A stretch of DNA of 64,000 bases, taken from positions 62,001-126,000 of the forward strand of contig NZ_FRBE01000006.1 of the NCBI RefSeq assembly GCF_900142535.1, written 5' to 3'. Within the stretch, counting starts at the first letter, position 1. Each line of letters opens with the position of its first letter. This document shows positions 1-64,000 of the stretch, one piece after another. The position numbers were made by a program, and so were the translations under genes. This stretch comes from Fibrobacter sp. UWEL. Its GTDB lineage: Bacteria; Fibrobacterota; Fibrobacteria; Fibrobacterales; Fibrobacteraceae. Under the pieces are notes generated by a model. The model searched no databases. It saw only the letters and a list, made by a program, of their open reading frames with translations, and was not told the DNA's origin.

Positions 1-223
1 CTGCCCTTACGCGGTCTGAGCCACCATATCGAACACCTCCACTAATACGCACTTTGCCTGTATGGGAAGCCATTTCCTGATCGGCCCCATGTACATCGGG
101 AGCGGGCAAAACTTCTACCGCAGCCTTCTTCAAAAGTAGCCGACTGTGAACCGTTTCACAACCGCTAAGCAAAAACGCGGCAATCAAAGCAAATGCAAAT
201 AAAACAAGTGTGCGGAACTTCAT
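1..223 (-). CDS. lipoprotein, N-terminal part only (runs off the left edge)
   Basis: The visible 74 codons begin with a short basic stretch, a hydrophobic core and the lipobox LLSGC, so the product should be a lipoprotein of the outer membrane or periplasm. After the lipidated Cys, the segment reading VEVLPAPDVHGADQEM resembles MEVNPAPEMRGAGEHM in the next upstream gene (292-1059), and both go on to a similar VRISGG/VRLSGG stretch. The two are therefore tandem paralogues. Start ATG at 223 is the only Met in front of the signal peptide. The function is not recognisable, and the gene is the last visible member of the envelope operon that runs leftward from 4481. Confidence 0.8.
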   Translation of the reverse strand, partial: MKFRTLVLFAFALIAAFLLSGCETVHSRLLLKKAAVEVLPAPDVHGADQEMASHTGKVRISGGVRYGGSDRVRA

Positions 224-291
224 TATTCTTTTTCCATCTACCAATAAACCTAGCTTATTTTATATACAATGTTTGTTCGTTCATCATCATT

Positions 292-1059
292 CTAAGGAAT
301 ATAGCTTACGCCACCAAAACCAGACCAATAACGTTTATCAAAGTTTTCTCCATGAACGCCAACCGAGCCCAGTCTTACTCTCCAATGATCATTTAAGCGG
401 TAGCTAGCCGAAGCATATAGGGTGTAGACTCTAGGCGAAAAAGGCACGTCTTCAAGTTCCATATCCCCTTCATAGGTGCTTGCAGAAATTTCAAGGCCAA
501 AGTCTCCCAGATAAGCGCCAGCATAGCCACCATATATAACGGAGGTTCCGTTGTTGGAATGATGGCTATATTCCTTAACCTCGTTAAAGACTAGCATAGA
601 GGTGACAGTCATATCCCCTTCACAGTCATAGTCGCGATGGTTCATCCACACACCGCCAGAAAACCCGATTTCAAAATGGTTTGTATTCAACCCGAGAGAC
701 GCAAACGTATATAAGCCATTGTTGATGCCAACTCCCGTATTGACCATGAATATGTTTTTCTTGAGTGCCAATTCTGCAGCAGCATTAACGAATCCGTATT
801 CAAGACTGTATGCAAAATCAACACTACGGCCATTGCGGTAAACATCATCCACCTCCATTTTCTTTGAAGGTCCAGCATTCAAGCCACCAGAAAGACGGAC
901 TTGATAGTCAGACGTCATGTGCTCACCTGCACCACGCATTTCAGGTGCAGGATTCACTTCCATCCGAATCTTGGAAATTCTAGGATCGCCTTCTGTAACG
1001 CAGCCACTCAATAAAAAAGCAGAAGCAATAAGAATCAAACTAATTATGCGAAAATTCAT
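292..1059 (-). CDS. putative lipoprotein with beta-rich body
   Basis: 255 residues with a signal peptide ending in a lipobox (LLSGC, Cys about residue 20), so probably membrane anchored. The rest alternates polar and hydrophobic residues with many Gly and aromatic positions (for example FASLGLNTNHFEIGFSGGVW and YTLYASASYRLNDHWRVRLG), as in small outer-membrane barrels. I do not recognise a named family. It is paralogous to the partial gene at 1-223 and lies 38 bases downstream of the two-repeat lipoprotein gene, so it is probably the fourth gene of the same transcript. Confidence 0.8.
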   Translation of the reverse strand: MNFRIISLILIASAFLLSGCVTEGDPRISKIRMEVNPAPEMRGAGEHMTSDYQVRLSGGLNAGPSKKMEVDDVYRNGRSVDFAYSLEYGFVNAAAELALKKNIFMVNTGVGINNGLYTFASLGLNTNHFEIGFSGGVWMNHRDYDCEGDMTVTSMLVFNEVKEYSHHSNNGTSVIYGGYAGAYLGDFGLEISASTYEGDMELEDVPFSPRVYTLYASASYRLNDHWRVRLGSVGVHGENFDKRYWSGFGGVSYIP

Positions 1060-1097
1060 GCAACCTCACTAGCCTTACGAGATTAAAATAACAATGT

Positions 1098-2843
1098 CTA
1101 GCGGGATACCATTTGTTCAAGGCACTGAGAAAAGGACTTTTCTTCATCAATGATGTACGCCATAGAAACAAGGCCATAATCGTCAAGATAATCCATATTT
1201 TCCACACTGCACTGTTCTTGAGAAATCTGTTCAATTTGAGCCTTTCTCCCGGAGCAAACCATATCGCCAGACTTTACGGTCACAGAAACATCCTGCCACA
1301 GCATATGGGCATGATTCAAGGTAATTTCATAAGTCTTTCCATTGACCGTAACAGTTTCGCTGGTATTTGTGTGGTTTACAATGGTAACGCCGTTTTCCAG
1401 TTCATCTTCCGGTTCATAGAATTCTTCTTCAAAAGTCAATGATCCCGCACCATTTGCAAGAAGGCTGTGGAGGCGTGCGAAGAATTCCGAATTCATGTAG
1501 TCGTAATCCGGATTCATATCGTAGGCGAAGGTTATTTTTTCCTTTTCAAACTTGACATAAACATTCACATACGAATCACCCACCATTTTCCAAACGCCAT
1601 CGAGCTGTCCAGAAGTACCGCCAATCAATACATCTGTAGAGCCAAGGATATCATGGATAAAGAGCGTATCTCCACTAAAATTGTACTGTGCCGTGTTCTG
1701 ACGGTTGCTATACCAACCATCAACCCACTTCACTCCCTCACCTTCTTTGAGACAACGACCTTCCAAGCCAAAATCCCAAACTAGAGTTCCAGCATTTGTT
1801 CCAGAGGGTTCTGCACTATAGTAAACCGGCATAAAATCATGGGCTGCGCTAAATTCCTTCGCAAACTTTGAGGAGGAACTTTCTGTCGTAGCGGATTCAC
1901 CAGCGGCGATCAGCTGATTCACGCATTCCCCAAATTCCTTTTCATTTCCCCAAGAGTAACGAGTCATCACATCAGGATTTGCATCCGAATAATGCAAGCC
2001 ATCCGCATTTTCCGCCTTGCACATTTCAGAAGTCACATTCAAGGTACTGAAATATTCCAGGTGACATTTTGCAGAGCCGCTTGAAAAAGTCAGCGATAAA
2101 TAATCATCAAAGGAATGAACAGAATCTATTTTCAGTTCATAGGTCACACCCTTATAAGTAAAGGTTTCGCTTCGATTATCCTGCTTAAGAATCGCCACTC
2201 CGTAGCGACCAGGATCAACGGCGTGTTCATCGTAAATGAGATCCGCATAAATATCCATGCTGGAATCTTCAAGACCTTCAAAGAACATCCACATAAAGAG
2301 GGATTGCATATAGTTGAAGTTCTCTTTTTCCAGCACACGGATTTCAATGGAACCTTCGCCAAAATTCCAGTACATGGTATAGGCAGAACGACTTAATTGC
2401 AGCCAGATTCCCTGAAGCTTTCCTGGCTCGCCGCCAACGAATTTAAGAACCGTAACATTGCCATAATAATCTGGTTCTTCATTCAAGGCGGTAAGAGTCA
2501 AAGTGTCGCCTGCAAAGCTATAGCGAAACAGGCCGCCTGCTAATTGTGTTACACGATTCAAGTCTTCAACCCACTGGTAAGTTTCGCCCTGCTTGACACA
2601 GCCCGATTCCTGAACAAGACTGATGGAAATAACGCCTGTTTTTGTGGTTTCGGAACTTTCCTTCACTTCGTAGGAGCCCTGCGCATAAGTACGGGCCATG
2701 GCAAACTCCTTCTGCAGATTTACGCCCGAGTCATCTGTAGTTCCTGCCACAGGCGGATCCGAGGTAAAACCGGAACAGCCGCAAAGAATGAGGACCGCCG
2801 CAAACACAACCCCAAGAATTTTATTAGGCAAATTACTTCTCAT
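1098..2843 (-). CDS. large lipoprotein with an internal duplication
   Basis: About 581 residues with lipobox ILCGC near residue 23. The mature part consists of two homologous halves. The first starts KEFAMARTY, the second KEFSAAHDF, and both contain matching landmarks: GCVKQGE/RCLKEGE, YSFAGDTL/YNFSGDTL, GKLQGIW/GQLDGVW, TYKGVTYELKID/TVNGKTYEITLN and a closing EFGECVNQLI/SFSQCLEQMV. Each half carries conserved Cys residues that may form disulfides. Two adjacent ATG codons precede the signal peptide; GGAGGAG sits 3 bases before the first and 6 before the second, so the second (2843) is preferred. The start overlaps the end of the TIGR02147 gene, implying translational coupling. Function unknown. 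Confidence 0.85.
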   Translation of the reverse strand: MRSNLPNKILGVVFAAVLILCGCSGFTSDPPVAGTTDDSGVNLQKEFAMARTYAQGSYEVKESSETTKTGVISISLVQESGCVKQGETYQWVEDLNRVTQLAGGLFRYSFAGDTLTLTALNEEPDYYGNVTVLKFVGGEPGKLQGIWLQLSRSAYTMYWNFGEGSIEIRVLEKENFNYMQSLFMWMFFEGLEDSSMDIYADLIYDEHAVDPGRYGVAILKQDNRSETFTYKGVTYELKIDSVHSFDDYLSLTFSSGSAKCHLEYFSTLNVTSEMCKAENADGLHYSDANPDVMTRYSWGNEKEFGECVNQLIAAGESATTESSSSKFAKEFSAAHDFMPVYYSAEPSGTNAGTLVWDFGLEGRCLKEGEGVKWVDGWYSNRQNTAQYNFSGDTLFIHDILGSTDVLIGGTSGQLDGVWKMVGDSYVNVYVKFEKEKITFAYDMNPDYDYMNSEFFARLHSLLANGAGSLTFEEEFYEPEDELENGVTIVNHTNTSETVTVNGKTYEITLNHAHMLWQDVSVTVKSGDMVCSGRKAQIEQISQEQCSVENMDYLDDYGLVSMAYIIDEEKSFSQCLEQMVSR

Positions 2844-3690
2844 CATTCTCCTCCAGTTTCCGAGTCAGCGGAAACATCTGTAAATTTATACGATAAACGC
2901 GGTCATAGTCCTTGACTTCCGAGACAATAGACTCAATTTTCCTGCGAAATTCGGCCATTTCCTTCGCCACCCGCTCGTAGGCAGCGCGATCAAGCCCCAT
3001 GGTAATACCCGACAGGTTACGTTCCGAACCGTCGAACTCATCCAAGGAATCTGCAGCCAGTCGGGCAAACTGCTTCTGCATGGAGCGCACCGCTACATTT
3101 AACGCGGCCTTGTGGTCTTGATTATCAACGGGATTGATGCCCACGTCCGTCTGAACGTACGACACCTCCCCCGCACTTTCAATCTTTTTCAGCAGCCCCA
3201 TCTGGACCATCTGATCTAAAGAAAAACGCACATCGGCGGCAGGCACAGAGGGGCATAGCATGCGGGCCATTTCAAGGGGCCTTGCCCCCGGCATAATGGG
3301 AGCAAGTTCACGCAACGTAGGGTTAATCCAGCTGGAAAAATAGGAGTACGCCTCGCCACCTAAAATACGGACCTTGTTGGCATCAGCCAAACGGCACATT
3401 TCACCATAGGCCGCTTGTTTTTCTTCGTTTGTCTGGGCGTCGCAAAATTCCACCATGCGGCAGAAGTATTCCGCCTGGTATCCGGTCAGCCCCATGGCCT
3501 TCGCAACGCTTTCTGAGCCAACCCCACGTAAGCGGGTCTTGCCGTCGCACACTAGCTTCAAATATCCCGACGACGCAAAACCGGAGAGCTTGGAAAATTC
3601 ACGCCATGTAAATGCGGAAGTTCTCTTTCGTTCCTCGTAGAACTCCTGCATATAGCGGCGATAGTCAAGATATTCGACAATGGGTTTCAT
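2833..3690 (-). CDS. TIGR02147 family protein (DUF4423)
   Basis: 285 residues, starting MKPIVEYLDYRRYMQEFYEERK, the signature opening of the TIGR02147 family that is strongly expanded in Fibrobacter. The N-terminal 70 residues (FTWREFSKLSGFASSGYLKLVCDGK) look like a helix-turn-helix-type unit, so a regulatory role is possible but unproven. A second family member lies at 54624-55460 and is also directly followed by a lipoprotein gene. Its ATG at 3690 overlaps the stop of the barrel gene (TGATG), and its end overlaps the start of the following lipoprotein gene. Confidence 0.9.
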   Translation of the reverse strand: MKPIVEYLDYRRYMQEFYEERKRTSAFTWREFSKLSGFASSGYLKLVCDGKTRLRGVGSESVAKAMGLTGYQAEYFCRMVEFCDAQTNEEKQAAYGEMCRLADANKVRILGGEAYSYFSSWINPTLRELAPIMPGARPLEMARMLCPSVPAADVRFSLDQMVQMGLLKKIESAGEVSYVQTDVGINPVDNQDHKAALNVAVRSMQKQFARLAADSLDEFDGSERNLSGITMGLDRAAYERVAKEMAEFRRKIESIVSEVKDYDRVYRINLQMFPLTRKLEENDEK

Positions 3691-4481
3691 CAGAACCAGT
3701 AACCTATACCCAACTGGAACTTCAACAATTTATAATAAGAACCGTAGGGTTCGGAATAATCCATAAAATCAAACACAACATTTCCATCACCATCAAATTC
3801 TTGTACTGGGATAAAGTAACTATCCGCAAACTTGTCTGCATCAATTAAATCGTTCACGCGGAAAAGCACACGAAAATCAATGAACAGGCCCGATTTAAAT
3901 TGATGCCCAACACCCATAGCAACATTCACCCCAAAGCGGCTTTCCTCATCGCGATTTCGGTAAGATTCATCCCTCCACCCATCATCCTCATTTTCGATTG
4001 TCCCAAGCAACAGCTCAAATACAACGCCCACTTCAAGAAACAGAATGCGAGGAATCCTCCACTGCAAAAGCACGGGAACATTCAGCAAGAAAGCTTGATT
4101 ATATTCCCAATGTTCTCTACCACAGTAAAAACTTCCTTCACATTTGTCATAAGCGTCCTGCTCTTCCCCGACATCGTAATCAAGAACATCTCCCGCAAGA
4201 GCTTCTATATAAACAAAGAAAATCCTATAGTCCAAACCCACGCCGGAATGCAGGTAAAGATTTTCCGTCAAGCCGTACGCCACATCAAAAGACAACGAAC
4301 CCCAAGGTCCACCGTTTGAGGGATAATAATCCTCTTTGGAATCCGTGATGACATACATGAGACCTGCACCAAGGCGGGTCCCAAATTCCAACTTGTCGAA
4401 ACTACTTGATGAATTATTGCCCTCGGCAAATGCATTCAAAGGAATCAGCATCACCGCCAGCATGATCATCAGTTTTCGCAT
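3690..4481 (-). CDS. outer-membrane beta-barrel-like protein
   Basis: 263 residues with a classical signal peptide (MRKLMIMLAVMLIPLNAFA). The mature protein has repeated amphipathic beta stretches (ENLYLHSGVGLDYRIFFVY, ILFLEVGVVFELLLG, GLFIDFRVLFRVN) and ends in FQLGIGYWF, an aromatic C-terminus typical of Bam-inserted barrels. AGGAGG lies 7 bases before ATG 4481; the longer reading frame from GTG 4499 would place the ribosome site inside the gene, so 4481 is the start. First gene of the leftward envelope operon. The exact substrate or role is unknown. Confidence 0.85.
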   Translation of the reverse strand: MRKLMIMLAVMLIPLNAFAEGNNSSSSFDKLEFGTRLGAGLMYVITDSKEDYYPSNGGPWGSLSFDVAYGLTENLYLHSGVGLDYRIFFVYIEALAGDVLDYDVGEEQDAYDKCEGSFYCGREHWEYNQAFLLNVPVLLQWRIPRILFLEVGVVFELLLGTIENEDDGWRDESYRNRDEESRFGVNVAMGVGHQFKSGLFIDFRVLFRVNDLIDADKFADSYFIPVQEFDGDGNVVFDFMDYSEPYGSYYKLLKFQLGIGYWF

Positions 4482-4560
4482 AAAAGGACCTCCTAACACT
4501 CAAAAAATAGATTATGGGTCGGTTGTCCGCAATACATCTAGAAAACAAAAACTTCCATTT

Positions 4561-4579
4561 TTGCGTAATTTCAACGCAA
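4561..4579. promoter_or_regulatory. inverted repeat upstream of the envelope operon
   Basis: TTGCGT and ACGCAA form a perfect 6-base dyad around a 7-base centre, about 80 bases before the start of the barrel gene at 4481. It lies in the AT-rich segment between that gene and the insertion sequence and could be an operator. No clear -35/-10 pair was found. Confidence 0.35.
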
Positions 4580-4690
4580 TTTTTAAACATTCCCGTATTT
4601 TTCATCAATTCTATGAAACAAGATGTTTCTTGAAAGAACAAAAAAGCCCCGCGTTTTTGAACTGACCCCAAAAAGTTGGACAGTTTAAAG

Positions 4691-5587
4691 TTAGGATAAA
4701 ACTGAGTTATGAGTCCGGTATTGTACCGGACTCATTCCTTTTAGGCGCAGTTTTATCCGGTCGTTGTTGTAGTACTCGATGTATTTCTTGAGTTCCTGTT
4801 TGAAGTGCTCCATATTCTTGAAGGTGTTGGGATAGAGAAGTTCTGATTTCATTATGCCGAAGAAGTTCTCCATCATTGCATTGTCCAGGCAGTTTCCCTT
4901 GCGGCTCATGCTCTGGATGATATCATGGTCTTGTAATTTTCTTTGATAGCTGTAATGCTGATAGTGCCAGCCTTGATCCGAGTGTAGGACCAGCTTGTCG
5001 TAGACTAGCTTTCTATCTAGAGCCTTGTCGAGCATGCTCATTACCATCCTTAGATCAGGATGATCCGATATGGTGTAGCTTATGATTTCGCCGTTGTACA
5101 TGTCCAGTATTGGCGACAGGTAGCATTTGTCCATGCCGATATTTATCTGGGTTACATCCGTTGTCCACTTCTGGTTTGGACCTGTCGTTGTGAAGTCCCG
5201 GTTGATTACGTTTGGTGCAGTCTGGCCAACATCCCCCTTGTACGAACGGTACTTGCAACGCTTGCGGACGTTCCTTAGATTTTCTTCCTTCATGATGCGA
5301 TACACGGTCTTGTGATTGATCACGAAGCCTTCATTCCTCAGTTCGTCTTTGATACGACGATATCCGTAGCAACCCTTGTTTTCCGCATGTATGGCCTTGA
5401 CTCGTTTGCGCTCGTCGGCGTAGCGGTCTGCCTTCTTCTGGATGTTGTAGTAGTATGTAGAGCGGGATAGCCCGCTAGCCTTCAGGAGATGCTTGAGCGC
5501 ATGCTTTTCACTCAGTCCTCGGACTGTCTCGGCCCTATACCGAACATCTCGGCATTCTCTTCCTGGTCTAGGGCCTTCAATTTTTTT
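4691..5587 (-). CDS. IS3-family transposase OrfB (DDE integrase domain), made by -1 frameshift
   Basis: The integrase half of the transposase. Visible motifs are WTTDVT (first Asp), the SPILDMYNGEIISY stretch (second Asp region) and GNCLDNAMMENFFG (catalytic Glu), followed by YIEYYNNDRIKLRLKGMSPVQYR, the classic IS3/IS150 C-terminus. The frame is open back to the A7 run at 5581-5587, covering a HTH_21-like segment (KHLLKASGLSRSTYYYN, GCYGYRRIKDEL). It is therefore most likely expressed as an OrfAB fusion. A shorter frame beginning at GTG 5323 lacks this upstream segment. Confidence 0.9.
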   Translation of the reverse strand, partial: KKIEGPRPGRECRDVRYRAETVRGLSEKHALKHLLKASGLSRSTYYYNIQKKADRYADERKRVKAIHAENKGCYGYRRIKDELRNEGFVINHKTVYRIMKEENLRNVRKRCKYRSYKGDVGQTAPNVINRDFTTTGPNQKWTTDVTQINIGMDKCYLSPILDMYNGEIISYTISDHPDLRMVMSMLDKALDRKLVYDKLVLHSDQGWHYQHYSYQRKLQDHDIIQSMSRKGNCLDNAMMENFFGIMKSELLYPNTFKNMEHFKQELKKYIEYYNNDRIKLRLKGMSPVQYRTHNSVLS

Positions 5588-6036
5588 AGGTAGGCATTCT
5601 CAGCTTTGAGGTATGCATTTTCTTCCTGGAGACGTTCAAGTTCGGTCATACCCTTTGCTGATTTCTTTTTCTTTGGCATCTTCGGAGGCCTCCCTTTGGG
5701 CTTTGTTGCTAATAGTTCCTCGTAGCCGCCGTGACGGTATTTGCGCAACCACGATTGTAAACAATAGCGGCTTAGTTGATATTTTACGGCAATCTCTGTC
5801 AAAGATAGAGATTGTTGGATTGCCGTATCAATGACTGCACGTTTTAGGGAGGGTGTTGAACGGACATTCTGTTTTCTTCCCCTATACCATTCACCAGTCA
5901 GATCATATTCCCTACAACGATATAGGACTAGGCGTTCTGTGATGCCTGTTTTCTGACTTATTAAATGAGGACTGTGTCCGGATTTATAGAGTTCTAAAGC
6001 TTCGGCCCATTCTTCATTAGTGTGTTTCTTATACAT
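5512..6036 (-). CDS. IS3-family transposase OrfA
   Basis: 174 residues from ATG 6036 (MYKKHTNEEWAEALELYKSG). It contains two helix-turn-helix segments (SPHLISQKTGITERLVLYRC and LTEIAVKYQLSRYCLQSWLRKY), a basic hinge (KPKGRPPKMPKKKKS) and a C-terminal leucine-zipper-like coil (LERLQEENAYLKAENAYLKKL), the usual IS3 OrfA layout. It binds the terminal repeats. Its end overlaps the OrfB frame. Confidence 0.9.
   Translation of the reverse strand: MYKKHTNEEWAEALELYKSGHSPHLISQKTGITERLVLYRCREYDLTGEWYRGRKQNVRSTPSLKRAVIDTAIQQSLSLTEIAVKYQLSRYCLQSWLRKYRHGGYEELLATKPKGRPPKMPKKKKSAKGMTELERLQEENAYLKAENAYLKKLKALDQEENAEMFGIGPRQSED
5581..5587 (-). other. programmed -1 ribosomal frameshift site
   Basis: On the coding strand OrfA reads CTA AAA AAA TTG, that is a heptamer A AAA AAA in zero frame inside the leucine-zipper region. 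Slipping back one base joins the open OrfB frame, which stays open from here to its stop at 4691. This is the normal way IS3 elements make the OrfAB transposase. Confidence 0.75.
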
Positions 6037-6208
6037 GAAAACCCCGAAAGTTGTGTCCAACTTTCGGGGTTCACATCATTTCTGCGAGGCATTTTACTTA
6101 GCAATTTAGACGGCGACTGAAACCACGTTGGCGAGAGCGGTTTCTGCAACTCCAATAGGCGACACCATATTTGCCAAGGAATCAAAGCAAAACTTTGCTG
6201 CATTTCTC

Positions 6209-6233
6209 AAACTCCACCAACTTGGTGGAGTTT
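6209..6233. promoter_or_regulatory. 25-bp palindrome, likely operator of the DUF3791/DUF3990 operon
   Basis: Arms AAACTCCACCAA and TTGGTGGAGTTT are perfectly complementary around one central base, giving 12-bp arms. It ends 39 bases before the DUF3791 start codon, with a -10-like TATATATT at 6258-6265 in between, so it would overlap or abut the -35 region. A second smaller dyad, AGCAAA/TTTGCT, lies at 6186-6199. Autoregulatory operators in this position are usual for toxin-antitoxin operons; the regulator here is unknown. Confidence 0.6.
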
Positions 6234-6272
6234 TGCAGGATACCATATCCAAATTTTTATATATTGAAGAAC

Positions 6273-6485
6273 ATGAGTGAAAGCACCCAGATTATCTATA
6301 TGCAGACAAGGCTCGTTCGGCTGATGTCCGAAGAAACGGGAGCGTCTATTGCTGCAGTAGCAACCCAGTTCAAGGAACAGGGTGTTTTTCACTATATCAA
6401 GCGAATGTGGGACTTGTTCCATATTGAGGGCGACCAGGCGGTTCTTGAAGACATAAGGCAATACCTCAAGTCAAAGGGTGTGTAA
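6273..6485 (+). CDS. DUF3791 family protein, presumed antitoxin partner
   Basis: 70 residues, mostly helical (MSESTQIIYMQTRLVRLMSEE, then FHYIKRMWDLFHIEGDQAVLEDIRQYL). Length and the closing pattern W/F-DLFH...G-D-VLEDI match DUF3791 proteins, which are found next to DUF3990 genes in many gut bacteria. ATG 6273 is chosen because it follows the -10-like box and the longer frame would start inside the palindrome region. Its stop is one base before the next gene. The neutralising role is inferred from the pairing. Confidence 0.75.
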   Translation: MSESTQIIYMQTRLVRLMSEETGASIAAVATQFKEQGVFHYIKRMWDLFHIEGDQAVLEDIRQYLKSKGV

Positions 6486-6486
6486 A

Positions 6487-7047
6487 ATGCTTGATTTGAA
6501 TCAGCGAACCATTCTGTACCACGGAAGTTTTTGCGAAGTATCTTCACCTGACTTGTCTAAGTGCGCCAAGTATAAGGATTTCGGTCAAGGTTTCTACCTC
6601 ACAACTGACAAGGAACAAGCGAAATCCTTTGCAAAGATTTCTACAAGAAAAGCGCAGGAATCTGGAGTAATTCCAACCCAGCAGAATTTTGGAGTAGTGT
6701 CTTCCTTTGAGTACATACCGGCCAATCTCCGAACCCAAATCTTTTTAACAGCCGATGCCGACTGGCTACATTGCATTGTCGCTCATCGAAAAAAAGGACT
6801 TTTCAATTCTCTTGTTCAAGATTTTGAAAAATACGATATCATCGGTGGCAAGATTGCAAACGACGCAACAAACATCACAATAACCACCTACATGACAGGA
6901 ACCTTCGGGGAAGTCGGTTCTCAACAGGCAGATGAAATATGCATACGCCTGTTACTCCCCGAACGATTAAAGGACCAGTACTGCTTTAGAACAGCGGCCG
7001 CATTACAGCAACTTGCATTTATCAAAAGCGAGCGTATATGGCTGTGA
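6487..7047 (+). CDS. DUF3990 protein, ADP-ribosyltransferase-like toxin candidate
   Basis: 186 residues. It shows the three marks of H-Y-E type ADP-ribosyltransferase folds: YHGS (His12), GFYLTT (Tyr37) and QADEICIRL (Glu150). This matches the DUF3990 family, which is considered ART-like and co-occurs with DUF3791. A toxin acting on an intracellular target is the likely role; the target is unknown. ATG 6487 follows AGGG by 8 bases; an in-frame GTG at 6478 overlaps the preceding gene. The end overlaps the next small gene by 10 bases. Confidence 0.8.
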   Translation: MLDLNQRTILYHGSFCEVSSPDLSKCAKYKDFGQGFYLTTDKEQAKSFAKISTRKAQESGVIPTQQNFGVVSSFEYIPANLRTQIFLTADADWLHCIVAHRKKGLFNSLVQDFEKYDIIGGKIANDATNITITTYMTGTFGEVGSQQADEICIRLLLPERLKDQYCFRTAAALQQLAFIKSERIWL

Positions 7048-7265
7048 CAAAAGAACAAATTCAGGCCGCAATGGAACTTTTGACGACTATGGTTGTCGAG
7101 TCCATTTCCAAGGAAGACCATCTTGATGCAGCCGATGTTTTACCCGATTTTTTGAATTCCAAAACCGGAAAAATGCTCTTTGATGAAAGTCTCAAGCTAT
7201 GGTGCGAAGGCCCCTCGCACATCGAGGAACTGTATAGAGCCGAGCTACAGAAAGCTCACGACTAA
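7038..7265 (+). CDS. small helical protein, third gene of the DUF3791/DUF3990 operon
   Basis: 75 residues (MAVTKEQIQAAMELLTTMVVESISKED...), predicted helical and acidic. The 10-base overlap with the DUF3990 gene makes it almost certainly co-translated. I recognise no domain. It could be an additional antitoxin or accessory subunit; this rests only on position. Confidence 0.7.
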   Translation: MAVTKEQIQAAMELLTTMVVESISKEDHLDAADVLPDFLNSKTGKMLFDESLKLWCEGPSHIEELYRAELQKAHD

Positions 7266-7286
7266 AGGCCGTTGGATAGACGGTTC

Positions 7287-8705
7287 ATGAAGAAAATGAC
7301 ACGGGCATCACTCCAAACTATAATCCTTCTATTAGCAGTCTTTGTTATTGGGTGTGCGTCAACATCCCCTAATTCTAAGAATGGCCCAAATCATCAGTAC
7401 GAAAAATCAACAGACACTGTCCATGTTTCCAAAATCAATGCCGTTGAAAAATACCCTTTCCCACAAGACTTTGATAGCGATGCCTATAAATACAGAACGG
7501 GTATTCCCCACAAACAAATCGTTAATTTTATTGAAAACGACGAAAACGATTCTCTACGGCAGAACGAAACAGAAAGGTACGTTACAAATCTTACATCCTT
7601 AATAGATTCCGTTGCAAAAAATGATTTTGAAAAAGTCAAAATGATTTATGACGCATTGGCGCTGCTACTTGATTACGACAGCGAAAGCTACATAAGTAAT
7701 TCACAACCTCCAAGTAAATGGGACTATGTTCTTGCATCCCGGAAAGCGGTATGCGAAGGATACGCAAATGCGTTCAAGAAGTTATGTGATATGTTAAAAA
7801 TTCCATGCGAAACCGTTCACGGATACGCACGAGGTTTAACGCACATACCCGCAAACGAGGAAATTACTTCCAACCATGCATGGAATATTGTCAAGATCGA
7901 CAAATTCTGGTACAATGTTGATTGCACATGGGGATCAAGCGCCTTTAATGTCAATACATCGAAATCAAACCATCGTTATACAACAGACTGGCTATTTTTG
8001 AAAGGAGACCACTTTGGGTACTCCCATTTCCCAAATGATTCAAACCATCAACTAACCAAGAAAATCAGTCGCGACGAATTTAAAAATAGACCTCTCCTAG
8101 ATCCCATTTTTTTCGACTTATTTGAATCTCCCAACAAACTGCAGGCGATCAACAATATTGATAGTTCATATCAGCTAGACCTTATTCAAAAACGGGATGC
8201 AAAATTTATATTGAATGTTTACAATTTACAGACCAACCAACCTGTACAAAACAGAGCTCTATTGACACACAATCGTGAAAAATTACAAATAGAATTCCAG
8301 GCACCTTACGCAGGAATCTTTCAAGCTTTTTTAATGCATAACGTTAAAGATAACGCTTATAGCAGCATAGCATCTTTTTCGATTAGCGCAAATAAGGCTA
8401 GTAATATCCAGCACCCAACTTATTTTCGCTCATCAGCAAAGGACATCAAGATAGAGTCACCACTAGTTCAGTTACATGCAGATTCAACATACGAATTTAA
8501 AATAAAAGTTTCAAATAAAAAATATGCTCTTCTTTTTTGCAACGGAAAGAAAAATCGTCTCAAAAATCAGGGCAACGGATTCTTTTCAAAAAAAATAAAG
8601 ATTCCCAGCAATGCAATTGAAGTACTTATAGAAGTCTCTGACACGGAACATGGGCGATATGAAGCAATTGCCAAATATCCTGTAACAAACAATGCAAATT
8701 TTTAG
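7287..8705 (+). CDS. transglutaminase-like lipoprotein
   Basis: About 472 residues with signal peptide and lipobox VFVIGC. Residues about 150-235 form a transglutaminase/protease-like core: AVCEGYANAFKKLC (catalytic Cys), SNHAWNIVKI (His) and WYNVDCTWG (Asp), the Cys-His-Asp triad of cell-envelope proteins of this superfamily. The C-terminal 200 residues are beta-rich and unassigned. ATG 7287 begins MKKMTR; a TTG at 7272 would add five residues. It lies 21 bases after the toxin-operon gene and may be read through from it, but its function looks unrelated. AT-rich compared with the genes to its right. Confidence 0.8.
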   Translation: MKKMTRASLQTIILLLAVFVIGCASTSPNSKNGPNHQYEKSTDTVHVSKINAVEKYPFPQDFDSDAYKYRTGIPHKQIVNFIENDENDSLRQNETERYVTNLTSLIDSVAKNDFEKVKMIYDALALLLDYDSESYISNSQPPSKWDYVLASRKAVCEGYANAFKKLCDMLKIPCETVHGYARGLTHIPANEEITSNHAWNIVKIDKFWYNVDCTWGSSAFNVNTSKSNHRYTTDWLFLKGDHFGYSHFPNDSNHQLTKKISRDEFKNRPLLDPIFFDLFESPNKLQAINNIDSSYQLDLIQKRDAKFILNVYNLQTNQPVQNRALLTHNREKLQIEFQAPYAGIFQAFLMHNVKDNAYSSIASFSISANKASNIQHPTYFRSSAKDIKIESPLVQLHADSTYEFKIKVSNKKYALLFCNGKKNRLKNQGNGFFSKKIKIPSNAIEVLIEVSDTEHGRYEAIAKYPVTNNANF

Positions 8706-8728
8706 CATGCATTCCCATTTTCAGGATC

Positions 8729-9961
8729 CTATTTAAGCAATTTACGGACACCTTCCAGGCGGTTCAGAGCCTCGATCAAAGTTTCGTCCTTCTTGGCGAA
8801 ATGGAATCGCACCAGATGGTTTACGGGCTCGCGGAAAAAGCTACTGCCAGGCACTGCGGCGACGCCCACTTTCTTTGCCAAATCCATGCAGAAAAGTTCA
8901 TCGGGGCGAACGGCTCCTGAGCCGCTCATTCCCATTCCAGACACGGCGCCGAACTCGCCGGAGGCCATGCGACGTTCGTAATCGAATTCCGAAATGTCCA
9001 TCATGACGAAATAGGTTCCTTGAGGCTCTGTAAACTTGAATCCCAGATTGCGGAGGCCATCGGTAAACAATTGCTTCATGTGGGTGTAATGATTCTGCAA
9101 TTCGGTGTAGTAATCATCGCCGAAATTCATGGCGGTCACAGCCACTTCCTGCAACGTAGAGGACGCGCCAACCACCGTAAAGTCATGAACTTTCTTGATG
9201 CGTTCCATGATGGGCTCAGGAGCCAGAATATAGCCCAAGCGCCAACCCGTAATGGAATAGCTCTTGGAGAGGCTGGAACATTCGATGGTGCGTTCACGCA
9301 TGCCCGGCAGGGTTGCCATATAGGTGTGAACATTTGGTGCAAAAATAATGTGCTCGTAAACTTCGTCCGTAATCACATACAGATCGTACTTGATGGCAAG
9401 ATCCGCAATAATCTTCAACTCGTCGCGAGTGAAAACTTTTCCACTGGGGTTTGAAGGATTGCACAGCACCAATGCCTTTACGCCCGGCTGCTTCATGGCA
9501 TCTTCAAGGACATTCGCATCGAAGGTAAAATCGATGGGCGAAAGGGGCACGTATATTGGAGTTGCGCCACTCAAAATCGTATCCGCAGTATAGTTCTCGT
9601 AGAACGGTGAGAAAATCACCACCTTGTCGCCAGGATTGCAGACCGACATCATGGTAATCATCATGGCTTCGGTACTGCCACAGGTAATGACACATTCCCT
9701 TTCCGGATCAAAGCGCATGCCGCTGAAATGTTCCTGCTTGCGACAAACCGCTTCGCGGAAATTCTTGGCACCAATGGTCAACGCATACTGATGAGGGCCA
9801 GTCTTTGCCACTTCTGCCAAACGGTTCTGCAATTCCACAGGCGGGTCAAAATCCGGAAAACCCTGGGACAGATTCACAGCCCCGCAGCCATTGGCAATAC
9901 GGGTCATGTAACGAATGACAGATTCAGTAAAATGGTTGGTGCGATCACTTAAAGGTTTCAT
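8729..9961 (-). CDS. pyridoxal-phosphate aminotransferase, class I/II
   Basis: 410 residues of fold type I aminotransferase. Visible are the substrate loop NLSQGFPDFDPP, the ITDEVYEHI segment, the PLP-binding lysine in SLSKSYSITGWRLGY and a C-terminal substrate Arg in LVRFHFAK. The sequence is closest in style to kynurenine/glutamine transaminase and methionine aminotransferase-like enzymes, so an amino acid plus 2-oxo acid transamination in the cytoplasm is expected; the exact substrate cannot be read. A Gly/Met-rich insert (GAVSGMGMSGSGAV) interrupts the C-terminal domain. Confidence 0.9.
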   Translation of the reverse strand: MKPLSDRTNHFTESVIRYMTRIANGCGAVNLSQGFPDFDPPVELQNRLAEVAKTGPHQYALTIGAKNFREAVCRKQEHFSGMRFDPERECVITCGSTEAMMITMMSVCNPGDKVVIFSPFYENYTADTILSGATPIYVPLSPIDFTFDANVLEDAMKQPGVKALVLCNPSNPSGKVFTRDELKIIADLAIKYDLYVITDEVYEHIIFAPNVHTYMATLPGMRERTIECSSLSKSYSITGWRLGYILAPEPIMERIKKVHDFTVVGASSTLQEVAVTAMNFGDDYYTELQNHYTHMKQLFTDGLRNLGFKFTEPQGTYFVMMDISEFDYERRMASGEFGAVSGMGMSGSGAVRPDELFCMDLAKKVGVAAVPGSSFFREPVNHLVRFHFAKKDETLIEALNRLEGVRKLLK

Positions 9962-10177
9962 GAGTCAAAAGTAACAATCCTACCCGCAAGCAACGAAAAA
10001 TCACCCATTTTTTAGAAGTTTCCTCTCATAAACTCACATTTTTGTAGGAAAAACGTCGTTTTTTCCACTATTGTTTACAATTTTTTCTAGAAAACAGGGC
10101 ATTTTTATGACATTTCTGTGAATTTTGAATGTATTTTAATTTCGCAAAACAAATAATCTTAACACAAGGAATAAAAA

Positions 10178-10951
10178 ATGAAGAATTATTTCGATCTCTC
10201 CGGCCAGGTAGCAGTTGTTACTGGTTGCTCCACTGGTCTCGGCGTTCAGATGGCAAAGGCTCTGGCAAATCAGGGCGCAAAGATTGTTGCAATCGCTCGC
10301 CGTAAGGAAATGATTGAAGCTGTAGCTAAGGAAATTTCCGAAACCTACGGCGTCGAAGCTATCGCCGTTCAGTGCGACATTACCGACACCGCTAAGGTTG
10401 AAGCAGCCGTTGACGAAATCCTCGCCAAGCTGGGCCGCATCGACATCCTGATCAACAACGCTGGTACTGGCGCAGTTGCTCCGGCAGAAGACATCACCGA
10501 CGACCAGCTCAACCACGAAATGAACGTTGACCTGGGCGGTACCTTCAAGATGGCTCGTGCAGTTGCCAAGAAGGCAATGCTCCCGGCAAAGTACGGCCGT
10601 ATCATCAACATTGCCTCCATGTACGGCCTTGTTGGTAACAAGATTTGCGGTTCCGCACCGTACCATGCAGCAAAGGGTGCTGTTGTTAACCTGACCCGCG
10701 CTCTGGCCGCTGAATGGTCCAGCAAGGGCATCAATGTTAACGCAATCTGCCCGGGTTACTTCTACACCCCGCTTACCAAGGAAACTCTCGATACTCCGTT
10801 CTTCCAGCAGAATGCTAAGACTATGATCCCGGCAGAACGCTATGGAAACGAAGGCGAACTTGACACCGCTGCAATCTTCCTTGCATCCAAGGCATCCAGC
10901 TACGTTACCGGCATCATGGTTCCGGTTGACGGCGGCTACACCTGCATGTAA
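10178..10951 (+). CDS. SDR-family NAD(P)-dependent oxidoreductase
   Basis: 257 residues of classical short-chain dehydrogenase. It has the cofactor motif TGCSTGLG near residue 16, NNAG near 92, catalytic Ser in IASMYG, YHAAKGA (Tyr-x-x-x-Lys) and the closing VPVDGGYTCM. It resembles gluconate 5-dehydrogenase and 3-oxoacyl-ACP reductase types; the substrate is uncertain. AAGGA lies 7 bases before the ATG. Codon choice is strongly biased to GCT, GTT and AAG, suggesting high expression. It is a single gene closed by its own terminator. Confidence 0.9.
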   Translation: MKNYFDLSGQVAVVTGCSTGLGVQMAKALANQGAKIVAIARRKEMIEAVAKEISETYGVEAIAVQCDITDTAKVEAAVDEILAKLGRIDILINNAGTGAVAPAEDITDDQLNHEMNVDLGGTFKMARAVAKKAMLPAKYGRIINIASMYGLVGNKICGSAPYHAAKGAVVNLTRALAAEWSSKGINVNAICPGYFYTPLTKETLDTPFFQQNAKTMIPAERYGNEGELDTAAIFLASKASSYVTGIMVPVDGGYTCM

Positions 10952-11013
10952 TGTAGGCTCCAGGTTCGAGGCTCGAGGGATCGGGTTTCAAAAATGGATT
11001 ACGCTTTTAAAGA

Positions 11014-11040
11014 CGCTCGCAGTAATGCGAGCGCCTTTTT
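11014..11040. terminator. intrinsic terminator between the SDR gene and azlD
   Basis: Perfect stem CGCTCGCA/TGCGAGCG with loop GTAA, followed by CCTTTTT. It ends the plus-strand SDR transcript and is positioned to stop the converging azlCD transcript as well. Confidence 0.85.
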
Positions 11041-11044
11041 GCTT

Positions 11045-11368
11045 TTAAACGAGTCGAATAAGGACCATATAGACTGCGGTCCCTACAGCCATGGAAAGAA
11101 ATAGCTGGCGACGCCATATGTGCATCACGGCTGTCGCCACAATGCCTACGATATCGGGAATGCCGTGCATACCTTCCAGCCACTGCACATCTTTCAGGCA
11201 ATAAACCACAAGCATACCGAAAACAGCGAGAGGCAAGGCCTTGCCCAAATACTGGATGTATTTGGGAGTAGGCTTTCCTGCAGGGAAAATGAGGAAAGGC
11301 AAGGCGCGGGTCAGCACCGTCATCAGCGCAAGTATGGCGATGGTTGTGATTTGTTGTTGCGTAGTCAT
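11045..11368 (-). CDS. azlD: branched-chain amino acid export subunit AzlD
   Basis: 107 residues, almost entirely hydrophobic with about four membrane segments ([21 protein letters not shown], and the closing [17 protein letters not shown]). The conserved N-terminal TRALPFL motif and size fit AzlD, the small partner of AzlC. The start overlaps the end of azlC by 4 bases, so the two are translated together. Confidence 0.9.
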
Positions 11369-12060
11369 TTACCGCCCTCAATTTTCTTGCGGAACACAGT
11401 CAGCAGCAAAAGAATTCCAATCATGGAGGGAATCACAAAATACTGACTACCCACTACCAGCAGGCTCAAGGCAGTACATCCAATCCCGATCCACGCCGGA
11501 CGATGTTCCTTTTCCTTTAAGAACTGATCCATAAAGATGGCAACGAACATGGCCGTCACCACAAATTCAAGACCACGAATATCGAAGTTCAAAAGGGAGC
11601 CGAACATATAGCCCATAAATCCGCCGGTAATCCAGTAGGAATAATCCAGCATACTGACCATCAGCATCTCCGTGGGGGTAGACTCGCGGGCATTGTAGTT
11701 AATAGCAAACGTTTCGTCGGACATCCAGAAAATCAGGAAGGGCTTACGCCAGCCCATACCGCGAAAACGATCCAGCATGGAAACGCCATAGAACAAATGA
11801 CGAGCGCCCACCACCAAGGCCATACTCGCGGCACCCAGCGGGTTGAAATTCGCCAGCAACATACCCAAGCCCAGGAATTCCGCAGAGCCACTAAACACAA
11901 ACAGCGCCATGGACAGCGGATACCAATAGCTAAAGCCCATGGATTCCGCAAGCACCCCATAAGTAATGCCCAAAAACCAGTAGCCCGTAAGCACCGGCAA
12001 GGAGCGCTTAAAAGCGACCTTCAGGGAATTCTTAAATGTGGATTGATCGATGGCAGGCAT
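11365..12060 (-). CDS. azlC: branched-chain amino acid permease AzlC
   Basis: 231 residues with several membrane helices. Family hallmarks are the [15 protein letters not shown] segment near the start, FSGSAEF and the GARHLFYG motif, followed by the SDETFA region. With AzlD it forms an exporter in the inner membrane, known in Bacillus for branched-chain amino acids and azaleucine. The neighbouring aminotransferase fits an amino-acid theme but is not in the same transcript. Confidence 0.92.
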
Positions 12061-12125
12061 TGTGGCAAGAATATAGAAATCGTCAATTTTCGTTAGACCA
12101 GAAATAAACCCAATAAGAGCCGACT

Positions 12126-12398
12126 CTAAATATCTTTGGCATTGTTGACCCCGCCCTTCTGAGAAAATTCCAAGATCAGATGTGCAGTTGACTCGATTAC
12201 TTTTTTGTATCGGTCAATTTCACTATCAGAAAATCCGGATATATCTTCCCATGTGTATTGGGGCAGGTAACAAGTTGCGTGATGAAAACAGTCTTTTTCA
12301 TCAGGCTTTTCAATGTACACCTTGACACGGCCATCCTTCATCATCTCGGAATGGACAATTTCAGAATTATCATCTAAGGTCATGAACGGGTACATCAT
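12126..12398 (-). CDS. conserved small hypothetical protein
   Basis: 90 residues (MMYPFMTLDDNSEIVHSEMMKDGRVKVYIEKPDE...). The compact beta-then-helix pattern with a Cys/His-containing centre (DCFHHATCYLPQYTWEDI) looks like a genuine conserved protein rather than a chance frame. No function recognised. Either of the two leading Met codons could be the start. Confidence 0.7.
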   Translation of the reverse strand: MMYPFMTLDDNSEIVHSEMMKDGRVKVYIEKPDEKDCFHHATCYLPQYTWEDISGFSDSEIDRYKKVIESTAHLILEFSQKGGVNNAKDI

Positions 12399-12506
12399 AA
12401 TCGAACTCGCAGCTAATATAGCTTTTCTGCAAGTACTTTTGCAATATTAGGCACTTTCTAAATATGCACGTCCAATGATTGCACCGTTTTATGCTATATT
12501 CGTGAC

Positions 12507-12717
12507 GACATAGTTCCCTGCCGTGAAAGCGGCAGGGAACGCAGGTTTAATTGAGAGTTTTGCTCTTATTCTCTGTCCTGAAACTACCACTTTCAAAAGC
12601 ATACGAGGATAAGGCAGACGCTCACGTCCCATTGGGGCGTGGGCCGTTTGTGCTTATTGTGTGCAAGGATGTGGTAGTCCGCAGGACAGGTAAGCCATTC
12701 GGTACCACGCCTTTTTT
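12507..12717 (+). ncRNA. structured RNA candidate upstream of the restriction-modification gene
   Basis: A 5-prime hairpin (12513-12523 with 12530-12540, 11 bp) is closed by a GAAA-type tetraloop. Then a long rod forms: CTGTCCTG (12573) with CAGGACAG (12682), CTACCAC (12584) with GTGGTAG (12671), GCATAC with GTGTGC, GATAAG with CTTATT, CAGAC with GTTTG, and an 11-bp apical hairpin at 12620-12644. A small hairpin 12689-12706 precedes T6 at 12712-12717. An extended -10 (TGCTATATT, 12492-12500) lies just upstream. Whether it is a free RNA or a leader of the downstream gene is open. No known RNA class was recognised. Confidence 0.65.
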
Positions 12718-12739
12718 GTTGGATCGCATTGGCTTTTGA

Positions 12740-12764
12740 GTAAGGTAAAACCTTACCGGGAGCC
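12740..12764 (+). promoter_or_regulatory. hairpin next to the ribosome-binding site of the R-M gene
   Basis: GTAAGGT and ACCTTAC pair around an AAA loop (12740-12756), directly before CCGGGAG (ribosome site) and ATG 12768. GGTAAG at 12689-12694, at the end of the RNA candidate, could pair with CTTACC (12752-12757) instead, so two folds compete beside the start site. Confidence 0.4.
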
Positions 12765-12767
12765 CTT

Positions 12768-15700
12768 ATGAGCGGAATTGACGCCAACAAGAAGAAAGCA
12801 GTTGAAAGTTATGTTGCCGAAGTCGGCCAACATTTTTCTGCAGGCATCGCTACAGAGCATAGCTACCGTCCCGCCTTAACGGACCTGCTAAAGGCTCTGC
12901 TCCCGAAATTCATCGTGATGAACGAGCCCGCCCGCATTGAATGTGGCGCACCCGACTTGATTTTGGCACGAGACGCCAACGGCATTCCCGTTTCCGTTGC
13001 GTTCGTCGAAGCGAAAGATGTGGGCGATTCCGATTTGGATGGTAATCGCCAGCATAAAGAACAGTTCAACCGCTACAAGAAATCTCTGGACCACATCCTG
13101 TTTACGGACTACCTAGATTTTCATCTCTACGAAGGCGAAACGTTCGTTGACAGCGTCCGCATTGCAGAAATCAAGGGCAATAAAATTGCGGTTGCAGAAG
13201 ACAATATTTTAAAGTTCCTCGAAATGGTGGAAAGCCTCGCTGGGGCCACACCGCAAAAAATCACCAGCCCCAAGAAAATGGCCGAGATGATGGCGAACAA
13301 GGCCAGGCTTTTAGCCGACGTGGTAGAACGCACCCTTGCTGCGGACACCGAGAAAACCGGCGAACTGGCTGGACAATGGAAATCCTTCAAGACAACCCTT
13401 ATTCACGATTTGACGGAACGCCAATTTGCGGACATTTACGCACAGACCATTTGCTACGGGATGTTTGCAGCCCGACTCCACGACGAAACTCCCGATACAT
13501 TCAGTCGCGATGAAGCCGCCAACCTTATTCCTAAAACAAATCCCTTCCTACGAAAAATTTTCCAGAGCATCGCAGGTTATGATGTTAGCGAAAGCATCGT
13601 CTGGATTGTAGATGACTTGATTGAATCCTTCCGCGTGACAGACATTCACAAGGTCATGGCGAACTTCGGCAAAAGTACCGCACAGACCGATTCCATGATT
13701 CACTTTTACGAAGACTTCCTCCGTTGTTACGATCCAAAACAGAAGAAAGCCTGCGGCGTCTATTATACTCCTGAACCGGTTGTGAAATTCATCGTCAACG
13801 CAGTTGATGAAATTCTGCAGAAAGATTTCAACATGCCCATGGGACTTGCAGACACAAGCAAAGTTCAGTTGGACAGAATTGTCGATGGAACCTCCGACAA
13901 GAAAAGCAAGGACCACAAAGTTCACGAAATGCGTGAATATCATAAGGTTCAGATTCTCGATCCCGCTACAGGTACAGGAACTTTCTTGGCGGAAGCTGTC
14001 CGAAAAATTCACAGCAAAATGGAAGGTCAGCAAGGAGCATGGCAAAGCTATGTGGAAGAACATCTATTGCCTCGTTTGAACGGTTTTGAATTTATGATGG
14101 CTCCTTACGCCGTAGCCCATTTGAAGTTGGATATGGTTCTTGGCGAAACCGGATACAAAGCAGCAAAGGATAAACGTCTCCGTATTTTCTTGACCAATTC
14201 CTTGGAAGAATGTGACCCCGATACAGGAACATTATTTGCGCAATGGTTAGCACAAGAAGCTAACGAAGCCAACTACATCAAGCGCGATACACCTGTGATG
14301 GTGATGATTGGAAATCCACCGTATAGTGTAAGTAGCAGCAATAAAGGGGAGTGGATAGAAAGACTTCTTGAAGATTACAAAAAAGATTTGAATGAAAGAA
14401 ATATTCAGCCTTTATCTGATGACTACATAAAGTTTATCAGGCTCGCTCATTACTATGTAGAAAAGAATGGCGAAGGCATTCTAGCATATATTTCAAACAA
14501 TAGTTTTATCGATGGGATCATTCATCGTCAAATGCGAAAAGAATTGATGAACGCATTTGATTCCATCTACATTCTTGACTTACACGGCAATACTCGAAAG
14601 AAAGAAGTTTCTCCCGATGGAAGCAAGGATGAAAATGTCTTTGACATTATGCAAGGCGTAAGCATCAATATTTTCGTCAAGACGAAGAACAACAATTCCA
14701 CGCGTCATTCCGAACAAAAAGCTAGCAATCCCTCGTGTCATTCTGAGCGAAGCGCAAGCACCCCAGCGCGTCATTCTGAGCGTAGCGTAAGCGAAGTCGA
14801 AGAATCCAGCAACCTCGCAAACGTTTACCATTTCGAACTATTCGGCAAGCGTGAAGATAAATACGAGTATTTAAGAAAGCATTCTTTTAACGATGTTCCT
14901 TGGACCAAATTGAATCCGCAGGAACCACAGAATTTCTTTGTGCCGAAGGATGAAAATATTCAACTTGAATACGATGGGCATATCCCAATTCAAAAACTTT
15001 TAAATATAAATGTCAACGGAATAAAAACGCAATGTGACGGAGCATCTATTGCTTTTTCTGCAAAAGAGAGAAACGAATTAAAGCAAGATTTTATTTCACT
15101 TAGCGAAGATGAAATCCATCGTAAATATGGATTCAATAATGTAAGAGATTGGCAAATTCCACTAGCAAAAAAAGACATATCAGAAAATAAAATAAAGGCT
15201 GAAATTTTGTGTTATCGTCCCTTTGATTTTCGGCATATGATTTTTACAGGAAAAACTAAGGGAATTATGGGGTATCCACGAGATAAATTTATGCAGAATT
15301 TTTATCTCGGCAACAATATCGGTTTAATTTTAGGAAGGCAAGGGCAAGCTGTTGGCAGTATGCAATGGAATTTGGCATATTGTTCAAAGCATATTGTTGA
15401 TACAAATATCTATTATCGCGGAGGTGGAATCGTCTTCCCTCTCTATCTCTACCCTACCGACGAAGAGGCTGCATTAGGCGAAACTCGCAAGCCGAATCTT
15501 GATGAAGAAATATGGCGAAAGATAGATAAGTGCATCCAGATTCCCGATCATCCCCGACAAGCGAGGACAGGTGTCGGGAATGACAATTCAAAGGAACACA
15601 TTACAACTCCGGAGCAAATATTCGATTATATCTACGGAATCCTACACACGCCCAGTTATCGCGAGAAGTACAAAGAATTCTTGAAAGTTGATTTCCCTCG

Positions 15701-16067
15701 AATTCCATATCCTGAAAATACAGAAAAGTTTAATCAAATTCTCGAACTGGGTAACAAGCTTCGTCAATTACACTTGATGGAAGAAAACCCTCAATCTACA
15801 GTCACATTCAACATCCCTGGCAACAATCTCATTTCCGAAATCAAGTATCAAGACAATTGCGTTTACATCAATAAGGAACAATACTTTGATAACATTCCGG
15901 AACTGGCTTGGAATTTCTATATCGGTGGATACCAACCTGCACAGAAATGGTTAAAGGATCGCAAGGGTCGCACCCTCAGTTTCGACGACATCGCCCACTA
16001 CCGCAACATCATCGCCATCCTTTTAGAAACCGATAAGCTAATGCAACAACTTGACCAAATAAATTAA
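12768..16067 (+). CDS. single-chain restriction-modification enzyme, Eco57I/type IIG-like
   Basis: 1099 residues. The N-terminus has a PD-(D/E)xK nuclease pattern (GAPDLIL around residue 63, then FVEAK around 81). The centre has the conserved FYEDFLRCYDP...GVYYTPEPVV segment and SAM motif I (LDPATGTGTFLAEA, about residue 398). NPPY, for N6-adenine methylation, is near residue 515, and a target-recognition region follows. It would both methylate and cut the same site. Similar type ISP enzymes carry a helicase, which is absent here. Two dispersed repeats are inserted in frame (codons about 644-683 and 925-939). No separate methylase or specificity gene is visible. Confidence 0.88.
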   Translation: MSGIDANKKKAVESYVAEVGQHFSAGIATEHSYRPALTDLLKALLPKFIVMNEPARIECGAPDLILARDANGIPVSVAFVEAKDVGDSDLDGNRQHKEQFNRYKKSLDHILFTDYLDFHLYEGETFVDSVRIAEIKGNKIAVAEDNILKFLEMVESLAGATPQKITSPKKMAEMMANKARLLADVVERTLAADTEKTGELAGQWKSFKTTLIHDLTERQFADIYAQTICYGMFAARLHDETPDTFSRDEAANLIPKTNPFLRKIFQSIAGYDVSESIVWIVDDLIESFRVTDIHKVMANFGKSTAQTDSMIHFYEDFLRCYDPKQKKACGVYYTPEPVVKFIVNAVDEILQKDFNMPMGLADTSKVQLDRIVDGTSDKKSKDHKVHEMREYHKVQILDPATGTGTFLAEAVRKIHSKMEGQQGAWQSYVEEHLLPRLNGFEFMMAPYAVAHLKLDMVLGETGYKAAKDKRLRIFLTNSLEECDPDTGTLFAQWLAQEANEANYIKRDTPVMVMIGNPPYSVSSSNKGEWIERLLEDYKKDLNERNIQPLSDDYIKFIRLAHYYVEKNGEGILAYISNNSFIDGIIHRQMRKELMNAFDSIYILDLHGNTRKKEVSPDGSKDENVFDIMQGVSINIFVKTKNNNSTRHSEQKASNPSCHSERSASTPARHSERSVSEVEESSNLANVYHFELFGKREDKYEYLRKHSFNDVPWTKLNPQEPQNFFVPKDENIQLEYDGHIPIQKLLNINVNGIKTQCDGASIAFSAKERNELKQDFISLSEDEIHRKYGFNNVRDWQIPLAKKDISENKIKAEILCYRPFDFRHMIFTGKTKGIMGYPRDKFMQNFYLGNNIGLILGRQGQAVGSMQWNLAYCSKHIVDTNIYYRGGGIVFPLYLYPTDEEAALGETRKPNLDEEIWRKIDKCIQIPDHPRQARTGVGNDNSKEHITTPEQIFDYIYGILHTPSYREKYKEFLKVDFPRIPYPENTEKFNQILELGNKLRQLHLMEENPQSTVTFNIPGNNLISEIKYQDNCVYINKEQYFDNIPELAWNFYIGGYQPAQKWLKDRKGRTLSFDDIAHYRNIIAILLETDKLMQQLDQIN
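14701..14816. repeat. dispersed repeat element inside the R-M gene, three units of 33 bases
   Basis: GTCATTC recurs at 14704, 14737 and 14770. The units end in forms of the widely dispersed GAGCGAAGC...GAAGAATCC repeat type. The 33-base period keeps the reading frame, so the gene gains three related peptides RHSEQKASNPS, CHSERSASTPA and RHSERSVSEVE. Closely related wording occurs between genes at 29443-29496. Confidence 0.75.
15541..15584. repeat. second palindromic repeat inside the R-M gene
   Basis: CCCGACA and TGTCGGG form a hairpin within a segment reading like the dispersed TCATCCCCGA...TCGGGAATGA repeat. It is translated as PDHPRQARTGVGNDN with the frame kept, between two well-behaved parts of the protein. 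Confidence 0.6.
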
Positions 16068-16221
16068 TCAACCATCTTTTTTTATCTTTCAATTAACGGT
16101 CCAAAGAACAAATATTAACCCGAAAAACAACATCAAGTCTAAATCAATATTATTGTTGCCAGTTTTCCTTGCCAAGTCTTTTCCAAAGCTGTCAAAAGTA
16201 CGAAATCTCGAGACTAACGCA

Positions 16222-16250
16222 TTGACAGATTTTGTCATAAAATTTATTAT
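16222..16250 (+). promoter_or_regulatory. near-consensus promoter in the 16.1-16.6 kb intergenic region
   Basis: TTGACA (16222-16227), 17 bases, TATTAT (16245-16250). Transcription would start near 16257 and run toward the DUF4417 cluster. The region 16068-16615 holds no convincing gene. Short frames in this leader include MTESSTKEAESKRSSKL (16300-16353), MYYDRKLNKGG (16293-16328) and MSNKKAR before the stem at 16380. An AAAGGAGG at 16317-16324 has no standard start codon behind it. Confidence 0.6.
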
Positions 16251-16372
16251 TAAGAAAGATGAGACCTACGTGCACTAAGGGTACACTAATTTATGTATTA
16301 TGACAGAAAGCTCAACAAAGGAGGCTGAAAGCAAACGAAGTAGCAAGCTTTAAATCATCTAACCATGTCAAA

Positions 16373-16448
16373 TAAAAAAGCCCGTTAATAAGTTCTAGCA
16401 CAACTCACTAACAGGCTGATTGGGAATCGCTAAGAGCGAGACATAATC
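16373..16448 (-). ncRNA. small antisense RNA candidate
   Basis: On the minus strand a 15-bp stem (16402-16416 with 16380-16394, three G-U pairs, 7-base loop) is followed by TTTTTT, a strong intrinsic terminator. The same stem has three mismatches when read on the plus strand, so it is built for minus-strand transcription. TTGTCA (16484-16479), 18 bases, TAAAAT (16460-16455) offers a promoter, giving a transcript of about 75 bases opposing the leader from 16257. Confidence 0.5.
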
Positions 16449-16488
16449 ATTTCAATTTTAGTAATCTCCCATTCTATTTGACAAGTGA

Positions 16489-16553
16489 AACAATGTGCAG
16501 GGTCTCTGCACTTCGTGGTATCTGCGCTACGAAGTATTGTTCTGCACTTTTTT
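16489..16553 (+). terminator. three-way-junction fold with alternative terminator before DUF4417
   Basis: AACAAT (16489) pairs with ATTGTT (16536), enclosing GTGCAG/CTGCAC (16495-16511) and CTTCGTGG/CTACGAAG (16511-16534). A second CTGCAC at 16542-16547 is followed by T6. GTGCAG can pair with either copy but not both while the outer stem is formed, as in an attenuator. A further dyad CGAAG-CT-CTTCG lies at 16564-16575. Confidence 0.5.
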
Positions 16554-16615
16554 AAACATCTAGACGAAGCTCTTCGCCTAGGTTGTCAAACTTTCAACCA
16601 AAAATGGAGATTTCC

Positions 16616-17278
16616 ATGATAAAAAACTTTATGGATCTTTGCAAAATTGCAGAAGATTATACAACATACCTCCAAAATAGAGGAATTAAATTCAATGCGA
16701 ATGGCTTCCCTTTTTTCACAAAAGACATGTTCCTAGAAGAAACGCCTGAACTAATGATCCCCTACGATTTTCGAAAAACTCGTATTGTAGAGCACCCTGA
16801 TAAAACACTTCTATGTTTTTATTGTTCCGATGCGAGAATTTACCCAAGGTTAAGCAACATATTGAACGATATTTCTGAATACAAAAAATATCTCGGTGCC
16901 GTAGCAACCGACGTTACCATAACATCCGACATGGATGAAGAATGGCAGGACTTCGTCATGCTATTGAATCAATTATTCATGGCAGTCCTTGTTGTAAACG
17001 GAATAAAAATCGTCGCCAACCTTAGAACAGGAAATAATAAAACTCACCGCAATCTTGGAGGGATTCCCGCAGGTGTAATGTGGGCCACAGGATTCCTTGG
17101 CTGTTCTAAAGACAAGCCATATGACATGCGCTTTATATCATCAATTATTACCGTACATCCATCAAAACTGCTAATATACGGAAAAAATGATCCTTGCGCA
17201 ACCGAAAAACTATCTATGATAGGAATACCATATCTCATTTACCCTGACTACCACACAATTAGAAAGGAGGTCGCATAA
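16616..17278 (+). CDS. DUF4417 family protein
   Basis: 220 residues. The order of elements (IPYDF opening, LCFYCSDARIYPRLSNILND, YLGAVATDVTI, NGIKIVANLRTG, IPAGVMWATGFLGC, HPSKLLIYGK) matches DUF4417 proteins, found mostly on phages and other mobile elements; the molecular role is unknown. GGAG lies 6 bases before ATG 16616, preferred over upstream TTG 16583 and ATG 16604. The stop overlaps the next start (TAATG). First gene of a tight four-gene cluster. Confidence 0.75.
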   Translation: MIKNFMDLCKIAEDYTTYLQNRGIKFNANGFPFFTKDMFLEETPELMIPYDFRKTRIVEHPDKTLLCFYCSDARIYPRLSNILNDISEYKKYLGAVATDVTITSDMDEEWQDFVMLLNQLFMAVLVVNGIKIVANLRTGNNKTHRNLGGIPAGVMWATGFLGCSKDKPYDMRFISSIITVHPSKLLIYGKNDPCATEKLSMIGIPYLIYPDYHTIRKEVA

Positions 17279-17649
17279 TGTCTAATGCAAAAGAAAAATA
17301 CTCCACCTCCGCAAGTGAATACGTCACCGGAATGACTACAGCATCAAACAAAGCAAAGGAACGTTACGAGAGAAGTAAAAAGAAAAAAGAGCAGTACAGC
17401 AAAAATTGGAAGGAACAAAAGATTAATATCAACGAACTAACGGATAAATACACCCCTGGGGTGGAGCCGAAAGTAAGCGGTAGTAAAATGATTTGGAAAA
17501 ATGAAAAATACGAAATAAAAGCTGATTTAGGAGTAGGATCTGCACGCGTTTTTGACAGAAAGCTCAAAAATTATTTAGATATAAACGGAGATCCTTGCAA
17601 CAACAACGACTTGACGCACTTTGGAATCAAGAAAAAGGAGGAAATGTAA
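17278..17649 (+). CDS. basic hypothetical protein, possible effector of a toxin-immunity pair
   Basis: 123 residues, Lys-rich. The first half is a charged helix (YERSKKKKEQYSKNWKEQK); the second half is a compact domain (SGSKMIWKNEKYEIKADLGV, RVFDRKLKNYLDINGDPC, DLTHFGIKKKEEM). No family recognised. It is preceded by GAAAGGAGG at good spacing and overlaps the neighbours on both sides by one base. Its net positive charge beside an acidic partner suggests the two proteins bind each other; a toxin role is speculation. Confidence 0.65.
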   Translation: MSNAKEKYSTSASEYVTGMTTASNKAKERYERSKKKKEQYSKNWKEQKININELTDKYTPGVEPKVSGSKMIWKNEKYEIKADLGVGSARVFDRKLKNYLDINGDPCNNNDLTHFGIKKKEEM

Positions 17650-17999
17650 TGAGATTCACATTAGTCCTTGACTTTACTGAAATGACCTATTATGGCGGAA
17701 TCATTCCCAATACGCCTTTTCCTCCGGATCCGAGAATCGAAGAACATCATTTTGATGAAGAAGATCGTGATTTGCTAAACGAATTTTTCGTTGACGACAT
17801 TAACCAGTATTGCGGCACTCTTCTTGATGACGGAGATCTTGATTTCTACGACAAGGATAAATGTATACTGCTAAAGAAATGGCTTGCCGAAAAGATACCA
17901 ACGCTCTCTAATGAACGTTTAAAAAATCTATACAGCAAGCTACTTGAATACGCAACTAAAGCTATCAAACTTAATACTGGAGTTGTCATAGAACTTTGA
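17649..17999 (+). CDS. acidic hypothetical protein, possible partner of the preceding basic protein
   Basis: 116 residues, strongly acidic (IEEHHFDEEDRDLLNEFFVDD, LLDDGDLDFYDKDK), with C-terminal helices (ERLKNLYSKLLEYATKAIKL). Size, charge and order resemble immunity proteins, but no named family is recognised. ATG 17649 follows AAGGAGG by 7 bases and shares one base with the preceding stop. Confidence 0.65.
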   Translation: MRFTLVLDFTEMTYYGGIIPNTPFPPDPRIEEHHFDEEDRDLLNEFFVDDINQYCGTLLDDGDLDFYDKDKCILLKKWLAEKIPTLSNERLKNLYSKLLEYATKAIKLNTGVVIEL

Positions 18000-18373
18000 A
18001 AACCACATACAAACTATTGGGCGTCTTTTGGGACGGGCGCCCCTCTTTATCATTTTCGCTCCCGGAATTCAAAGAAGTTATTTTGCCTCGAAATTACTCT
18101 TGTAAATACGATTTATTTGACACAACGGAGTATATTCGATCAATTCGAGTATCAGATTTATTAAGCATTGAAAGTTTCAAAAAAATCCAGTTCATCATCA
18201 AACAACTATTTTTTTGTGAAAAGATTGTCATTTTATTTGACGAAACATTAAATATCAATAATCCAACAATCAAAAACTTATTAGACAAAAGAATATCGCA
18301 ATGCATACATTATGTACATGAGGCTATTCCAAAAGCAAAGATATTTAAGGCAAGTATAACAACCCATTCGTAG
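17996..18373 (+). CDS. hypothetical protein, last gene of the DUF4417 cluster
   Basis: 125 residues beginning at TTG 17996, which overlaps the preceding stop by 4 bases (TTGA). No ATG precedes the conserved-looking body (LLGVFWDGRPSLSFSLPEF). AT-rich codon use like the other three cluster genes and unlike ygiQ to the right. No domain recognised. Confidence 0.55.
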   Translation: MKTTYKLLGVFWDGRPSLSFSLPEFKEVILPRNYSCKYDLFDTTEYIRSIRVSDLLSIESFKKIQFIIKQLFFCEKIVILFDETLNINNPTIKNLLDKRISQCIHYVHEAIPKAKIFKASITTHS

Positions 18374-18418
18374 GAAAAGGTTCTTTCTCAAGAAAAAACT
18401 TTTTCTATCTTTCCCCAT

Positions 18419-20698
18419 ATGTACGATCCGCGCTTTTTACCAATTTGCAAAGAAGACCTAGACGAACTTGGCTGGGATTATGTTGACGTTATCGTCATCA
18501 GCGCGGATTGTTACGTAGACCACCCCAGTTTTGGGCACGCTGTTGTGGCTCGACTTTTTGAGCACGAAGGTTTGCGAGTGGCAATCCTTCCCCAGCCCAA
18601 CTGGCGTGATGACTTGCGCGATTTCAAGAAGTTGGGCACGCCCCGTCTATTCTTCTGCATCAGCAGCGGTATGGACAGCATGGTGAACCACTACACTGCA
18701 GGCAAACGTTTGCGTCATGACGACGCTTTTACTGCAGGCAACAAGGCAGGTTTCCGTCCGGATTACGCCACCTACACTTACGCAAAGATTGTGAAGATGC
18801 TTTACCCCGATGTACCGCTTTTGATTGGCGGTCTGGAAAGCAGTCTTCGTCGCGTCACCCATTACGATTACTGGAGCGACCGCCTAAAGCCTAGTATTAT
18901 GGCAGAAACGGAAGCGGACATTCTGGTGTACGGCATGGGCGAAAAGCCCTTGAAAGAAATTGTTCGCCTCTTGAAGAAGGGCGTTCCCTTCAGCAGTTTG
19001 AAGAACATCCCCCAGACGGCAGTTCTTGTGGACAAGGACAAAGTCCCCGCTCCTGGCAAGCACAAGGAACTGGGAACCAGTTGGGAAGATTTACGTTTGC
19101 CTAGCCACGAAGAATGCGTAGCCAGCAAGAAGACCCAGATCCAGAGTTACAACAAGGTGGACATTGAATGCAACAAGATGTTCCAGCGCCGCATCTTGCA
19201 AGATGTAGGTGACAAGACTGTTGTAATCAATCCGGCTTACCCGCCCATGGAATACGGCGAGCTGGATGAAAGTTTTGAATACCCTTATGCACGAGCACCG
19301 CATCCGCGATACAAGAAGCGCGGCGACGTTCCTGCATTCGAGATGATCAAGTTCAGCATCAACACCCACCGCGGTTGTTTCGGCGGTTGCAGTTTCTGCG
19401 CCATCAACGCACAGCAGGGAAAGTTCATTGCCAGCCGCAGCCGCGAAAGCATTTTGCGTGAAGTGGAAAAAGTGGTGAACATGGAAGGCTTCGCCGGAAC
19501 CATTACGGATTTGGGCGGCCCCAGTGCCAACATGTACAAGATGCGCGGCAGAGATCGCAGTCGCTGTTCCAAGTGTGCACGCCCCAGCTGCTGTACGCCC
19601 AACATTTGCGACAACATGAATACAAGCCATCGTGAATTGATTGACTTGTATCGGGAAGTCCGTAACCATCCGAAGGTGAAGCATCTGTTCATCGGTAGTG
19701 GTGTCCGTTACGACTTGCTGCTCCAGGAAAACTGCGACGAAAAGATTCGCGCTGAGCACGAAGAATATGCTCGCGACTTGATTGATTATCATGTGAGCGG
19801 TCGCTTGAAGGTGGCCCCGGAACATACGGTGGAAGCGGTTCTGAAATTGATTCGCAAGCCCAGCTTTACCCTGTTCCACAAGTTCAAGGAATTCTTTGAC
19901 GCGGAATGCGAACGCATTGGCAAGAAGCAGCAGCTCATTCCCTACTTCATCAGTAGCCATCCGGGTTGTACTGAGGCCGATATGGCGGAACTAGCCCTAG
20001 AAACCAAGCAGTTGGGGTTCCAGCTGGAACAGGTTCAGGACTTTACGCCCACCCCCATGACCATCGCCACGGAAATGTTCTACGCCGAGATGAAACCGGA
20101 TGGAACTCCCCTTTACGTTGCGAAAACGCCGGAACAGAAAAAGAGCCAGAAACAGTTCTTCTTCTGGTATATTCCCGAGAACCGCCCGCAGATTCGCGCC
20201 ACCTTGGAGCGCTTGAAGCTGGGCAAGATCAGCCGTCTGCTTCTGAGCAGAAGCGCCATTGCAGAAGGAAAGACGTACAGCCCCAGCAAGGAACGTGAAG
20301 AGAATCCGGAATTCCGCGAGAAGGACTTGCAGATGCGCGCCGAACGCAGTGTCATGTCCATTGTCCCGCAGAAGTCTGGCGAAAAGGGCCGCTGGGAAAA
20401 TTCTTCCCGCCGTGAACGCCGTCAGGCTGAATTTGGCGACAAGACCTGGACGCCAAAGCACGAGTTAAGAGATGCCCAACGCCGTGAAGGTCGCCGCGAC
20501 GACAACCGTTTTGAAAGCCGACGTGATGCTAGATCCCCGATCGGGTCGGGGATGACGAACGGGAACGGTCGCAGTTTCCACAGCGATCGTCGCGGAAACG
20601 TGCCCCAGGGCAACCGCAATAGCAACATGAACAAACCGCAGCAAAAGCGAAACGATTCGCCGGTACAGTTCAGTTCCAGACGCCGCCCCGGCAGATAG
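18419..20698 (+). CDS. YgiQ family radical SAM protein
   Basis: 759 residues. It matches the YgiQ/UPF0313 layout: an N-terminal cobalamin-binding-like region (DVIVISADCYVDHPSFGHA...), then the radical SAM cluster CFGGCSFC near residue 318, further Cys-rich segments (CSKCARPSCCTPNIC) and a long basic C-terminal tail. It should bind 4Fe-4S and cleave S-adenosylmethionine; the physiological substrate is unknown. The tail contains a dispersed palindromic repeat translated in frame (20525-20563). Confidence 0.92.
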   Translation: MYDPRFLPICKEDLDELGWDYVDVIVISADCYVDHPSFGHAVVARLFEHEGLRVAILPQPNWRDDLRDFKKLGTPRLFFCISSGMDSMVNHYTAGKRLRHDDAFTAGNKAGFRPDYATYTYAKIVKMLYPDVPLLIGGLESSLRRVTHYDYWSDRLKPSIMAETEADILVYGMGEKPLKEIVRLLKKGVPFSSLKNIPQTAVLVDKDKVPAPGKHKELGTSWEDLRLPSHEECVASKKTQIQSYNKVDIECNKMFQRRILQDVGDKTVVINPAYPPMEYGELDESFEYPYARAPHPRYKKRGDVPAFEMIKFSINTHRGCFGGCSFCAINAQQGKFIASRSRESILREVEKVVNMEGFAGTITDLGGPSANMYKMRGRDRSRCSKCARPSCCTPNICDNMNTSHRELIDLYREVRNHPKVKHLFIGSGVRYDLLLQENCDEKIRAEHEEYARDLIDYHVSGRLKVAPEHTVEAVLKLIRKPSFTLFHKFKEFFDAECERIGKKQQLIPYFISSHPGCTEADMAELALETKQLGFQLEQVQDFTPTPMTIATEMFYAEMKPDGTPLYVAKTPEQKKSQKQFFFWYIPENRPQIRATLERLKLGKISRLLLSRSAIAEGKTYSPSKEREENPEFREKDLQMRAERSVMSIVPQKSGEKGRWENSSRRERRQAEFGDKTWTPKHELRDAQRREGRRDDNRFESRRDARSPIGSGMTNGNGRSFHSDRRGNVPQGNRNSNMNKPQQKRNDSPVQFSSRRRPGR
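20525..20563. repeat. palindromic repeat inside the ygiQ-like gene
   Basis: CCCCGA-TCGGG-TCGGGG hairpin. Its reverse complement (CCCGTTCGTCAT...CGGGGATCTAGC) matches the intergenic copy at 33291-33330 at both ends, differing in the loop. It codes for ARSPIGSGMTNG in the disordered tail. Confidence 0.7.
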
Positions 20699-20707
20699 TT
20701 TCAAGAG

Positions 20708-20731
20708 CTCTCCCGTTCGGGAGAGTTTTTT
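20708..20731 (+). terminator. intrinsic terminator after the ygiQ-like gene
   Basis: Perfect CTCTCCC/GGGAGAG stem with GTTC loop and T6. Confidence 0.9.
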
Positions 20732-20868
20732 ATTACAAGACACCCCATTTACGGAATAATTTTTACACACCTACAACACGAAAACCACATAGATAAAGCA
20801 AGTTTTCCTAGGAATATTCCAAAATAAAAGATATTTCTTACACAGAAACATCTTTTTTGGAGCGTTTT

Positions 20869-23271
20869 ATGGGAAAAATGTGTTTTGGATTGGTTTCCGC
20901 TGCAACACTTGCGGCCTTGTTCGGCACCGCAGTAGCAGCAAATGGTGACGCCTATCAGTGGCCTGGTTACCGTTCGGACTTGGATTATGACACCAAGACG
21001 GTTCTTGGCGGGATGGATTTGACTCCTCCCACCGAATTCAACAATACCTGTGACGGTGTTACCGGAAAGAAAGCAGGCAAGTGGTGGGCTTTTTACTGGG
21101 GCAAGGATCGCGACTCCCGCATTACGGACGTGACTATCGACTCCATCCTGAAAAAGTACGACACGGATTTTGAATATCTGTACAACACCTTGGGCTGGGC
21201 ACCTGACGCACAGGCACAGGACGGCAAGTACAGTGCTGTATATTATTACGGTTCCGGCACCTGCGCTGGCGGCGATAAGACGGATACCACCGGCGGCTGG
21301 CAGACATGGGTGGCAGGCTACACCGCTGTGGCCGCAAGTTTCTACCCGCTTTACAGTTTCAACACTAGCTGCCCCTACGCAGATCGCAAATCCCAGATGG
21401 ACGCCATGGTTCACGAAGGCATCCATTCCATGACCAACGGGTACCCTGGTGCAAAGGACGCACATTGGTTCCAGGAAGCAGGCAACACCTGGATTCAGCA
21501 GGATATGTTCAGCCATCGCAATGCGGTTTATAGCGGCATGGGATTCTTGAATGCAGCCACCCTGATGGCCCCCTTCATGCCCATTGAATGCTATTCCGGC
21601 TGGCTCATTGACGGCACCTTCGGCGGCCCCGGCGCACAGGGCGTTACCGGCAAGAATCAGCGTAACCTCCTTGGCGGCGCCCAGTACAGCAACATCTTCC
21701 CCACCTTCATCGGAACATGGCTCGGTACAGGCGCAGTCCGCTGGATTTACGGAAACGCTTACGGCAACACCACCTACCTGCTGGAAACTTACGGCCTGGA
21801 CAAGGGCCTGGGAGATGCAGGCGTTCGTAGACTCATCACTGAATTTCGCGCCAAGATGGCTATGCTGGATATGAAGGAATGGTCCAACGAAATGAAGAAT
21901 CTGATCAACCAGAATTTCGGTGGCGACGCTTACGAAGAACAGTACTACTGGGACAACGGTGGCATCCGTAATTCCTGGACCATGACTCCTTACCAGACCA
22001 TGACTACAAGCGGCGAATACATCATCCCCGACGAAGCAACCACTCCGGGCTGGTCCGGCAGTAACGTTGTTCCTCTGAAGGTGCAGAGCGGCGCAAAGCA
22101 GGTCTCCGTCACATTCTATCCGGTGGGCAGCAATTCCAACAACACCAACATGAACTACTTGCTGTGCTATCGCGCTACAGACGGCACCCCCGTCTATAGC
22201 GAACCTATTACCGGCGAAGGTACCGTCACCTTGCGACTGGACAAGACTCCCTCCAGCACCAGTGGCAACCAGATGGTCTTCGCAGTGATCGTCAATACCG
22301 ATTACAAGTTCACTGGAAACGAAAACATCCGCACCAAGCATTTCAACTACAAGCTGAAACTTGAAGAAGGCTTAAGCGGTGCAGGCGCTTCCAACGTGAA
22401 GTACTATAACGATTTCAAGCTAACATACGACTGGAGCAGCCTGCCCAGCGGAACCACCACCGGCAACACTTCCAGCAGTTCTGCAACTCCGGCCTCCTCC
22501 AGTTCCTCCGTGAAGGCAACTTCCTCCAGCTCTTCAGAAAAGACGACCACCGTCTCTACAGGTAATGCAACGGAACTCTCTCTCAACGCCACCCTGCCTA
22601 TTGACGACAATTACGCAAGCGTGGCTGTGAACTTCGACGCAAGCGCCGTGGCTGCAGCTCTGGGCCTGACAACAGCAACCCTTTCTAACGCCACCTACTT
22701 CGCCATGGATAACGGAACCGCAAATACAACCTCTACCGCAACCGCACCGGGTCACTGGTTTGCAAAGGACGGCACTGTTGCCAACTGGTCCGATGACGAT
22801 TCCTACATCTTCGCGGAAATGGACTTGAACAGCGAAACCATCAAGATTGGACATTACCCCAACCGCGCAAGCAACGGGGACAAGTTCAATGCTCAGATAG
22901 GTTTAAGCTACAACGGAAAGACAGTCCTCTTTAACCTGGCAGTGAACGTAACCAACGAAATCGGCAACGAAGCTACCGAAAGCACTCTTGCAATGATGTA
23001 CGGCCTCACAGGACTTGCAAACCACATGAGTGTCATCAACCATCGCGGAAAACTTACCGTCAACTACAGACTGGATCGCAACGACAATGTGAAAGTAAGC
23101 CTGTTCAATCCCTCCGGCGCACTACTGGACGTAAGCATCAGCGGTATTGAATCCGCAGGAAACCATAGCAAAGTGATTGACTTAAATAAGCTGGGATTGC
23201 CGAAGGGAACCTACATCGTAAAGGTCACCTCGGGCAGCTACCAGGAAGCAAGAAGCGTCAACGTGAACTAA
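20869..23271 (+). CDS. secreted metallopeptidase-like protein with DUF4859 and C-terminal sorting domain
   Basis: 800 residues with a signal peptide (GLVSAATLAALFGTAVAA). HEGIH near residue 182 and WFQEAGNTW about 20 residues later resemble a zinc peptidase HExxH...E site. A Ser-rich linker (about 545-565) leads to a DUF4859-like beta domain (about 570-690), possibly carbohydrate-binding. A C-terminal domain (VKVSLFNPSGALL, GTYIVKV) of the type IX secretion-signal kind follows. GGAG sits 6 bases before ATG 20869; a TTG at 20857 is less likely. Probably secreted or cell-surface. Catalytic activity is unproven. Confidence 0.8.
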   Translation: MGKMCFGLVSAATLAALFGTAVAANGDAYQWPGYRSDLDYDTKTVLGGMDLTPPTEFNNTCDGVTGKKAGKWWAFYWGKDRDSRITDVTIDSILKKYDTDFEYLYNTLGWAPDAQAQDGKYSAVYYYGSGTCAGGDKTDTTGGWQTWVAGYTAVAASFYPLYSFNTSCPYADRKSQMDAMVHEGIHSMTNGYPGAKDAHWFQEAGNTWIQQDMFSHRNAVYSGMGFLNAATLMAPFMPIECYSGWLIDGTFGGPGAQGVTGKNQRNLLGGAQYSNIFPTFIGTWLGTGAVRWIYGNAYGNTTYLLETYGLDKGLGDAGVRRLITEFRAKMAMLDMKEWSNEMKNLINQNFGGDAYEEQYYWDNGGIRNSWTMTPYQTMTTSGEYIIPDEATTPGWSGSNVVPLKVQSGAKQVSVTFYPVGSNSNNTNMNYLLCYRATDGTPVYSEPITGEGTVTLRLDKTPSSTSGNQMVFAVIVNTDYKFTGNENIRTKHFNYKLKLEEGLSGAGASNVKYYNDFKLTYDWSSLPSGTTTGNTSSSSATPASSSSSVKATSSSSSEKTTTVSTGNATELSLNATLPIDDNYASVAVNFDASAVAAALGLTTATLSNATYFAMDNGTANTTSTATAPGHWFAKDGTVANWSDDDSYIFAEMDLNSETIKIGHYPNRASNGDKFNAQIGLSYNGKTVLFNLAVNVTNEIGNEATESTLAMMYGLTGLANHMSVINHRGKLTVNYRLDRNDNVKVSLFNPSGALLDVSISGIESAGNHSKVIDLNKLGLPKGTYIVKVTSGSYQEARSVNVN

Positions 23272-23309
23272 AGACATTAACACATCAAACCCCACCAAAA
23301 ACCGAAAAG

Positions 23310-23342
23310 GACCTGCAGATTCATTTCTGCAGGTCTTTTTTT
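23310..23342 (+). terminator. intrinsic terminator after the metallopeptidase-like gene
   Basis: GACCTGCAG/CTGCAGGTC perfect stem, 8-base loop, T7. Confidence 0.92.
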
Positions 23343-23400
23343 ACATCAAGATTGCTGAGCTTGCCGAAGCACCCCTCGGCAGGCTCGGGGAACTTAGTTA

Positions 23401-23558
23401 GCGTTCTTTGCAAGAACGCTCCACCATTGTAATCGAGCTTCGCTCGATTACCAAATGCTAGGCTCGGTCATGTCCGAGCAAGCTCGGCCGCGACTCTCAC
23501 CTTACGCATTTGTCACCGGGGTTCGTGCCTACGCGTTCTTTGCAAGAACGCTCCACCA
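23401..23558. repeat. 26-bp direct repeat: end of prmA duplicated downstream
   Basis: The 26 bases at 23533-23558, which encode the last residues of PrmA (WSVLAKN), recur exactly at 23401-23426, in the intergenic space. Each copy is itself a hairpin (GCGTTCTT-TGC-AAGAACGC). Between the copies lie further stems (TAATCGAG/CTCGATTA). Confidence 0.85.
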
Positions 23559-24374
23559 CTCACCAGAGGTTCTTTCCTGCGTGACGGAGAAGCCGGCTTC
23601 TTCAAACCATTTCAGGATGTATTCCTTTTCGGTGAGGAGCTGGCCAGAAATAATGATGTAACCACCGGGAGCCAGCAGGTCTTCCATGTCATCGCGCATA
23701 GGCCACAGTTCACTGCGGATCATGTTACAGAGAATGACGTCAAACTTCGTGCCGTCCTTGAAGGAATCCAGGAATCCCAGAACGCAATCGCTGGCATCAA
23801 AACCGTTACGTTCAAAGTTTTCCGCAATGCAGGGAATGGCCAGAGGGTCGATTTCGGTACCGACCGCAAGGCGAGCGCCCATACGGCGAGCAAACATGGC
23901 AAGAATTCCGGTACCTGTACCAATATCAAGAACAGTCTTACCTTCAAAATCCACAGATTCCATCAAGTGAGCGCAGCTGCTAGTGGTGTCGTGTTCACCG
24001 GTACCAAATGCAGTCTTTGCTTCCAGTTCCAAAACAACAGTCTTGGGATCTTCCGGAGTGTATTCCACCCAAGGGGGGCGAACCACCAGGCGGGGGCTCA
24101 CAGCAACGGGCTGAGCGCGATCGCGCCACCATTTGTCCCAATCCTTGGCAGCTTCTTCTTCGACGGTAAAATGATACTGGGGGAACTGAGCCACGATACG
24201 GTCACGTTCTTCCTTGTCTCCGGTGTAGAAACAAAAATCCGTGCGGCCAGATTCTGCGGGGTCCAATTCTTCCAAGGTTGCAACGCCAGCTTCAAAAAGC
24301 AAGTAGCTTGCAATTTCAAATTCTTCTTCAGAGCAATAGCCCTGTGCCTTATACCAAGTATCAATTTTCTGCAT
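23529..24374 (-). CDS. prmA: ribosomal protein L11 methyltransferase PrmA
   Basis: 281 residues. The N-terminal substrate-recognition domain is followed by FGTGEHDTT and SAM motif I LDIGTGTGILAMFARRMGA, then DVILCNMI in motif IV, the PrmA arrangement. It trimethylates ribosomal protein L11 in the cytoplasm. ATG 24374 gives MQKIDTWYKAQGY; an in-frame GTG at 24380 adds two residues, and neither has a clear ribosome site. The gene stands alone, opposite the AAA+ gene. Confidence 0.93.
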   Translation of the reverse strand: MQKIDTWYKAQGYCSEEEFEIASYLLFEAGVATLEELDPAESGRTDFCFYTGDKEERDRIVAQFPQYHFTVEEEAAKDWDKWWRDRAQPVAVSPRLVVRPPWVEYTPEDPKTVVLELEAKTAFGTGEHDTTSSCAHLMESVDFEGKTVLDIGTGTGILAMFARRMGARLAVGTEIDPLAIPCIAENFERNGFDASDCVLGFLDSFKDGTKFDVILCNMIRSELWPMRDDMEDLLAPGGYIIISGQLLTEKEYILKWFEEAGFSVTQERTSGEWWSVLAKNA

Positions 24375-24515
24375 ATCCACAATTTAGTAACTCTCACGGC
24401 CCCCTCAAATATCTTTTCACTTTTTCCTTTGACATTTTGATTTTTCAAGACGATAAAATGTTTAGGGAGGGGAACTCCCTTAAAAACCGGTCCGCCGGTC
24501 AACATTTAGGGTTAT

Positions 24516-26966
24516 ATGAATACATATTTCAAAAACATCTCCAAAAAGTTGGATCTTTATTCTCAAATTAAGCCTCAGCAGAGTGGCATGACCTTTTCCA
24601 CCCTCAAGATTCTGGAATACTGGGCACGTATTCTCATCAAGAATCCGGAATGCGTCAACCGCGACGTGGCCGTCCGCCTCATGGACGAAGACCACACCAT
24701 GGCTTTCGTGAACGAGGTGGTCAAGAAGTTCCGTTTCTATGCACGTCCCAAGAAGAAGCGCGCCAAGAAGAACAAGAGCCAGAATTTAAACGGAACCGAA
24801 GAAGGGATTCCGCAGATTAACGACGAAGAAATCCAGGAAATTTGCGAAAATTTCACCAACAACAATTTCGACGAAGAACCGGAAATGCGTTCCGATGTTT
24901 GCAACCCCCGCTTTCTCCGCGCCGTCAACCGCTACATCGAAGAGGCAAAACCGAACTGCAAGCAGTCTGCCGCAAGTAACTTGATCAAGGTCATTAATAA
25001 TACCGATTCCGATGACATGGCCCCGCACCTGTATCAGGAATTGCAGCGCATTGCCAGCGATTATTTCATGACCTACATCAACAAGACCATTTCTGCAGGC
25101 ATTCCCGAAGACGACCCTTCTTTCAAGCGCGTTCTTCGCGTTAAGGAAACGTACCGTCTTAAGGATGACGAGCTGGAACTGCTCCTTTACCTGTGGCTTC
25201 GCGAAAGCCCGGACCTGGAAGTAGAAGAGTCCCAGCGTAGCTTTTTGCGCCACCATCGCTTCCGCGATAACGACACCAACTTGAACAGCTTGGCAAACAT
25301 TTCCCGCGCCACCGGTTTTTCTCTGGATGAACTGGGCGAATTGATGGGCAAGAACAGTTCCCTCAAGCGTTTGAACCTGGTAGATGACCAGTTGGACATT
25401 CCCCAGGAAGTGGCACGTTTCCTCAGCGGTTTCAGCGATGGCACCCAGATGAAGGCCTTCAAGCAGGCCCCCGATCCTACCGTAGATTTCCAGCAGCTTC
25501 AGGGCAAGAATCCCGATGCAAAGCTGATGCTTACCATGCTGAAGAACCACCATCATGATACGCCCCTGAACATCCTGCTTTATGGCGTCCCCGGCACGGG
25601 CAAGACGGAACTTGCCAAGGCTGTGGCTAAGGAACTGAACGTTCCCCTTTGGGAAATCAGCATCGACATGGACGAAGACACCAATTCTGGCGGCCGTTTC
25701 CCCATGGCCCGTCGTTACGAAAATCGCAATATGTCCGTATTGCAGTACCGTCTTCGCGCCATCACTCTTGCCGACTGGCATTGCGAAAAGAATCCTGGTC
25801 TGATTCTTGTGGATGAAGCAGACCTTGTGTTGAACGGCGCCGAAAAGGGTATCCTGAACAAGTTCTTTGAATCCCTGAAGACTCCGGTCATCTGGATTTC
25901 CAACAGCATGCAGTATGTGGAAGACAGTACCCGCCGCCGCTTTGACTTCTCCATGGCATTTAGGCCCCTGGCAAAGGACGAACGCTTGAGTGTTCTCAAC
26001 TCCGTCCTGAAAACTCAGGATGCGGCCGACTTCCTGACGGAAGAAGAAAAGCTGAAGATCGTGGTGGAATATCCCGCCATGGCAGGTGGCCTCACTCTCG
26101 CCCTGCAGCACGCCAAGCAGCTGCTGGAATGTGGCGCCACCACCCCTCAGGAAAATTACAAGACCATGGCCCGCCTCCTGAAGGCACACACCCGCCTGAT
26201 GGGTATCAAGAACGGCAACCTGAAGGAAGTGGAAAGTCACGCCCCCAGCTACTCGCTGGAAGGTCTCAACATCGAAGGTTCTACCAGCGAAATTATGGAA
26301 GTAGTCCGCAATTACGATCAGGTCTGGAGCGCCCTGGAAGAAGACGATGCTCCCAACTCTCTGAACATCCTGCTGTACGGCCCTCCGGGTACCGGCAAGA
26401 CCGAGTTCGTCCGCCATCTGGCTCGCAGCCTGGGACGCAACCTCATTATCAAGCGCGCCAGCGACCTGCTGGGAATGTTCGTGGGCCAGACGGAAGCCCA
26501 GATTGCTGCAGCCTTCGAGGAAGCCAATCGCACCAAGTCCATCCTGTTCTTCGACGAAGCGGACAGCTTCCTGAACAATCGCGCGGGAGCGTTCCAGAAT
26601 CACGAAGTCTCTAAGGTCAATGAACTCTTGACCCAGATGGAAAACTTCAAGGGAATCTTCATCGCGGCAACCAACTTCGAGAAGAACCTGGATCCTGCAA
26701 GTTCCCGTCGTTTCGCTCTCAAGCTGGGATTTGACTACCTGAAGCCCACTGGTGTACGCCACATATGGAATGTATTCTTCCCGGATACCTTCTGCCCCGA
26801 CTCTGTAGCCAACCTGCCCATGCTCACTCCCGGAGACTTCAACGCCGTCAACGGCCGCCTGCGTTACTTCCCCGCAAGTAGCAAGACTCCGGAACGCATC
26901 GAAGCGGAACTCCGCAAGGAGCTGCGCAACAAGGACAGCCACGCCGGCCGTTCCATGGGATTTTAA
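24516..26966 (+). CDS. AAA+ ATPase with two ATPase domains
   Basis: 816 residues. An N-terminal region of about 340 residues with a Lys-rich segment (PKKKRAKKNKS) is followed by two AAA+ modules. Walker A GVPGTGKTELAKAV lies near residue 357 with Walker B LILVDEAD near 429. A second Walker A, GPPGTGKTEFVRHL, lies near 621 with FFDEADSFL near 674. Arg-finger-like SSRRF and STRRRF follow. It probably remodels a protein or nucleoprotein substrate in the cytoplasm; no partner gene is adjacent and the N-terminal region is unassigned. Confidence 0.88.
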   Translation: MNTYFKNISKKLDLYSQIKPQQSGMTFSTLKILEYWARILIKNPECVNRDVAVRLMDEDHTMAFVNEVVKKFRFYARPKKKRAKKNKSQNLNGTEEGIPQINDEEIQEICENFTNNNFDEEPEMRSDVCNPRFLRAVNRYIEEAKPNCKQSAASNLIKVINNTDSDDMAPHLYQELQRIASDYFMTYINKTISAGIPEDDPSFKRVLRVKETYRLKDDELELLLYLWLRESPDLEVEESQRSFLRHHRFRDNDTNLNSLANISRATGFSLDELGELMGKNSSLKRLNLVDDQLDIPQEVARFLSGFSDGTQMKAFKQAPDPTVDFQQLQGKNPDAKLMLTMLKNHHHDTPLNILLYGVPGTGKTELAKAVAKELNVPLWEISIDMDEDTNSGGRFPMARRYENRNMSVLQYRLRAITLADWHCEKNPGLILVDEADLVLNGAEKGILNKFFESLKTPVIWISNSMQYVEDSTRRRFDFSMAFRPLAKDERLSVLNSVLKTQDAADFLTEEEKLKIVVEYPAMAGGLTLALQHAKQLLECGATTPQENYKTMARLLKAHTRLMGIKNGNLKEVESHAPSYSLEGLNIEGSTSEIMEVVRNYDQVWSALEEDDAPNSLNILLYGPPGTGKTEFVRHLARSLGRNLIIKRASDLLGMFVGQTEAQIAAAFEEANRTKSILFFDEADSFLNNRAGAFQNHEVSKVNELLTQMENFKGIFIAATNFEKNLDPASSRRFALKLGFDYLKPTGVRHIWNVFFPDTFCPDSVANLPMLTPGDFNAVNGRLRYFPASSKTPERIEAELRKELRNKDSHAGRSMGF

Positions 26967-26991
26967 CCCTATAACCTCCTAAAGCAAAAAG

Positions 26992-27024
26992 GACCCCGCG
27001 GGATTTTTCCGCGAGGTCTTTTTT
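26992..27024 (+). terminator. intrinsic terminator after the AAA+ gene
   Basis: GACCCCGCGG paired with CCGCGAGGTC (one mismatch), T6. It faces the converging DUF1232 gene, which ends 8 bases further on. Confidence 0.9.
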
Positions 27025-27031
27025 CGTTCAT

Positions 27032-27457
27032 TTATCCCTGAGTCACCAGATGCACGATCAACGTGATGAGCCCGCCAATGGCTACTCCAGCCAGAAGTAC
27101 CAACGCCACCAACAACCACTTGACATACTTGGCAAGCTTTACCAGGAGAGCGTCTTGGTTTGCGGCAAACTGCTGGTAGGCATTCAGGGCCGCCACAAGG
27201 GTAATGCCCACATCATCCAACCATCCCAAAACGGGAATTCCATCGGGGACAGCGTCAATTGGAGATACATCGTAGGCTAGCGCAAGCATGGCGATAACAA
27301 CAGAAAGAGCTTTCCAGATAGGAGCGGCTCCTTTCTGTATTTGGCCGGAACCGCGACGGTCGAAATCCTCACCACGTTCTTTACGGCCTTCACGCTGGTT
27401 GCGCTCCATGTCCTTCATGTCATGGACTTCGCCTTCATAAACTTTTTCTTCTTTCAT
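27032..27457 (-). CDS. YkvA/DUF1232 family membrane protein
   Basis: 141 residues. A polar, charged N-terminus (about 50 residues) precedes the DUF1232 core YDVSPIDAVPDGIPVLGWLDDVG and a C-terminal membrane helix (LLVALVLLAGVAIGGLITLIV). Inner-membrane protein of unknown function. Confidence 0.88.
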   Translation of the reverse strand: MKEEKVYEGEVHDMKDMERNQREGRKERGEDFDRRGSGQIQKGAAPIWKALSVVIAMLALAYDVSPIDAVPDGIPVLGWLDDVGITLVAALNAYQQFAANQDALLVKLAKYVKWLLVALVLLAGVAIGGLITLIVHLVTQG

Positions 27458-27501
27458 TTTTACCTTCTTTTTTCGCAGTTAATATACACTTTTTCGAAAA
27501 C

Positions 27502-27532
27502 AAAAAACCGCCAGGGAGATTCTCCCTGACGG
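27502..27532 (-). terminator. intrinsic terminator after the TIGR02452 gene
   Basis: Minus-strand stem CCGTCAGGGAG/CTCCCTGGCGG (one G-U pair), 3-base loop, then TTTTTT. Confidence 0.88.
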
Positions 27533-27577
27533 CCCTTCCACGTTACACAACACTACACACACGCGGATCGGAGAATT

Positions 27578-28423
27578 TTACTGAAAGGCAGCCTTAAAGG
27601 CATCCAGATTGTCAGTGCCATGATAAGGACTGCAGTATACTGCAAACTCGATGGCAGTAAAGTACTTGCCGTACTTTTCCACCAGCTGGCGGTAAGCCTG
27701 TGCAACCACCTTGGGATTATTTCGGAAAGCGCCACAGCCAAAAGCTCCCAGCACGAGAACATCCACATGGTTTGCCCTTGCCACCTGGAAAATTCGCTCA
27801 CCGCGCTTCAGGTGAATTCGTAACTGGTCCTCATCGCTTAAGCCCTTGGGATCAAACCACAGGTTGGGAGCGGCACAGGTAATTACATCCACCGTCTTCC
27901 AATCCTTCTTGGGCAATCGTTTCGGCTCTTCCACATCACTCTTGATGATCGCTACGTCGGGGGCATAGATGCAGGCATCCGTGTAGAAATGATCACTGCG
28001 TCTACGATGGAATCGGTAATAGTTCTGAATGAATTCATCCTTGCACAGCACAGGATAGAGGGTGGAACAACGGCACAGGCATTCTTCCTGAGCGAAGGCG
28101 CCATCTTCCACACCGCCGCCTGGATTGGTGGCAGACGCAAAATTCAATACGGCCACACGCTTGCCGGGATACTTAGCCAAGAGTTTCTGAGCAGCCTCGA
28201 ATGTACGATGGCCGGTAACCGTTACCTCAGGCGCTGTTTCCAGGCCGAGCTGGGGATCGGAACCGCCTTCGCTTTCGGAGTCGGGAATTTCAATCCCCTC
28301 CGGATACAGTTTTGCCCCTTGCAGAGAAGACTGCACCACCTTCTTCAAGGCCACATTTTCCTGAATCATAGCCATCGTGTCTTCAAAAATCTCGACTAGA
28401 TTATCTCGTTTCTGTCTAAACAT
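27578..28423 (-). CDS. TIGR02452 family protein (PARG-like macrodomain)
   Basis: 281 residues. The signature loop is NFASATNPGGGVEDGAFAQEE, containing the GGG-x(n)-QEE motif with which microbial poly(ADP-ribose) glycohydrolase-like enzymes bind and hydrolyse ADP-ribose. The C-terminus carries VLVLGAFGCGAFRNNP, the macrodomain phosphate loop. It probably removes ADP-ribose from cytoplasmic targets. GAGG lies 8 bases before ATG 28423, preferred over the longer frame from 28444. Confidence 0.88.
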   Translation of the reverse strand: MFRQKRDNLVEIFEDTMAMIQENVALKKVVQSSLQGAKLYPEGIEIPDSESEGGSDPQLGLETAPEVTVTGHRTFEAAQKLLAKYPGKRVAVLNFASATNPGGGVEDGAFAQEECLCRCSTLYPVLCKDEFIQNYYRFHRRRSDHFYTDACIYAPDVAIIKSDVEEPKRLPKKDWKTVDVITCAAPNLWFDPKGLSDEDQLRIHLKRGERIFQVARANHVDVLVLGAFGCGAFRNNPKVVAQAYRQLVEKYGKYFTAIEFAVYCSPYHGTDNLDAFKAAFQ

Positions 28424-28545
28424 GTAAAAAACCTCTTCAAACATTTTATCGGCCTTTACAGTCCAATTGTCAAATAATTTTTCGAAAAGAACGATTTTTC
28501 TTGAAAAGCGAATTTTTATATATTACTCCCCGAAAAGAGATAAAA

Positions 28546-29436
28546 ATGCTTGATAAAGAAGTTTTAAAGACCGTCAGCCGCATTGAGCTTTCCGTTCGAG
28601 GAACGCTGGACACCGTTATGACCGGTGCCTACCACAGTTCCTTCAAGGGAAATGGTATGGAATTCAGCGAAGTTCGCGAATACATGCCCGGCGACGACGT
28701 CCGCACCATCGACTGGAACGTAACCGCCCGTACAGGCACCCCCTACGTAAAGAAGTTCATCGAAGAACGTGAAATGACCATGCTCTTGATGGTGGACGCC
28801 TCCAGCAGTTCCGAATTCGGTAGCGGCAAGCAGATGAAGGGCGAAGTCATGGCGACCCTCACCGCACTTCTGGCTTTTGCAGCTATCAAGAACAACGACA
28901 AGGTGGGCCTGCTCATCTATACGGACCAGGTTGAACTTTTTATCCCTCCCGAAAAGGGCCGCAAGCATGTGCTGCGCCTCATTCGTGAAATTCTTTACTT
29001 CAAGCCCCAACATCACGGTACCAATACCCAGGTGGCATTGGAATACGCCGGTAAGATTTTGAACCGCAAGGCTGTGGTAGTGGTCATGAGCGACTTCCTG
29101 GACGAAGGCTTCGAAAACGCCTTCAAGATCCTCCGCAAGCGTCACGACGTTCTGGCAGTTTCCGTAGTGGACCCCCGCGAAATGGAATTGCCTCCCGCAG
29201 GCCTCGTAGAGTTGGAAGATCCTGAAACAGGAGAAACCCTGCTCATTGACACAGGGGATGTGGCTTTCCGCGAAGCATTCGCTCGCGAGGCTAAACGTCA
29301 GGGAAAAGCTGTGAAGGAATTATTCCAGCGTATGTCTATTGACTTTGTCCGCGTAGAAACGAAGGACGATTTCAAGGATACAGTGGCCCCGCTCATCGAG
29401 CACTTCAGACGCCGCGCCCGCATGGCCCGAAACTAA
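28546..29436 (+). CDS. DUF58 domain protein
   Basis: 296 residues. The opening RIELSVRGTLDTVMTGAYHSSFKG, then EYMPGDDVRTIDWNVTAR and LLMVDASSSSEFG (a vWA-like MIDAS: DxSxS) are typical of DUF58 proteins. Such proteins usually pair with a MoxR ATPase and Bat proteins; no MoxR gene is adjacent here, although Bat-like TPR genes lie at 36.3-37.7 kb. ATG 28546 follows AGAGAT; upstream TTG 28501 is unlikely. Confidence 0.9.
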   Translation: MLDKEVLKTVSRIELSVRGTLDTVMTGAYHSSFKGNGMEFSEVREYMPGDDVRTIDWNVTARTGTPYVKKFIEEREMTMLLMVDASSSSEFGSGKQMKGEVMATLTALLAFAAIKNNDKVGLLIYTDQVELFIPPEKGRKHVLRLIREILYFKPQHHGTNTQVALEYAGKILNRKAVVVVMSDFLDEGFENAFKILRKRHDVLAVSVVDPREMELPPAGLVELEDPETGETLLIDTGDVAFREAFAREAKRQGKAVKELFQRMSIDFVRVETKDDFKDTVAPLIEHFRRRARMARN

Positions 29437-29442
29437 ACCCGA

Positions 29443-29496
29443 CGCCACCCTGAGCAATTCTTCGTACGTCACCCTGAGCGAAGCCGAAGGGTCTAG
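29443..29496. repeat. intergenic dispersed repeat, two CACCCTGAGC units
   Basis: CACCCTGAGC occurs at about 29446 and 29470, the second followed by GAAGCCGAAGGGTCTAG. The element reaches into the stop codon of the EF-G-like gene. It resembles the family that invaded the R-M gene. Confidence 0.65.
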
Positions 29497-31484
29497 CCGT
29501 TTGCTTTTCGATACCCTAGTAGTTTAAGGCTATACAGCGCCGTCCCCTTGCTGATGCTACGCACATTGGTAGCATATCCAAAAATTTTCTGCAGGGGAAT
29601 ATCCGCCTTCAGGAAATGAGTTCGGCCATCGCCGCCAATTTCCTTCACCTTACCATCGCGGGACTGAATGTCTCCCGTAATGACTCCCGCAAAATTCACG
29701 GGACATTCCAGGGACAGTTCCATAATGGGTTCGTAAGCCGTAACATCAGCAGGCTTGATCAGCTTGTTCACTGCATCGGCACAACACTTCTTGATCATGG
29801 GAGGCAAGGCGCCCTCGGTCCAACTGAATTCAAGAACTTCAAAACGGATTCCAACTAAGGGCCCCTTTCCCAGCACGCCAATTTCTGCAGTTTCCAGCAA
29901 GGCGGAACGGACACCTGCAAGAATCTCGCGGGGAGCATTTTCCAGGAATTCCGCCGTCAGGCGAATATCATGATTCTGGGGAAGTTCTGCGGCATTTTCC
30001 ACCACGCCAGCTTCAATCGGCGATGCGGACAACTTGATTGAAATCTTATGGGGTCCCAGCTGGAAGGAGTTTTCCACCGGTCCCACCGCCTGACTCAGGC
30101 GTTCCTGCCAGCGGACCTCCGGAGCACCCGCCTGGACTTCACAGCCAAATTCACGTTTGAGGCGAGCCAGCAACACATCCAGCTGAACCTCCCCCACCGT
30201 ATGCAAGTACCAGAAGCCGCCATCTTCATCGTGCTGTACACGGAAGGACGGGTCCATGCGGGATAAGGTAGCCAGACTGCGTTCCACATGAGGATAGTCG
30301 TCCATACTCAGACATTCCACGCGGGTCTGCAACAGCGGCTGGTAGTGATCCCGCAAGGTTGGCGAGTTTGTCGAGCCACTTGCCGTGCCATCCTTCAAAA
30401 TGACTTGGCCCAATTCCGTTTCCATCGGGGTACGGACCGCGTAAATATCGCCTGCACGAATTTCTTCCACAGGCAAAAGCAGGTTGGCCTTCAGGCGGGA
30501 AAACTCAAAACCAGCCGGCCATTCCTTACGTTCCATATGGCAATGAGCGCGGAACAGGGAAATTTCCCCCACGCCCTTGAAATGACGCAGACGAATGACC
30601 TGACCTAATTCATTCTCACTAAACCTTGGAACTTCCGGCAAGAAAAAGGAAAGAGCGGTCAAGAGACTGCGAACACCAAAGCCCGCCATAGCGGAGCCTG
30701 CATAACACAAGGCGTAATCATCACTCTGGGCCAATTTCTTCAAACCACGCAAAAGGATCTTAGGCGCAACCGTCTTCCCTTCCATGGCCAGTTCCAAAAT
30801 TTCGTCATCAAAATTGCTGGCAGATTCCACAGCTTCGGCGTAGTACTTATCCAGCAACCCCTCGGCGCTGGATTTTCCACTGCGTTCAGAGCCAGCCGAA
30901 CCATCCACTTCTTCCTGGCCCCCGTCAGAATGGATCAGCCTGGATTTACTAAGCACATCCAGCACGCCGCTCATTTTTCCGTCCTGATACTCGGGGATGG
31001 TCATGAGGACAGGCCGCACGCCTAGAACTTCTTCCACGTTAATGAGAGCTTCGTCCAAGGAATAGTCGGGATTGTCCAGCTTGTTAATGAAGAGGATCGT
31101 ACGTACACCCGCTTCACGCAATTTCTTAAATGCAGCAACCGTCTGGGTTTCCACGCCACTAGCAGCACTGACCACCAGGACAGCTCCCTCTACGGCGGTC
31201 AAGGCCATATCCACTTCGGCGCCAAAATCCACATGGCCCGGAGTGTCAATAAAATTAAACCAGGTGTTCTTCCATTCAAAATGGGCAACGCCACTTTCGA
31301 TGGTAATGCCACGTTCCTTTTCCTCGGGCATATAGTCCATGGTGGCAAGGCCCTCTTCCACCTTACCCGGGCGGCGAACTTCACCGGATGCAAACAGTAT
31401 TCGTTCAGACAAAGTTGTCTTACCCGCATCGACGTGGGCAAGAATGGCGATATTTCGAATGGACTGTTGAGAATTTTGCACCAT
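29493..31484 (-). CDS. EF-G-like translational GTPase (paralogue)
   Basis: 663 residues. GTPase motifs are AHVDAGKTT (P-loop), ERGITIESG (switch I), DTPGHVDF (G3) and NKLD (G4), followed by EF-G-type domains II-V ending PLQKIFGYATNVRSISKG. It is shorter than canonical EF-G and carries a Gly/Ser-rich insert (about residues 190-215), so it resembles the EF-G2 or ribosomal-protection group rather than the housekeeping factor; drug resistance cannot be claimed. ATG 31484 follows AAAGGG by about 8 bases. Confidence 0.85.
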   Translation of the reverse strand: MVQNSQQSIRNIAILAHVDAGKTTLSERILFASGEVRRPGKVEEGLATMDYMPEEKERGITIESGVAHFEWKNTWFNFIDTPGHVDFGAEVDMALTAVEGAVLVVSAASGVETQTVAAFKKLREAGVRTILFINKLDNPDYSLDEALINVEEVLGVRPVLMTIPEYQDGKMSGVLDVLSKSRLIHSDGGQEEVDGSAGSERSGKSSAEGLLDKYYAEAVESASNFDDEILELAMEGKTVAPKILLRGLKKLAQSDDYALCYAGSAMAGFGVRSLLTALSFFLPEVPRFSENELGQVIRLRHFKGVGEISLFRAHCHMERKEWPAGFEFSRLKANLLLPVEEIRAGDIYAVRTPMETELGQVILKDGTASGSTNSPTLRDHYQPLLQTRVECLSMDDYPHVERSLATLSRMDPSFRVQHDEDGGFWYLHTVGEVQLDVLLARLKREFGCEVQAGAPEVRWQERLSQAVGPVENSFQLGPHKISIKLSASPIEAGVVENAAELPQNHDIRLTAEFLENAPREILAGVRSALLETAEIGVLGKGPLVGIRFEVLEFSWTEGALPPMIKKCCADAVNKLIKPADVTAYEPIMELSLECPVNFAGVITGDIQSRDGKVKEIGGDGRTHFLKADIPLQKIFGYATNVRSISKGTALYSLKLLGYRKANG

Positions 31485-31546
31485 GTTTGACACCCTTTAC
31501 GCAACAAAGTTAGTAAAACTCATCAAAAAACATTATATTAAACATT

Positions 31547-33262
31547 ATGAGTCAGTCCGCCATCATTTCACAAGCCATCGATGTCATCTCCAAGACCTAT
31601 CATAAGATTCTTAGGGTCAACTTGACAGATGATACTTACGAAACGATCAAGGTGCGCTCTGACGAAATGGAGCAGGTAAGCGAGGTCAAGTGTTTTTCCA
31701 AGTGGATCACGAACTTCGCCGACAGGGGCTGCGTTTACGAAGGCGACGTCAACATTTACAGAACAAAACTGCAACTGGACAGTCTCCGCAGGCATTTCAA
31801 CGAAAACGACCGCTTTAGGCTCCGTTACCGCAGAAAAACCGATGGGGTTTATCGTTGGGTATTCATGGAAATTCTTCCCGACAAGGATTTCACAAAAGAA
31901 TGCCAGAAAGTTTGGCTCTATGTGCAGGACATCCACGATTCCTACGTTCACGAAATGGAAGTCCAGCGTGAACTGGAACATTTCTGCAAATTCGATACCC
32001 TGACAGGTCTAAACAACTATTACTCTTACCAGACCCTGTGTCGGAGTTTTGCCGCCAATGACAACAAGTCTTCCGTGGCGGTCATCTTCGCGGACCTCAA
32101 CGGTCTAAAGCTGGTGAACGACACCCGCGGACACGCCGCTGGTAACGAATTCCTCCGCAGTTTCACCCGCAAGTTGGTGGACAACTTCCAGAAAGATTCC
32201 ATCTATCGAATCAGCGGTGACGAATTCCTCATTGTATTCCAGAACATCTCCCGAGAAACCGTTGGCTTCATGAGCGATAACTTCGCAGCCATCCTGAATC
32301 AGGAGGCCGTACCCCAGGCATCCATCGGTTACGCCTGGAGTGAACATCCCATGCATATCGAAGATGTGGCCCGAGATGCGGAAACCCACATGTACGATAG
32401 CAAGGAAAAGTTCTACGAGCAACATCCTGAATACAAGCGCGGCATTGCGGAACTGAACTACAAGCGCGAAATCGACGCTATCCTGCAGACCCTTTCCAAT
32501 TCCTACGCAGTGATGTCCACCATCGACTTGCTGCATAACAGCTACCGTGTGCTGAAATCCATTGCAGGGACAGGTCACTACCCCACTGCAGAAAATTATT
32601 CCACCATGATCGAGGAAATGATTCCCATGGTGGATCCCGACTACCAGGAACTGGTAATAAATTTCTTCAGCATCGAGCACCTCAGTCGAGAGTTTTTAAA
32701 GAACCAGACACTGGTTTGCGAATACAAGAACCTCCGCGGGCGTTGGCATCAGGCTACCTTCAAGATTATTGAAACTCTGGACGGCAAGCCCTCCAAGGCA
32801 CTATTCATCCTGGAAAGCGTGGACCGCAACCGCGCCGACAAGCTGGAGCAGCATCAGGACTTGCTCATCGAACATCAGATCATCGAAGGTTTGAGCAAGA
32901 ACTACAGCATGATCTGCCGTATCGAAATTTCTACCCACAAACTTTTGCTGTACAAGAACCTGAGCCTACTGGATTCCATCACCACCGCCATGAAAATGTT
33001 GGATTATGGAGCAGTCGTCAAGTGGTTCGTCCAGAAGTACGTCGTAGCAGAAGACAAGGCTAGAGTCAATGCCTTCCTGGAATTTGACAACATTAAGAAA
33101 AAACTCCAGGAAAAGAACGAATGTTCCATCCTATTTAGAACCACTCCCGAGTTCCATAATACCAAGGACGTTAGTTACAGTCAATTCTATTTCTACCGTT
33201 TGAAATCCGACCCGGACAAGATCGTTCTCGCCACCAAGAACGTGACGAAATCCATGGGGTAA
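31547..33262 (+). CDS. GGDEF-domain protein, probable diguanylate cyclase
   Basis: 571 residues. A PAS-like N-terminal part (about 1-145, with RLRYRRKTDGVYRWVFMEI) is followed by a GGDEF domain: FCKFDTLTGLNNYYSY, VIFADLNGLKLVNDTRGH and RISGDEFLIVF near residue 225. The signature is SGDEF, so activity is possible. A second PAS-like region fills residues 320-571. No membrane segments, so probably cytoplasmic. Confidence 0.88.
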   Translation: MSQSAIISQAIDVISKTYHKILRVNLTDDTYETIKVRSDEMEQVSEVKCFSKWITNFADRGCVYEGDVNIYRTKLQLDSLRRHFNENDRFRLRYRRKTDGVYRWVFMEILPDKDFTKECQKVWLYVQDIHDSYVHEMEVQRELEHFCKFDTLTGLNNYYSYQTLCRSFAANDNKSSVAVIFADLNGLKLVNDTRGHAAGNEFLRSFTRKLVDNFQKDSIYRISGDEFLIVFQNISRETVGFMSDNFAAILNQEAVPQASIGYAWSEHPMHIEDVARDAETHMYDSKEKFYEQHPEYKRGIAELNYKREIDAILQTLSNSYAVMSTIDLLHNSYRVLKSIAGTGHYPTAENYSTMIEEMIPMVDPDYQELVINFFSIEHLSREFLKNQTLVCEYKNLRGRWHQATFKIIETLDGKPSKALFILESVDRNRADKLEQHQDLLIEHQIIEGLSKNYSMICRIEISTHKLLLYKNLSLLDSITTAMKMLDYGAVVKWFVQKYVVAEDKARVNAFLEFDNIKKKLQEKNECSILFRTTPEFHNTKDVSYSQFYFYRLKSDPDKIVLATKNVTKSMG

Positions 33263-33290
33263 GGGAGCTTTGCCCCTGTAGCCCCATCGC

Positions 33291-33330
33291 CCGTTCGTCA
33301 TTCCCGCGAAAGCGGGAATCTAGACATTCA
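33291..33330. repeat. intergenic palindromic repeat
   Basis: TTCCCGC-GAAA-GCGGGAA hairpin in a CGTTCGTCAT...ATCTAGAC frame, the same element as in the ygiQ-like gene. It overlaps the stop of the YolD-like gene at 33328. Confidence 0.75.
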
Positions 33331-33765
33331 CATCAGAGACAAACTTTTCACATCAGCAAGAGCAATCACGCGGTCTACGATTTGAATGGTTTGGGCCAGA
33401 GCGTCTAACTTTGCTACGGCACCTTCCACATCCTGATAAGTTCCTACGCCAGCAGCCAAGACACGATCCTGCACGAAGTAGGTGACTTTCACTACGGGAT
33501 GTTCGCCCTGTTCTAAACGTTCAGCTAAAGTCCCCAGCGTTTCATCCAATTCCAGGCGGGAATCTTCCATCAGTTCATCCTGACGGATAGTCAGTTTCTT
33601 TTCGGCAGTTTCCTCAATGGCATCGCTATGACCGCGAAGGGCCGCAAAAGGCGAGAAGATTTTCGCACGATTCTCGATAGACATTCTAGGATGTTTAATC
33701 AAGAAGTTCCAATCGTTTCGCGGGTAGGGCAAATTGATTATGTCATCGTAATTGAAGCTAGGCAC
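33328..33765 (-). CDS. YolD-like protein, partner of the Y-family polymerase
   Basis: 145 residues from GTG 33765 (MPSFNYDDIINLPYPRNDWNF). The motif HPRMSIENRAKIFSPFAALRGHS is the YolD core (RPxMs...RAkiF.PFaAL.Gy), and the family accompanies UmuC-like polymerases. GGAGG lies 5 bases before the GTG. The gene overlaps the polymerase gene by 8 bases, so both are made together in DNA damage tolerance. Confidence 0.82.
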   Translation of the reverse strand: MPSFNYDDIINLPYPRNDWNFLIKHPRMSIENRAKIFSPFAALRGHSDAIEETAEKKLTIRQDELMEDSRLELDETLGTLAERLEQGEHPVVKVTYFVQDRVLAAGVGTYQDVEGAVAKLDALAQTIQIVDRVIALADVKSLSLM

Positions 33766-35152
33766 GATGACCTCCAATCTGTCCGTTGCGTTCCACAGTC
33801 GTAGCGCCTTCCTGCAGGTCCATCCCCTTAATGATGGCATTCTTGCCGAAACGTTTCTTAATAAGGATTTCAGCCTTCAGTCTTTTCTTTTCTCGCTCTT
33901 CCTTCTGGACGTCCGTAAAAATATCGGGCTGGTCGTAACTGGCGTCCAGCACATCATTGGCGACAATGTTTAATCGCTTGAAAGTCAAATCCTTCTGGGT
34001 AATGCGATCAAACAGTTTCATCACCGCATCCGCAATCACCGTCAGGGAGCTGGTGTAGCGTCCCAGCGCCGCCGTTCCGTGGGCAGGCTTGGGCAAAGTG
34101 CGTCCATAGGGATCCACCACCACTTCGCCGTGATAAATTCCCTTATCAATGTTCTCGCGGTCGTAACCCAGGTGCAACGTAATGCCGTTGGTCACAAGGC
34201 TCTTGTCAATGAGATCAATGACCAAGGAGTCCACCATTTCACGAACAACAATGCGGGCCTTATTCCAGTCGTAAGCATGCTGTAAAACTTGTCCACTGCC
34301 AATGCTGTTGGATTTCGGCTTGTATTTTTTGATTTCCGCAATGGTACAAGGTTCATAGCCCCAGGCGTGATCAATCAAGATTTCCGCATTGATGCCAAAC
34401 ATCTTGTAAAGTTCATCCGGGCGCTTGATGCTCACACGAGCCAAATCACCCATAGTGAGAATACCGCGTCCATCGTTCAACCTGCAAGTCGCCAGGCGCT
34501 CCGCAATCCCGCGGCCCACCTGCCAGAAACTGGTAAGAGGCTGATGGCTCCACAAGTTTTTGCGATAGCTCATTTCGTCCAGCTCCGCAATGCGGACTCC
34601 ATCTGCATCGGCGGGCACATGCTTTGCCATAATGTCCATAGCGATTTTGCACAAATACAAATTGGTGCCAATGCCCGCAGTAGCGGTGATTCCAGTGGTT
34701 TCAAAAACATCCTGGATCATGGTCTTTGCCAATTCCCGAGGAGTCTTCTTGTACATAGACAAGTAGCGGGTCACGTCAATAAAACATTCATCGATGGAAT
34801 ACACATGAATATCATCGTGGCTCACGTACTTCAAGTATACATTGTAGATGCGGGTGGAATACTCCACGTATTTCGCCATCTGGGGCGGAGCTATAATAAA
34901 TTCAATGGTCTTGTCTGTACGCTGTTTGACTTCAGCCACCTTCTGGTTCACTTCAAAAAGGCGGGCGCGACCGGGAATCCCGTAAGCTTTTAATGAAGGC
35001 GTTACCGCAAGACAAATCGTCTTTTCGGTTCGAGATTCATCAGCCACCACAAGGTTCGTCTTTAGCGGGTCAAGCCCCCGCAGAACACATTCCACGGAGG
35101 CAAAAAAGGATTTCAAGTCAATGGCAATGAATGTACGATTTTTGGGACCCAC
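33758..35152 (-). CDS. Y-family DNA polymerase (UmuC/UvrX-like)
   Basis: 464 residues. AIDLKSFFASVEC (first catalytic Asp) and HVYSIDECFIDVT (second acidic pair) are the Y-family active site. The absence of DinB-style extras and the YolD partner place it with the Firmicutes UvrX/YqjW and UmuC type. It would carry out translesion synthesis. The start is GTG 35152 with no evident ribosome site. A CCTGT/ACAGG dyad lies at 35171-35186, just upstream. Confidence 0.9.
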   Translation of the reverse strand: MGPKNRTFIAIDLKSFFASVECVLRGLDPLKTNLVVADESRTEKTICLAVTPSLKAYGIPGRARLFEVNQKVAEVKQRTDKTIEFIIAPPQMAKYVEYSTRIYNVYLKYVSHDDIHVYSIDECFIDVTRYLSMYKKTPRELAKTMIQDVFETTGITATAGIGTNLYLCKIAMDIMAKHVPADADGVRIAELDEMSYRKNLWSHQPLTSFWQVGRGIAERLATCRLNDGRGILTMGDLARVSIKRPDELYKMFGINAEILIDHAWGYEPCTIAEIKKYKPKSNSIGSGQVLQHAYDWNKARIVVREMVDSLVIDLIDKSLVTNGITLHLGYDRENIDKGIYHGEVVVDPYGRTLPKPAHGTAALGRYTSSLTVIADAVMKLFDRITQKDLTFKRLNIVANDVLDASYDQPDIFTDVQKEEREKKRLKAEILIKKRFGKNAIIKGMDLQEGATTVERNGQIGGHRA

Positions 35153-35170
35153 AGGAACAATATAGATATT

Positions 35171-35186
35171 CCTGTTGTCACACAGG
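35171..35186. promoter_or_regulatory. small dyad before the Y-family polymerase gene
   Basis: CCTGT and ACAGG flank 6 bases, 19 bases before the GTG start. The position would suit a damage-response operator, but I could not match it to a known LexA box. Confidence 0.25.
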
Positions 35187-35191
35187 TGTCA

Positions 35192-35320
35192 TCAATTCGC
35201 AATGGATTTCTGGATTTTCAAAACATCTTCAAGAGACATTTCGTTATCCTCAGCGATTTTTGCGGCATCGCTATCATCCTTGCTTACCAAGCCAGCATCA
35301 TCAAGTTCAAAGAACTTCAA
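35192..35320 (-). CDS. possible short protein between expansin and polymerase genes
   Basis: A frame ending ...SKDDSDAAKIAEDNEMSLEDVLKIQKSIAN has protein-like acidic composition. From TTG 35320 it gives 42 residues (MKFFELDDAGLVSKDD); no ATG or ribosome site is visible. It may be a real small protein or the tail of a decayed gene. Confidence 0.3.
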   Translation of the reverse strand: MKFFELDDAGLVSKDDSDAAKIAEDNEMSLEDVLKIQKSIAN

Positions 35321-35352
35321 GACAAATAAAAAAGCAAGAAATTTTTTATTAA

Positions 35353-36264
35353 CTAATCCCGATAATCGTACAGGTAATAATTGGCTTCTTCCTTCGAGAA
35401 GGCAGAGCCAGGGATTTTCCATACATCGGGAGTGCCGCTGCGATAGGAGACTTCTACGTTCACCACGTCATCTGACTGGAGGACTTCTACGGGAACTTTC
35501 CAGAAATTTTCCGTCCCCACCACAAATTCCAGATTTTCGTTACCGATGGAAATGTTGGTTACCGCATCCTTGGGGTTACGCACTTGAATGATGCTCCAGT
35601 AAGTGCTGGCACCTTCCTTAATCCAAATGCTAGTGGAGTCTCCCCACACGCCTTCAACGCCTTCGCAGGATACGAATTCCCATTCGCCGTAGTAGCGGCC
35701 CACCTGAATGCCCATGATATCGCTGGCTGGTGCACCGCCAAGGTCTACACCGCAACTTTCATCGGGACAACGGTCCGTAATGCGAACCGTCACACGTTTC
35801 CAGCCATCAGGCGTCTGAGCCTTTACGCGAACGCAGCCTCCGCAGGCAAGGCCCCCGTTCCAAGGACCCTGATCGTCCCCGCTGGAAACATTCACATGGA
35901 TGGCAGCATAATATTGAATGTTTGTCTGGCCATAATTGCAGGCGCCTCCCAGGCTTGTTTCCTTAGCAGTAATGCTACCGTAGGTTGTAATGGAGCCCTT
36001 CCCGCCAATATCCGTCAGGACGGGATCCTGAGCCGTATAGCTATCGCAATTGCTGCAATTCCCATCCGCATCGTCGAAATACCAAGCGTCGGATTCCTTA
36101 GACTCCGAGGAAGCCTCCGTAACATCGCTGGAGGACATCGCGACAATACTCGACGAACTTATAGGCACATCCGTTGCATTAGAAGAATTGTCAGAACCGC
36201 AACCAATAAAGGCTAAAGTCATTCCCATCAGCAAGCAAATTGCACTAAAAAAATTCGTCCTCAT
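35353..36264 (-). CDS. bacterial expansin-like lipoprotein
   Basis: 303 residues with lipobox AFIGC and a Ser-rich linker (about 25-60). Residues about 85-205 form a double-psi beta-barrel with Cys pairs and the expansin motif RITDRCPDESCGVDL, and CGGCVRVKA earlier. Residues about 215-303 fit the expansin D2/CBM63-like domain (YWSIIQVRNPKDAV...GTPDVWKIPGSAF). Expansins loosen cellulose without hydrolysis, in keeping with a cellulolytic organism. A lipid anchor would keep it at the cell surface. Single gene. Confidence 0.88.
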   Translation of the reverse strand: MRTNFFSAICLLMGMTLAFIGCGSDNSSNATDVPISSSSIVAMSSSDVTEASSESKESDAWYFDDADGNCSNCDSYTAQDPVLTDIGGKGSITTYGSITAKETSLGGACNYGQTNIQYYAAIHVNVSSGDDQGPWNGGLACGGCVRVKAQTPDGWKRVTVRITDRCPDESCGVDLGGAPASDIMGIQVGRYYGEWEFVSCEGVEGVWGDSTSIWIKEGASTYWSIIQVRNPKDAVTNISIGNENLEFVVGTENFWKVPVEVLQSDDVVNVEVSYRSGTPDVWKIPGSAFSKEEANYYLYDYRD

Positions 36265-36282
36265 ATCCCCCTTAATCTAAAT

Positions 36283-36309
36283 AAAAACGAGACCCTTTTT
36301 AGGATCTCG
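36283..36309 (-). terminator. intrinsic terminator after the Bat-like TPR genes
   Basis: Minus-strand stem CGAGATCC/GGGTCTCG with TAAAAA loop, then TTTTT. It separates the TPR/glycosyltransferase operon from the expansin gene. Confidence 0.85.
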
Positions 36310-36352
36310 CTCAATATTTTACTTATGTAAATTTTCCGGCGCGACGCTCGCC

Positions 36353-36985
36353 TTACCAGTCTTTTTCAGGGCGTCTCTGGCCGCGGATGGGTTTCCAGGG
36401 TTTGCGTTCGCCGTTCTGCTCATCGAAATCCTTCAACATCTGGGCCGCATCCTCGGGACTCATCATAGCGGGAGTTTCTTCAGGCTGCTGGTCTTCCCCA
36501 CCCTGGCTGTCGCTGGACTGATCCTGCGGCTGTTCGGGCTGAGGCTGCTGATCCTGGCCACCGTTGGAATCGGAGCTCTGATTGTTGCCCTGGCTGGAAC
36601 TGGATTCGCCAGAATTCTGGTCCTGCTGGTTTTGATCCTGCTGGTCCTTATTCTGATCCTGGTTATCCTTGTTCTGGTCCTGATTTTGATCTTGATTCTG
36701 ATCCTGGTTTTGATCGTTGTTCTGATCATTCTTAGGATCGTTCTTCTTATTTTCGTTCTTCTGTTCGTCCTTCGCTTCCTTAATGCGATCTAGAAGCATC
36801 TGCAGTTTCTGATCGTTAGGATAATACTGAAGGCCTTCATTACAGGTAATCTCTGCGGTGGGCAAGCGATTTTCGATGTACTGGAAAGCAGCATCGCTAT
36901 AGTAAGCGCTAGCGGACTTCGGAGCAGCAAAAGCCGCACCGGCACACAGAACCAATCCGAAAAGTACACGCGGAAGCATTCTCAT
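36353..36985 (-). CDS. periplasmic Bat-like protein with DQNQ low-complexity tract
   Basis: 210 residues with signal peptide (LVLCAGAAFAA), a short TPR-like part (AAFQYIENRLPTAEITCNEGL) and then a long Asp/Gln/Asn tract of repeated DQNQ units (about residues 80-125), followed by Gln/Pro-rich linkers and a basic end (GRKPWKPIRGQRRPEKDW type). It resembles C-terminal parts of BatC/BatB-like proteins. The start overlaps the previous stop (TAATG). The repeat tract may vary in length between strains. Confidence 0.75.
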   Translation of the reverse strand: MRMLPRVLFGLVLCAGAAFAAPKSASAYYSDAAFQYIENRLPTAEITCNEGLQYYPNDQKLQMLLDRIKEAKDEQKNENKKNDPKNDQNNDQNQDQNQDQNQDQNKDNQDQNKDQQDQNQQDQNSGESSSSQGNNQSSDSNGGQDQQPQPEQPQDQSSDSQGGEDQQPEETPAMMSPEDAAQMLKDFDEQNGERKPWKPIRGQRRPEKDW

Positions 36986-37740
36986 TAGATTACCTCCAGA
37001 TCGTTATCGGTGTTGCTGGCGTCAATCTTTGCCTTAGGCTTACGACCTGCCTTAATTTCAATGACATCATCTATACGCTGCACGTAAGAGCTGAGCTGAC
37101 CTGCAGTTTCATCTTCGGCGATGATGTTTTCCAGAAGGGCCTTGGCATCTTCATACTTGCCATCCTTGGAAAGCTGGAGAGCGCGAGCCAGAGCTTCCTT
37201 GGCCTTTTCACTTAAAGGCGGCTGCTTCTGATCATTTTCCTGATCCTGGTTCTTGTCCTGATTTTCCTTCTGCTTGTCAATTTCTTCCTTCAACTTGCGC
37301 TGAACAATTTCAACATTCTTCTTGGCGTTTTCAAAATCCTCATTCAAGTCGATTGCCTTTTTCAGATAGGCAACGGATTCACGCCACGCCGCAATACGTT
37401 CACTAGGCTCACTGGCTTTTTCACCCACGCGGAAATGGGTATTGGCTAAATTATAGGCAGCCTTTGCAGCCAGTTTCTTATCCGGCATGCGGACTGCACT
37501 TTCCAATTCCTTCTTGGCCTCGTCATAATTACCAAGCTTGTATTGGCAAGTACCGATGTTGTAAAATAGAATAGGTTCCGCAGGTTCAGCCTCGCGGGCC
37601 TTCATATACTTTTCGAGAGCGCCGGCGTAGTCGCCCGCAGCAAACAGCTTATTGCCATCGTTAATGGGGCGTGCAAAAGCGGCCACGGCCACCATCAACA
37701 CTGCAACAAAAACTTTTGAACTAGATAAACGCATATTCAA
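36985..37740 (-). CDS. TPR protein, BatC/BatE-like
   Basis: 251 residues with signal peptide and tandem TPRs: GNKLFAAGDYAGALEKYMKA, ILFYNIGTCQYKLGNYDEAKKELESA, AYNLANTHFRVGE and a split last repeat. An NQD-rich linker precedes a final helical module (ALQLSKDGKYEDAKALLENI). The series matches BatC/BatE proteins of the aerotolerance operon. No BatA, B or D is visible nearby. Periplasmic scaffold is the likely role. Confidence 0.8.
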   Translation of the reverse strand: MNMRLSSSKVFVAVLMVAVAAFARPINDGNKLFAAGDYAGALEKYMKAREAEPAEPILFYNIGTCQYKLGNYDEAKKELESAVRMPDKKLAAKAAYNLANTHFRVGEKASEPSERIAAWRESVAYLKKAIDLNEDFENAKKNVEIVQRKLKEEIDKQKENQDKNQDQENDQKQPPLSEKAKEALARALQLSKDGKYEDAKALLENIIAEDETAGQLSSYVQRIDDVIEIKAGRKPKAKIDASNTDNDLEVI

Positions 37741-37794
37741 ATCTTTTAAACTTTTCTGCCCGTCAATATATGAAATTTCAGTATTTAAGAGTAC

Positions 37795-39324
37795 TTACTG
37801 GGGATATGCCACAATATATTTTCCAAAGTTTTGCACGGCATAGCCCTTCTGTTCCATAAGATTCAAGCGATTTCCCTTATTTTCCAGAAGGTAAACGGAA
37901 CGTCCATCCGCCTGGTATTCATTAAAGGTGAATTCGTACTTGTCAAAGCGATGAACATACAGGAATGCGCTTGGGAAATTGGTATAGGCCACCGTAGACA
38001 AATAGGAATTTAGATCCACCTGCCCGTAGAAAAGCACGCGAGTGTAATTCACATTGGGGTCCACATACATCTTGGTCCCCGCAGGCATCTTGGACTTGGC
38101 AAAAGCAATTGCCTCCCCAACACCTTCACAGAAGTGATTTCCAATACGATCCTTATAAATCGTGAAATACGTCCTTTCGAAATTGGCAAAACACAGGAGG
38201 TATGCCACCAGCGGAATCACGATGGTCTTAGGATGAATATAATTGAAGGTGAGCAGAATTCCCTGAGCCGCCATAATGATGGCAGGAATGAAGAACAGGT
38301 TCACGCGATTCACATTCACGTTAATAAGAATGCCAATGATGAAACCGGCCAGCAGCCAAACCACCAGGAAAAAAGACAACCCTACGCGACGGGCGATGAC
38401 ATCACGAACTGCGTGGAACAAGTTCAGTCCCAGCCCCACAAAAACAAAGGGGAGCGTAAAGGAATAGAACAAGCCAAAGCCTTCCATATAATTCCAGGGA
38501 AGTCCATCGGACTGATTCTTGAGAATGTTCCAGAAGTTCATGAAATTCTCGGGAATCTTCTCGAAGGAAATTTCACTATCCCGGAAATACACCATCTTGG
38601 GAATGCTGAAGAAAGGCAATGTGATTTCGGAAATCACATTCTTGTTCACCAGAAGGAACAGGAGCAGGGGCAGCGCCAAAGCGACAAGTATCCCCAGGGA
38701 AATCCAGGTGTAGCGATTGTTCTTGACGGAACGAGTCCACAGTCCATAGGCCACCAGCATCAAGATAATGAAGGGAACCACCGCCCAGATGGTAGCGTAA
38801 GCATAAAGGGACAATCCAAAGAAGGCAGCGGATGCCATCAGCAGCTTCGGTTTTTCCATGGCCTTCACAAAGAAGAACATCCCGAACAGCACAAAGCCCG
38901 GCGCAAGGTTGGATTCCAGTGCCCAGCGGGAAAGCATTACATGCCAGGGCGAAATAGCCAGAAGCAGCATGGCGCCAATGGCAGTCTTCTCATTGGAAAA
39001 GCGGCGGACCATCAAGTATACCGCCACCAGGGAGAGAATCCCCACCAGCACCATGGGCAAGCGAATAGACCACACATGAAGTCCAAAGAGAGCGACAAAG
39101 GGAATCATCAAGTAGGATTCCAGAGCATTCATGCCAGAACCCCAGGCGGTCAAGTATACAGGCAGGCGATAGCCATAGGAATCCGCCCCGTGATGGAGCA
39201 AGGTAAAGGCGTTGTAACCCGCGAAAGCTTCGTCCTGGTTGATGTCTCCCGGCACGGAACCGAACATGTAGAAACGTGCGTAGACACCCAACAGCAACAC
39301 CAGCCAGAAAAGAACCTTACCCAT
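37795..39324 (-). CDS. glycosyltransferase family 39-like membrane protein
   Basis: 509 residues with about eleven membrane helices. The N-terminal loop GDINQDEAFAGYNAFTLL carries the acidic DE site of GT-C enzymes of the ArnT/PMT type. It would transfer sugar from a lipid-linked donor on the outer face of the inner membrane. Its ATG shares one base with the stop of the upstream glycosyltransferase gene, so the pair is coupled. Confidence 0.82.
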   Translation of the reverse strand: MGKVLFWLVLLLGVYARFYMFGSVPGDINQDEAFAGYNAFTLLHHGADSYGYRLPVYLTAWGSGMNALESYLMIPFVALFGLHVWSIRLPMVLVGILSLVAVYLMVRRFSNEKTAIGAMLLLAISPWHVMLSRWALESNLAPGFVLFGMFFFVKAMEKPKLLMASAAFFGLSLYAYATIWAVVPFIILMLVAYGLWTRSVKNNRYTWISLGILVALALPLLLFLLVNKNVISEITLPFFSIPKMVYFRDSEISFEKIPENFMNFWNILKNQSDGLPWNYMEGFGLFYSFTLPFVFVGLGLNLFHAVRDVIARRVGLSFFLVVWLLAGFIIGILINVNVNRVNLFFIPAIIMAAQGILLTFNYIHPKTIVIPLVAYLLCFANFERTYFTIYKDRIGNHFCEGVGEAIAFAKSKMPAGTKMYVDPNVNYTRVLFYGQVDLNSYLSTVAYTNFPSAFLYVHRFDKYEFTFNEYQADGRSVYLLENKGNRLNLMEQKGYAVQNFGKYIVAYPQ

Positions 39325-41063
39325 TACTTTTCCTTCTTGGTCACCACGATATTCAGCCAGTCTGCATGATCGTAAGAATTGTCTCCATCAGGATCCGCCT
39401 TCAGGATAATCATGGACTTGCCGCTCACATTGGCACTACCGCGCTGGGCGCCCTTGTTGCCATACACCATACCGCTCTGCCACAAGGTATTTCCGTCCAC
39501 ATCCTCAACGCTAAACTTCACGGAACCGCCGCCACCACTTTCGTCATCGATGGCCACCACAAATTCCAGGGTCTCCGCGTTATCGGGAAGCCTAAAGAAC
39601 AATTCAGAAGCGGCGTGAGTTCCAAAGCCGTTTTCAAACTGCTGCCCCTTTACCGTCAAGGTATTTCCATCCACGGAACGATTCTTACGGGGCGAACCGT
39701 ATTGCTGGGTATAATGATCAATTCGCAAGTCCGTCAGGAAGAACTGATTGTCCTTCAATTCCACCTGCAAAGGCATCAGTCCAGAAATTTCACTTCCCAG
39801 AATGGGCAACAGGAATAGGCCCAAAACCGCATAAGGCGTAAAGTGAGGGAAGGTTACCGCCTTCAGCTTTTCAATGACAAACGGGAATGCCTTGGGCGCA
39901 AAGTTATGGACGATGGCCGCAATAAATCCAACTACCGCAATTCCAGAAACCCAAGTCCAGAGATCCGCACCCTTAAAGCCGTTAATCATGGAAATGTTCA
40001 TGGCGCATACGGCGGTAATCAAGGTGGTCCAGATCCAGGATTTCTTCATGTCCAGAATCATCCATACGCAAACAAAAGGTACGGCATAAATCAGGTAGCG
40101 TTCGTGCATGCCCGGCAGCAGCAGGAAGAAAGCAAATGCATTCCAGGAAGCCAATTCAAAAGTTCTACGGAGGGACTTGGCAAAGAGGGCGCACTTCAGG
40201 ATATATGCAGATACCACCACAAAGAGAATCTTTCCAAGCCAGGTAGGAGCAAGCAGGAAACCGATTCCATCGCCGGAAAGTCCCAGCAAGGGCAACGTAT
40301 CCCTGCTGGTATTCCCCACTAGGAACATCCAGAGGTTAGCGGCATTGTAGGTAGAATAGGGATACTGTTCCGTGGTATTCAAGTAAGCATGGGTCAGCAT
40401 GCCCGACAAGTTCCCCGCCAGAATAAAGGGCAGGAGCACCAGCACCACAGCAATTACCATCAGAGGAAGCCCACGCCAGGATGTCTTATAACGGCGCAGG
40501 AACATGCCGCCAAAAATGGGCAACAGCAAAATCATCTGGAACTTTGCCAGCAGAGCCAGGGCAAAGAACATGGACGCATATTTAATCTTGCTACGGAAAT
40601 TGATGCAGTACAGGGCAGCGATACCGAACATGCAGGGGAACAAATCCACCTGTCCCCAAATAGGACCATCCAGCAACAAAGCGGGATTCAAGGCAACGAA
40701 AGCAAGAGCGATATGAGCATCACGAGTTTCCAGCTTAAAGCGGGCCACCATGCGGCTTGCAAAATCTGTCAGGCCTACGTGAGCAAAGTACACCGGCCAC
40801 AGGCAGAAGAACTTCAGCAGGGTTCCCTTTTCCACGGGAATGTTAAACAAGTTGTGGATCTGCGCCACCACCCAAAGCCAGAACACATACAGCGGAGGAT
40901 AGTTGCCGTCAAAATGTTCTAAACCATTATTTGCCAGTTGCTTGACCCAGTTGGCCCAATAGCCCTGGTCCCCACCAAAGGCAGATGCCTGAGTGCAGAA
41001 CAAATTTGCCAAGAGGCAAATCACGCCCCAAATCAAAAAATATTTCGTCGCCTGTTTTTTCAC
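39324..41063 (-). CDS. GT-C membrane glycosyltransferase fused to a C-terminal NPCBM domain
   Basis: 579 residues. The first 440 are polytopic with FGGDQGYWANWVKQLANNG in the first loop and GPIWGQVDLFPC later, as in Alg6/mannosyltransferase-like enzymes. The last 120 residues are a soluble domain (YGSPRKNRSVDGNTLTVKGQQFENGFGTHA...LEFVVAIDDE) matching the NPCBM/NEW2 carbohydrate-binding fold. The fusion suggests the enzyme holds its own acceptor glycan. Operon with the M18 peptidase gene and the next glycosyltransferase. Confidence 0.82.
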   Translation of the reverse strand: MKKQATKYFLIWGVICLLANLFCTQASAFGGDQGYWANWVKQLANNGLEHFDGNYPPLYVFWLWVVAQIHNLFNIPVEKGTLLKFFCLWPVYFAHVGLTDFASRMVARFKLETRDAHIALAFVALNPALLLDGPIWGQVDLFPCMFGIAALYCINFRSKIKYASMFFALALLAKFQMILLLPIFGGMFLRRYKTSWRGLPLMVIAVVLVLLPFILAGNLSGMLTHAYLNTTEQYPYSTYNAANLWMFLVGNTSRDTLPLLGLSGDGIGFLLAPTWLGKILFVVVSAYILKCALFAKSLRRTFELASWNAFAFFLLLPGMHERYLIYAVPFVCVWMILDMKKSWIWTTLITAVCAMNISMINGFKGADLWTWVSGIAVVGFIAAIVHNFAPKAFPFVIEKLKAVTFPHFTPYAVLGLFLLPILGSEISGLMPLQVELKDNQFFLTDLRIDHYTQQYGSPRKNRSVDGNTLTVKGQQFENGFGTHAASELFFRLPDNAETLEFVVAIDDESGGGGSVKFSVEDVDGNTLWQSGMVYGNKGAQRGSANVSGKSMIILKADPDGDNSYDHADWLNIVVTKKEK

Positions 41064-41081
41064 AATAATCCTAACCGTTCA

Positions 41082-42281
41082 TTACACAAAAAATTTCTTC
41101 AGCAGCTGAATCATATCATCATGATCCTTAATGGCAATCATCTCGCGGATGCTATGCATACTGAGCATGGGTTCACCAATATCCACCGTAGGAATACCAA
41201 GGCTTGCAGAGATGGTAGGTCCCACCGTAGATCCGCAGGGCATATCGTTACGAGTGATAAACGTCTGGCAAGGCACTCCAGCATTTTTGCAGAGTAGCTT
41301 GAAGTTTGCGGAACTAACCACATCGCTGGCATAGCGCTTCTGGGAGTTCGCCTTCAGGACAACGCCACCACCTAAGACAGGCCCGTGGTTGGATTCATGC
41401 TTCTGCGGGAAGTTGGGATGCACCGCATGAGCCATATCGATGGACAAAGCCAGAGAAGTAGAGAGCGCAGAGTTTAAAGTCGAAAGAGGCAAACCCGCTT
41501 CGCCCCACACCTGCTCCAGAATAGACTGCAGGAAGTTGCCACCCGCACCTTCGCGAGTCACAGAGCCAACCTCTTCATTATTCATGAAGGCGGCCACCAT
41601 GAAATCATTTTCCAGCGGTTCAGAAGCTAGCAGCGCTTCTGCAATGGCGTGACAGCTGCTCAAGTTATCCAGACGTCCGGAGTAAATCCACTCGTCATTG
41701 AAACCGCCAGCATTGGCGCCCTGTGCGTCAAACAGCTGTACATCAAATTCCAGCAGTTGTTCGTCACCAGCAAGTTCTGCCTTCAGCACGTCTACAAACT
41801 TCTGGGACTCTGCAGCACACCACAGCGCATCCAGGTCCGTCTGAGGGTTCACCGTCAAGCCATCCTGATTCACACCGCGATTCAGGTGAATAGCAAGCTG
41901 GGGAATCTTGAACAGCTTGTTGCCTCGAATCAGTTTCGTCTGAACCTGGCCATTGCGTTCAAAGGCGAGCATACCCGCATAACCCAAGTCACGATCCAGC
42001 CAGCTGGTATACAGCAGGCCACCGTAGGTTTCCACATGGAGTTTATTCACGCCAGCGCAAGCCTTATCCGGATTCGGGGAAATTTTCAAGGCAGGAAAAT
42101 CCGTATGGGCCAAAGCAATACGGAACCTTGAATTCTCGCAGGCTTTTTTAGGGGCACGCACCGCAATCAAGGCGCCGTTCCGTTCAAAAAGCAAAGCTCC
42201 GCATCCTTCCAAAGCCTTTTTCAGGTTGTCCACGGTGTGGTAAGGAGTAACGGATTTGTCGAGAAATTCAAAAAAATTCAT
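41082..42281 (-). CDS. apeB: M18 family aminopeptidase
   Basis: 399 residues. Metal-site motifs are ALAHTDFPALK (His), GRLDNLSSCHA (Asp), NNEEVGS (Glu pair) and the C-terminal SMHSIREM (His), as in aspartyl aminopeptidases of family M18. It releases N-terminal, often acidic, residues in the cytoplasm. First gene of the leftward operon with the two glycosyltransferases. Confidence 0.9.
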   Translation of the reverse strand: MNFFEFLDKSVTPYHTVDNLKKALEGCGALLFERNGALIAVRAPKKACENSRFRIALAHTDFPALKISPNPDKACAGVNKLHVETYGGLLYTSWLDRDLGYAGMLAFERNGQVQTKLIRGNKLFKIPQLAIHLNRGVNQDGLTVNPQTDLDALWCAAESQKFVDVLKAELAGDEQLLEFDVQLFDAQGANAGGFNDEWIYSGRLDNLSSCHAIAEALLASEPLENDFMVAAFMNNEEVGSVTREGAGGNFLQSILEQVWGEAGLPLSTLNSALSTSLALSIDMAHAVHPNFPQKHESNHGPVLGGGVVLKANSQKRYASDVVSSANFKLLCKNAGVPCQTFITRNDMPCGSTVGPTISASLGIPTVDIGEPMLSMHSIREMIAIKDHDDMIQLLKKFFV

Positions 42282-42395
42282 AAAGCCTCCGGCCTAATGC
42301 CCCTCAAAATAGAAATATGGCGGTAATCTTCGTTTTTTAGAGGCATTTTTCGGGCCTAATCGTAAAAGTAAAATAATATTTATATATTTCTTGCC

Positions 42396-43424
42396 ATGGC
42401 ATTTAAACCTTTAAAACGCATTAACTGGATGGAAATTTCCGGCCTTTTGGTCGGCGTGTTCCTGACCATTGCCGTTATGGTGTTTGCCATCGTCCTGTAC
42501 ACCAAGTTGTTCACCTCCGGCATGATCGGGGTGGAAGAATACAGACTCCACAGTACTTTCGAAAAGGCATTCGGCCTCCGTCCGGGCACCCGCGTTCAGA
42601 TTAGCGGCGTGGACATCGGTCAAATTGGCGAAGTGGAAGTGGAAGGTGACGGCGTATTCATTGAATTTGTAATCCGCAAACAGTACCAGCCCTGGATTAC
42701 GGACAGCGCCAAGGTGTTCGCCATCCGTGACCAGAACATGATTTCCGCCCGTGTCATTAACATTGACGTTCGTCGCGGTAAAGGTCGAGTTCTCGAAGAT
42801 GGAGACTTCCTTCCCCCGGGACAGGCTCAGGATATCGAAACCGTTCTTGAAACTGCAAACGTCTTGCTGGGTCGTGTGAACACCCTGGTGGACGCCGCCG
42901 ACTCCCTCCTGGGCATGGCCATGGATACGGGAACCACCATCGGTGCTATGTTTGGCTCTCGCGCTCTTTACGACAACTTGAACCGCCAGTTGAACCGAAT
43001 CGACGACATGACCTACGTGGGTAAGAGGGTTCTTTTCCAGACGGCAAACATCATGGATACCCTCCAGGTCCAGATGCCTACCCTCCTGAACAAGGTGGAC
43101 GTGATTACCACGGACGTTGGCGGCCTGATTACCGAACTGAAGCCTGTACCCCAGAAGGTGGACAAGCTTATGGGTGGTGTGGAAGACCTGATGGGCAACG
43201 TTGGCGGTCTCATGGGCAAGCTTGATGTATCTCTCAACAAGGCCGACAACATGCTGGCAGAAGTGGGAGAACTGACATCCGGTCTGGGCGATTTTATGGA
43301 AGCTACGGAACAGACCCTCCAGAGTGCAGACGACCTGATGAACGGCCTGTCCGACATGTGGATTATTCGTAGGTCCATACCCAGCAAGGATTCCGTACCC
43401 TTCATGGTGGAGACCCTATGGTAA
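42396..43424 (+). CDS. MlaD/MCE family protein
   Basis: 342 residues. An N-terminal membrane anchor (SGLLVGVFLTIAVMVFAIVLYTKLF) precedes an MCE domain (about 45-125: FEKAFGLRPGTRVQISGVDIGQIGEVEVEGDGV), followed by a long amphipathic helix with repeated MGGV/LMGN spacing. It is a periplasmic lipid-transport component. No MlaE permease or MlaF ATPase gene lies beside it, so those must be elsewhere. Overlaps the next gene by 7 bases. Confidence 0.88.
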   Translation: MAFKPLKRINWMEISGLLVGVFLTIAVMVFAIVLYTKLFTSGMIGVEEYRLHSTFEKAFGLRPGTRVQISGVDIGQIGEVEVEGDGVFIEFVIRKQYQPWITDSAKVFAIRDQNMISARVINIDVRRGKGRVLEDGDFLPPGQAQDIETVLETANVLLGRVNTLVDAADSLLGMAMDTGTTIGAMFGSRALYDNLNRQLNRIDDMTYVGKRVLFQTANIMDTLQVQMPTLLNKVDVITTDVGGLITELKPVPQKVDKLMGGVEDLMGNVGGLMGKLDVSLNKADNMLAEVGELTSGLGDFMEATEQTLQSADDLMNGLSDMWIIRRSIPSKDSVPFMVETLW

Positions 43425-44206
43425 TCCACCGCTCCAAGATTCGTTACTTTGCAGTTGCTGCAGCACTTGCGCTCCTGGCCGCTACGGACGTTTCCGCAAG
43501 CGAGTCCGGCATCCAGTCTTTCAGAGCGCAGAAGTCCATTAATGCAGGAAAGTTCGCCCGAGGCTACGGCCAGCTGGAACGAGCTCTGCTGGCTAGCCGC
43601 AAGGAAGCCGATCTTCGTGCCGAAGGTCGCATATTGATTTCCATGGCCCAGATCCGCACCATGAGTCTCGATCTGGACTTTGCAGATTCCCTCCTTTCCA
43701 ACGTCCGCAAGGATATTCTGGATACCAACACCCTTATTCTCCTGAATAAGGCCAAGATGGCAATCGCCAACGAAAGAGGTAACTACAAGGAAGTGGTGAG
43801 CACTTGCTCCTCCGTAGAAAAGGAACTTCTCTCCAAGGCGGACAAGCCTGCTCAGGCAGCCTTCTATGGCGAGTGCGCCATCGCGCAAGCTGCAGCCCAC
43901 CAGGATTATAGCGAAGCCCTGAAGATGGCAGGCAAGCGTTCCGATAAGAGTGGCGGTTTCTACGCCCTTACCGCAGCCCGCGTTGCGGAACTGAGCGGAA
44001 ACATAAGCGAAGCGGATTCCCTCTATAAGGTTGCCGAGAAGAAATCCATCGAAGGAAACAAGCCCTACAATACTGCAACCATTCTTTACTACCGTTCCAA
44101 CCTGAAGGTTACTCCCAAGGACGAAGCGGCAGACCTGAAGATGCGCTGCAAGAATGCTTTTGAGCTGATGGGTCTTCCCAACAACGCAAAGCGCTGCGCA
44201 GAATAA
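43418..44206 (+). CDS. secreted TPR-like hypothetical protein coupled to MlaD
   Basis: 262 residues with signal peptide (YFAVAAALALLAATDVSA) and an all-helical body with TPR-like repeats (FRAQKSINAGKFARGYGQLERALL, ADSLYKVAEKKSIEGNKPYN). The start lies within the last codons of the MlaD gene, so a role with that transport system is likely. No named family recognised. Confidence 0.75.
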   Translation: MVIHRSKIRYFAVAAALALLAATDVSASESGIQSFRAQKSINAGKFARGYGQLERALLASRKEADLRAEGRILISMAQIRTMSLDLDFADSLLSNVRKDILDTNTLILLNKAKMAIANERGNYKEVVSTCSSVEKELLSKADKPAQAAFYGECAIAQAAAHQDYSEALKMAGKRSDKSGGFYALTAARVAELSGNISEADSLYKVAEKKSIEGNKPYNTATILYYRSNLKVTPKDEAADLKMRCKNAFELMGLPNNAKRCAE

Positions 44207-44219
44207 TTTAGAGCAACAC

Positions 44220-46160
44220 TTACTGCATCCCTAACAACAGAGAATCCAGCCGACTAGTTAGCTGGGCAGCGCCTTCTGTGGACAGGTGGTCCGTATCGTG
44301 AGCCATTTGATCTGAGTAGTCATGACTTCCCATCTTATTTTCATCCATCACCACAAAATTCTGATACTGCTCCGCCATAGCAAACACGGAATCTCGAACC
44401 CATTGGGCTGTAGACCTCTGAAGTCCATGACAACCCCAAGAATCGGTTTGTGCATATTCCGGATTCTGCGGAAAAATCACACCCACCACAGAAATATTTC
44501 TTTTTTGAGTTTCTATCAAAAATTTCCGCAAGAGATCCAAGTTCCACTGGATTCGATCTGGATAAAGTTCATCCCAGTTCACCATTCCTTCAATAATAGC
44601 AGGGCCCCAACCTTCTATGTCCGTGTCAGCGAATCCTCTAGAAGCCCCATAAACCATCCAGGAGTATTCTGATGCAGGAAAGGAGTGTTCCACAGCCTCT
44701 ATAAATCCATTCGGCATTCCGTATTTCCAATAATAATGCGACGAATCATAAGAGTATCCCGGAACAACATCAAAGATCATCTTCGAAAAATCGGTCTTTA
44801 TCTGCCACAAATCAAAATCAAGAGAAATGACGATAGCCTTTAAATTCGGAAGAGCGTTAAAACCATAGTCCCTAGCGAATCGAATGGAAGCGTTCATATC
44901 ATTATAAGCATGTCCCATATTCATGGCATAACCCACAGTCAAAGAATCAGGAATAACACCATTGGCCATACGAGAGCTGCCCACGCAGAAATACTCTATT
45001 TGCTCAGCATTTTTCCACATTAGTTCCATCTTGACACGAAGAATCTCGCCGGCAACATTTCCGCCAGGTAGCAAGTACACGCCTGCACTATCTAAATCCA
45101 CATCCTTAGGAATGTGGAATTCCGTGCTTACAGACCATAGGCAGGGATGCCAAAGTTCATCCCCTTGAGCAAGTTCCAAAATGGAAGAATCCGACATATT
45201 CACTACGGCAAGCTTCTTATGGGATCCATTAACACCCGTCAATGAAGCCACTGCCAACGGAGCGTTATCAGCATCAGTGTTATTATTCCACAAAGCCCAT
45301 TCGCTATGATCAAAACTGTATCCCTCTGGAGCAGGGATCATCCTTGTTAAACGCCCCGCAGAATCCGCTTCCAGAATTCTTTCATGAACGCCATATTTTT
45401 CTCCTGAAAAAGCGGTCCCAGTCTTTCCACCAAAATCGAGAAAGAGAGTACGCCTCTGCACGTCCTTTGACAAGCTTACATTACAAGCCTGCTCCCCATT
45501 ATACCACAGAGAATCTTTTCCATCAACTCTAGCCCTCAAAAGGCGAGCTCCTGTCACGGCGAGTTGATTGTCCGAACTTACACCACCATGGAAGGCTCCA
45601 TCAAACAATTTTTTAGGGGTTCCAAACTTACCATTCACAAAGGGTACCTGCCATGTACTTTGCTTCAGGAAAGCAGTGCCATCCCTATTATCATTTGCAC
45701 TTGTCACATAGACAATCACGGTATCGCCAATATCAAGGACCTTCCAGCGGGGAATTACCGCATTCTCCACATTCAGTTTCACCAAGTCGCTTCCTGCACT
45801 ATCAAGATTACGCACATACACGCTGGATACGGTACCCGTCCCCTCCATGCCCGTACAGAAAGCAACCTTCCTGCCATCAGGAGAAACATCCGGATGATAA
45901 GCATCCAGTTCATCTTGAATCTCTACAATAGTAGGGTTCGCGCTGGAATAATTGACAAAGGCAAGGTTTCCCGTCACATCATTTCGAAAAACCAGTTTAG
46001 AATCAAATGTTCCTGTCCTTTTTTTCACGGACAGTGAACTAGCCAAAAGCAATATGGGATTAGATACCTCATTACCGTTGCTTCCTAACCAGGTGGGATT
46101 CGGGATTTTGCCATAGGCCACTCGAAACCCTATATAATTAGCACGGGATGAAGAAGTCAC
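44220..46160 (-). CDS. TIGR02171-family lipoprotein, C-terminal part after a frameshift
   Basis: This frame continues the protein that starts at 46986. Removing one G from the G8 tract (46218-46225) yields KGGSFRNEALRLHLFRRGDVYAV joined to SSSRANYIGFRVAYG, the normal end of a sulfatase-modifying-factor domain. Next come TolB/PD40-like propeller repeats (AYHPDVSPDGRKVAFCT), then an SGNH-like module (VGSSRMANG, and HDTDHLSTEGA near the end). The joined protein would be about 920 residues, the size expected for TIGR02171. Family function unknown. The GTG at 46160 is probably not a real start. Confidence 0.8.
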   Translation of the reverse strand: MTSSSRANYIGFRVAYGKIPNPTWLGSNGNEVSNPILLLASSLSVKKRTGTFDSKLVFRNDVTGNLAFVNYSSANPTIVEIQDELDAYHPDVSPDGRKVAFCTGMEGTGTVSSVYVRNLDSAGSDLVKLNVENAVIPRWKVLDIGDTVIVYVTSANDNRDGTAFLKQSTWQVPFVNGKFGTPKKLFDGAFHGGVSSDNQLAVTGARLLRARVDGKDSLWYNGEQACNVSLSKDVQRRTLFLDFGGKTGTAFSGEKYGVHERILEADSAGRLTRMIPAPEGYSFDHSEWALWNNNTDADNAPLAVASLTGVNGSHKKLAVVNMSDSSILELAQGDELWHPCLWSVSTEFHIPKDVDLDSAGVYLLPGGNVAGEILRVKMELMWKNAEQIEYFCVGSSRMANGVIPDSLTVGYAMNMGHAYNDMNASIRFARDYGFNALPNLKAIVISLDFDLWQIKTDFSKMIFDVVPGYSYDSSHYYWKYGMPNGFIEAVEHSFPASEYSWMVYGASRGFADTDIEGWGPAIIEGMVNWDELYPDRIQWNLDLLRKFLIETQKRNISVVGVIFPQNPEYAQTDSWGCHGLQRSTAQWVRDSVFAMAEQYQNFVVMDENKMGSHDYSDQMAHDTDHLSTEGAAQLTSRLDSLLLGMQ

Positions 46161-46203
46161 AGCATATACATCTCCACGTCGAAACAGATGTAGACGGAGC
46201 GCC

Positions 46204-46986
46204 TCATTTCGAAAACTCCCCCCCCTTCACCACGCGAATTCCTTGACTTCCCCCATCCTGAGCACCCACAAAATCACTTACGGAATGTTCCCTGAAAGAA
46301 CCCATCCAGTCATTCACCCACTCCATGGCGTTCCCCTTCATATCGCAAACCGAAGCAGATGATGAAACGCTTCCAATAGAACAAACTGGATGGAGGGTTC
46401 CATCTGAATTTTCCATTGTCCATCCAGTTCCTGACAACCAATCTTGAGCAGCAACCAACATCCACTCCGATTCCGTAGGAAGTCGAATTCCTTCTCTTTC
46501 AGGATTGAATACAAGTCCCTCAAGATAGTCGCAGTATCCATCCTCTCCAAAAGAAGCTGAACTATAGCTATAGACCGAATCAAGGCCAAAACGTTTACTT
46601 AATGCATTGCAATATAGTACTGCATCATAGTAAGAAACATTCACTACAGGCAAATCATCACCGTCGCAGTTTCCCCGATCCATTAAGGAACGAAAACTAC
46701 CGCAAGTGACTTCACTTTTCCCTATGGAAAAATCATAGGAAAACTTCGCCTTCATCAAAGGGCGTTCCTTAGCAAGAGCATCTTCAGAGTTCGTCCCCAT
46801 AAAGACAAACCGGCCCGAAGAAGCAACTTTTAGAAAGCCCGCATATTTATCATCAAGAACAATTTCTAGAGGTCCCGCAATCATATCGGGATCATCGCTA
46901 GATGAAGAAAGATGACACCCCCAAGAGGTAAACGCCAGAAGATTTGCCAGGAAAAAAATAGCCCTATTTTTCAGACGGAACTTCAT
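46204..46986 (-). CDS. TIGR02171-family lipoprotein, N-terminal part (SUMF1-like domain), cut short by a frameshift
   Basis: 260 residues as written. Signal peptide with lipobox FTSWGC, then a formylglycine-generating-enzyme-like domain: SGRFVFMGTN, FSIGKSEVTCGSFRSLM, PVVNVSYYDAVLYCNALS, RLPTESEWMLVAAQDW and MKGNAMEWVNDWM. It stops right after VVKGGEFSK, where family members continue. As read here it would be a short lipoprotein lacking the propeller and SGNH-like part. It overlaps the upstream gene by 23 bases. Confidence 0.82.
   Translation of the reverse strand: MKFRLKNRAIFFLANLLAFTSWGCHLSSSSDDPDMIAGPLEIVLDDKYAGFLKVASSGRFVFMGTNSEDALAKERPLMKAKFSYDFSIGKSEVTCGSFRSLMDRGNCDGDDLPVVNVSYYDAVLYCNALSKRFGLDSVYSYSSASFGEDGYCDYLEGLVFNPEREGIRLPTESEWMLVAAQDWLSGTGWTMENSDGTLHPVCSIGSVSSSASVCDMKGNAMEWVNDWMGSFREHSVSDFVGAQDGGSQGIRVVKGGEFSK
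46218..46225 (-). other. G8 homopolymer causing the frameshift, phase-variation candidate
   Basis: On the coding strand the gene reads GTG AAG then eight G residues. With eight the frame ends at TGA six codons later; with seven the frame runs through to 44220. It is an out-of-frame tract in a surface lipoprotein gene. A sequencing error in the homopolymer is the main alternative. Confidence 0.75.
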
Positions 46987-47815
46987 CCGCTACCTGTACG
47001 TCAGAATCTGCAGAAGTTTGAGCACTATCCTGAACAATTTCTTCCTTCTTCATAGCCAACAGCTGGTTGAATACGATCGCCGGATGGATTTTTCCGTCAG
47101 CCATTGCGTCGACCAGATATTTTACCTTCTGGTAATTTTCATCCTTGTCGTAATCGCTGATTAAACCACGGTGTCCAAGAAGCCTAAGGATCTTTGTATA
47201 GAAACCCGTACGGAACTTCTTATAACGGGGTTGCATCACATCGTTCAATACAGCTTCCAGAGCCACTTCCGTCTGCATGGTATCCAGTTCAAAACTGCGA
47301 TAGATGGTACGAATGTGATCGGGGATCGTGGTGTCCGGGCTATCAAAATAGGGGCGCATCACATCAGCGGCAGCCTTCTTATCGGGATAAGGGCCCTTAG
47401 CTAGACGCAAGGCATAGTAAAGTGCCAGGCGCCACTGCTCCGGATAAACGCGATGGGCACGACGCAACACGACAAAGTCAGAAGTGTCTTTCGCATCAAT
47501 GGCGGAGACACCTCCAATAAAGTAGTAAGGTGTATAGAAAAGGCTATCCAGTTCCGTAGACAGGTTTGCCACATGACCCAGGTAGCCGTATTCCTTGCCC
47601 GACAAGAAACTTTCACCAAGTTCAGTCAAGCCCTTAATCCAGAACAATCCTGCCACAGCAGCATCGTTACCGGCAGCGATATAACGTACAGAAGAAGCCT
47701 TCGGCAAAAAAGATTCGTCGAAGTTGGTGCTAGGCAGCGGCTTTGCACAACGGAAAGCCACAGCCACAATGGCTACTGCAACAACAAATACTGCAATAAA
47801 GCGCCAAGACCTCAT
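46964..47815 (-). CDS. membrane-anchored TPR-like hypothetical protein
   Basis: 283 residues with an uncleaved-looking N-terminal membrane segment (FIAVFVVAVAIVAVAF). The remainder is helical with aromatic repeat spacing (TELDSLFYTPYYFIGG, RRAHRVYPEQWRLALYYALRLA) like Fibrobacter-type tetratricopeptide proteins. The C-terminus is acidic. No family recognised. Operon position between pyrF and the TIGR02171 gene. Confidence 0.7.
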   Translation of the reverse strand: MRSWRFIAVFVVAVAIVAVAFRCAKPLPSTNFDESFLPKASSVRYIAAGNDAAVAGLFWIKGLTELGESFLSGKEYGYLGHVANLSTELDSLFYTPYYFIGGVSAIDAKDTSDFVVLRRAHRVYPEQWRLALYYALRLAKGPYPDKKAAADVMRPYFDSPDTTIPDHIRTIYRSFELDTMQTEVALEAVLNDVMQPRYKKFRTGFYTKILRLLGHRGLISDYDKDENYQKVKYLVDAMADGKIHPAIVFNQLLAMKKEEIVQDSAQTSADSDVQVADEVPSEK

Positions 47816-47835
47816 TCGTCTTCCTTTCTCGTTCC

Positions 47836-48729
47836 TTAGATTCGGCAGGCTTCAGCCAAGCGTTCCAGAGCGTCAACGCATTCCGTAGCAAATGCTTCCG
47901 GCTTGCCGCTACGCTGGTAGGCAAAGTTCAGACCGCTGGAGCTGTTCAGCACATGGAACTGACGCTTGCCACCACCGTTCTTGATTGCGGTAAGAACTGT
48001 CTTGGCGTCACCGCCCTGACCACCCGGCACACCAGGAATGGAAACACCCGGAATCAGGAAGGGTATTTCGTGCTGGTGAGCAACGCAGTAAGCGGTAATC
48101 TTTTCCAGTTCTTCGGGATGGGTTGCGCCAACCACAGCACCGAAGAAGCCCTTGTCACCGTCCCATTCGAAAATCTTGTCGGCAACCTTGTAGAAGGCTT
48201 CGTTCACGTCACGAGGATCATCGCTACCGATTACAGGCATATCCTGGAAATCGTGAGCGCCCTTATTGCTGGTACGGAGCAGAACGTAGGCGCCATTTTC
48301 GGAATTTTCACGCAGGAAGGGATTCACGGAATCGGAACCCATCCAGGGAGAAACGGTCACCACGTCAGCCTTGTAAACGTCAAAAGCAGCGGTAGCATAA
48401 GCAGCGCTGGACTTACCGATGTCACCACGCTTTGCATCCAGAATAACCGGAATACCAGCGCTACGATAATCAGCAATGAGCTGCTGCAGCACCAGCATAG
48501 CCTGCACGCTGACGCATTCGTAGTAAGCACTATTGGGCTTGACTACTGCGGGCAGCACGTTACGCTTCAGGCAGCATTCCAGGAGTTCGGAATAAAAACG
48601 CTTGATCTTGTCTTCGGCGGTGCCATCAGGGCAGCAAGGGTCAATGAGCTTCAGGACAGGGTCCATGCCCATGCAGACCGGGTTACCGCATTTAGCGACA
48701 CGCTGTTCAAGGCGATCATGAAAATTCAT
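47836..48729 (-). CDS. pyrF: orotidine 5'-phosphate decarboxylase, type 2
   Basis: 297 residues. The active-site string VILDAKRGDIGKSSAAYA gives the Asp-x-Lys-x-x-Asp catalytic motif, with VVKPNSAYYE before and LIPGVSIPGVPGGQGGD later, the long (PyrF type 2) form. It makes UMP in pyrimidine synthesis. Twelve bases separate it from the RNA methyltransferase gene. Confidence 0.95.
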   Translation of the reverse strand: MNFHDRLEQRVAKCGNPVCMGMDPVLKLIDPCCPDGTAEDKIKRFYSELLECCLKRNVLPAVVKPNSAYYECVSVQAMLVLQQLIADYRSAGIPVILDAKRGDIGKSSAAYATAAFDVYKADVVTVSPWMGSDSVNPFLRENSENGAYVLLRTSNKGAHDFQDMPVIGSDDPRDVNEAFYKVADKIFEWDGDKGFFGAVVGATHPEELEKITAYCVAHQHEIPFLIPGVSIPGVPGGQGGDAKTVLTAIKNGGGKRQFHVLNSSSGLNFAYQRSGKPEAFATECVDALERLAEACRI

Positions 48730-48741
48730 CGTAGCCTCCGA

Positions 48742-50058
48742 TTACTTCAGTTCGTCCTGGATCAGGGCGGCTTCGTAGGAAAGGATACCGTGAGCAACAG
48801 CCACGTTCAGGGATTCCAGTTCGCTGCTCATAGGAATCTTGACGGTTTCATCGGCAAGTTCAATGAAGTAGGGATTGGTACCGGCACCTTCGTTACCCAC
48901 CAGGAAAGCCATCTTACGAAGCTTGTGAGCAGGAATTTCGCGAAGACTCTGCTTTGCGTGCAGGTCAGTTGCGATAATGGTGTAGCCCTTGCTACGGAGG
49001 AAGTTGATCTGGTCGATCAGATCCACGTCAAATTCAAAAGGCACGCGGAGGAAAGTGCCCGAGGAACCACGGACAACCTTGGGGTTGAAGGGGCTCACGG
49101 TACCGCGACCGAGAATCATACCAGCGGAGTTGAAGCCCAGGCTGGTACGGAAGAGAGTACCCAAGTTACCCGGATCCTGCACGGCATCCACCAGAGTGAG
49201 GATGCTGCGGCTGGATTCGTAAGCAGGCTTCTTGCTGGCAATGCGAGCAACAGCAATGACACCCTGAGTAGCAACAGTGGAAGAAAGCTGTTTCATCTGT
49301 GCTTCAGTCAGAACATTCACACGGATTTCAGCTTCGTTAATTGCTTCCATCAAAGTTTCATCTTCGAAACCTTCAACGGCATATACGCCGAGAACCAGTT
49401 CACGATGATGGGAAACCAGTTCATGAACCACATGGATGCCTTCACCGATGAAGCGGCCTTCGCGTTCGCGGCCCTTTTCGGTAGTGAGAGCGAGAAGCTT
49501 CTTGAACCAAGGAGGATTGGAAGTAACATCTTCATTTGCTTCCACCTGGGCTACGCGTGCTTCCAGTGCGGTTTCATCCAAAACTTCTTCAACGTTTTCC
49601 ACCTGCTGTTCTTCAGGACGCTGACGGTAGACAGGAGCACCTGCCTGAGCAAATTCACGACGGGGACGACGGTCACCACCGAAGGGCTTGCGGTCGCCAC
49701 GGAAGGGACGATCACCGAAGCTGCGGGGGCGACGATCACGGTTGAAGGGACGGTCAGAGCGTTCGCCGCCTTCGCGGTTGAAGCCTTCGCCTTCACGACG
49801 TTCATCGCGATCACCGCGGAAACGGTCTTCACGGAAGGGGCGGTCATCACGACGACCCATACGATCACCAAAAGGCTTGCGGTCGCCACGGAAGGGACGG
49901 TCACCGCGATCACCGAAGGGCTTGCGGTCGCCAAAGGACTTACGTTCGCCGCGTTCGCCATCAGCGCGAGGATTACGGCGGTCAGTAGCTTCGCTGACGC
50001 CGAACTTACGGTTCAATGTGGACTTTACAGTGCGCTTTTCGTTATTTTCTTCGCTCAT
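48742..50058 (-). CDS. TrmH/SpoU-family RNA 2'-O-methyltransferase with RG-rich N-terminal extension
   Basis: 438 residues. Residues about 190-438 form a SPOUT methyltransferase: LTLVDAVQDPGNLGTLFRT, a central LVGNEGAGTNP and ESLNVAVAHGILSYEAAL knot motifs. The first 140 residues are a disordered Arg/Gly/Asp-rich tail with repeated GDRKPFGDR and RPFRGDRKP units, unusual for SpoU enzymes and likely to bind RNA. Target nucleotide unknown (tRNA or rRNA). Confidence 0.88.
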   Translation of the reverse strand: MSEENNEKRTVKSTLNRKFGVSEATDRRNPRADGERGERKSFGDRKPFGDRGDRPFRGDRKPFGDRMGRRDDRPFREDRFRGDRDERREGEGFNREGGERSDRPFNRDRRPRSFGDRPFRGDRKPFGGDRRPRREFAQAGAPVYRQRPEEQQVENVEEVLDETALEARVAQVEANEDVTSNPPWFKKLLALTTEKGREREGRFIGEGIHVVHELVSHHRELVLGVYAVEGFEDETLMEAINEAEIRVNVLTEAQMKQLSSTVATQGVIAVARIASKKPAYESSRSILTLVDAVQDPGNLGTLFRTSLGFNSAGMILGRGTVSPFNPKVVRGSSGTFLRVPFEFDVDLIDQINFLRSKGYTIIATDLHAKQSLREIPAHKLRKMAFLVGNEGAGTNPYFIELADETVKIPMSSELESLNVAVAHGILSYEAALIQDELK

Positions 50059-50068
50059 AGTTTTCCCA

Positions 50069-51940
50069 TTATTGGATCTTTTCTAAGATCTGCTTGGCGA
50101 CGGATTCACCGTCAATTTTCAATAGTTTATAGAGAGCAGGAATTTCGCCCTGTTCCACAAAGTTGTCAGGAAGTCCGAAGCGGATAAGGCGTTTATCCGT
50201 AATTCCGAAATCCATCAGCATTTCGCCGATAGCCGAACCGAAGCCACCTACCAGAGTATTGTCTTCCAAAGTCACAATCACCTTGTGGCTTTCGAAGAGA
50301 CTGCGGTAGCATTCAGGATCAAGCGGTTTGATCAAACGGGCGTCCACCAATGTGGGGTCGTATCCGTTTTCACTAAGAACCTGGGCAGTCTTCTTCAATT
50401 CGTTTGTCATGAAGCCAGCCCCAAGGAGCAAGATGTCCTTACCCTGGCGAAGGACCTTGGGAAGCGTCGCATCGAAGTTTCCAGTAGGTTCTTCCAGCTT
50501 TTCAGCCAGAGCGGTTCCGCGGGGATAGCGGATAGCAACAGGCCCTTCCATATCGATAGAAGCCTGGATCATATCCCGCAGTTCATTTTCGTTAGACGGA
50601 GCCATAATGGTAAGACCCGGCACCGTTCTAAGGAAAGACAAGTCGAAAGAGCCATGATGAGTCGGGCCGTCTGCGCCCACAAGGCCTGCACGGTCAAGCA
50701 CCATCACCACATGCAGATTCTGCAGAGCGATATCATGCATAATCTGGTCGTAGGCTCTTTGCATAAAGGAGGAATAAATTGCCACCACCGGAACGATGCC
50801 TTCGCAGGCAAGACCAGCGGCAAAAGTCAAAGCATGTTCTTCTGCAATACCAACGTCAATGACCTGGTTGGGCAATTCCTTAGCCACAATATCCAGACCG
50901 CAACCCGTAGGCATAGCAGCAGTAATACCCATGACGCGCTTATCCTTGCGAGCAATTTCCAGCAAGGTCTTACCGAACACGCTGGTCAAGGACGGCTTTA
51001 CGCTGCCCGGGGCAAGAGGCAAACCGCTTTCGGGATCGAAGGGACTGCATCCATGGAACTTGGTAGGATTAGCAACAGCTGCAGGAAGACCACGTCCCTT
51101 TTCGGTCAGGATGTGAATCAGGCAGGGGCCCGGCTGTTCCTTCACGCGCTTCAGGAGAAGCACCAGTTCTTCAATGTCGTGACCATCCACAGGTCCGAAG
51201 TAACGGACGCCCAGGTTTTCAAAGAAAGTACCCGGCTTCACCGCCGTCTTTGCGGCACTTTCCACCTGCAGGAACAAATCACGGAAACGAGAGCCCAGGA
51301 TGCCCGGAAGGCGCTTCATCAGGCGATCCAGGTCCGTACGCATCTTGTTGTACACCGGGTCAGAAATGACACGGTTCAAATACTTGCTGAAGCCACCTAC
51401 GTTGGGTGCAATGCTCATCTTGTTATCGTTCAAGATGATGGTCATATTCTGCTTGGAAATGCCAGCATTGTTCAAGGCTTCGTATGCCATACCACCAGTC
51501 ATGGAACCGTCACCAATAACGGCCACCACGTTGTTGTCCTTCTTCAGCTGGTTGCGGGCGACCGCAAAACCGAGAGCGGCAGAAATAGAAGTGGTTGCAT
51601 GACCTGCGCCAAAGCAGTCGTATTCACTTTCATGACGCTTCAAGAAGCCAGAGATACCATTCTGCTGGCGCAAGGTAGAGAAGCGATCAAAGCGACCCGT
51701 CAAGAGTTTATGAACATAAGCCTGATGGCCCACGTCCCAAACGATCTTGTCTTCAGGAGCGTTGAATACGTAGTGAAGGGCAAGAGTCAGTTCCACGACA
51801 CCTAAGCTGGAAGCAAGGTGACCGCCATGCTTAGACACTTGACCAATGATGGTTTCGCGAATCTGAGCAGCAAGACGGTACAGCTCTTCCAAGGAAAGAT
51901 GCTTGATGTCCTGGGGAGACTTGATGTCTTTAAGGTCCAT
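50069..51940 (-). CDS. dxs: 1-deoxy-D-xylulose-5-phosphate synthase
   Basis: 623 residues. Thiamine-diphosphate motif GDGSMTGGMAYEALNNAG, DRAGLVGADGPTHHG in the pyrimidine domain, and FGAGHATTSISAALGFA near the start are diagnostic. First step of the MEP isoprenoid pathway. The ATG follows the ispA stop directly (TAAATG). Confidence 0.96.
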   Translation of the reverse strand: MDLKDIKSPQDIKHLSLEELYRLAAQIRETIIGQVSKHGGHLASSLGVVELTLALHYVFNAPEDKIVWDVGHQAYVHKLLTGRFDRFSTLRQQNGISGFLKRHESEYDCFGAGHATTSISAALGFAVARNQLKKDNNVVAVIGDGSMTGGMAYEALNNAGISKQNMTIILNDNKMSIAPNVGGFSKYLNRVISDPVYNKMRTDLDRLMKRLPGILGSRFRDLFLQVESAAKTAVKPGTFFENLGVRYFGPVDGHDIEELVLLLKRVKEQPGPCLIHILTEKGRGLPAAVANPTKFHGCSPFDPESGLPLAPGSVKPSLTSVFGKTLLEIARKDKRVMGITAAMPTGCGLDIVAKELPNQVIDVGIAEEHALTFAAGLACEGIVPVVAIYSSFMQRAYDQIMHDIALQNLHVVMVLDRAGLVGADGPTHHGSFDLSFLRTVPGLTIMAPSNENELRDMIQASIDMEGPVAIRYPRGTALAEKLEEPTGNFDATLPKVLRQGKDILLLGAGFMTNELKKTAQVLSENGYDPTLVDARLIKPLDPECYRSLFESHKVIVTLEDNTLVGGFGSAIGEMLMDFGITDKRLIRFGLPDNFVEQGEIPALYKLLKIDGESVAKQILEKIQ

Positions 51941-52828
51941 TTATTTAACCCTAGTAATGATAAAGGCGGCAACGGAACGAAGAATCTTGGTATCGCACTT
52001 CAAGGCGTCCAGAGCACGAATGGAATCTTCGTACAGTTTGTGAGCGCATTCGCGAGACTTTTCCAGGCCCACCAATGCGGGATAGGTAGCCTTACCGCGT
52101 TCCACGTCGGAGCCCACGTCCTTGCCCAGTTCTTCCGTAGTAGAGACGATATCCAGGATATCATCCACAATCTGGAAGGCAAGGCCGATGGAACGGCCAT
52201 AGTCACGAATAATCTTGATATCTTCTTCGGAGGCATTTGCCAGGCGTGCACCCACTTCCAGAGAGGCTTCGATGAGAGCTGCGGTCTTGTGATAGTGGAT
52301 GTAGTCCACCAGTTCCAGGTCCACCTTCTTGCCTTCGCTTTCGATGTCGATCATTTCGCCACCGATCATGCCGTAAGTACCCAGCAGGTGAGCCAGGATT
52401 TCGATAGCCTTGGCATTGCCAGTCTTGCCCATCAGTTCAAAAGCAAGAATGCAGAGGGCGTCACCAGCCATCACTGCGGTAGCTTCACCAAACTGTTTGT
52501 GGTTGGTGGGCTTGCCACGACGGAAGTCATCGTTATCGATGCAGGGCAGGTCATCGTGAATCAGGGAGAAGGTGTGGAGCATTTCCAACGCACTCATGGC
52601 GTAATCCACAGAATTTCCCTTGCCGTTAAACATGTCGAATGCGGCACGGACAAGAGCCGGACGCAGACGCTTACCGCCGGCGAACATGGAATAGCGCATA
52701 GCCTCATGGAGGCGTTCGGGCCTATCCTTTACCGGGGGGAGAAATTCATCAAACTTTGCTTCCGCTTCCTTAGAGATGCGGGACAGATATTCTAGGGCAA
52801 GAGCCGCTTCTTTTTCAAGAGTTTCCAT
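51941..52828 (-). CDS. ispA: polyprenyl (farnesyl/geranylgeranyl) diphosphate synthase
   Basis: 295 residues. First aspartate-rich motif DDLPCIDNDDFRRGKPTNHK and second DDILD, with GGKRLRPALV at the start, place it in the IspA family. It condenses isopentenyl diphosphate into farnesyl-length chains, downstream of the Dxs pathway, and the two genes are adjacent. ATG 52828 is preferred over TTG 52837. Confidence 0.93.
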   Translation of the reverse strand: METLEKEAALALEYLSRISKEAEAKFDEFLPPVKDRPERLHEAMRYSMFAGGKRLRPALVRAAFDMFNGKGNSVDYAMSALEMLHTFSLIHDDLPCIDNDDFRRGKPTNHKQFGEATAVMAGDALCILAFELMGKTGNAKAIEILAHLLGTYGMIGGEMIDIESEGKKVDLELVDYIHYHKTAALIEASLEVGARLANASEEDIKIIRDYGRSIGLAFQIVDDILDIVSTTEELGKDVGSDVERGKATYPALVGLEKSRECAHKLYEDSIRALDALKCDTKILRSVAAFIITRVK

Positions 52829-52845
52829 ACTGACCAAAGATACTT

Positions 52846-52897
52846 AAAAAAAAGGCCCCAATAAAGGGGCTCTTCTTCTAAAAGCCCATATAAGGGC
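52846..52897 (-). terminator. tandem hairpins after the CarboxypepD_reg-like lipoprotein gene
   Basis: Minus-strand GCCC-TTATAT-GGGC then CTTTT (52897-52880) and GCCCC-TTTATT-GGGGC then T8 (52870-52846). The second is a good intrinsic terminator, isolating ispA from the lipoprotein gene to its right. Confidence 0.85.
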
Positions 52898-52926
52898 CTT
52901 ATATTGAGGATACTAAAAACTTACCA

Positions 52927-54627
52927 CTAGAACAGTGCGCCGTAGATTTTCACATCGTCGATGTAAACTTCCTTGCCGCCTGCGGGGAAGAAGTGAATCT
53001 GCTTCACATGATTCTTCACGCTGTCCCAACTTTCGTCACAAACCTTCTTGTCTGCTGTATTATAGCACAAATCCGAAGGCTTGATCACCACGCGAGCCCA
53101 GGTAGAATCCAGAGTTTTCCAGATGGAGGCTGCCTTGGAACCCACATTTTCGTAAGACTCCCAGTTTTCAAGAGCAACACGAATCTTTCCAGATCCCTTT
53201 GCGTAAAACTCGATGGAATCAATCGCGGAGAAGTTTCTCACCTCGTTCATGCCAGTACCAACCAGCACCCAGGCGTAGGGATCGTCCGCCAGTTCATACC
53301 TCGTGCGGAACACATTGGAATTCCGATCTTCGTCGAGCGTCAGATGACTCGTCACCAAATGGCTTGCATCGTTCACACCATTGGAGAACTTGAAAGTTGA
53401 GCCCTTATAGAGGGTATCCACATCCATATACCAGTTGGAAAGTTCGCCTTCGAAATCCTGGAACAACTTGACCGGATTCAGAGCCGCTGTTCCTTCGCGA
53501 GGAGTCTTTACAGTCCATTCCACAAAGGGTTCAGTACTATCTGCATGAACAAAATACAGGTCCAGAGATTCGCCAGCAGGAACAGCCGGCAACACGTAAG
53601 CGCCCTGAGCATTGGTCTTCACCAGGATATCCATTCCATAGACGCCCACCCAGGCATAGCTTTCATCACTCTTCAAAGTCACCTTGCTGGAGAAGGAAGA
53701 AGATTCCACCAGCTTCACGGTGTCAATTGCAGACAAATTAGCAGCGTCATAGACCTTGGAGAAAGAATAGTTACCAGCAAGTACGGTCAAGCGATAGCTA
53801 CCCGAATCAGGCCATATGATGGAGAACTGGCCATCTGCGTCAGCACGCAGTTCCGCCTTGATTAAACTGTTCTGCAGTGCAAATTTTTCTGCTACGAAAT
53901 CGCTCTTACGGATGGCGACGGCGGCATAAGCGGCAGCGGAACCATCTTCCATAAGGACAACCACCTTCTTGACTGTAGAATCAGCAGGAGTTTCAACAGT
54001 ATCCTTTTCTACAGGCTTTGCGGTATCCGCAGGAAGCGCCTTATAGTTTTCGTAGACGAATTCCGTCGGACTGAAGAACGCAGTCTTAACATCCATCACG
54101 CTGTCCAGTACGTCATTTACGAAGTACAGCTGGAGGGAATCATTTGCCGGAACAGAGGGAAGAACGAACACGCCGTCGTTATCGGCAGGGACCAGGATGT
54201 CCGTACCCACGACACCAATCCACACAGACTTGGAGCCTTCGGGAATATCCAGTTCACCCTGCATTACCGCAGTAGGAACCAGGTCCACAGATTCCAGAAT
54301 TTCCTTACTGGATGCGTCCACCACCTTGGTAAAAGCGTGACCTTCGGAAGAAATCGTCAAGCGAAAGGAACCTTCCTTGGGAATGGAAATCTTGAATTTA
54401 CCCTGATCATCGGCGAATACATCGTTTGCCACAGCGTCTTCTTCCAGCTGGGTAGCAAGAGCCATATGGTTCACATCGCGGAGAGAAACACGAGCAAAGG
54501 GGGCCGGTGCACCATCTACATTTGCACGACCATTCGTAGTAATGCTGCCGGGGCCACCAGCAACATTCGTCTCTGAACAGCCTATAAAGGCCGCCATGAG
54601 AGGCAAAAGGAAAAGCAATCTTTTCAT
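52927..54627 (-). CDS. lipoprotein with two carboxypeptidase-regulatory-like domains and a C-terminal binding domain
   Basis: 566 residues, lipobox AFIGC. Two similar beta-sandwich units (ARVSLRDVNHMALATQ...GKFKISIPKEGSFRLTISSEGHAFTKVVDASSKE and AAVAIRKSDFVAEKFALQ...GQFSIIWPDSGSYRLTVLAGNYSFSKVYDAANLS) are followed by a C-terminal domain (FQDFEGELSNWYMDVD...IDDVKIYGALF) like carbohydrate-binding modules of the CBM11/CIA30 style. Probably an outer-surface substrate-binding lipoprotein. Its start overlaps the end of the TIGR02147 gene by 4 bases. Confidence 0.82.
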   Translation of the reverse strand: MKRLLFLLPLMAAFIGCSETNVAGGPGSITTNGRANVDGAPAPFARVSLRDVNHMALATQLEEDAVANDVFADDQGKFKISIPKEGSFRLTISSEGHAFTKVVDASSKEILESVDLVPTAVMQGELDIPEGSKSVWIGVVGTDILVPADNDGVFVLPSVPANDSLQLYFVNDVLDSVMDVKTAFFSPTEFVYENYKALPADTAKPVEKDTVETPADSTVKKVVVLMEDGSAAAYAAVAIRKSDFVAEKFALQNSLIKAELRADADGQFSIIWPDSGSYRLTVLAGNYSFSKVYDAANLSAIDTVKLVESSSFSSKVTLKSDESYAWVGVYGMDILVKTNAQGAYVLPAVPAGESLDLYFVHADSTEPFVEWTVKTPREGTAALNPVKLFQDFEGELSNWYMDVDTLYKGSTFKFSNGVNDASHLVTSHLTLDEDRNSNVFRTRYELADDPYAWVLVGTGMNEVRNFSAIDSIEFYAKGSGKIRVALENWESYENVGSKAASIWKTLDSTWARVVIKPSDLCYNTADKKVCDESWDSVKNHVKQIHFFPAGGKEVYIDDVKIYGALF

Positions 54628-55460
54628 TTTTTCTTCTCCTGCAACGGCTTCACAAAGGCCAACGGGAATAGTTGTATGTTCAGTTGAAACACCGTATTAT
54701 CTCCAGAACCATCCTGGGATAAACGTAGTAAATCGGAACGAAATTCGTTAATCTTTTCTCGGATTAACTGGATATCGTCCATATTAAAGGTCATGGTCAC
54801 CGTGCTAATGTCACGGAGATGGGGCGCATGGCGTTCCAGGGATTCACCAGCCAGGGCAATGGTATCCTTCTGGAACTGTCGAACAGCGGCAGATCGCCAG
54901 TTTCCACCGGTACTGACGAAAGTATCGTTCACCTTCCAGAAACCATCACGATCCGTTGAAATCATATTCAGTTCATGCAAGAGCTGAACTGCGGACTTTG
55001 CCTCTTCCACCGTAATCTGAGGGGTGCAGCATTCTGCCAGGCCTTCGTAATCATCCTTGAACTTACAGATACCGATAATGGAACGAATGGCGTTGTAGTA
55101 CCAATGGCGATAGAATTCCAATTCCTTCTTGGCCAACAACTTAAGGGACACACCCTTCAAGGCCTGCATGCGCTCGTAATGTTGCAAGGCTTCCGCATCG
55201 GTCTTTGCACGACCGAAGTAAACCATTTCGGTCCAGTAGGCGGTTTCCTTTTCGTCCAGTTCGAAAAAATCAGCAGCGGGCTGAATGAGGCCCGTAGATA
55301 GATGAATCTTACCTTGAGACACGCGAAGGAGGTTACCAGGATCGGCCCCCATCTTCATAGCCATATAACGCCAAGAAATCACAGTCTTGCGCTGCTTAAA
55401 ATCATCAAAAGCGTCTCTCAGCCATTCGCGATAGTCAGTATATTCAAATATCGGTTTCAT
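54624..55460 (-). CDS. TIGR02147 family protein (second copy)
   Basis: 278 residues starting MKPIFEYTDYREWLRDAFDDFKQ, with VISWRYMAMKMGADPGNLLRVSQGK in the helix-turn-helix-like region, as in the 2833-3690 protein. ATG 55460 is the first good start; TTG 55466 is doubtful. Directly followed by a lipoprotein gene, repeating the arrangement at the left end of the window. Confidence 0.9.
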   Translation of the reverse strand: MKPIFEYTDYREWLRDAFDDFKQRKTVISWRYMAMKMGADPGNLLRVSQGKIHLSTGLIQPAADFFELDEKETAYWTEMVYFGRAKTDAEALQHYERMQALKGVSLKLLAKKELEFYRHWYYNAIRSIIGICKFKDDYEGLAECCTPQITVEEAKSAVQLLHELNMISTDRDGFWKVNDTFVSTGGNWRSAAVRQFQKDTIALAGESLERHAPHLRDISTVTMTFNMDDIQLIREKINEFRSDLLRLSQDGSGDNTVFQLNIQLFPLAFVKPLQEKKK

Positions 55461-55506
55461 AAACAAAAAAATACATAGACCCCTTTGGAATTCCTACGGG
55501 TGCTAG

Positions 55507-55893
55507 TTATTCTCCGTTGTGGAACTTTACAACGATATTCAACTGAGAATCACAGGTCGCAGACCATTGACACTCCACATTATTCTGAAGAGCATCATCC
55601 TCGCAAATCCCCTTAAATTCAAGGATTTCAGCCATTTCGGTAGATTGTCCATAAACCACCCGGAACTCCAGTTCCCCTATAGGGGAGGCCTGCACCGCCG
55701 GTTCGGCCATCAGTTTGCCCGTGAGTCTTATCACACAGGCATCCTTATTAGGCAGTTCGTCCTCGTTTTGTCCGGGAGCAACAAACCAGTGGAGCTGCAA
55801 GGGGCGAAACTCCACAGGAGGAGCCTTTTTGGCGCATCCCGCCAAAAGGCAAATAAATGTCAGAAGAAGAAATGGATAGAAGACCTTTCTCAT
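55507..55893 (-). CDS. small lipoprotein after the GGDEF gene
   Basis: 128 residues from ATG 55893 (MRKVFYPFLLLTFICLLAGC), lipobox LLAGC. The mature part has four spaced Cys residues (ICEDD, ECQW, TCDSQ and an earlier CVIRL). No family recognised. It begins one base after the stop of the GGDEF gene, so the two are coupled. Confidence 0.72.
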   Translation of the reverse strand: MRKVFYPFLLLTFICLLAGCAKKAPPVEFRPLQLHWFVAPGQNEDELPNKDACVIRLTGKLMAEPAVQASPIGELEFRVVYGQSTEMAEILEFKGICEDDALQNNVECQWSATCDSQLNIVVKFHNGE

Positions 55894-55894
55894 C

Positions 55895-57226
55895 TTAATG
55901 GGTAGAACGCTTGAATGTAGCGCTGGTAACACGGTTTCTACCACCTTCCTTGGAAGCGTAGAGAGCCTTGTCAGCACGTTCAAACAGGCGCTTCGGGTCT
56001 TCGCCAGCGATCATTTCGGCAATACCGAAGGAGCAGGTAACCTGCTGCTGCTTGATCAGCGGGGTACTTTCAATAGCCATTCTTAACTTTTCTGCCAGGA
56101 ACTGGGCGTTCTGGATGGGGGTATCCCCACAGAGAATCACGAATTCCTCGCCACCCCAACGAACCAGGGCATCCGTATTACGAATCTTGCTCTGGATCAG
56201 CTTGGTCAGGTTCACCAGCACTTCGTCACCCACATTGTGGCCGAAAGCGTCGTTAATCTGCTTGAAGTGGTCAATGTCCAGAATCACGAAGGAAACAGGG
56301 CTGTCGTTCTTGCTCAGGTTTTCCTGTTCGAGGAGAAGCACACTGCTAAAGCCTGCGCGGTTGAGACAGCCGGTCAGCGGGTCTTCCTTGCTGGACTTTT
56401 CGTATTCGGACTTTTCAATTTCCAGGGCCATCAAGTTCTTTTCCAGTTCTTCACGCTTTTTCTTATTGGCTGCACGTTCGCGGCTATAGTCAAAGAAGCG
56501 GATCACCAGGATGATCAAGAAGGTCACAAACCACATGACCACCAGAGAGGTCACCAGCTTGTCCCAGGAGATGGTCTTACCCTTGAAACGAAGGCCCTTG
56601 ATTTCCAGAGTGCCATAGCCGAAGGGGGCGCTGGTACCCGTCTGAATTTCAATCAGGGGAACGTTGCTCATGTCCACACGAGCCTGGTGTACGTTAATGT
56701 TGTTCTGGGCAACCCACCAGCCAGCCAGACGGAATTCCTGGGGGACAAAAATTGCAGGATAGGATTCTTCCAGAGGGAAGAATTCAATTTCGTTATACTT
56801 CCAGCTGCTTTCGTCCCCGGCACGGGAGAAGGTGCTATCGAAGCCACGGAGATACAGACGTACGGAACCTTCGCCGCGGGGCTTGATCCACACGAAGATA
56901 CTGTCATACTTGGAAAGATCCCAACCGCGAGACTTGCCATCGCCCAGATAAATCTTGACGCTAGCGTAAGGATAGGCGTAACCTTCACGAAGTTCGTAAT
57001 CCAGAACCACGGAAGAGTCGGTCTTGTTCAAGACTACGACAGAAGAGCCACCGTCAGCGGAGTCACCTACCACCTTGACATAGGGGTAGTCAGCCAGCAT
57101 AATGTCCCTATTCTCATTCAGGCCATGCTTATAGGCCAGAAGGGCGATGACCGTAACGGCCAACAGCACAAAAATAAGGATATTCATTCTAAACAGAACG
57201 TATAGTTTCTCAATTATCCTAGACAT
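55895..57226 (-). CDS. membrane-bound GGDEF diguanylate cyclase with a periplasmic sensor
   Basis: 443 residues. A membrane helix at residues about 12-30, a periplasmic beta domain (about 40-210, CIA30/galactose-binding-like: SVKIYLGDGKSRGWDLSKYDSIFVWIKP), a second membrane helix (SLVVMWFVTFLIILVIRFF), a coiled coil and a full GGDEF domain (DPLTGCLNRAGF, ILDIDHFKQINDAFGH, RWGGEEFVIL). It probably makes c-di-GMP in response to an extracytoplasmic ligand, perhaps a sugar. Confidence 0.9.
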   Translation of the reverse strand: MSRIIEKLYVLFRMNILIFVLLAVTVIALLAYKHGLNENRDIMLADYPYVKVVGDSADGGSSVVVLNKTDSSVVLDYELREGYAYPYASVKIYLGDGKSRGWDLSKYDSIFVWIKPRGEGSVRLYLRGFDSTFSRAGDESSWKYNEIEFFPLEESYPAIFVPQEFRLAGWWVAQNNINVHQARVDMSNVPLIEIQTGTSAPFGYGTLEIKGLRFKGKTISWDKLVTSLVVMWFVTFLIILVIRFFDYSRERAANKKKREELEKNLMALEIEKSEYEKSSKEDPLTGCLNRAGFSSVLLLEQENLSKNDSPVSFVILDIDHFKQINDAFGHNVGDEVLVNLTKLIQSKIRNTDALVRWGGEEFVILCGDTPIQNAQFLAEKLRMAIESTPLIKQQQVTCSFGIAEMIAGEDPKRLFERADKALYASKEGGRNRVTSATFKRSTH

Positions 57227-57277
57227 ATTTTTCCCAACAAACGCAAAATGTCAAACACAATATAAAAAACGAAAATT

Positions 57278-58360
57278 CTATCGGCTCATCCACTTTCCCA
57301 AACGACCCACAATTGGGCGTATGGTATTGGCCAGATCCACCTGGGAACGTTCCGTGGGATGTCCATGGAGCCCCTCATTAGTGGTACGGACCTCTAAAAA
57401 CTCCAAATCCTTATTCCCGTCAGCGATTTCAGTCTCGTAAATAGACTTTACCGTAGGAGTCAGGTCGTCATTTGGCCATACTTTAGTAGAAACAAGCAAG
57501 AATTTAACCCCAGGATGTTTCAAGCGAAGGTCTTTTATCATTTCGCGATAGGCTTTTTTAAATTCATCCTTATCGCCATAGGGCGGATTTCCCTGAAAAT
57601 CATTAATTCCAATGAACATCACCACCACTTGGGGATGGAAACTATCAAAATTCCACAGGAGAGAGGACTCGTCCGAAGTTTTCGACACATCCTCCGGAGC
57701 AAAACCGGGAGCTGTATACTTATAAAGGCGAGGAATTTTCCATTCCGGAACAATATTGTCGTAATTTCTTACTAAGCCGCGACCACTGAAAGCATTAATC
57801 TGGAAATCAGCCTTGAATCCGTCAGCCAGCAGGAAGGCGTAGCTCTTGGAAGTGTTGGTGGTCTCGAAAACGTGATCCTCTTGGTCTGCCACATGACCTT
57901 CGCAGCCATACCCCACGGTAAAGGAGTCCCCGATGAACTCGATACGACGATTGGCGAACTTGGGGGCAGCCATGAGTTTGCCCTTCTTGTCCGTAGCGAT
58001 GGTATGAAGAATGACCCCACCCGGATTACTTTCGCTAATCTTAATCAGGCGGTAAAGATGGGACTTGCCATCCCCAGCCACCTTTACGTTCTTCACCGTC
58101 TTTCTGTCCGTTACAAAAATCGCAAGCTGTTTTCCGTCTTGATCCAGACGCCAGCGGGCATGGCCCTCTAGCTCAAGATCCAGGGAACTGGCTACCGCAT
58201 TAAACTGGACCATGGCCCCAGGGGCACTCGTACGACTGTAGGAAGAAGCATGATCCCAACGGCCACTAAAAAGGAACTGGCTGGAATTAAATTCCATGGA
58301 AGCCTCCGCGCTCATGGCGCAAAATGCCATGGCGACGCTAAAAAATCTCAAAAAACCCAT
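57278..58360 (-). CDS. secreted SGNH esterase, CE2-like
   Basis: 360 residues with signal peptide (FFSVAMAFCAMSAEA). A beta-sandwich (about 25-130) is followed by an SGNH hydrolase: IEFIGDSFTVGYGCEG (Ser), VVMFIGINDFQGNPP (Asn) and HGHPTERSQ (His). This two-domain build fits CE2 acetyl-esterases that deacetylate plant polysaccharides. Single gene, divergent from the cytochrome gene. Confidence 0.85.
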   Translation of the reverse strand: MGFLRFFSVAMAFCAMSAEASMEFNSSQFLFSGRWDHASSYSRTSAPGAMVQFNAVASSLDLELEGHARWRLDQDGKQLAIFVTDRKTVKNVKVAGDGKSHLYRLIKISESNPGGVILHTIATDKKGKLMAAPKFANRRIEFIGDSFTVGYGCEGHVADQEDHVFETTNTSKSYAFLLADGFKADFQINAFSGRGLVRNYDNIVPEWKIPRLYKYTAPGFAPEDVSKTSDESSLLWNFDSFHPQVVVMFIGINDFQGNPPYGDKDEFKKAYREMIKDLRLKHPGVKFLLVSTKVWPNDDLTPTVKSIYETEIADGNKDLEFLEVRTTNEGLHGHPTERSQVDLANTIRPIVGRLGKWMSR

Positions 58361-58437
58361 GTTTCAAATCTAATATCATTTTTCTATAAATTAATGTATA
58401 AAGCTCACTTTCCATAAAAAATTCTAAATTCGTTGCG

Positions 58438-58881
58438 ATGAATCACAAGTTCCGTTTTTTCAGCATTTTTGTCCTGGCGACCTACGGGTTAATGCTCGGC
58501 GTAAACGCAATCGCACAGACGGAAGAAAAGCCCGTCCCAGGTTCCGAGGCAGACACGCTCACTCGTGAAGACGCCAGAATGGCCTATCTGGTCTATAAAG
58601 TGCTGGATAAGAACGGCAAGGTTAAGGGAGCCAATCTGGAAAAGGGCGCCAAGTTATTCTACCAGAACTGCAGGCCATGTCATGGTGAAGATGGTCGCAG
58701 GGTTAATTTCAACCCCATGGGAACACCCGCTTTCATCGGGCAGCGCGCTCGGGAAGAAATGCCCACCTTCTGGTATCAGCTGAACTTCGGTGACGAAGAA
58801 CGTTCCATGGAAGCTTACATCGACGAAATTTCCCTAGAAGAAATGATCGATATCGCCGGCTACGCCCAAACATTACCCTAA
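58438..58881 (+). CDS. c-type cytochrome
   Basis: 147 residues with an N-terminal signal (IFVLATYGLMLGVNAIA). The haem motif CRPCH lies near residue 79 (LFYQNCRPCHGEDGRRVNF), and a Met near the C-terminus (EEMPTFW) may be the axial ligand. Probable periplasmic electron carrier with one haem. Its redox partner is not in the window. Confidence 0.82.
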   Translation: MNHKFRFFSIFVLATYGLMLGVNAIAQTEEKPVPGSEADTLTREDARMAYLVYKVLDKNGKVKGANLEKGAKLFYQNCRPCHGEDGRRVNFNPMGTPAFIGQRAREEMPTFWYQLNFGDEERSMEAYIDEISLEEMIDIAGYAQTLP

Positions 58882-59246
58882 CAAGATGCAGGGGGAATTA
58901 TATGATGCAAAGGGGCTACCGGCGTCCACAGAGTGGACAATTCTCACTAAGGGCTAAAGCCCTAAGTGTTCATTAGCCTCTGGACTCCCCATAAAACGAC
59001 TGCGCAATCACGAATGCAAGCATTCGTTCTGCTTGACGTTTTATGTTTGAGGGGCACTGAAGCGCCTCCTCAAAGGCTTCGAGATGTAGCTATACGTTTT
59101 ATTCCTGCGAAAATTTGAGTGGGAGCTCTGCTCCCCTCAAACAAAAAAGAACCCGTCAAACAAGCGAAGCTTGCGAAGACGGGATTCTTTTTTCGGGGAA
59201 TCGCAAGGGGGCGGAGCCCCCTTGGCTTTAAATTCTCGAAGGGAAT
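58882..59246. repeat. hairpin-dense intergenic region
   Basis: No gene seen. In order: GTCCAC-AGA-GTGGAC; CACTAAGGGCT paired with AGCCCTAAGTG (one mismatch); CATAAAACG with CGTTTTATG enclosing CGAATGC-AA-GCATTCG; GGGAGC-TCT-GCTCCC; the terminator at 59143-59193; AAGGGGGC-GGA-GCCCCCTT; and CTTTAAATTC/GAATTTAAAG just before the Helicase_C_3 gene end. Looks like a nest of REP-type hairpins. Confidence 0.6.
59143..59193. terminator. bidirectional intrinsic terminator
   Basis: GAACCCGTC with GACGGGATTC (one bulged base) enclosing CAAGC-GAA-GCTTG, flanked by A6 and T6. It can stop both the cytochrome transcript (+) and the Helicase_C_3 transcript (-). Confidence 0.85.
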
Positions 59247-61130
59247 TTAAAGCTCCTTCTTCCCTATAACTTTAATTTCCTTGATGAAGTTCAGGTCGAG
59301 GCTAGTCCTCTCTTCCTGTCCATACACCTGGATTTCAAGGGTCTGGGGGGACTTTGCAAGACGGAGTCCGTGGACGAAGAAGATTTTTTCCTCCTCCTTG
59401 GCCAGACGCTTGGTGGAATCCTTGATCTTGGCGCCCACCAGGGTCCCCACGGTCTTTGCGTAGCGCAGAACCTTCACCAGGTCGAACATAGCCAACTGCT
59501 GGTAGTTGCTGCCATACTTGGTGGAGTTCAGGGCAGTCTGGATGGTTCCTTCGTCGGCATCGTTTTTCAGTTCGTAATCGGGAGCCTTTGCCTCGGGCCA
59601 TGCCACAGCGAAGTCCTTACGCCATTCTTCGGAAGACATCTTGACGCGTTCCACATCGCGACGTTCCACGAAAGGATTGAAGCCATAATTTTCCAGGATT
59701 TCAAAAACACGCTTTTCCAGTTCCGGCTTCAGGATAAAGCCATAGCCCGGGATATATTCCTCGGTACATTCCGTGAACTGGGGGAAGCGGGAAAGTTCAG
59801 CCAGAATGCTCAGGTCTTCAATCTTCAGCAGGCGAACCGTATGAACGCGAGCGCCATAGAAGGAAGAGTTCCATTCCTGAAGGGTGTCCGCCACGTTTAC
59901 AGGAGGCTTGATCCAGGTCTTGAAATGCTCAATTTCAGTTTCTGGCAGGCCGCACTTCAAGCCCTGAATGTAGGAATCACGATTCAGGTTGAAACGGAGG
60001 AAGGTTTCATCATTTTCCACCGTGGCAAGGCAAGCCAGGGAGAACAATACTCGAGGGTTGGTGCCCGTAGAAACGATCAGCTCGAAGTTGGGCAAGCAGG
60101 AAATATTTTGTTCGGGAATGGAGGCAATCGCATTCTGAATCCAGTCCAGGCCAGACTGGTCCAGCATTACGGATTCAACCTTTCCGCGAACCAGGCAGAA
60201 CTTCACCAGGCCCAACAGCCACAATTCACGAAGAGGACGGGGCAGGTAATCCCATGCCATTTCCTTGTTCTTTTCCAACAGACGGGAAGCGGGATCCATG
60301 ACCCAGAAACGATAAGAAGCTTCCAGAGCGGACTTGGGTTCCTGCAGCTCCTTCAATAACTGAACGCAATGACCGCGGTCTCCACGGAAGCGTTCCTTGA
60401 CCCACCAGGACACAATATCCTGATGGAGTCTAAAGCCATTCTTGCGAATAAATTCCAGCGCCTTTTCAGAGGGCACCAGGCAGGAGTCTTCCTGTTCCAG
60501 CCAACCGTTTTCCGTAAGGAAAAGGAAAATCAGGGCCAGTTCATTTTCCGCAGCCTTTTCGGACAGTTGCTTTGACGCGGCAAAACAGTCCAGGCAAATC
60601 TGGTAGCTGCGACGGTGAACGGCATTGTTGGTATTGATCTTCAGTTCCTTGCGCATGGCAAGGGAAAGCACCAGGCAGATATGCCAGTCGATCAAGTTTC
60701 CAAAGGACTGGAAGCTGGTTGCCTTAGGCGCACCGCTTTCGTCGGGAATTTCAAAGCAGCCCGCAAAATCGGAAAAACCATAATAGACCATGGAGCCTGC
60801 AGAAGAGGTACGCCAGGCCAAAAAATCCTTGCAAAGGGAAAGCAGGAATTCCTGAAGCTGACGGCTTTCGCTGACGGGAACGGTCAGGCGCAGTTCGTTA
60901 TAAGTCAATCCTCTGGAACCACTATGGTACAGAAGGTTCAGGCAACGGCGCTGCCAAGGCTTCATCTTGTTGAACAGGTCAATTGCCCTGTCACGGTCCT
61001 TGTAAAAATCCAGAGCCTCAGACTGAATCAGGGCGTTATTCAACAAGCCCTTGTGACCAAACGCCTTCGCATGCACATTGCGAAGAAGCGGTTTGGACAT
61101 ACCATCAAAAAACGAATTTAAATCGTACAT
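59247..61130 (-). CDS. Helicase_C_3 (XPB/Ssl2-like C-terminal) domain protein without motor
   Basis: 627 residues. The middle (PNFELIVSTGTNPRVLFSLACLATVEND, then FNLNRDSYIQGLKCGLPETEIEHF) matches the helicase-conserved C-terminal domain (Helicase_C_3) of XPB/Ssl2-type proteins. No Walker motif is present. The N-terminal half (about 30-300) is helical. AGGA lies 6 bases before ATG 61130; a GTG frame from 61169 is less likely. Located 77 bases after the DinG-type gene and read in the same direction, so a joint repair role is possible. Confidence 0.75.
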   Translation of the reverse strand: MYDLNSFFDGMSKPLLRNVHAKAFGHKGLLNNALIQSEALDFYKDRDRAIDLFNKMKPWQRRCLNLLYHSGSRGLTYNELRLTVPVSESRQLQEFLLSLCKDFLAWRTSSAGSMVYYGFSDFAGCFEIPDESGAPKATSFQSFGNLIDWHICLVLSLAMRKELKINTNNAVHRRSYQICLDCFAASKQLSEKAAENELALIFLFLTENGWLEQEDSCLVPSEKALEFIRKNGFRLHQDIVSWWVKERFRGDRGHCVQLLKELQEPKSALEASYRFWVMDPASRLLEKNKEMAWDYLPRPLRELWLLGLVKFCLVRGKVESVMLDQSGLDWIQNAIASIPEQNISCLPNFELIVSTGTNPRVLFSLACLATVENDETFLRFNLNRDSYIQGLKCGLPETEIEHFKTWIKPPVNVADTLQEWNSSFYGARVHTVRLLKIEDLSILAELSRFPQFTECTEEYIPGYGFILKPELEKRVFEILENYGFNPFVERRDVERVKMSSEEWRKDFAVAWPEAKAPDYELKNDADEGTIQTALNSTKYGSNYQQLAMFDLVKVLRYAKTVGTLVGAKIKDSTKRLAKEEEKIFFVHGLRLAKSPQTLEIQVYGQEERTSLDLNFIKEIKVIGKKEL

Positions 61131-61207
61131 CAACTTTCCTAAACAAACATCCAACTGGGCAGGATGCACAGCATCCCACCTACTAGGGAGGGCAAATTTA
61201 GAAAAAT

Positions 61208-63928
61208 TTAGAGGAAGCTCTTGATGTCATCCAGATTGGAGGCCACCTTCTGCTTCATATTCCAGATTTTGGAGAAGGACTTGCCGTAAGCCTCAAGAAC
61301 CACGCGATTATCCAGGATAAGAACCTTACCCGTATCCTCGTCAGAACGAATCAGGCGGCCAAGGCCCTGACGCAATTCCATATAGGCTTCCGGCACAAAG
61401 TAATCCTTAAAGGCATTCTTGCCTTCATCCTTCATCTTGGCGCTAATGCCAGCCACCAGCGGGTCCATAGGATTGGGGAAAGGCAACTTGGGAATGACCA
61501 GAAGTTTCAATGCATCGCCCGGGAAGTCCACACCTTCCCACAGGCTCTGACAGCCCAGGAGGCAAGCACCACGTTCACGACGGAACATTGCGACCAGACC
61601 ATCCAGGGAACCGTCCACATTCTGGCAAAGCAGGAGTTTGTTCTTCTGCGCGAAGAGCGGGGCCAAGGCAGCCTGAGCCTTCAGCATGGCGGAGATGCTG
61701 GTGAACAGGACCATGGTATTTTCAGACACATCCGGAAGAACACTAGCCAGAGTTTCGTTGACCCCGTCGTTGTATTCGGGAGCAGAAGGCTTGGGCAAAT
61801 ACTTCACCACCATGACAGACTGACGTTCATTCTTGCTGTTAGATTCGTTGTAGACTCTGAGGAAAGGACGCTTGCTTCCTTCCAGAGAATCCATCCCCAT
61901 CTTCTGAACGTAGTATCCCAGGTCGCCCTGGACAGCCAGTGTTGCAGAGACGAATGTGGCGGACTTGATCCAGGGATAGAACTTTTCCTTCCAGACACTG
62001 CCGGAATTTAAAGGATAGGCATGGAGCTTGATGGTATGAGGATTGAAGGGTTCTTCCATAAAGAACACCCAACCTTCACGAGATGCCTTGGTCAGGAATT
62101 CAAAGTCCGAAACGAATCGAGACAATTCCGTCATACGGCCACTCAAGTCACTTACAAGCCCTGCAAGATTTTCATTCTTGAGATTCTTGACATCTTCAAA
62201 TAGTTTATCCGCAATCTTCATGGATTTCTGGCACTGGTCCAGGAAAGCAGAAGGATCAGCATCATATTCTGCGGCGATGCCAGAAGTATAGACAAATCCA
62301 TTCTTACCATTTTTCTGCTTGGTCAGTTTCTTTCCAATCTTCATGAAGAAACGATGCAGGCACTTTTCCGTTTCAGAAAGGCTTTCACTCAGGTTGGCGC
62401 AAGCTTCATGCAGTTCAGTTTCTTCTGCAGGAATCTGGGACGCAATTTCCACCAGGAGGCCATCCTGCCTGTTGCGGGAAGGAAGTACGGTCTTCATGGC
62501 GTTACGCAAGCCAAAGAAGGAAACCGTACGGCCCAGGGACTGGTTGCTGATTTCCGGCAGGCGGTGAGCTTCATCAAACACGATATGTTCGTACAGCGGA
62601 AGCAATGCAAAGTCCAGAGACATATCCGACAGGAACAGGGAATGATTCACCAACAGCAAGTTGGAATTCATTGCCTTGCGCTTTGCTGCCAATGCAGGGC
62701 AGTGTGCATAATGAGAGCACTTTTCTCCCAGACAGGATTTTGCGGAGCTGGCCATCTTGGACCAGAGCACACGATTGCGACCCTGGCTGAAGGACGTACA
62801 TTCATTGACATCACCCGTAGTAGAGGTATAAACCCAAGGGACAATCGCCATAAAGGAATCCCGCTCTTCCGGCAGCAACAACATGTTGGGAGCGGCAAGA
62901 AGTTCTTCGAACTTACGGATACACAGATAGTTTTCGCGGCCCTTCAATACAGCCGGCTTCAACTTGTCCTGATAGAGGCCTGCGATCATGGGAATGTCAT
63001 GATTCCACAACTGTTCCTGAAGGGCGCGGGTTGCAGTACTAATCACGACGCGTTCACCGGACACAGCCTTGTTGGCTGCAGAAACCAGATAGGCCATGGA
63101 CTTGCCAGAACCCGTAGGAGCTTCAACAACACAGAGGCCACCCTTATGCATATTGCGTTCTACTGCAGAAGCGAGATCCTGCTGATTGGGGCGTACCTGA
63201 AATTTCTCAACGGCCTTTGAAAGCAAGCCATCTTCCTTGAAGAATTCGCTGACTCGGGGAGCCCTATCCTTAGAAAGAATCGTTTCCTGGGGAACCACAG
63301 GGAAACTGTAGTTCGGTTCGTTCTGGACGCCATCTACGGCAGGCCAGAGGCTAGCCCACTGGGATTCAACGGCAATGCGACCCAAAGCATTCAAAAGCCA
63401 TTCATCGCTGGCTGCAATCTTCTGGATGGACATGACAAAAAGACGTCCACAGGCATCTGCATCAGGCAGGGCACGGTGCGCACGACTTCTGGGAATGTTC
63501 AGTTCCTGCACCAAAGTATCCAAGCGATGGTTGGGAATATTCTGGTAGGCAATGCGGGAAACCGTCAAGGAATCCCATACCACATGATTTTCGAAGGAGA
63601 CACCCACCTTCTGGAAAGTCTGCTTCAGGAACTTGGAATCGAAATTGGCATTGTGGGCAACAATGGGCAAATCCCCAATGAAGTTGTAAATCTTTCCGGC
63701 CAATGCTCCGAAAGTTTCCGCAGTTTCAAGATCAGCATTGCTAATGCCAGTCAGATTTTCAATGAACGGACGAAGCACAGCCGTAGAAGGCTTCACCAAA
63801 TAATCGACGGATTCAACCGGTTCACCATTTTCAAAACGAACAAGGGCAACTTCAATGATTTCGTCTTTCTCAAAATCAAGTCCCGTTGTTTCCAGGTCAA
63901 TTGCAACAAAACTGGAAATCATTTCCAT
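61208..63928 (-). CDS. dinG: DinG-family helicase with N-terminal DnaQ-type exonuclease
   Basis: 906 residues. An exonuclease domain (AIDLETTGLDFEKDEIIEVALV, AHNANFDSKF, HRALPDADACG) is followed by a superfamily 2 XPD/DinG helicase: EAPTGSGKSMAY near residue 265, four Cys around SCLGEKCSHYAHC for the 4Fe-4S cluster, FDEAHRLPE and QGLGRLIRSDED. It unwinds DNA 5'-3' and removes 3' ends in repair. GAGG sits 5 bases before ATG 63928. Confidence 0.93.
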   Translation of the reverse strand: MEMISSFVAIDLETTGLDFEKDEIIEVALVRFENGEPVESVDYLVKPSTAVLRPFIENLTGISNADLETAETFGALAGKIYNFIGDLPIVAHNANFDSKFLKQTFQKVGVSFENHVVWDSLTVSRIAYQNIPNHRLDTLVQELNIPRSRAHRALPDADACGRLFVMSIQKIAASDEWLLNALGRIAVESQWASLWPAVDGVQNEPNYSFPVVPQETILSKDRAPRVSEFFKEDGLLSKAVEKFQVRPNQQDLASAVERNMHKGGLCVVEAPTGSGKSMAYLVSAANKAVSGERVVISTATRALQEQLWNHDIPMIAGLYQDKLKPAVLKGRENYLCIRKFEELLAAPNMLLLPEERDSFMAIVPWVYTSTTGDVNECTSFSQGRNRVLWSKMASSAKSCLGEKCSHYAHCPALAAKRKAMNSNLLLVNHSLFLSDMSLDFALLPLYEHIVFDEAHRLPEISNQSLGRTVSFFGLRNAMKTVLPSRNRQDGLLVEIASQIPAEETELHEACANLSESLSETEKCLHRFFMKIGKKLTKQKNGKNGFVYTSGIAAEYDADPSAFLDQCQKSMKIADKLFEDVKNLKNENLAGLVSDLSGRMTELSRFVSDFEFLTKASREGWVFFMEEPFNPHTIKLHAYPLNSGSVWKEKFYPWIKSATFVSATLAVQGDLGYYVQKMGMDSLEGSKRPFLRVYNESNSKNERQSVMVVKYLPKPSAPEYNDGVNETLASVLPDVSENTMVLFTSISAMLKAQAALAPLFAQKNKLLLCQNVDGSLDGLVAMFRRERGACLLGCQSLWEGVDFPGDALKLLVIPKLPFPNPMDPLVAGISAKMKDEGKNAFKDYFVPEAYMELRQGLGRLIRSDEDTGKVLILDNRVVLEAYGKSFSKIWNMKQKVASNLDDIKSFL

Positions 63929-63948
63929 ATCATCCTCATAACCAAAAT

Positions 63949-64000
63949 CTAGGGCAGAGACGGCAGCTTCAGCTTCATCCTATCCAGATTATTATCACCA
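63949..64000 (-). CDS. C-terminal end of an upstream gene (partial)
   Basis: The last 16 codons are visible: GDNNLDRMKLKLPSLP then TAG. The gene starts beyond the right edge and ends 20 bases before the dinG-like gene, so it probably leads that operon. No function can be assigned. Confidence 0.55.
   Translation of the reverse strand, partial: GDNNLDRMKLKLPSLP

Follow-up and report, generated by a model that had tools for sequence, protein, structure and literature searches.

What a long folded RNA does directly upstream of a restriction-modification (R-M) gene is the question raised by one locus of Fibrobacter sp. UWEL, which lies in the window analysed here (a 64,000-nucleotide stretch of contig NZ_FRBE01000006.1). 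R-M genes need balance on entering a new cell, and the known forms of control, namely C proteins, methyltransferase repressors, and antisense transcripts, are each specific to one system. Judging from sequence, the folded RNA of Fibrobacter is probably a built-in switch that controls bacterial defence genes in general.

The RNA had been noticed in an initial annotation, which placed it at positions 12507-12717 and considered its pairing unlikely to arise by chance. This stretch folds at -102 kcal/mol, compared with -62.2 ± 4.8 kcal/mol for dinucleotide shuffles (z -8.3), and none of 200 shuffles equalled it; both the coordinates and the judgement were correct. The GAAA-capped hairpin (12 bp according to RNAfold, rather than 11), the small GAGAG..CUCU hairpin (12553-12566), and the rod were likewise found where they had been described (Table 1). 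The conserved unit is a core of about 12550-12717, which is preceded by the variable hairpin and the -10-like box.

Table 1. Features of the RNA and of the downstream gene, in window coordinates
Feature	Position	Strand	Basis or remark
TATATT, -10-like box of the putative promoter of the RNA	12495..12500	+	sequence; box at a fixed distance in the family
Conserved GACATAG, probable transcript 5' end	12507..12513	+	start site inferred
P1, GC-rich GAAA-capped hairpin, variable	12513..12540	+	mainly in the short form
P2 hairpin (GAGAGTTTTGCTCT) and linker CTTATTCTC	12553..12573	+	antisense to leader 12738-12752; family-wide tests
Rod, covarying helices	12572..12690	+	covariation in family alignment
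P3 helix of rod	12574-12580/12682-12688	+	
P4 helix of rod	12584-12590/12671-12677	+	
Variable helix of rod	12599-12604/12659-12664	+	
Apex helix of rod	12621-12630/12634-12643	+	
GAGGATAAG, alternative linker partner	12605..12613	+	linker pairing 93% formed, both-side changes at 5/7 pairs
Apex 3' strand GGGGCGTGGG, common to rod apex and terminator	12634..12643	+	covariation of both pairings
CCACGCC-T6, 3' arm and U-tract of putative attenuator/terminator	12705..12717	+	pairs with apex 3' strand
Anti-P2 site GAGTAAGGTAAAACC in R-M gene leader	12738..12752	+	overlaps hairpin 12740-12756
Shine-Dalgarno-like GGGAG	12758..12762	+	sequence
Downstream gene, type IIG restriction enzyme-methyltransferase, 1099 aa	12768..16067	+	PADLOC REase_MTase_IIG, E 6e-289

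Database searches revealed a family that is confined largely to one lineage. A DNA search gave seven matches within the window's own genome and at least one in each of the 37 genus genomes searched; 24 genomes from outside the genus gave none. Using a covariance model made from 31 copies, the RNA was identified in 79 of 80 genus genomes (all 40 of the good-quality ones) and in nine genomes from three sister genera of the Fibrobacteraceae; a single weak match was obtained elsewhere in the phylum. A relaxed search of further members of the Fibrobacteraceae produced a best match that was marginal (E 0.0018). The 16 good genomes surveyed for copy number hold 112 copies, a mean of seven per genome. 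A conserved 21-base pattern matches records of Fibrobacter succinogenes and F. intestinalis, together with a few metagenome bins tagged as other organisms. Six copies (L082, L093, L095, L100, L114, and L141) lie on contigs from bins tagged Bacteroidales, Bacteroides, or archaeon, which may represent mis-binned Fibrobacter contigs or transfer. In viral, phage, and plasmid collections, no copy was detected at the sensitivity used. Rfam 15 covariance models gave no match above the gathering threshold in the whole window and none for 12400-12800 at E up to 10. Among 20 relatives, Rfam yielded only three sub-threshold matches (E up to 0.5), all to unrelated families. A literature search of open-licence papers found no description of the family. 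The omega RNA of IscB, retrons, 6S RNA, and SRP RNA were dropped as candidates on the basis of the Rfam search, which gave no match. In two copies (L019:1502-1751 and L027:1408-1657), the outer helix strands mismatch each other yet match strands found in other copies, as though recombination had taken place between two copies.

The pairing counts are based on A2, in which 60 diverse short copies were aligned by sequence only. In A2, 86.6% of the rod is paired, and covariation, which the initial annotation had named as the check on the fold, is strong: both-side changes occur at 33 of 49 rod pairs and in 406 cells versus 146 in shuffles, a signal that is lost when partners are slid, although such counts overstate independence because related copies have common ancestry. 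The helices retain many G-U pairs. A helix proposed by RNAalifold at columns 128-146 of alignment A1 was rejected in favour of P4, which is given by the window fold and supported by A2.

In the family as a whole, a nearly invariant CCACGCC comes before the U-tract. The initial annotation had placed this element correctly and had described a small hairpin before T6; that hairpin is not the conserved terminator, in which CCACGCC pairs with GGGCGUGG in the rod apex. The resulting terminator pairing, GGCGUGG:CCACGCC-U6, is 94.6% formed, with both-side changes at five of nine pairs versus 0.4 in shuffles, a level reached by none of 500 shuffles. Divergent copies, for example L185/L195 and L256, alter both terminator strands together. 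The rod apex and the terminator pairing are mutually exclusive, as both need the apex 3' strand, and both covary. A further pairing within the RNA joins the linker UUAUUCUC to GAGAAUAAG; its extended version is weaker against shuffles.

Genes of many kinds follow the RNA. The survey covered 131 copies from 20 genomes. In 122 of these, the frame that comes first after the RNA shares its strand, and 69, of which six were assigned by hand from nearby genes, precede R-M genes (types I, II, IIG, or III). The downstream proteins form 51 sequence clusters from many unrelated families, whose representatives, surveyed with Pfam and PADLOC, include type I HsdM and HsdR, C5 methyltransferases, type III Mod, type IIG enzymes, EcoRI-type, D12, and other methyltransferases, and a Tsp45I-type nuclease. 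The window's own enzyme is classified by PADLOC as type IIG, and its homologue L266 carries the Pfam domains Type_ISP_C and N6_Mtase. Targets differ between forms of the RNA: R-M genes follow 23 of 23 tandem and 45 of 80 short copies, whereas 27 of 28 medium copies precede other genes. About half of the copies without an R-M target are followed by a signal-peptide-like start, as judged by a crude pattern, and several of these genes carry a Fib_succ_major domain. Viewed from the gene side, 46 of 145 methyltransferase-domain matches in 16 genomes have the RNA upstream on the same strand within 1.5 kb, whereas chance predicts about 0.003 per gene within 3 kb; most R-M genes thus lack the RNA, yet the two occur together far more often than chance would give. 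The initial proposal of a leader built for the R-M gene therefore holds in part: its strand, its position directly before the gene, its covariation, and its genus-wide occurrence agree with it, but with 69 of 131 copies before R-M genes and many others before secreted-protein or lipoprotein genes, the RNA is not specific to R-M. Because the window enzyme is a single-chain IIG protein and most targets are methyltransferase or first-operon genes, a delay in nuclease activity alone, as originally suggested, does not account for the family. The gene downstream of one copy encodes a bacterial EndoU nuclease domain (L247:6849-7496).

The position of the promoter box is also conserved. Of 128 copies, 76 carry a TA[TA][AT]TT box 11-16 nt upstream of the conserved [CAG]ATAG, compared with two expected after shuffling. 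The median distance from the U-tract to the start codon is 70 nt, and -10-like boxes are rarer in the terminator-gene stretch than in shuffles (2 of 66 versus 10.5); because of this depletion, read-through from the RNA's own promoter is the probable route to the gene. At the sequence level, the promoter box upstream, the terminator between RNA and gene, and the common strand are the arrangement of an attenuator leader.

A second link between the RNA and its gene was found in the first 30 nt of the core, comprising P2 and the linker, which are antisense to the terminator-gene stretch. Over 77 non-redundant loci, the mean duplex energy is -18.5 kcal/mol, versus -14.8 kcal/mol for shuffled controls (p 6e-12) and -16.4 kcal/mol for non-cognate leaders (p 5e-7). 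RNA segments at offsets 30, 45, 60, and 110 gave no antisense signal to their own leader, and those at offsets 90 and 130 gave weaker ones. Given that the pyrimidine-rich P2 could pair with any Shine-Dalgarno site, leaders of other genes were also compared: at the same loci, the P2 duplex reaches -17.4 kcal/mol (z -1.38) with cognate leaders versus -12.0 kcal/mol (z +0.13) with 127 other-gene leaders (p 4e-15). The 3' end of anti-P2 lies a median of 24 nt upstream of the predicted start codon. Several loci show no match, and in the window the duplex of P2 with 12738-12752 is -19.9 kcal/mol, which is borderline against shuffles (p 0.05). The initial annotation had instead proposed that GGUAAG competes with GTAAGG for CCTTACC. 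This is not the conserved pairing: the GGUAAG flank is 88% paired with the linker, with covariation not above shuffles, and was not counted as support; the supported contact is that of P2 and linker (12553-12573) with 12738-12752. Predicted ribosome-site accessibility rises from 0.39 to 0.48 when anti-P2 is blocked, versus 0.43 for a random block (p 0.025, n=50), a small gain that depends on predicted start codons and minimum-energy sites and that weakly supports activation. At tandem loci, the leader holds a second copy of its own RNA's variable 5' strand in 22 of 23 cases (local score 36.0 cognate versus 22.9 non-cognate, p 4e-4); alternatively, gene conversion could keep these copies alike.

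Riboswitches and transcription attenuators are 5' leaders with mutually exclusive antiterminator and terminator pairings. The Fibrobacter leader similarly has two mutually exclusive pairings; unlike these systems, its 5' hairpin is complementary to the leader past the terminator, and its target genes are unrelated. We consider it reasonably likely that the Fibrobacteraceae RNA is a cis-acting 5' leader with an attenuator, in which a P2 contact sets translation. Transcription would start at the RNA's own promoter and produce the structured RNA, and polymerase would either stop at the CCACGCC-U6 attenuator, formed with the apex 3' strand, or continue into the R-M gene. The rod state would sequester the apex, block the terminator, and leave P2 free; free P2 and linker would then pair with anti-P2 just upstream of the ribosome-binding site and set translation, the favoured effect being an opened ribosome site and an active gene. 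In the other state, the linker would pair with GAGAAUAAG, the terminator would form, and the gene would be off. The points counted for this model are the covariation of rod and terminator, the linker pairing, the promoter box, the same-strand gene, the scarcity of -10-like boxes after the terminator, the P2 match, the accessibility gain, and the leader repeats at tandem loci. Against it, the rod is predicted to be far more stable than the terminator pairing, which would then form only during transcription or with help, and the terminator loop, at least 60 nt, is unusual. Sequence evidence shows the fold of the RNA, its terminator pairing, its antisense complementarity to the own leader, and the lack of a recognisable second promoter; the other parts of the model, namely transcription itself, read-through, direction of control, alternative state, and trigger, are inferred. 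Complementary-repeat pairing that controls ribosome-site access, as predicted here, is also used by type I toxin-antitoxin RNAs, for example fst RNAI/RNAII (PMC3874152); in contrast to those, the Fibrobacter partners lie on one transcription unit, and there is no toxin peptide.

The main rival to a cis leader is repression in trans by the terminated RNA. Most transcripts would end at the U-tract, and the surplus of this RNA, pairing with the leader via P2 or, in tandem loci, via its 3' strand, would repress translation of the read-through mRNA and keep the R-M dose low. Promoter and terminator are both complete, the antisense site is located a short way before the ribosome-binding site, and there is a precedent in the antisense RNAs known for two R-M systems, EcoRI and Eco29kI (PMC3874152). 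As in these systems, R-M control in Fibrobacter would act at the RNA level through base pairing near the ribosome site (PMC3874152, PMC12707154). The EcoRI and Eco29kI RNAs are opposite-strand transcripts within one R-M locus (PMC3874152, PMC12707154), unlike the Fibrobacter RNA, a conserved structured family upstream of R-M types I, II, IIG, and III that shares the strand of its gene in 122 of 131 copies. Against repression in trans, the predicted effect of P2 binding is to open the site rather than close it, and mismatches in P3 and the variable helix are as many within genomes as between them (8.05 versus 7.84), giving no sign of selection against cross-talk. We therefore regard a separate trans-acting RNA as unlikely, though it is the alternative we take most seriously.

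A leader whose conserved apex binds a metabolite or host protein, as in a riboswitch, and so chooses between rod and terminator is less likely still; it is compatible with the cis leader and competes with it only over the trigger. The apex is the most conserved part of the RNA, with invariant columns, and a shared sensor would account for one leader on many unrelated genes, but the double pairing of the apex with rod and terminator partly explains that conservation, the target genes suggest no ligand, and no known Rfam aptamer was matched. The RNA of AbiF(Cd)/RCd22 and of type III toxin-antitoxin loci neutralises the protein to which it binds (PMC12373285). The gene order there is identical to that in Fibrobacter, with an RNA promoter, a structured RNA, a terminator, and a defence gene that seems to have no promoter itself and whose level is set by read-through (PMC12373285). 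That the Fibrobacter RNA binds the downstream protein is nevertheless very improbable: the 51 clusters span many unrelated families, secreted lipoproteins among them, rather than one cognate toxin family, the RNA has no repeated motif, and the match of RNA to leader suggests RNA-RNA pairing. Equally hard to credit is an element acting at the DNA level, such as a recombination or integration site or a dispersed repeat that folds as single-stranded DNA. The many dispersed copies would suit such an element, but the G-U pairs kept in helices, the fixed promoter position, the same-strand gene at short distance, and the match to the own gene's leader argue against it; an attC-like site was dropped given the G-U pairs and promoter.

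Returning to the cis leader, one leader RNA before R-M types I, II, IIG, and III would constitute a host-level solution to R-M balance and is directly testable. More tentatively, a single lineage-wide module might place any R-M system entering the Fibrobacteraceae under a common RNA switch, each copy being keyed individually through its variable helices together with a matching leader site at its own gene; if so, many defence systems unrelated to one another would share this one layer of control within a cell. The words riboswitch, small RNA, sRNA, and leader are all absent from a 2025 review of R-M biology (PMC12707154). Fibrobacter, a major rumen fibre degrader, also gains a putative regulatory RNA family, present in several copies per genome, with no match in the libraries searched.

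Additional features were observed around the R-M gene of the window. Downstream of it lie a DUF4417-like gene and a small gene (16583-17278 and 17278-17649), with no RNA copy found before the pair (16583-17649). The same pair also follows RNA copies near R-M loci in relatives, and its first gene is 31% identical to L154:7088-7798 (E 1e-27). Within the R-M gene, an in-frame repeat at 14700-14813 encodes RHSEQ..CHSERS..RHSERS and resembles a dispersed repeat inserted in the reading frame; the L263 methyltransferase contains a similar stretch, CHSERSEE.

Follow-up and report, generated by a model that had tools for sequence, protein, structure and literature searches.

The locus and its two reading frames

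The window, a stretch of 64,000 nucleotides on contig NZ_FRBE01000006.1 of Fibrobacter sp. UWEL (genome G000, 3.53 Mb in 62 contigs), contains a run of eight C on the plus strand at positions 46218-46225, which reads as eight G (G8) on the coding, minus strand of a lipoprotein gene of the TIGR02171 family. The features of this locus, in window coordinates, are the following.

43418..44206, plus strand: convergent neighbor; the left border of the insertion described below lies just past its stop (about 44209)
44220..46226, minus strand: second frame, open for 668 codons plus stop; remainder of the TIGR02171 protein, undecayed
44223..45080, minus strand: domain with an SGNH/GDSL-hydrolase fold in the AlphaFold2 model; lost in the 8-G frame
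45126..46052, minus strand: residues 59-367 of the AlphaFold2 model, a TolB-like beta-propeller domain; lost in the 8-G frame
46110..46226, minus strand: final part of the SUMF1-like domain (RGGSFRN...NYIGFRVAYG), from homologue alignment; lost in the 8-G frame
46204..46986, minus strand: ORF1, the N-terminal piece, 260 amino acids, ending VVKGGEFSK*; TIGR02171 positions 5-248 and PF03781
46207..46226, minus strand: interval for the frame transition, 20 bases including the G8 run, bounded by TGA 46229-46227 and TGA 46206-46204
46218..46225, minus strand: G8 run (C8 on plus) at conserved K-G-G-S codons
46964..47815, minus strand: upstream gene, conserved in the genus; its 3' end extends 23 bp into the start of the lipoprotein gene
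47836..48729, minus strand: pyrF (orotidine-phosphate decarboxylase-like), synteny anchor in the same direction; its name comes from reading the sequence rather than from a family match

ORF1 begins with a signal peptide and a lipobox cysteine (Cys24), followed by an FGE-sulfatase/SUMF1-like domain, and ends at VVKGGEFSK because of the eighth G, with its stop at the TGA at 46206-46204. The second frame, whose upstream limit is the TGA at 46229-46227, begins RGGSFRNEALRL, runs into NYIGFRVAYG, and stops at 44222-44220. Since these two TGA codons close ORF1 and the second frame, the change of frame must fall within 46226-46207. Given that homologues read K-G-G-S-F/Y at that point (K-G-[GS]-[SC]-[FYW] in 11 of 11 aligned), we place the shift inside the G run. 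The original prediction had described this arrangement, and the frames and coordinates were as it had given them.

The lipoprotein gene is a species-specific insertion, found only in Fibrobacter sp. UWEL among the 21 genomes compared. None of the 20 relatives has a TIGR02171 gene at this locus; there, the pyrF-like anchor and the upstream, convergent, and mlaD-like genes are adjacent. The gene is likewise missing from the locus of the closest relative examined (G011, 86% identity in a neighboring protein), which has a terminator-like hairpin between the convergent pair. In Fibrobacter sp. UWEL, the lipoprotein gene (44209-46967) replaces that hairpin.

Family, domains, and state of the two halves

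Assignment of the gene to the TIGR02171 lipoproteins, also part of the original prediction, was borne out by matches of both ORFs to the NCBIfam profile (Fb_sc_TIGR02171). ORF1 matched positions 5-248 with 248.9 bits, while the 646-amino-acid ORF that a GTG at 46160 opens in the second frame matched positions 267-909 with 848 bits, by itself above the cut-off of 544.35 bits. In a genome-wide search, the two pieces covered profile positions 5-251 and 244-909. A single continuous frame of about 910 codons, as in other TIGR02171 copies, is absent here, being broken at the G8 run. The original prediction had pointed to the paralogues in the same genome for comparison; there are six further full-length copies, and all are intact. 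A 673-amino-acid relative of the family, encoded in one frame at 10560-12527 of another contig (L008, G000:C24), lacks the propeller but has the N-terminal domain and, at its C terminus, the SGNH part.

What the frameshift removes can be read from the domains. ORF1 retains an incomplete SUMF1/FGE-sulfatase-like domain (PF03781, E value of 7.7e-24), which by sequence profile matched Treponema variable protein 1 (2y3c, E value of 1.7e-18) and, more weakly, PorK/GldK (about 1e-5 for PorK). We modeled the downstream half with AlphaFold2 from the window and family sequences, obtaining a mean pLDDT of 85.6 for the whole half and 92.9 for its last 286 residues. The predicted propeller resembles TolB (2w8b; Z score of 22.6 over 255 residues, rmsd of 3.3). 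A fold search with the whole half listed only propellers; a separate model of the C-terminal domain, searched by itself, resembles PAF-acetylhydrolase (1wab; Z score of 14.7 over 191 residues, rmsd of 3.4), and its fold matches include DltD and the O-acetyltransferases PatB and OatA. Invariant residues of this SGNH-fold domain are GSS (44973-44981) and a His (44286-44288). A shared fold is not proof of activity, and a surface-acting esterase or acyltransferase is our simplest guess for what this domain may be.

We asked whether the two pieces might be separate genes, with the second starting at its own GTG (46160) and working alone. That start does yield an ORF of 646 residues, but its product would have no signal peptide or lipobox, the SUMF1-like domain would be cut 20-odd residues before its end, and no homologue is so arranged. 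On these grounds we rejected the two-gene arrangement, to which we give next to no credence.

The claim that everything downstream is intact held up as well. Of the near-invariant residues, defined as at least 90% conserved across 66 intact TIGR02171 copies, 137 of the 140 in the downstream half are retained, where intact copies have a median of 97%; in ORF1, 37 of 44 are retained (84%; range in intact copies, 72 to 100%). Signs of a pseudogene, namely, additional inactivating mutations or conserved positions that have been lost, were sought in the downstream half and none were found, its 668 codons being free of stops; decay elsewhere in this frame, which had been named as evidence against a switch, is thus absent. 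The nearest members of the family are about 50% identical to the split gene, and its third-position GC is 0.38-0.42 versus 0.49-0.52 in the other TIGR02171 copies of the genome. Since the downstream half is undecayed, the frame break is recent, or reversible, or not real.

A break that is not real would be a sequencing or assembly error, the true genome having seven G and an intact gene. The freedom of the downstream frame from any decay fits such an error, and homopolymers are classic sites of indel errors. However, other G8 runs lie in intact genes (C1:319151, in a 715-amino-acid frame, and C25:16323), many A/T runs of 6-8 lie within intact genes of the window, and the six other family copies are unbroken, so that the assembly has no visible homopolymer problem. 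We consider an error unlikely and treat it as a minor rival.

The K-G-G motif and G runs in the genome and genus

We measured the longest G run beside the K-G-G motif in a census of 177 distinct copies from fetched loci. It was 2-6 in 174 copies, 7 in one (L294, in frame), 8 in the window gene, and 10 in one (L265), and three of the four runs of at least seven G around the 177 copies were located at the motif itself. L265 is the TIGR02171 gene of the Fibrobacter succinogenes MAG RUG10650 (CACWJY010000014.1). Its G10 run (L265:3003-3012) gives the motif AAG GGG GGG GGG TAT, which is in frame over 938 codons, and the protein is 45% identical to the downstream half of the window gene, being a different family copy. 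A search of 80 genomes with the pattern GTNGTNAARGGGGGGG matched only the window gene and, by chance, an intergenic site in G009; it missed L265 because L265 reads V-I-K.

Codon usage at the motif indicates how such runs could arise. AAG was used in 118 of 167 copies and GGG in 32/167 and 20/167, from which about 2.7 G7 runs per 167 copies are predicted by chance, and GGG-GGG pairs are not avoided. Ordinary codon choice can thus produce G7 at the motif, and a seed run needs no selection; G8 exceeds that by a single base. Only about 0.02 copies with G10 would be expected by codon choice (an estimate), and the run in L265 looks like run growth. As far as the sequence goes, this hints that the motif site is used or at least may lengthen by slippage.

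Apart from three copies cut by locus ends, the window gene was the only one with a downstream frame cut close upstream of the motif. No frameshift at the motif was found in the other census copies, and the shift site is thus not conserved in the family. This bears on programmed recoding, by which ribosomal +1 frameshifting or transcriptional slippage would let the 8-G gene yield a certain amount of full-length product. One frame meets the other at the G run, and eight bases falls among the homopolymer lengths given for transcriptional slippage, but such slippage occurs mostly on A or T runs (PMC3711429). Furthermore, a +1 shift would be required, whereas -1 is the common kind, and no other family copy needs recoding. 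Given that the site is not conserved and that no other copy is shifted, programmed frameshifting was rejected as the main reading; we think recoding highly improbable, and even together with the two-gene arrangement it would account for very little.

In the window, the G8 run is the sole G/C run longer than six, and by itself it is not above chance (one match versus a mean of 2.1 in dinucleotide shuffles). The genome as a whole has 12 runs of at least eight G, giving 19 overlapping G8 matches, versus about 115 matches scaled from the window shuffles, so such runs are depleted. Only the window's run breaks a coding frame; two others sit in the intact frames named above, and the remainder are intergenic or immediately before start codons. 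Both mutS and mutL are present and intact in the genome. Runs of G9-G11 immediately ahead of a start codon, following a stop or a spacer, were seen at G000:C15:63967 and G000:C2:266889 and in L133, L150, and L154, where they would act as, or displace, a Shine-Dalgarno sequence.

Almost all Fibrobacter genomes have runs of G9-G12, and most of the 119 runs that we inspected are intergenic. In a run-by-run count in five genomes, lengths of 9, 10, 11, and 12 fell off slowly (17:12:8:1). Two intergenic G/C runs of 15 and 17, at L242 (G046:C3:223978) and L249 (G037:C14:43574), are far beyond the others. We called runs on or off by the length of the open frame, a measure that overcalls "off" in intergenic DNA, and kept only those with sensible proteins or Pfam matches. 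Acyl_transf_3 genes of three species carry such runs, with G11 out of frame in L140 (G005:C8:93342) and G10 in frame in L143 (G004:C1:620291) and L216 (G042:C1:1700686), the position of the tract differing among the three. From their sequences, these are candidate phase-variable O-acetyltransferases. The C-terminal piece downstream of the run in L140 is too short for a significant match, although it shows a weak alignment to the C termini of other acyltransferases, and a search for relatives of this acyltransferase returned only distant ones. Hexapeptide transferases carry G10 in frame (L156, G008:C12:157689) and out of frame (L227, G044:C3:8855), and a GDPD-family gene carries G12 in frame (L186, G036:C2:101773). 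Runs of G9 are in frame in four Fib_succ_major-type lipoproteins and one other large protein (L157, L193, L187, L247, and L130), those of L157 and L193 lying within one codon of the same place. This pattern resembles that of contingency loci and raises the prior for switching at the window gene, although it is something that we noticed and not an enrichment result.

Origin of the break and comparison with known systems

The best reading, in our view, is that the break is an incidental, recent +1 slip, real and revertible, and we hold it with about even confidence. The starting state would have been G7, present by codon choice at the K-G-G-S codons (AAG GGG GGG AGT), and we infer that slippage in replication added one G, shifting the frame of an otherwise intact TIGR02171 gene. 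In the state assembled here, the gene would be off, making at most a truncated lipoprotein of 260 residues with an incomplete SUMF1-like domain and losing the TolB-like propeller and the SGNH-fold domain. Judging from its two frames, the gene would be one slip from full length, as the original prediction had it; a single reverse slip would restore it, and low-rate switching of this allele is possible, though there is no sign that the run has been preserved for that purpose.

The main rival is phase variation proper, which was the central proposal of the original prediction. Under it, the G run serves as a contingency tract whose length changes at high frequency, the full lipoprotein is made by cells with 7 or 10 G and not by those with 8 or 9 G, and it is an off state that was assembled. 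G10 in frame at the same codons of another Fibrobacter genome (L265) and G7 in frame in L294 fit this proposal, as do the clustering of long runs at the K-G-G motif in the census and the long coding-strand G runs of relatives in Acyl_transf_3, hexapeptide transferase, and GDPD genes. The product is a lipoprotein, the usual target class. Within meningococcal genomes, most runs of at least eight G are variable (PMC5084427); runs of this length also vary in C. jejuni NCTC 11168, and at least seven G is a usable working cut-off for Campylobacter (PMC6321876). The window gene has such a homopolymer, of at least 7-8 G, inside a reading frame with an intact alternative frame. However, that same experience puts G8 at the threshold, the low end of the switching range. 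At most six G are present in 174 of 177 motif copies, the genome has only 12 runs of at least eight G, mostly intergenic, and mutS and mutL are intact. With an orthologue at the locus in 0 of 20 relatives, there is also no sign that the tract has persisted. Phase variation is therefore plausible, given the G10 of L265 and the G runs of the genus in surface-modification genes, but switching is unproven, and an ordinary recent frameshift fits equally well. We regard phase variation as a real but minority possibility.

A broader version, which we offer tentatively and with some doubt, is that poly-G contingency tracts in Fibrobacter switch surface acylation, through genes of the O-acetyltransferase type that carry G10-G12 in a number of species and through TIGR02171 lipoproteins at the K-G-G motif. 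The G8 of the window would then be an off allele and the G10 of L265 an on allele. A literature search with little coverage of subscription journals found no paper on TIGR02171, homopolymeric tracts, or slipped-strand mispairing in Fibrobacter, and within the same limits, judging by title, no report of phase variation in Fibrobacter was found. As far as we found, then, poly-G contingency tracts have not been described before in Fibrobacter. If the run switches, it would bring phase variation to a dominant fiber-degrading genus of the rumen, suggesting that surface chemistry varies under stochastic control, as under phage or protozoan pressure or in adhesion to fiber. Even without switching, the locus would illustrate how a G run that codon usage places at a conserved motif turns into a hotspot of mutation within a large family of paralogues.

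Among known systems, the N-terminal domain of the window gene matches by profile the variable protein 1 of Treponema denticola (2y3c) and PorK/GldK, which have the SUMF1/C-type-lectin fold. Unlike the Treponema protein, the window gene has neither a template repeat nor a reverse transcriptase nearby, and retroelement variation is not indicated. Both reverse transcriptase matches found in the genome lie on other contigs (C5 and C1). We considered whether the C5 element, which serves a different gene, could diversify the window lipoprotein and set this aside as improbable. That element (L279, at about 181.8-185.5 kb of G000:C5, outside the window) is a textbook diversity-generating retroelement of the same genome. 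Its parts are an ORF for the reverse transcriptase (PF00078), a lipoprotein of the Fib_succ_major family (PF09603) that carries the variable repeat, and an Asn-rich template repeat, and 28 of 31 mismatches between template and variable repeats are at template adenines.

The poly-G contingency genes of Campylobacter, Helicobacter, and Neisseria share with the window gene a coding-strand G run in a surface-type gene that is out of frame, with the intact frame one base away. They differ in that the window run is short, a single base beyond what codon choice yields, with mismatch repair genes present, and in that reports of phase variation were not found for the phylum of Fibrobacter. Compared with the TIGR02171 lipoproteins, both halves of the window gene match the profile end to end, with the lipoprotein signal and the FGE-sulfatase-like, TolB-like propeller, and SGNH-fold domains of the family. 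Unlike them, the gene is split by one extra G, is about 50% identical to its nearest relatives, and stands alone in a housekeeping locus, versus a tandem cluster such as that on C12. The closest parallel to the run itself is L265, where a G run occupies exactly the same K-G-G codons; in contrast to the window gene, that run has 10 G and is in frame, in a full-length and different copy of the family.
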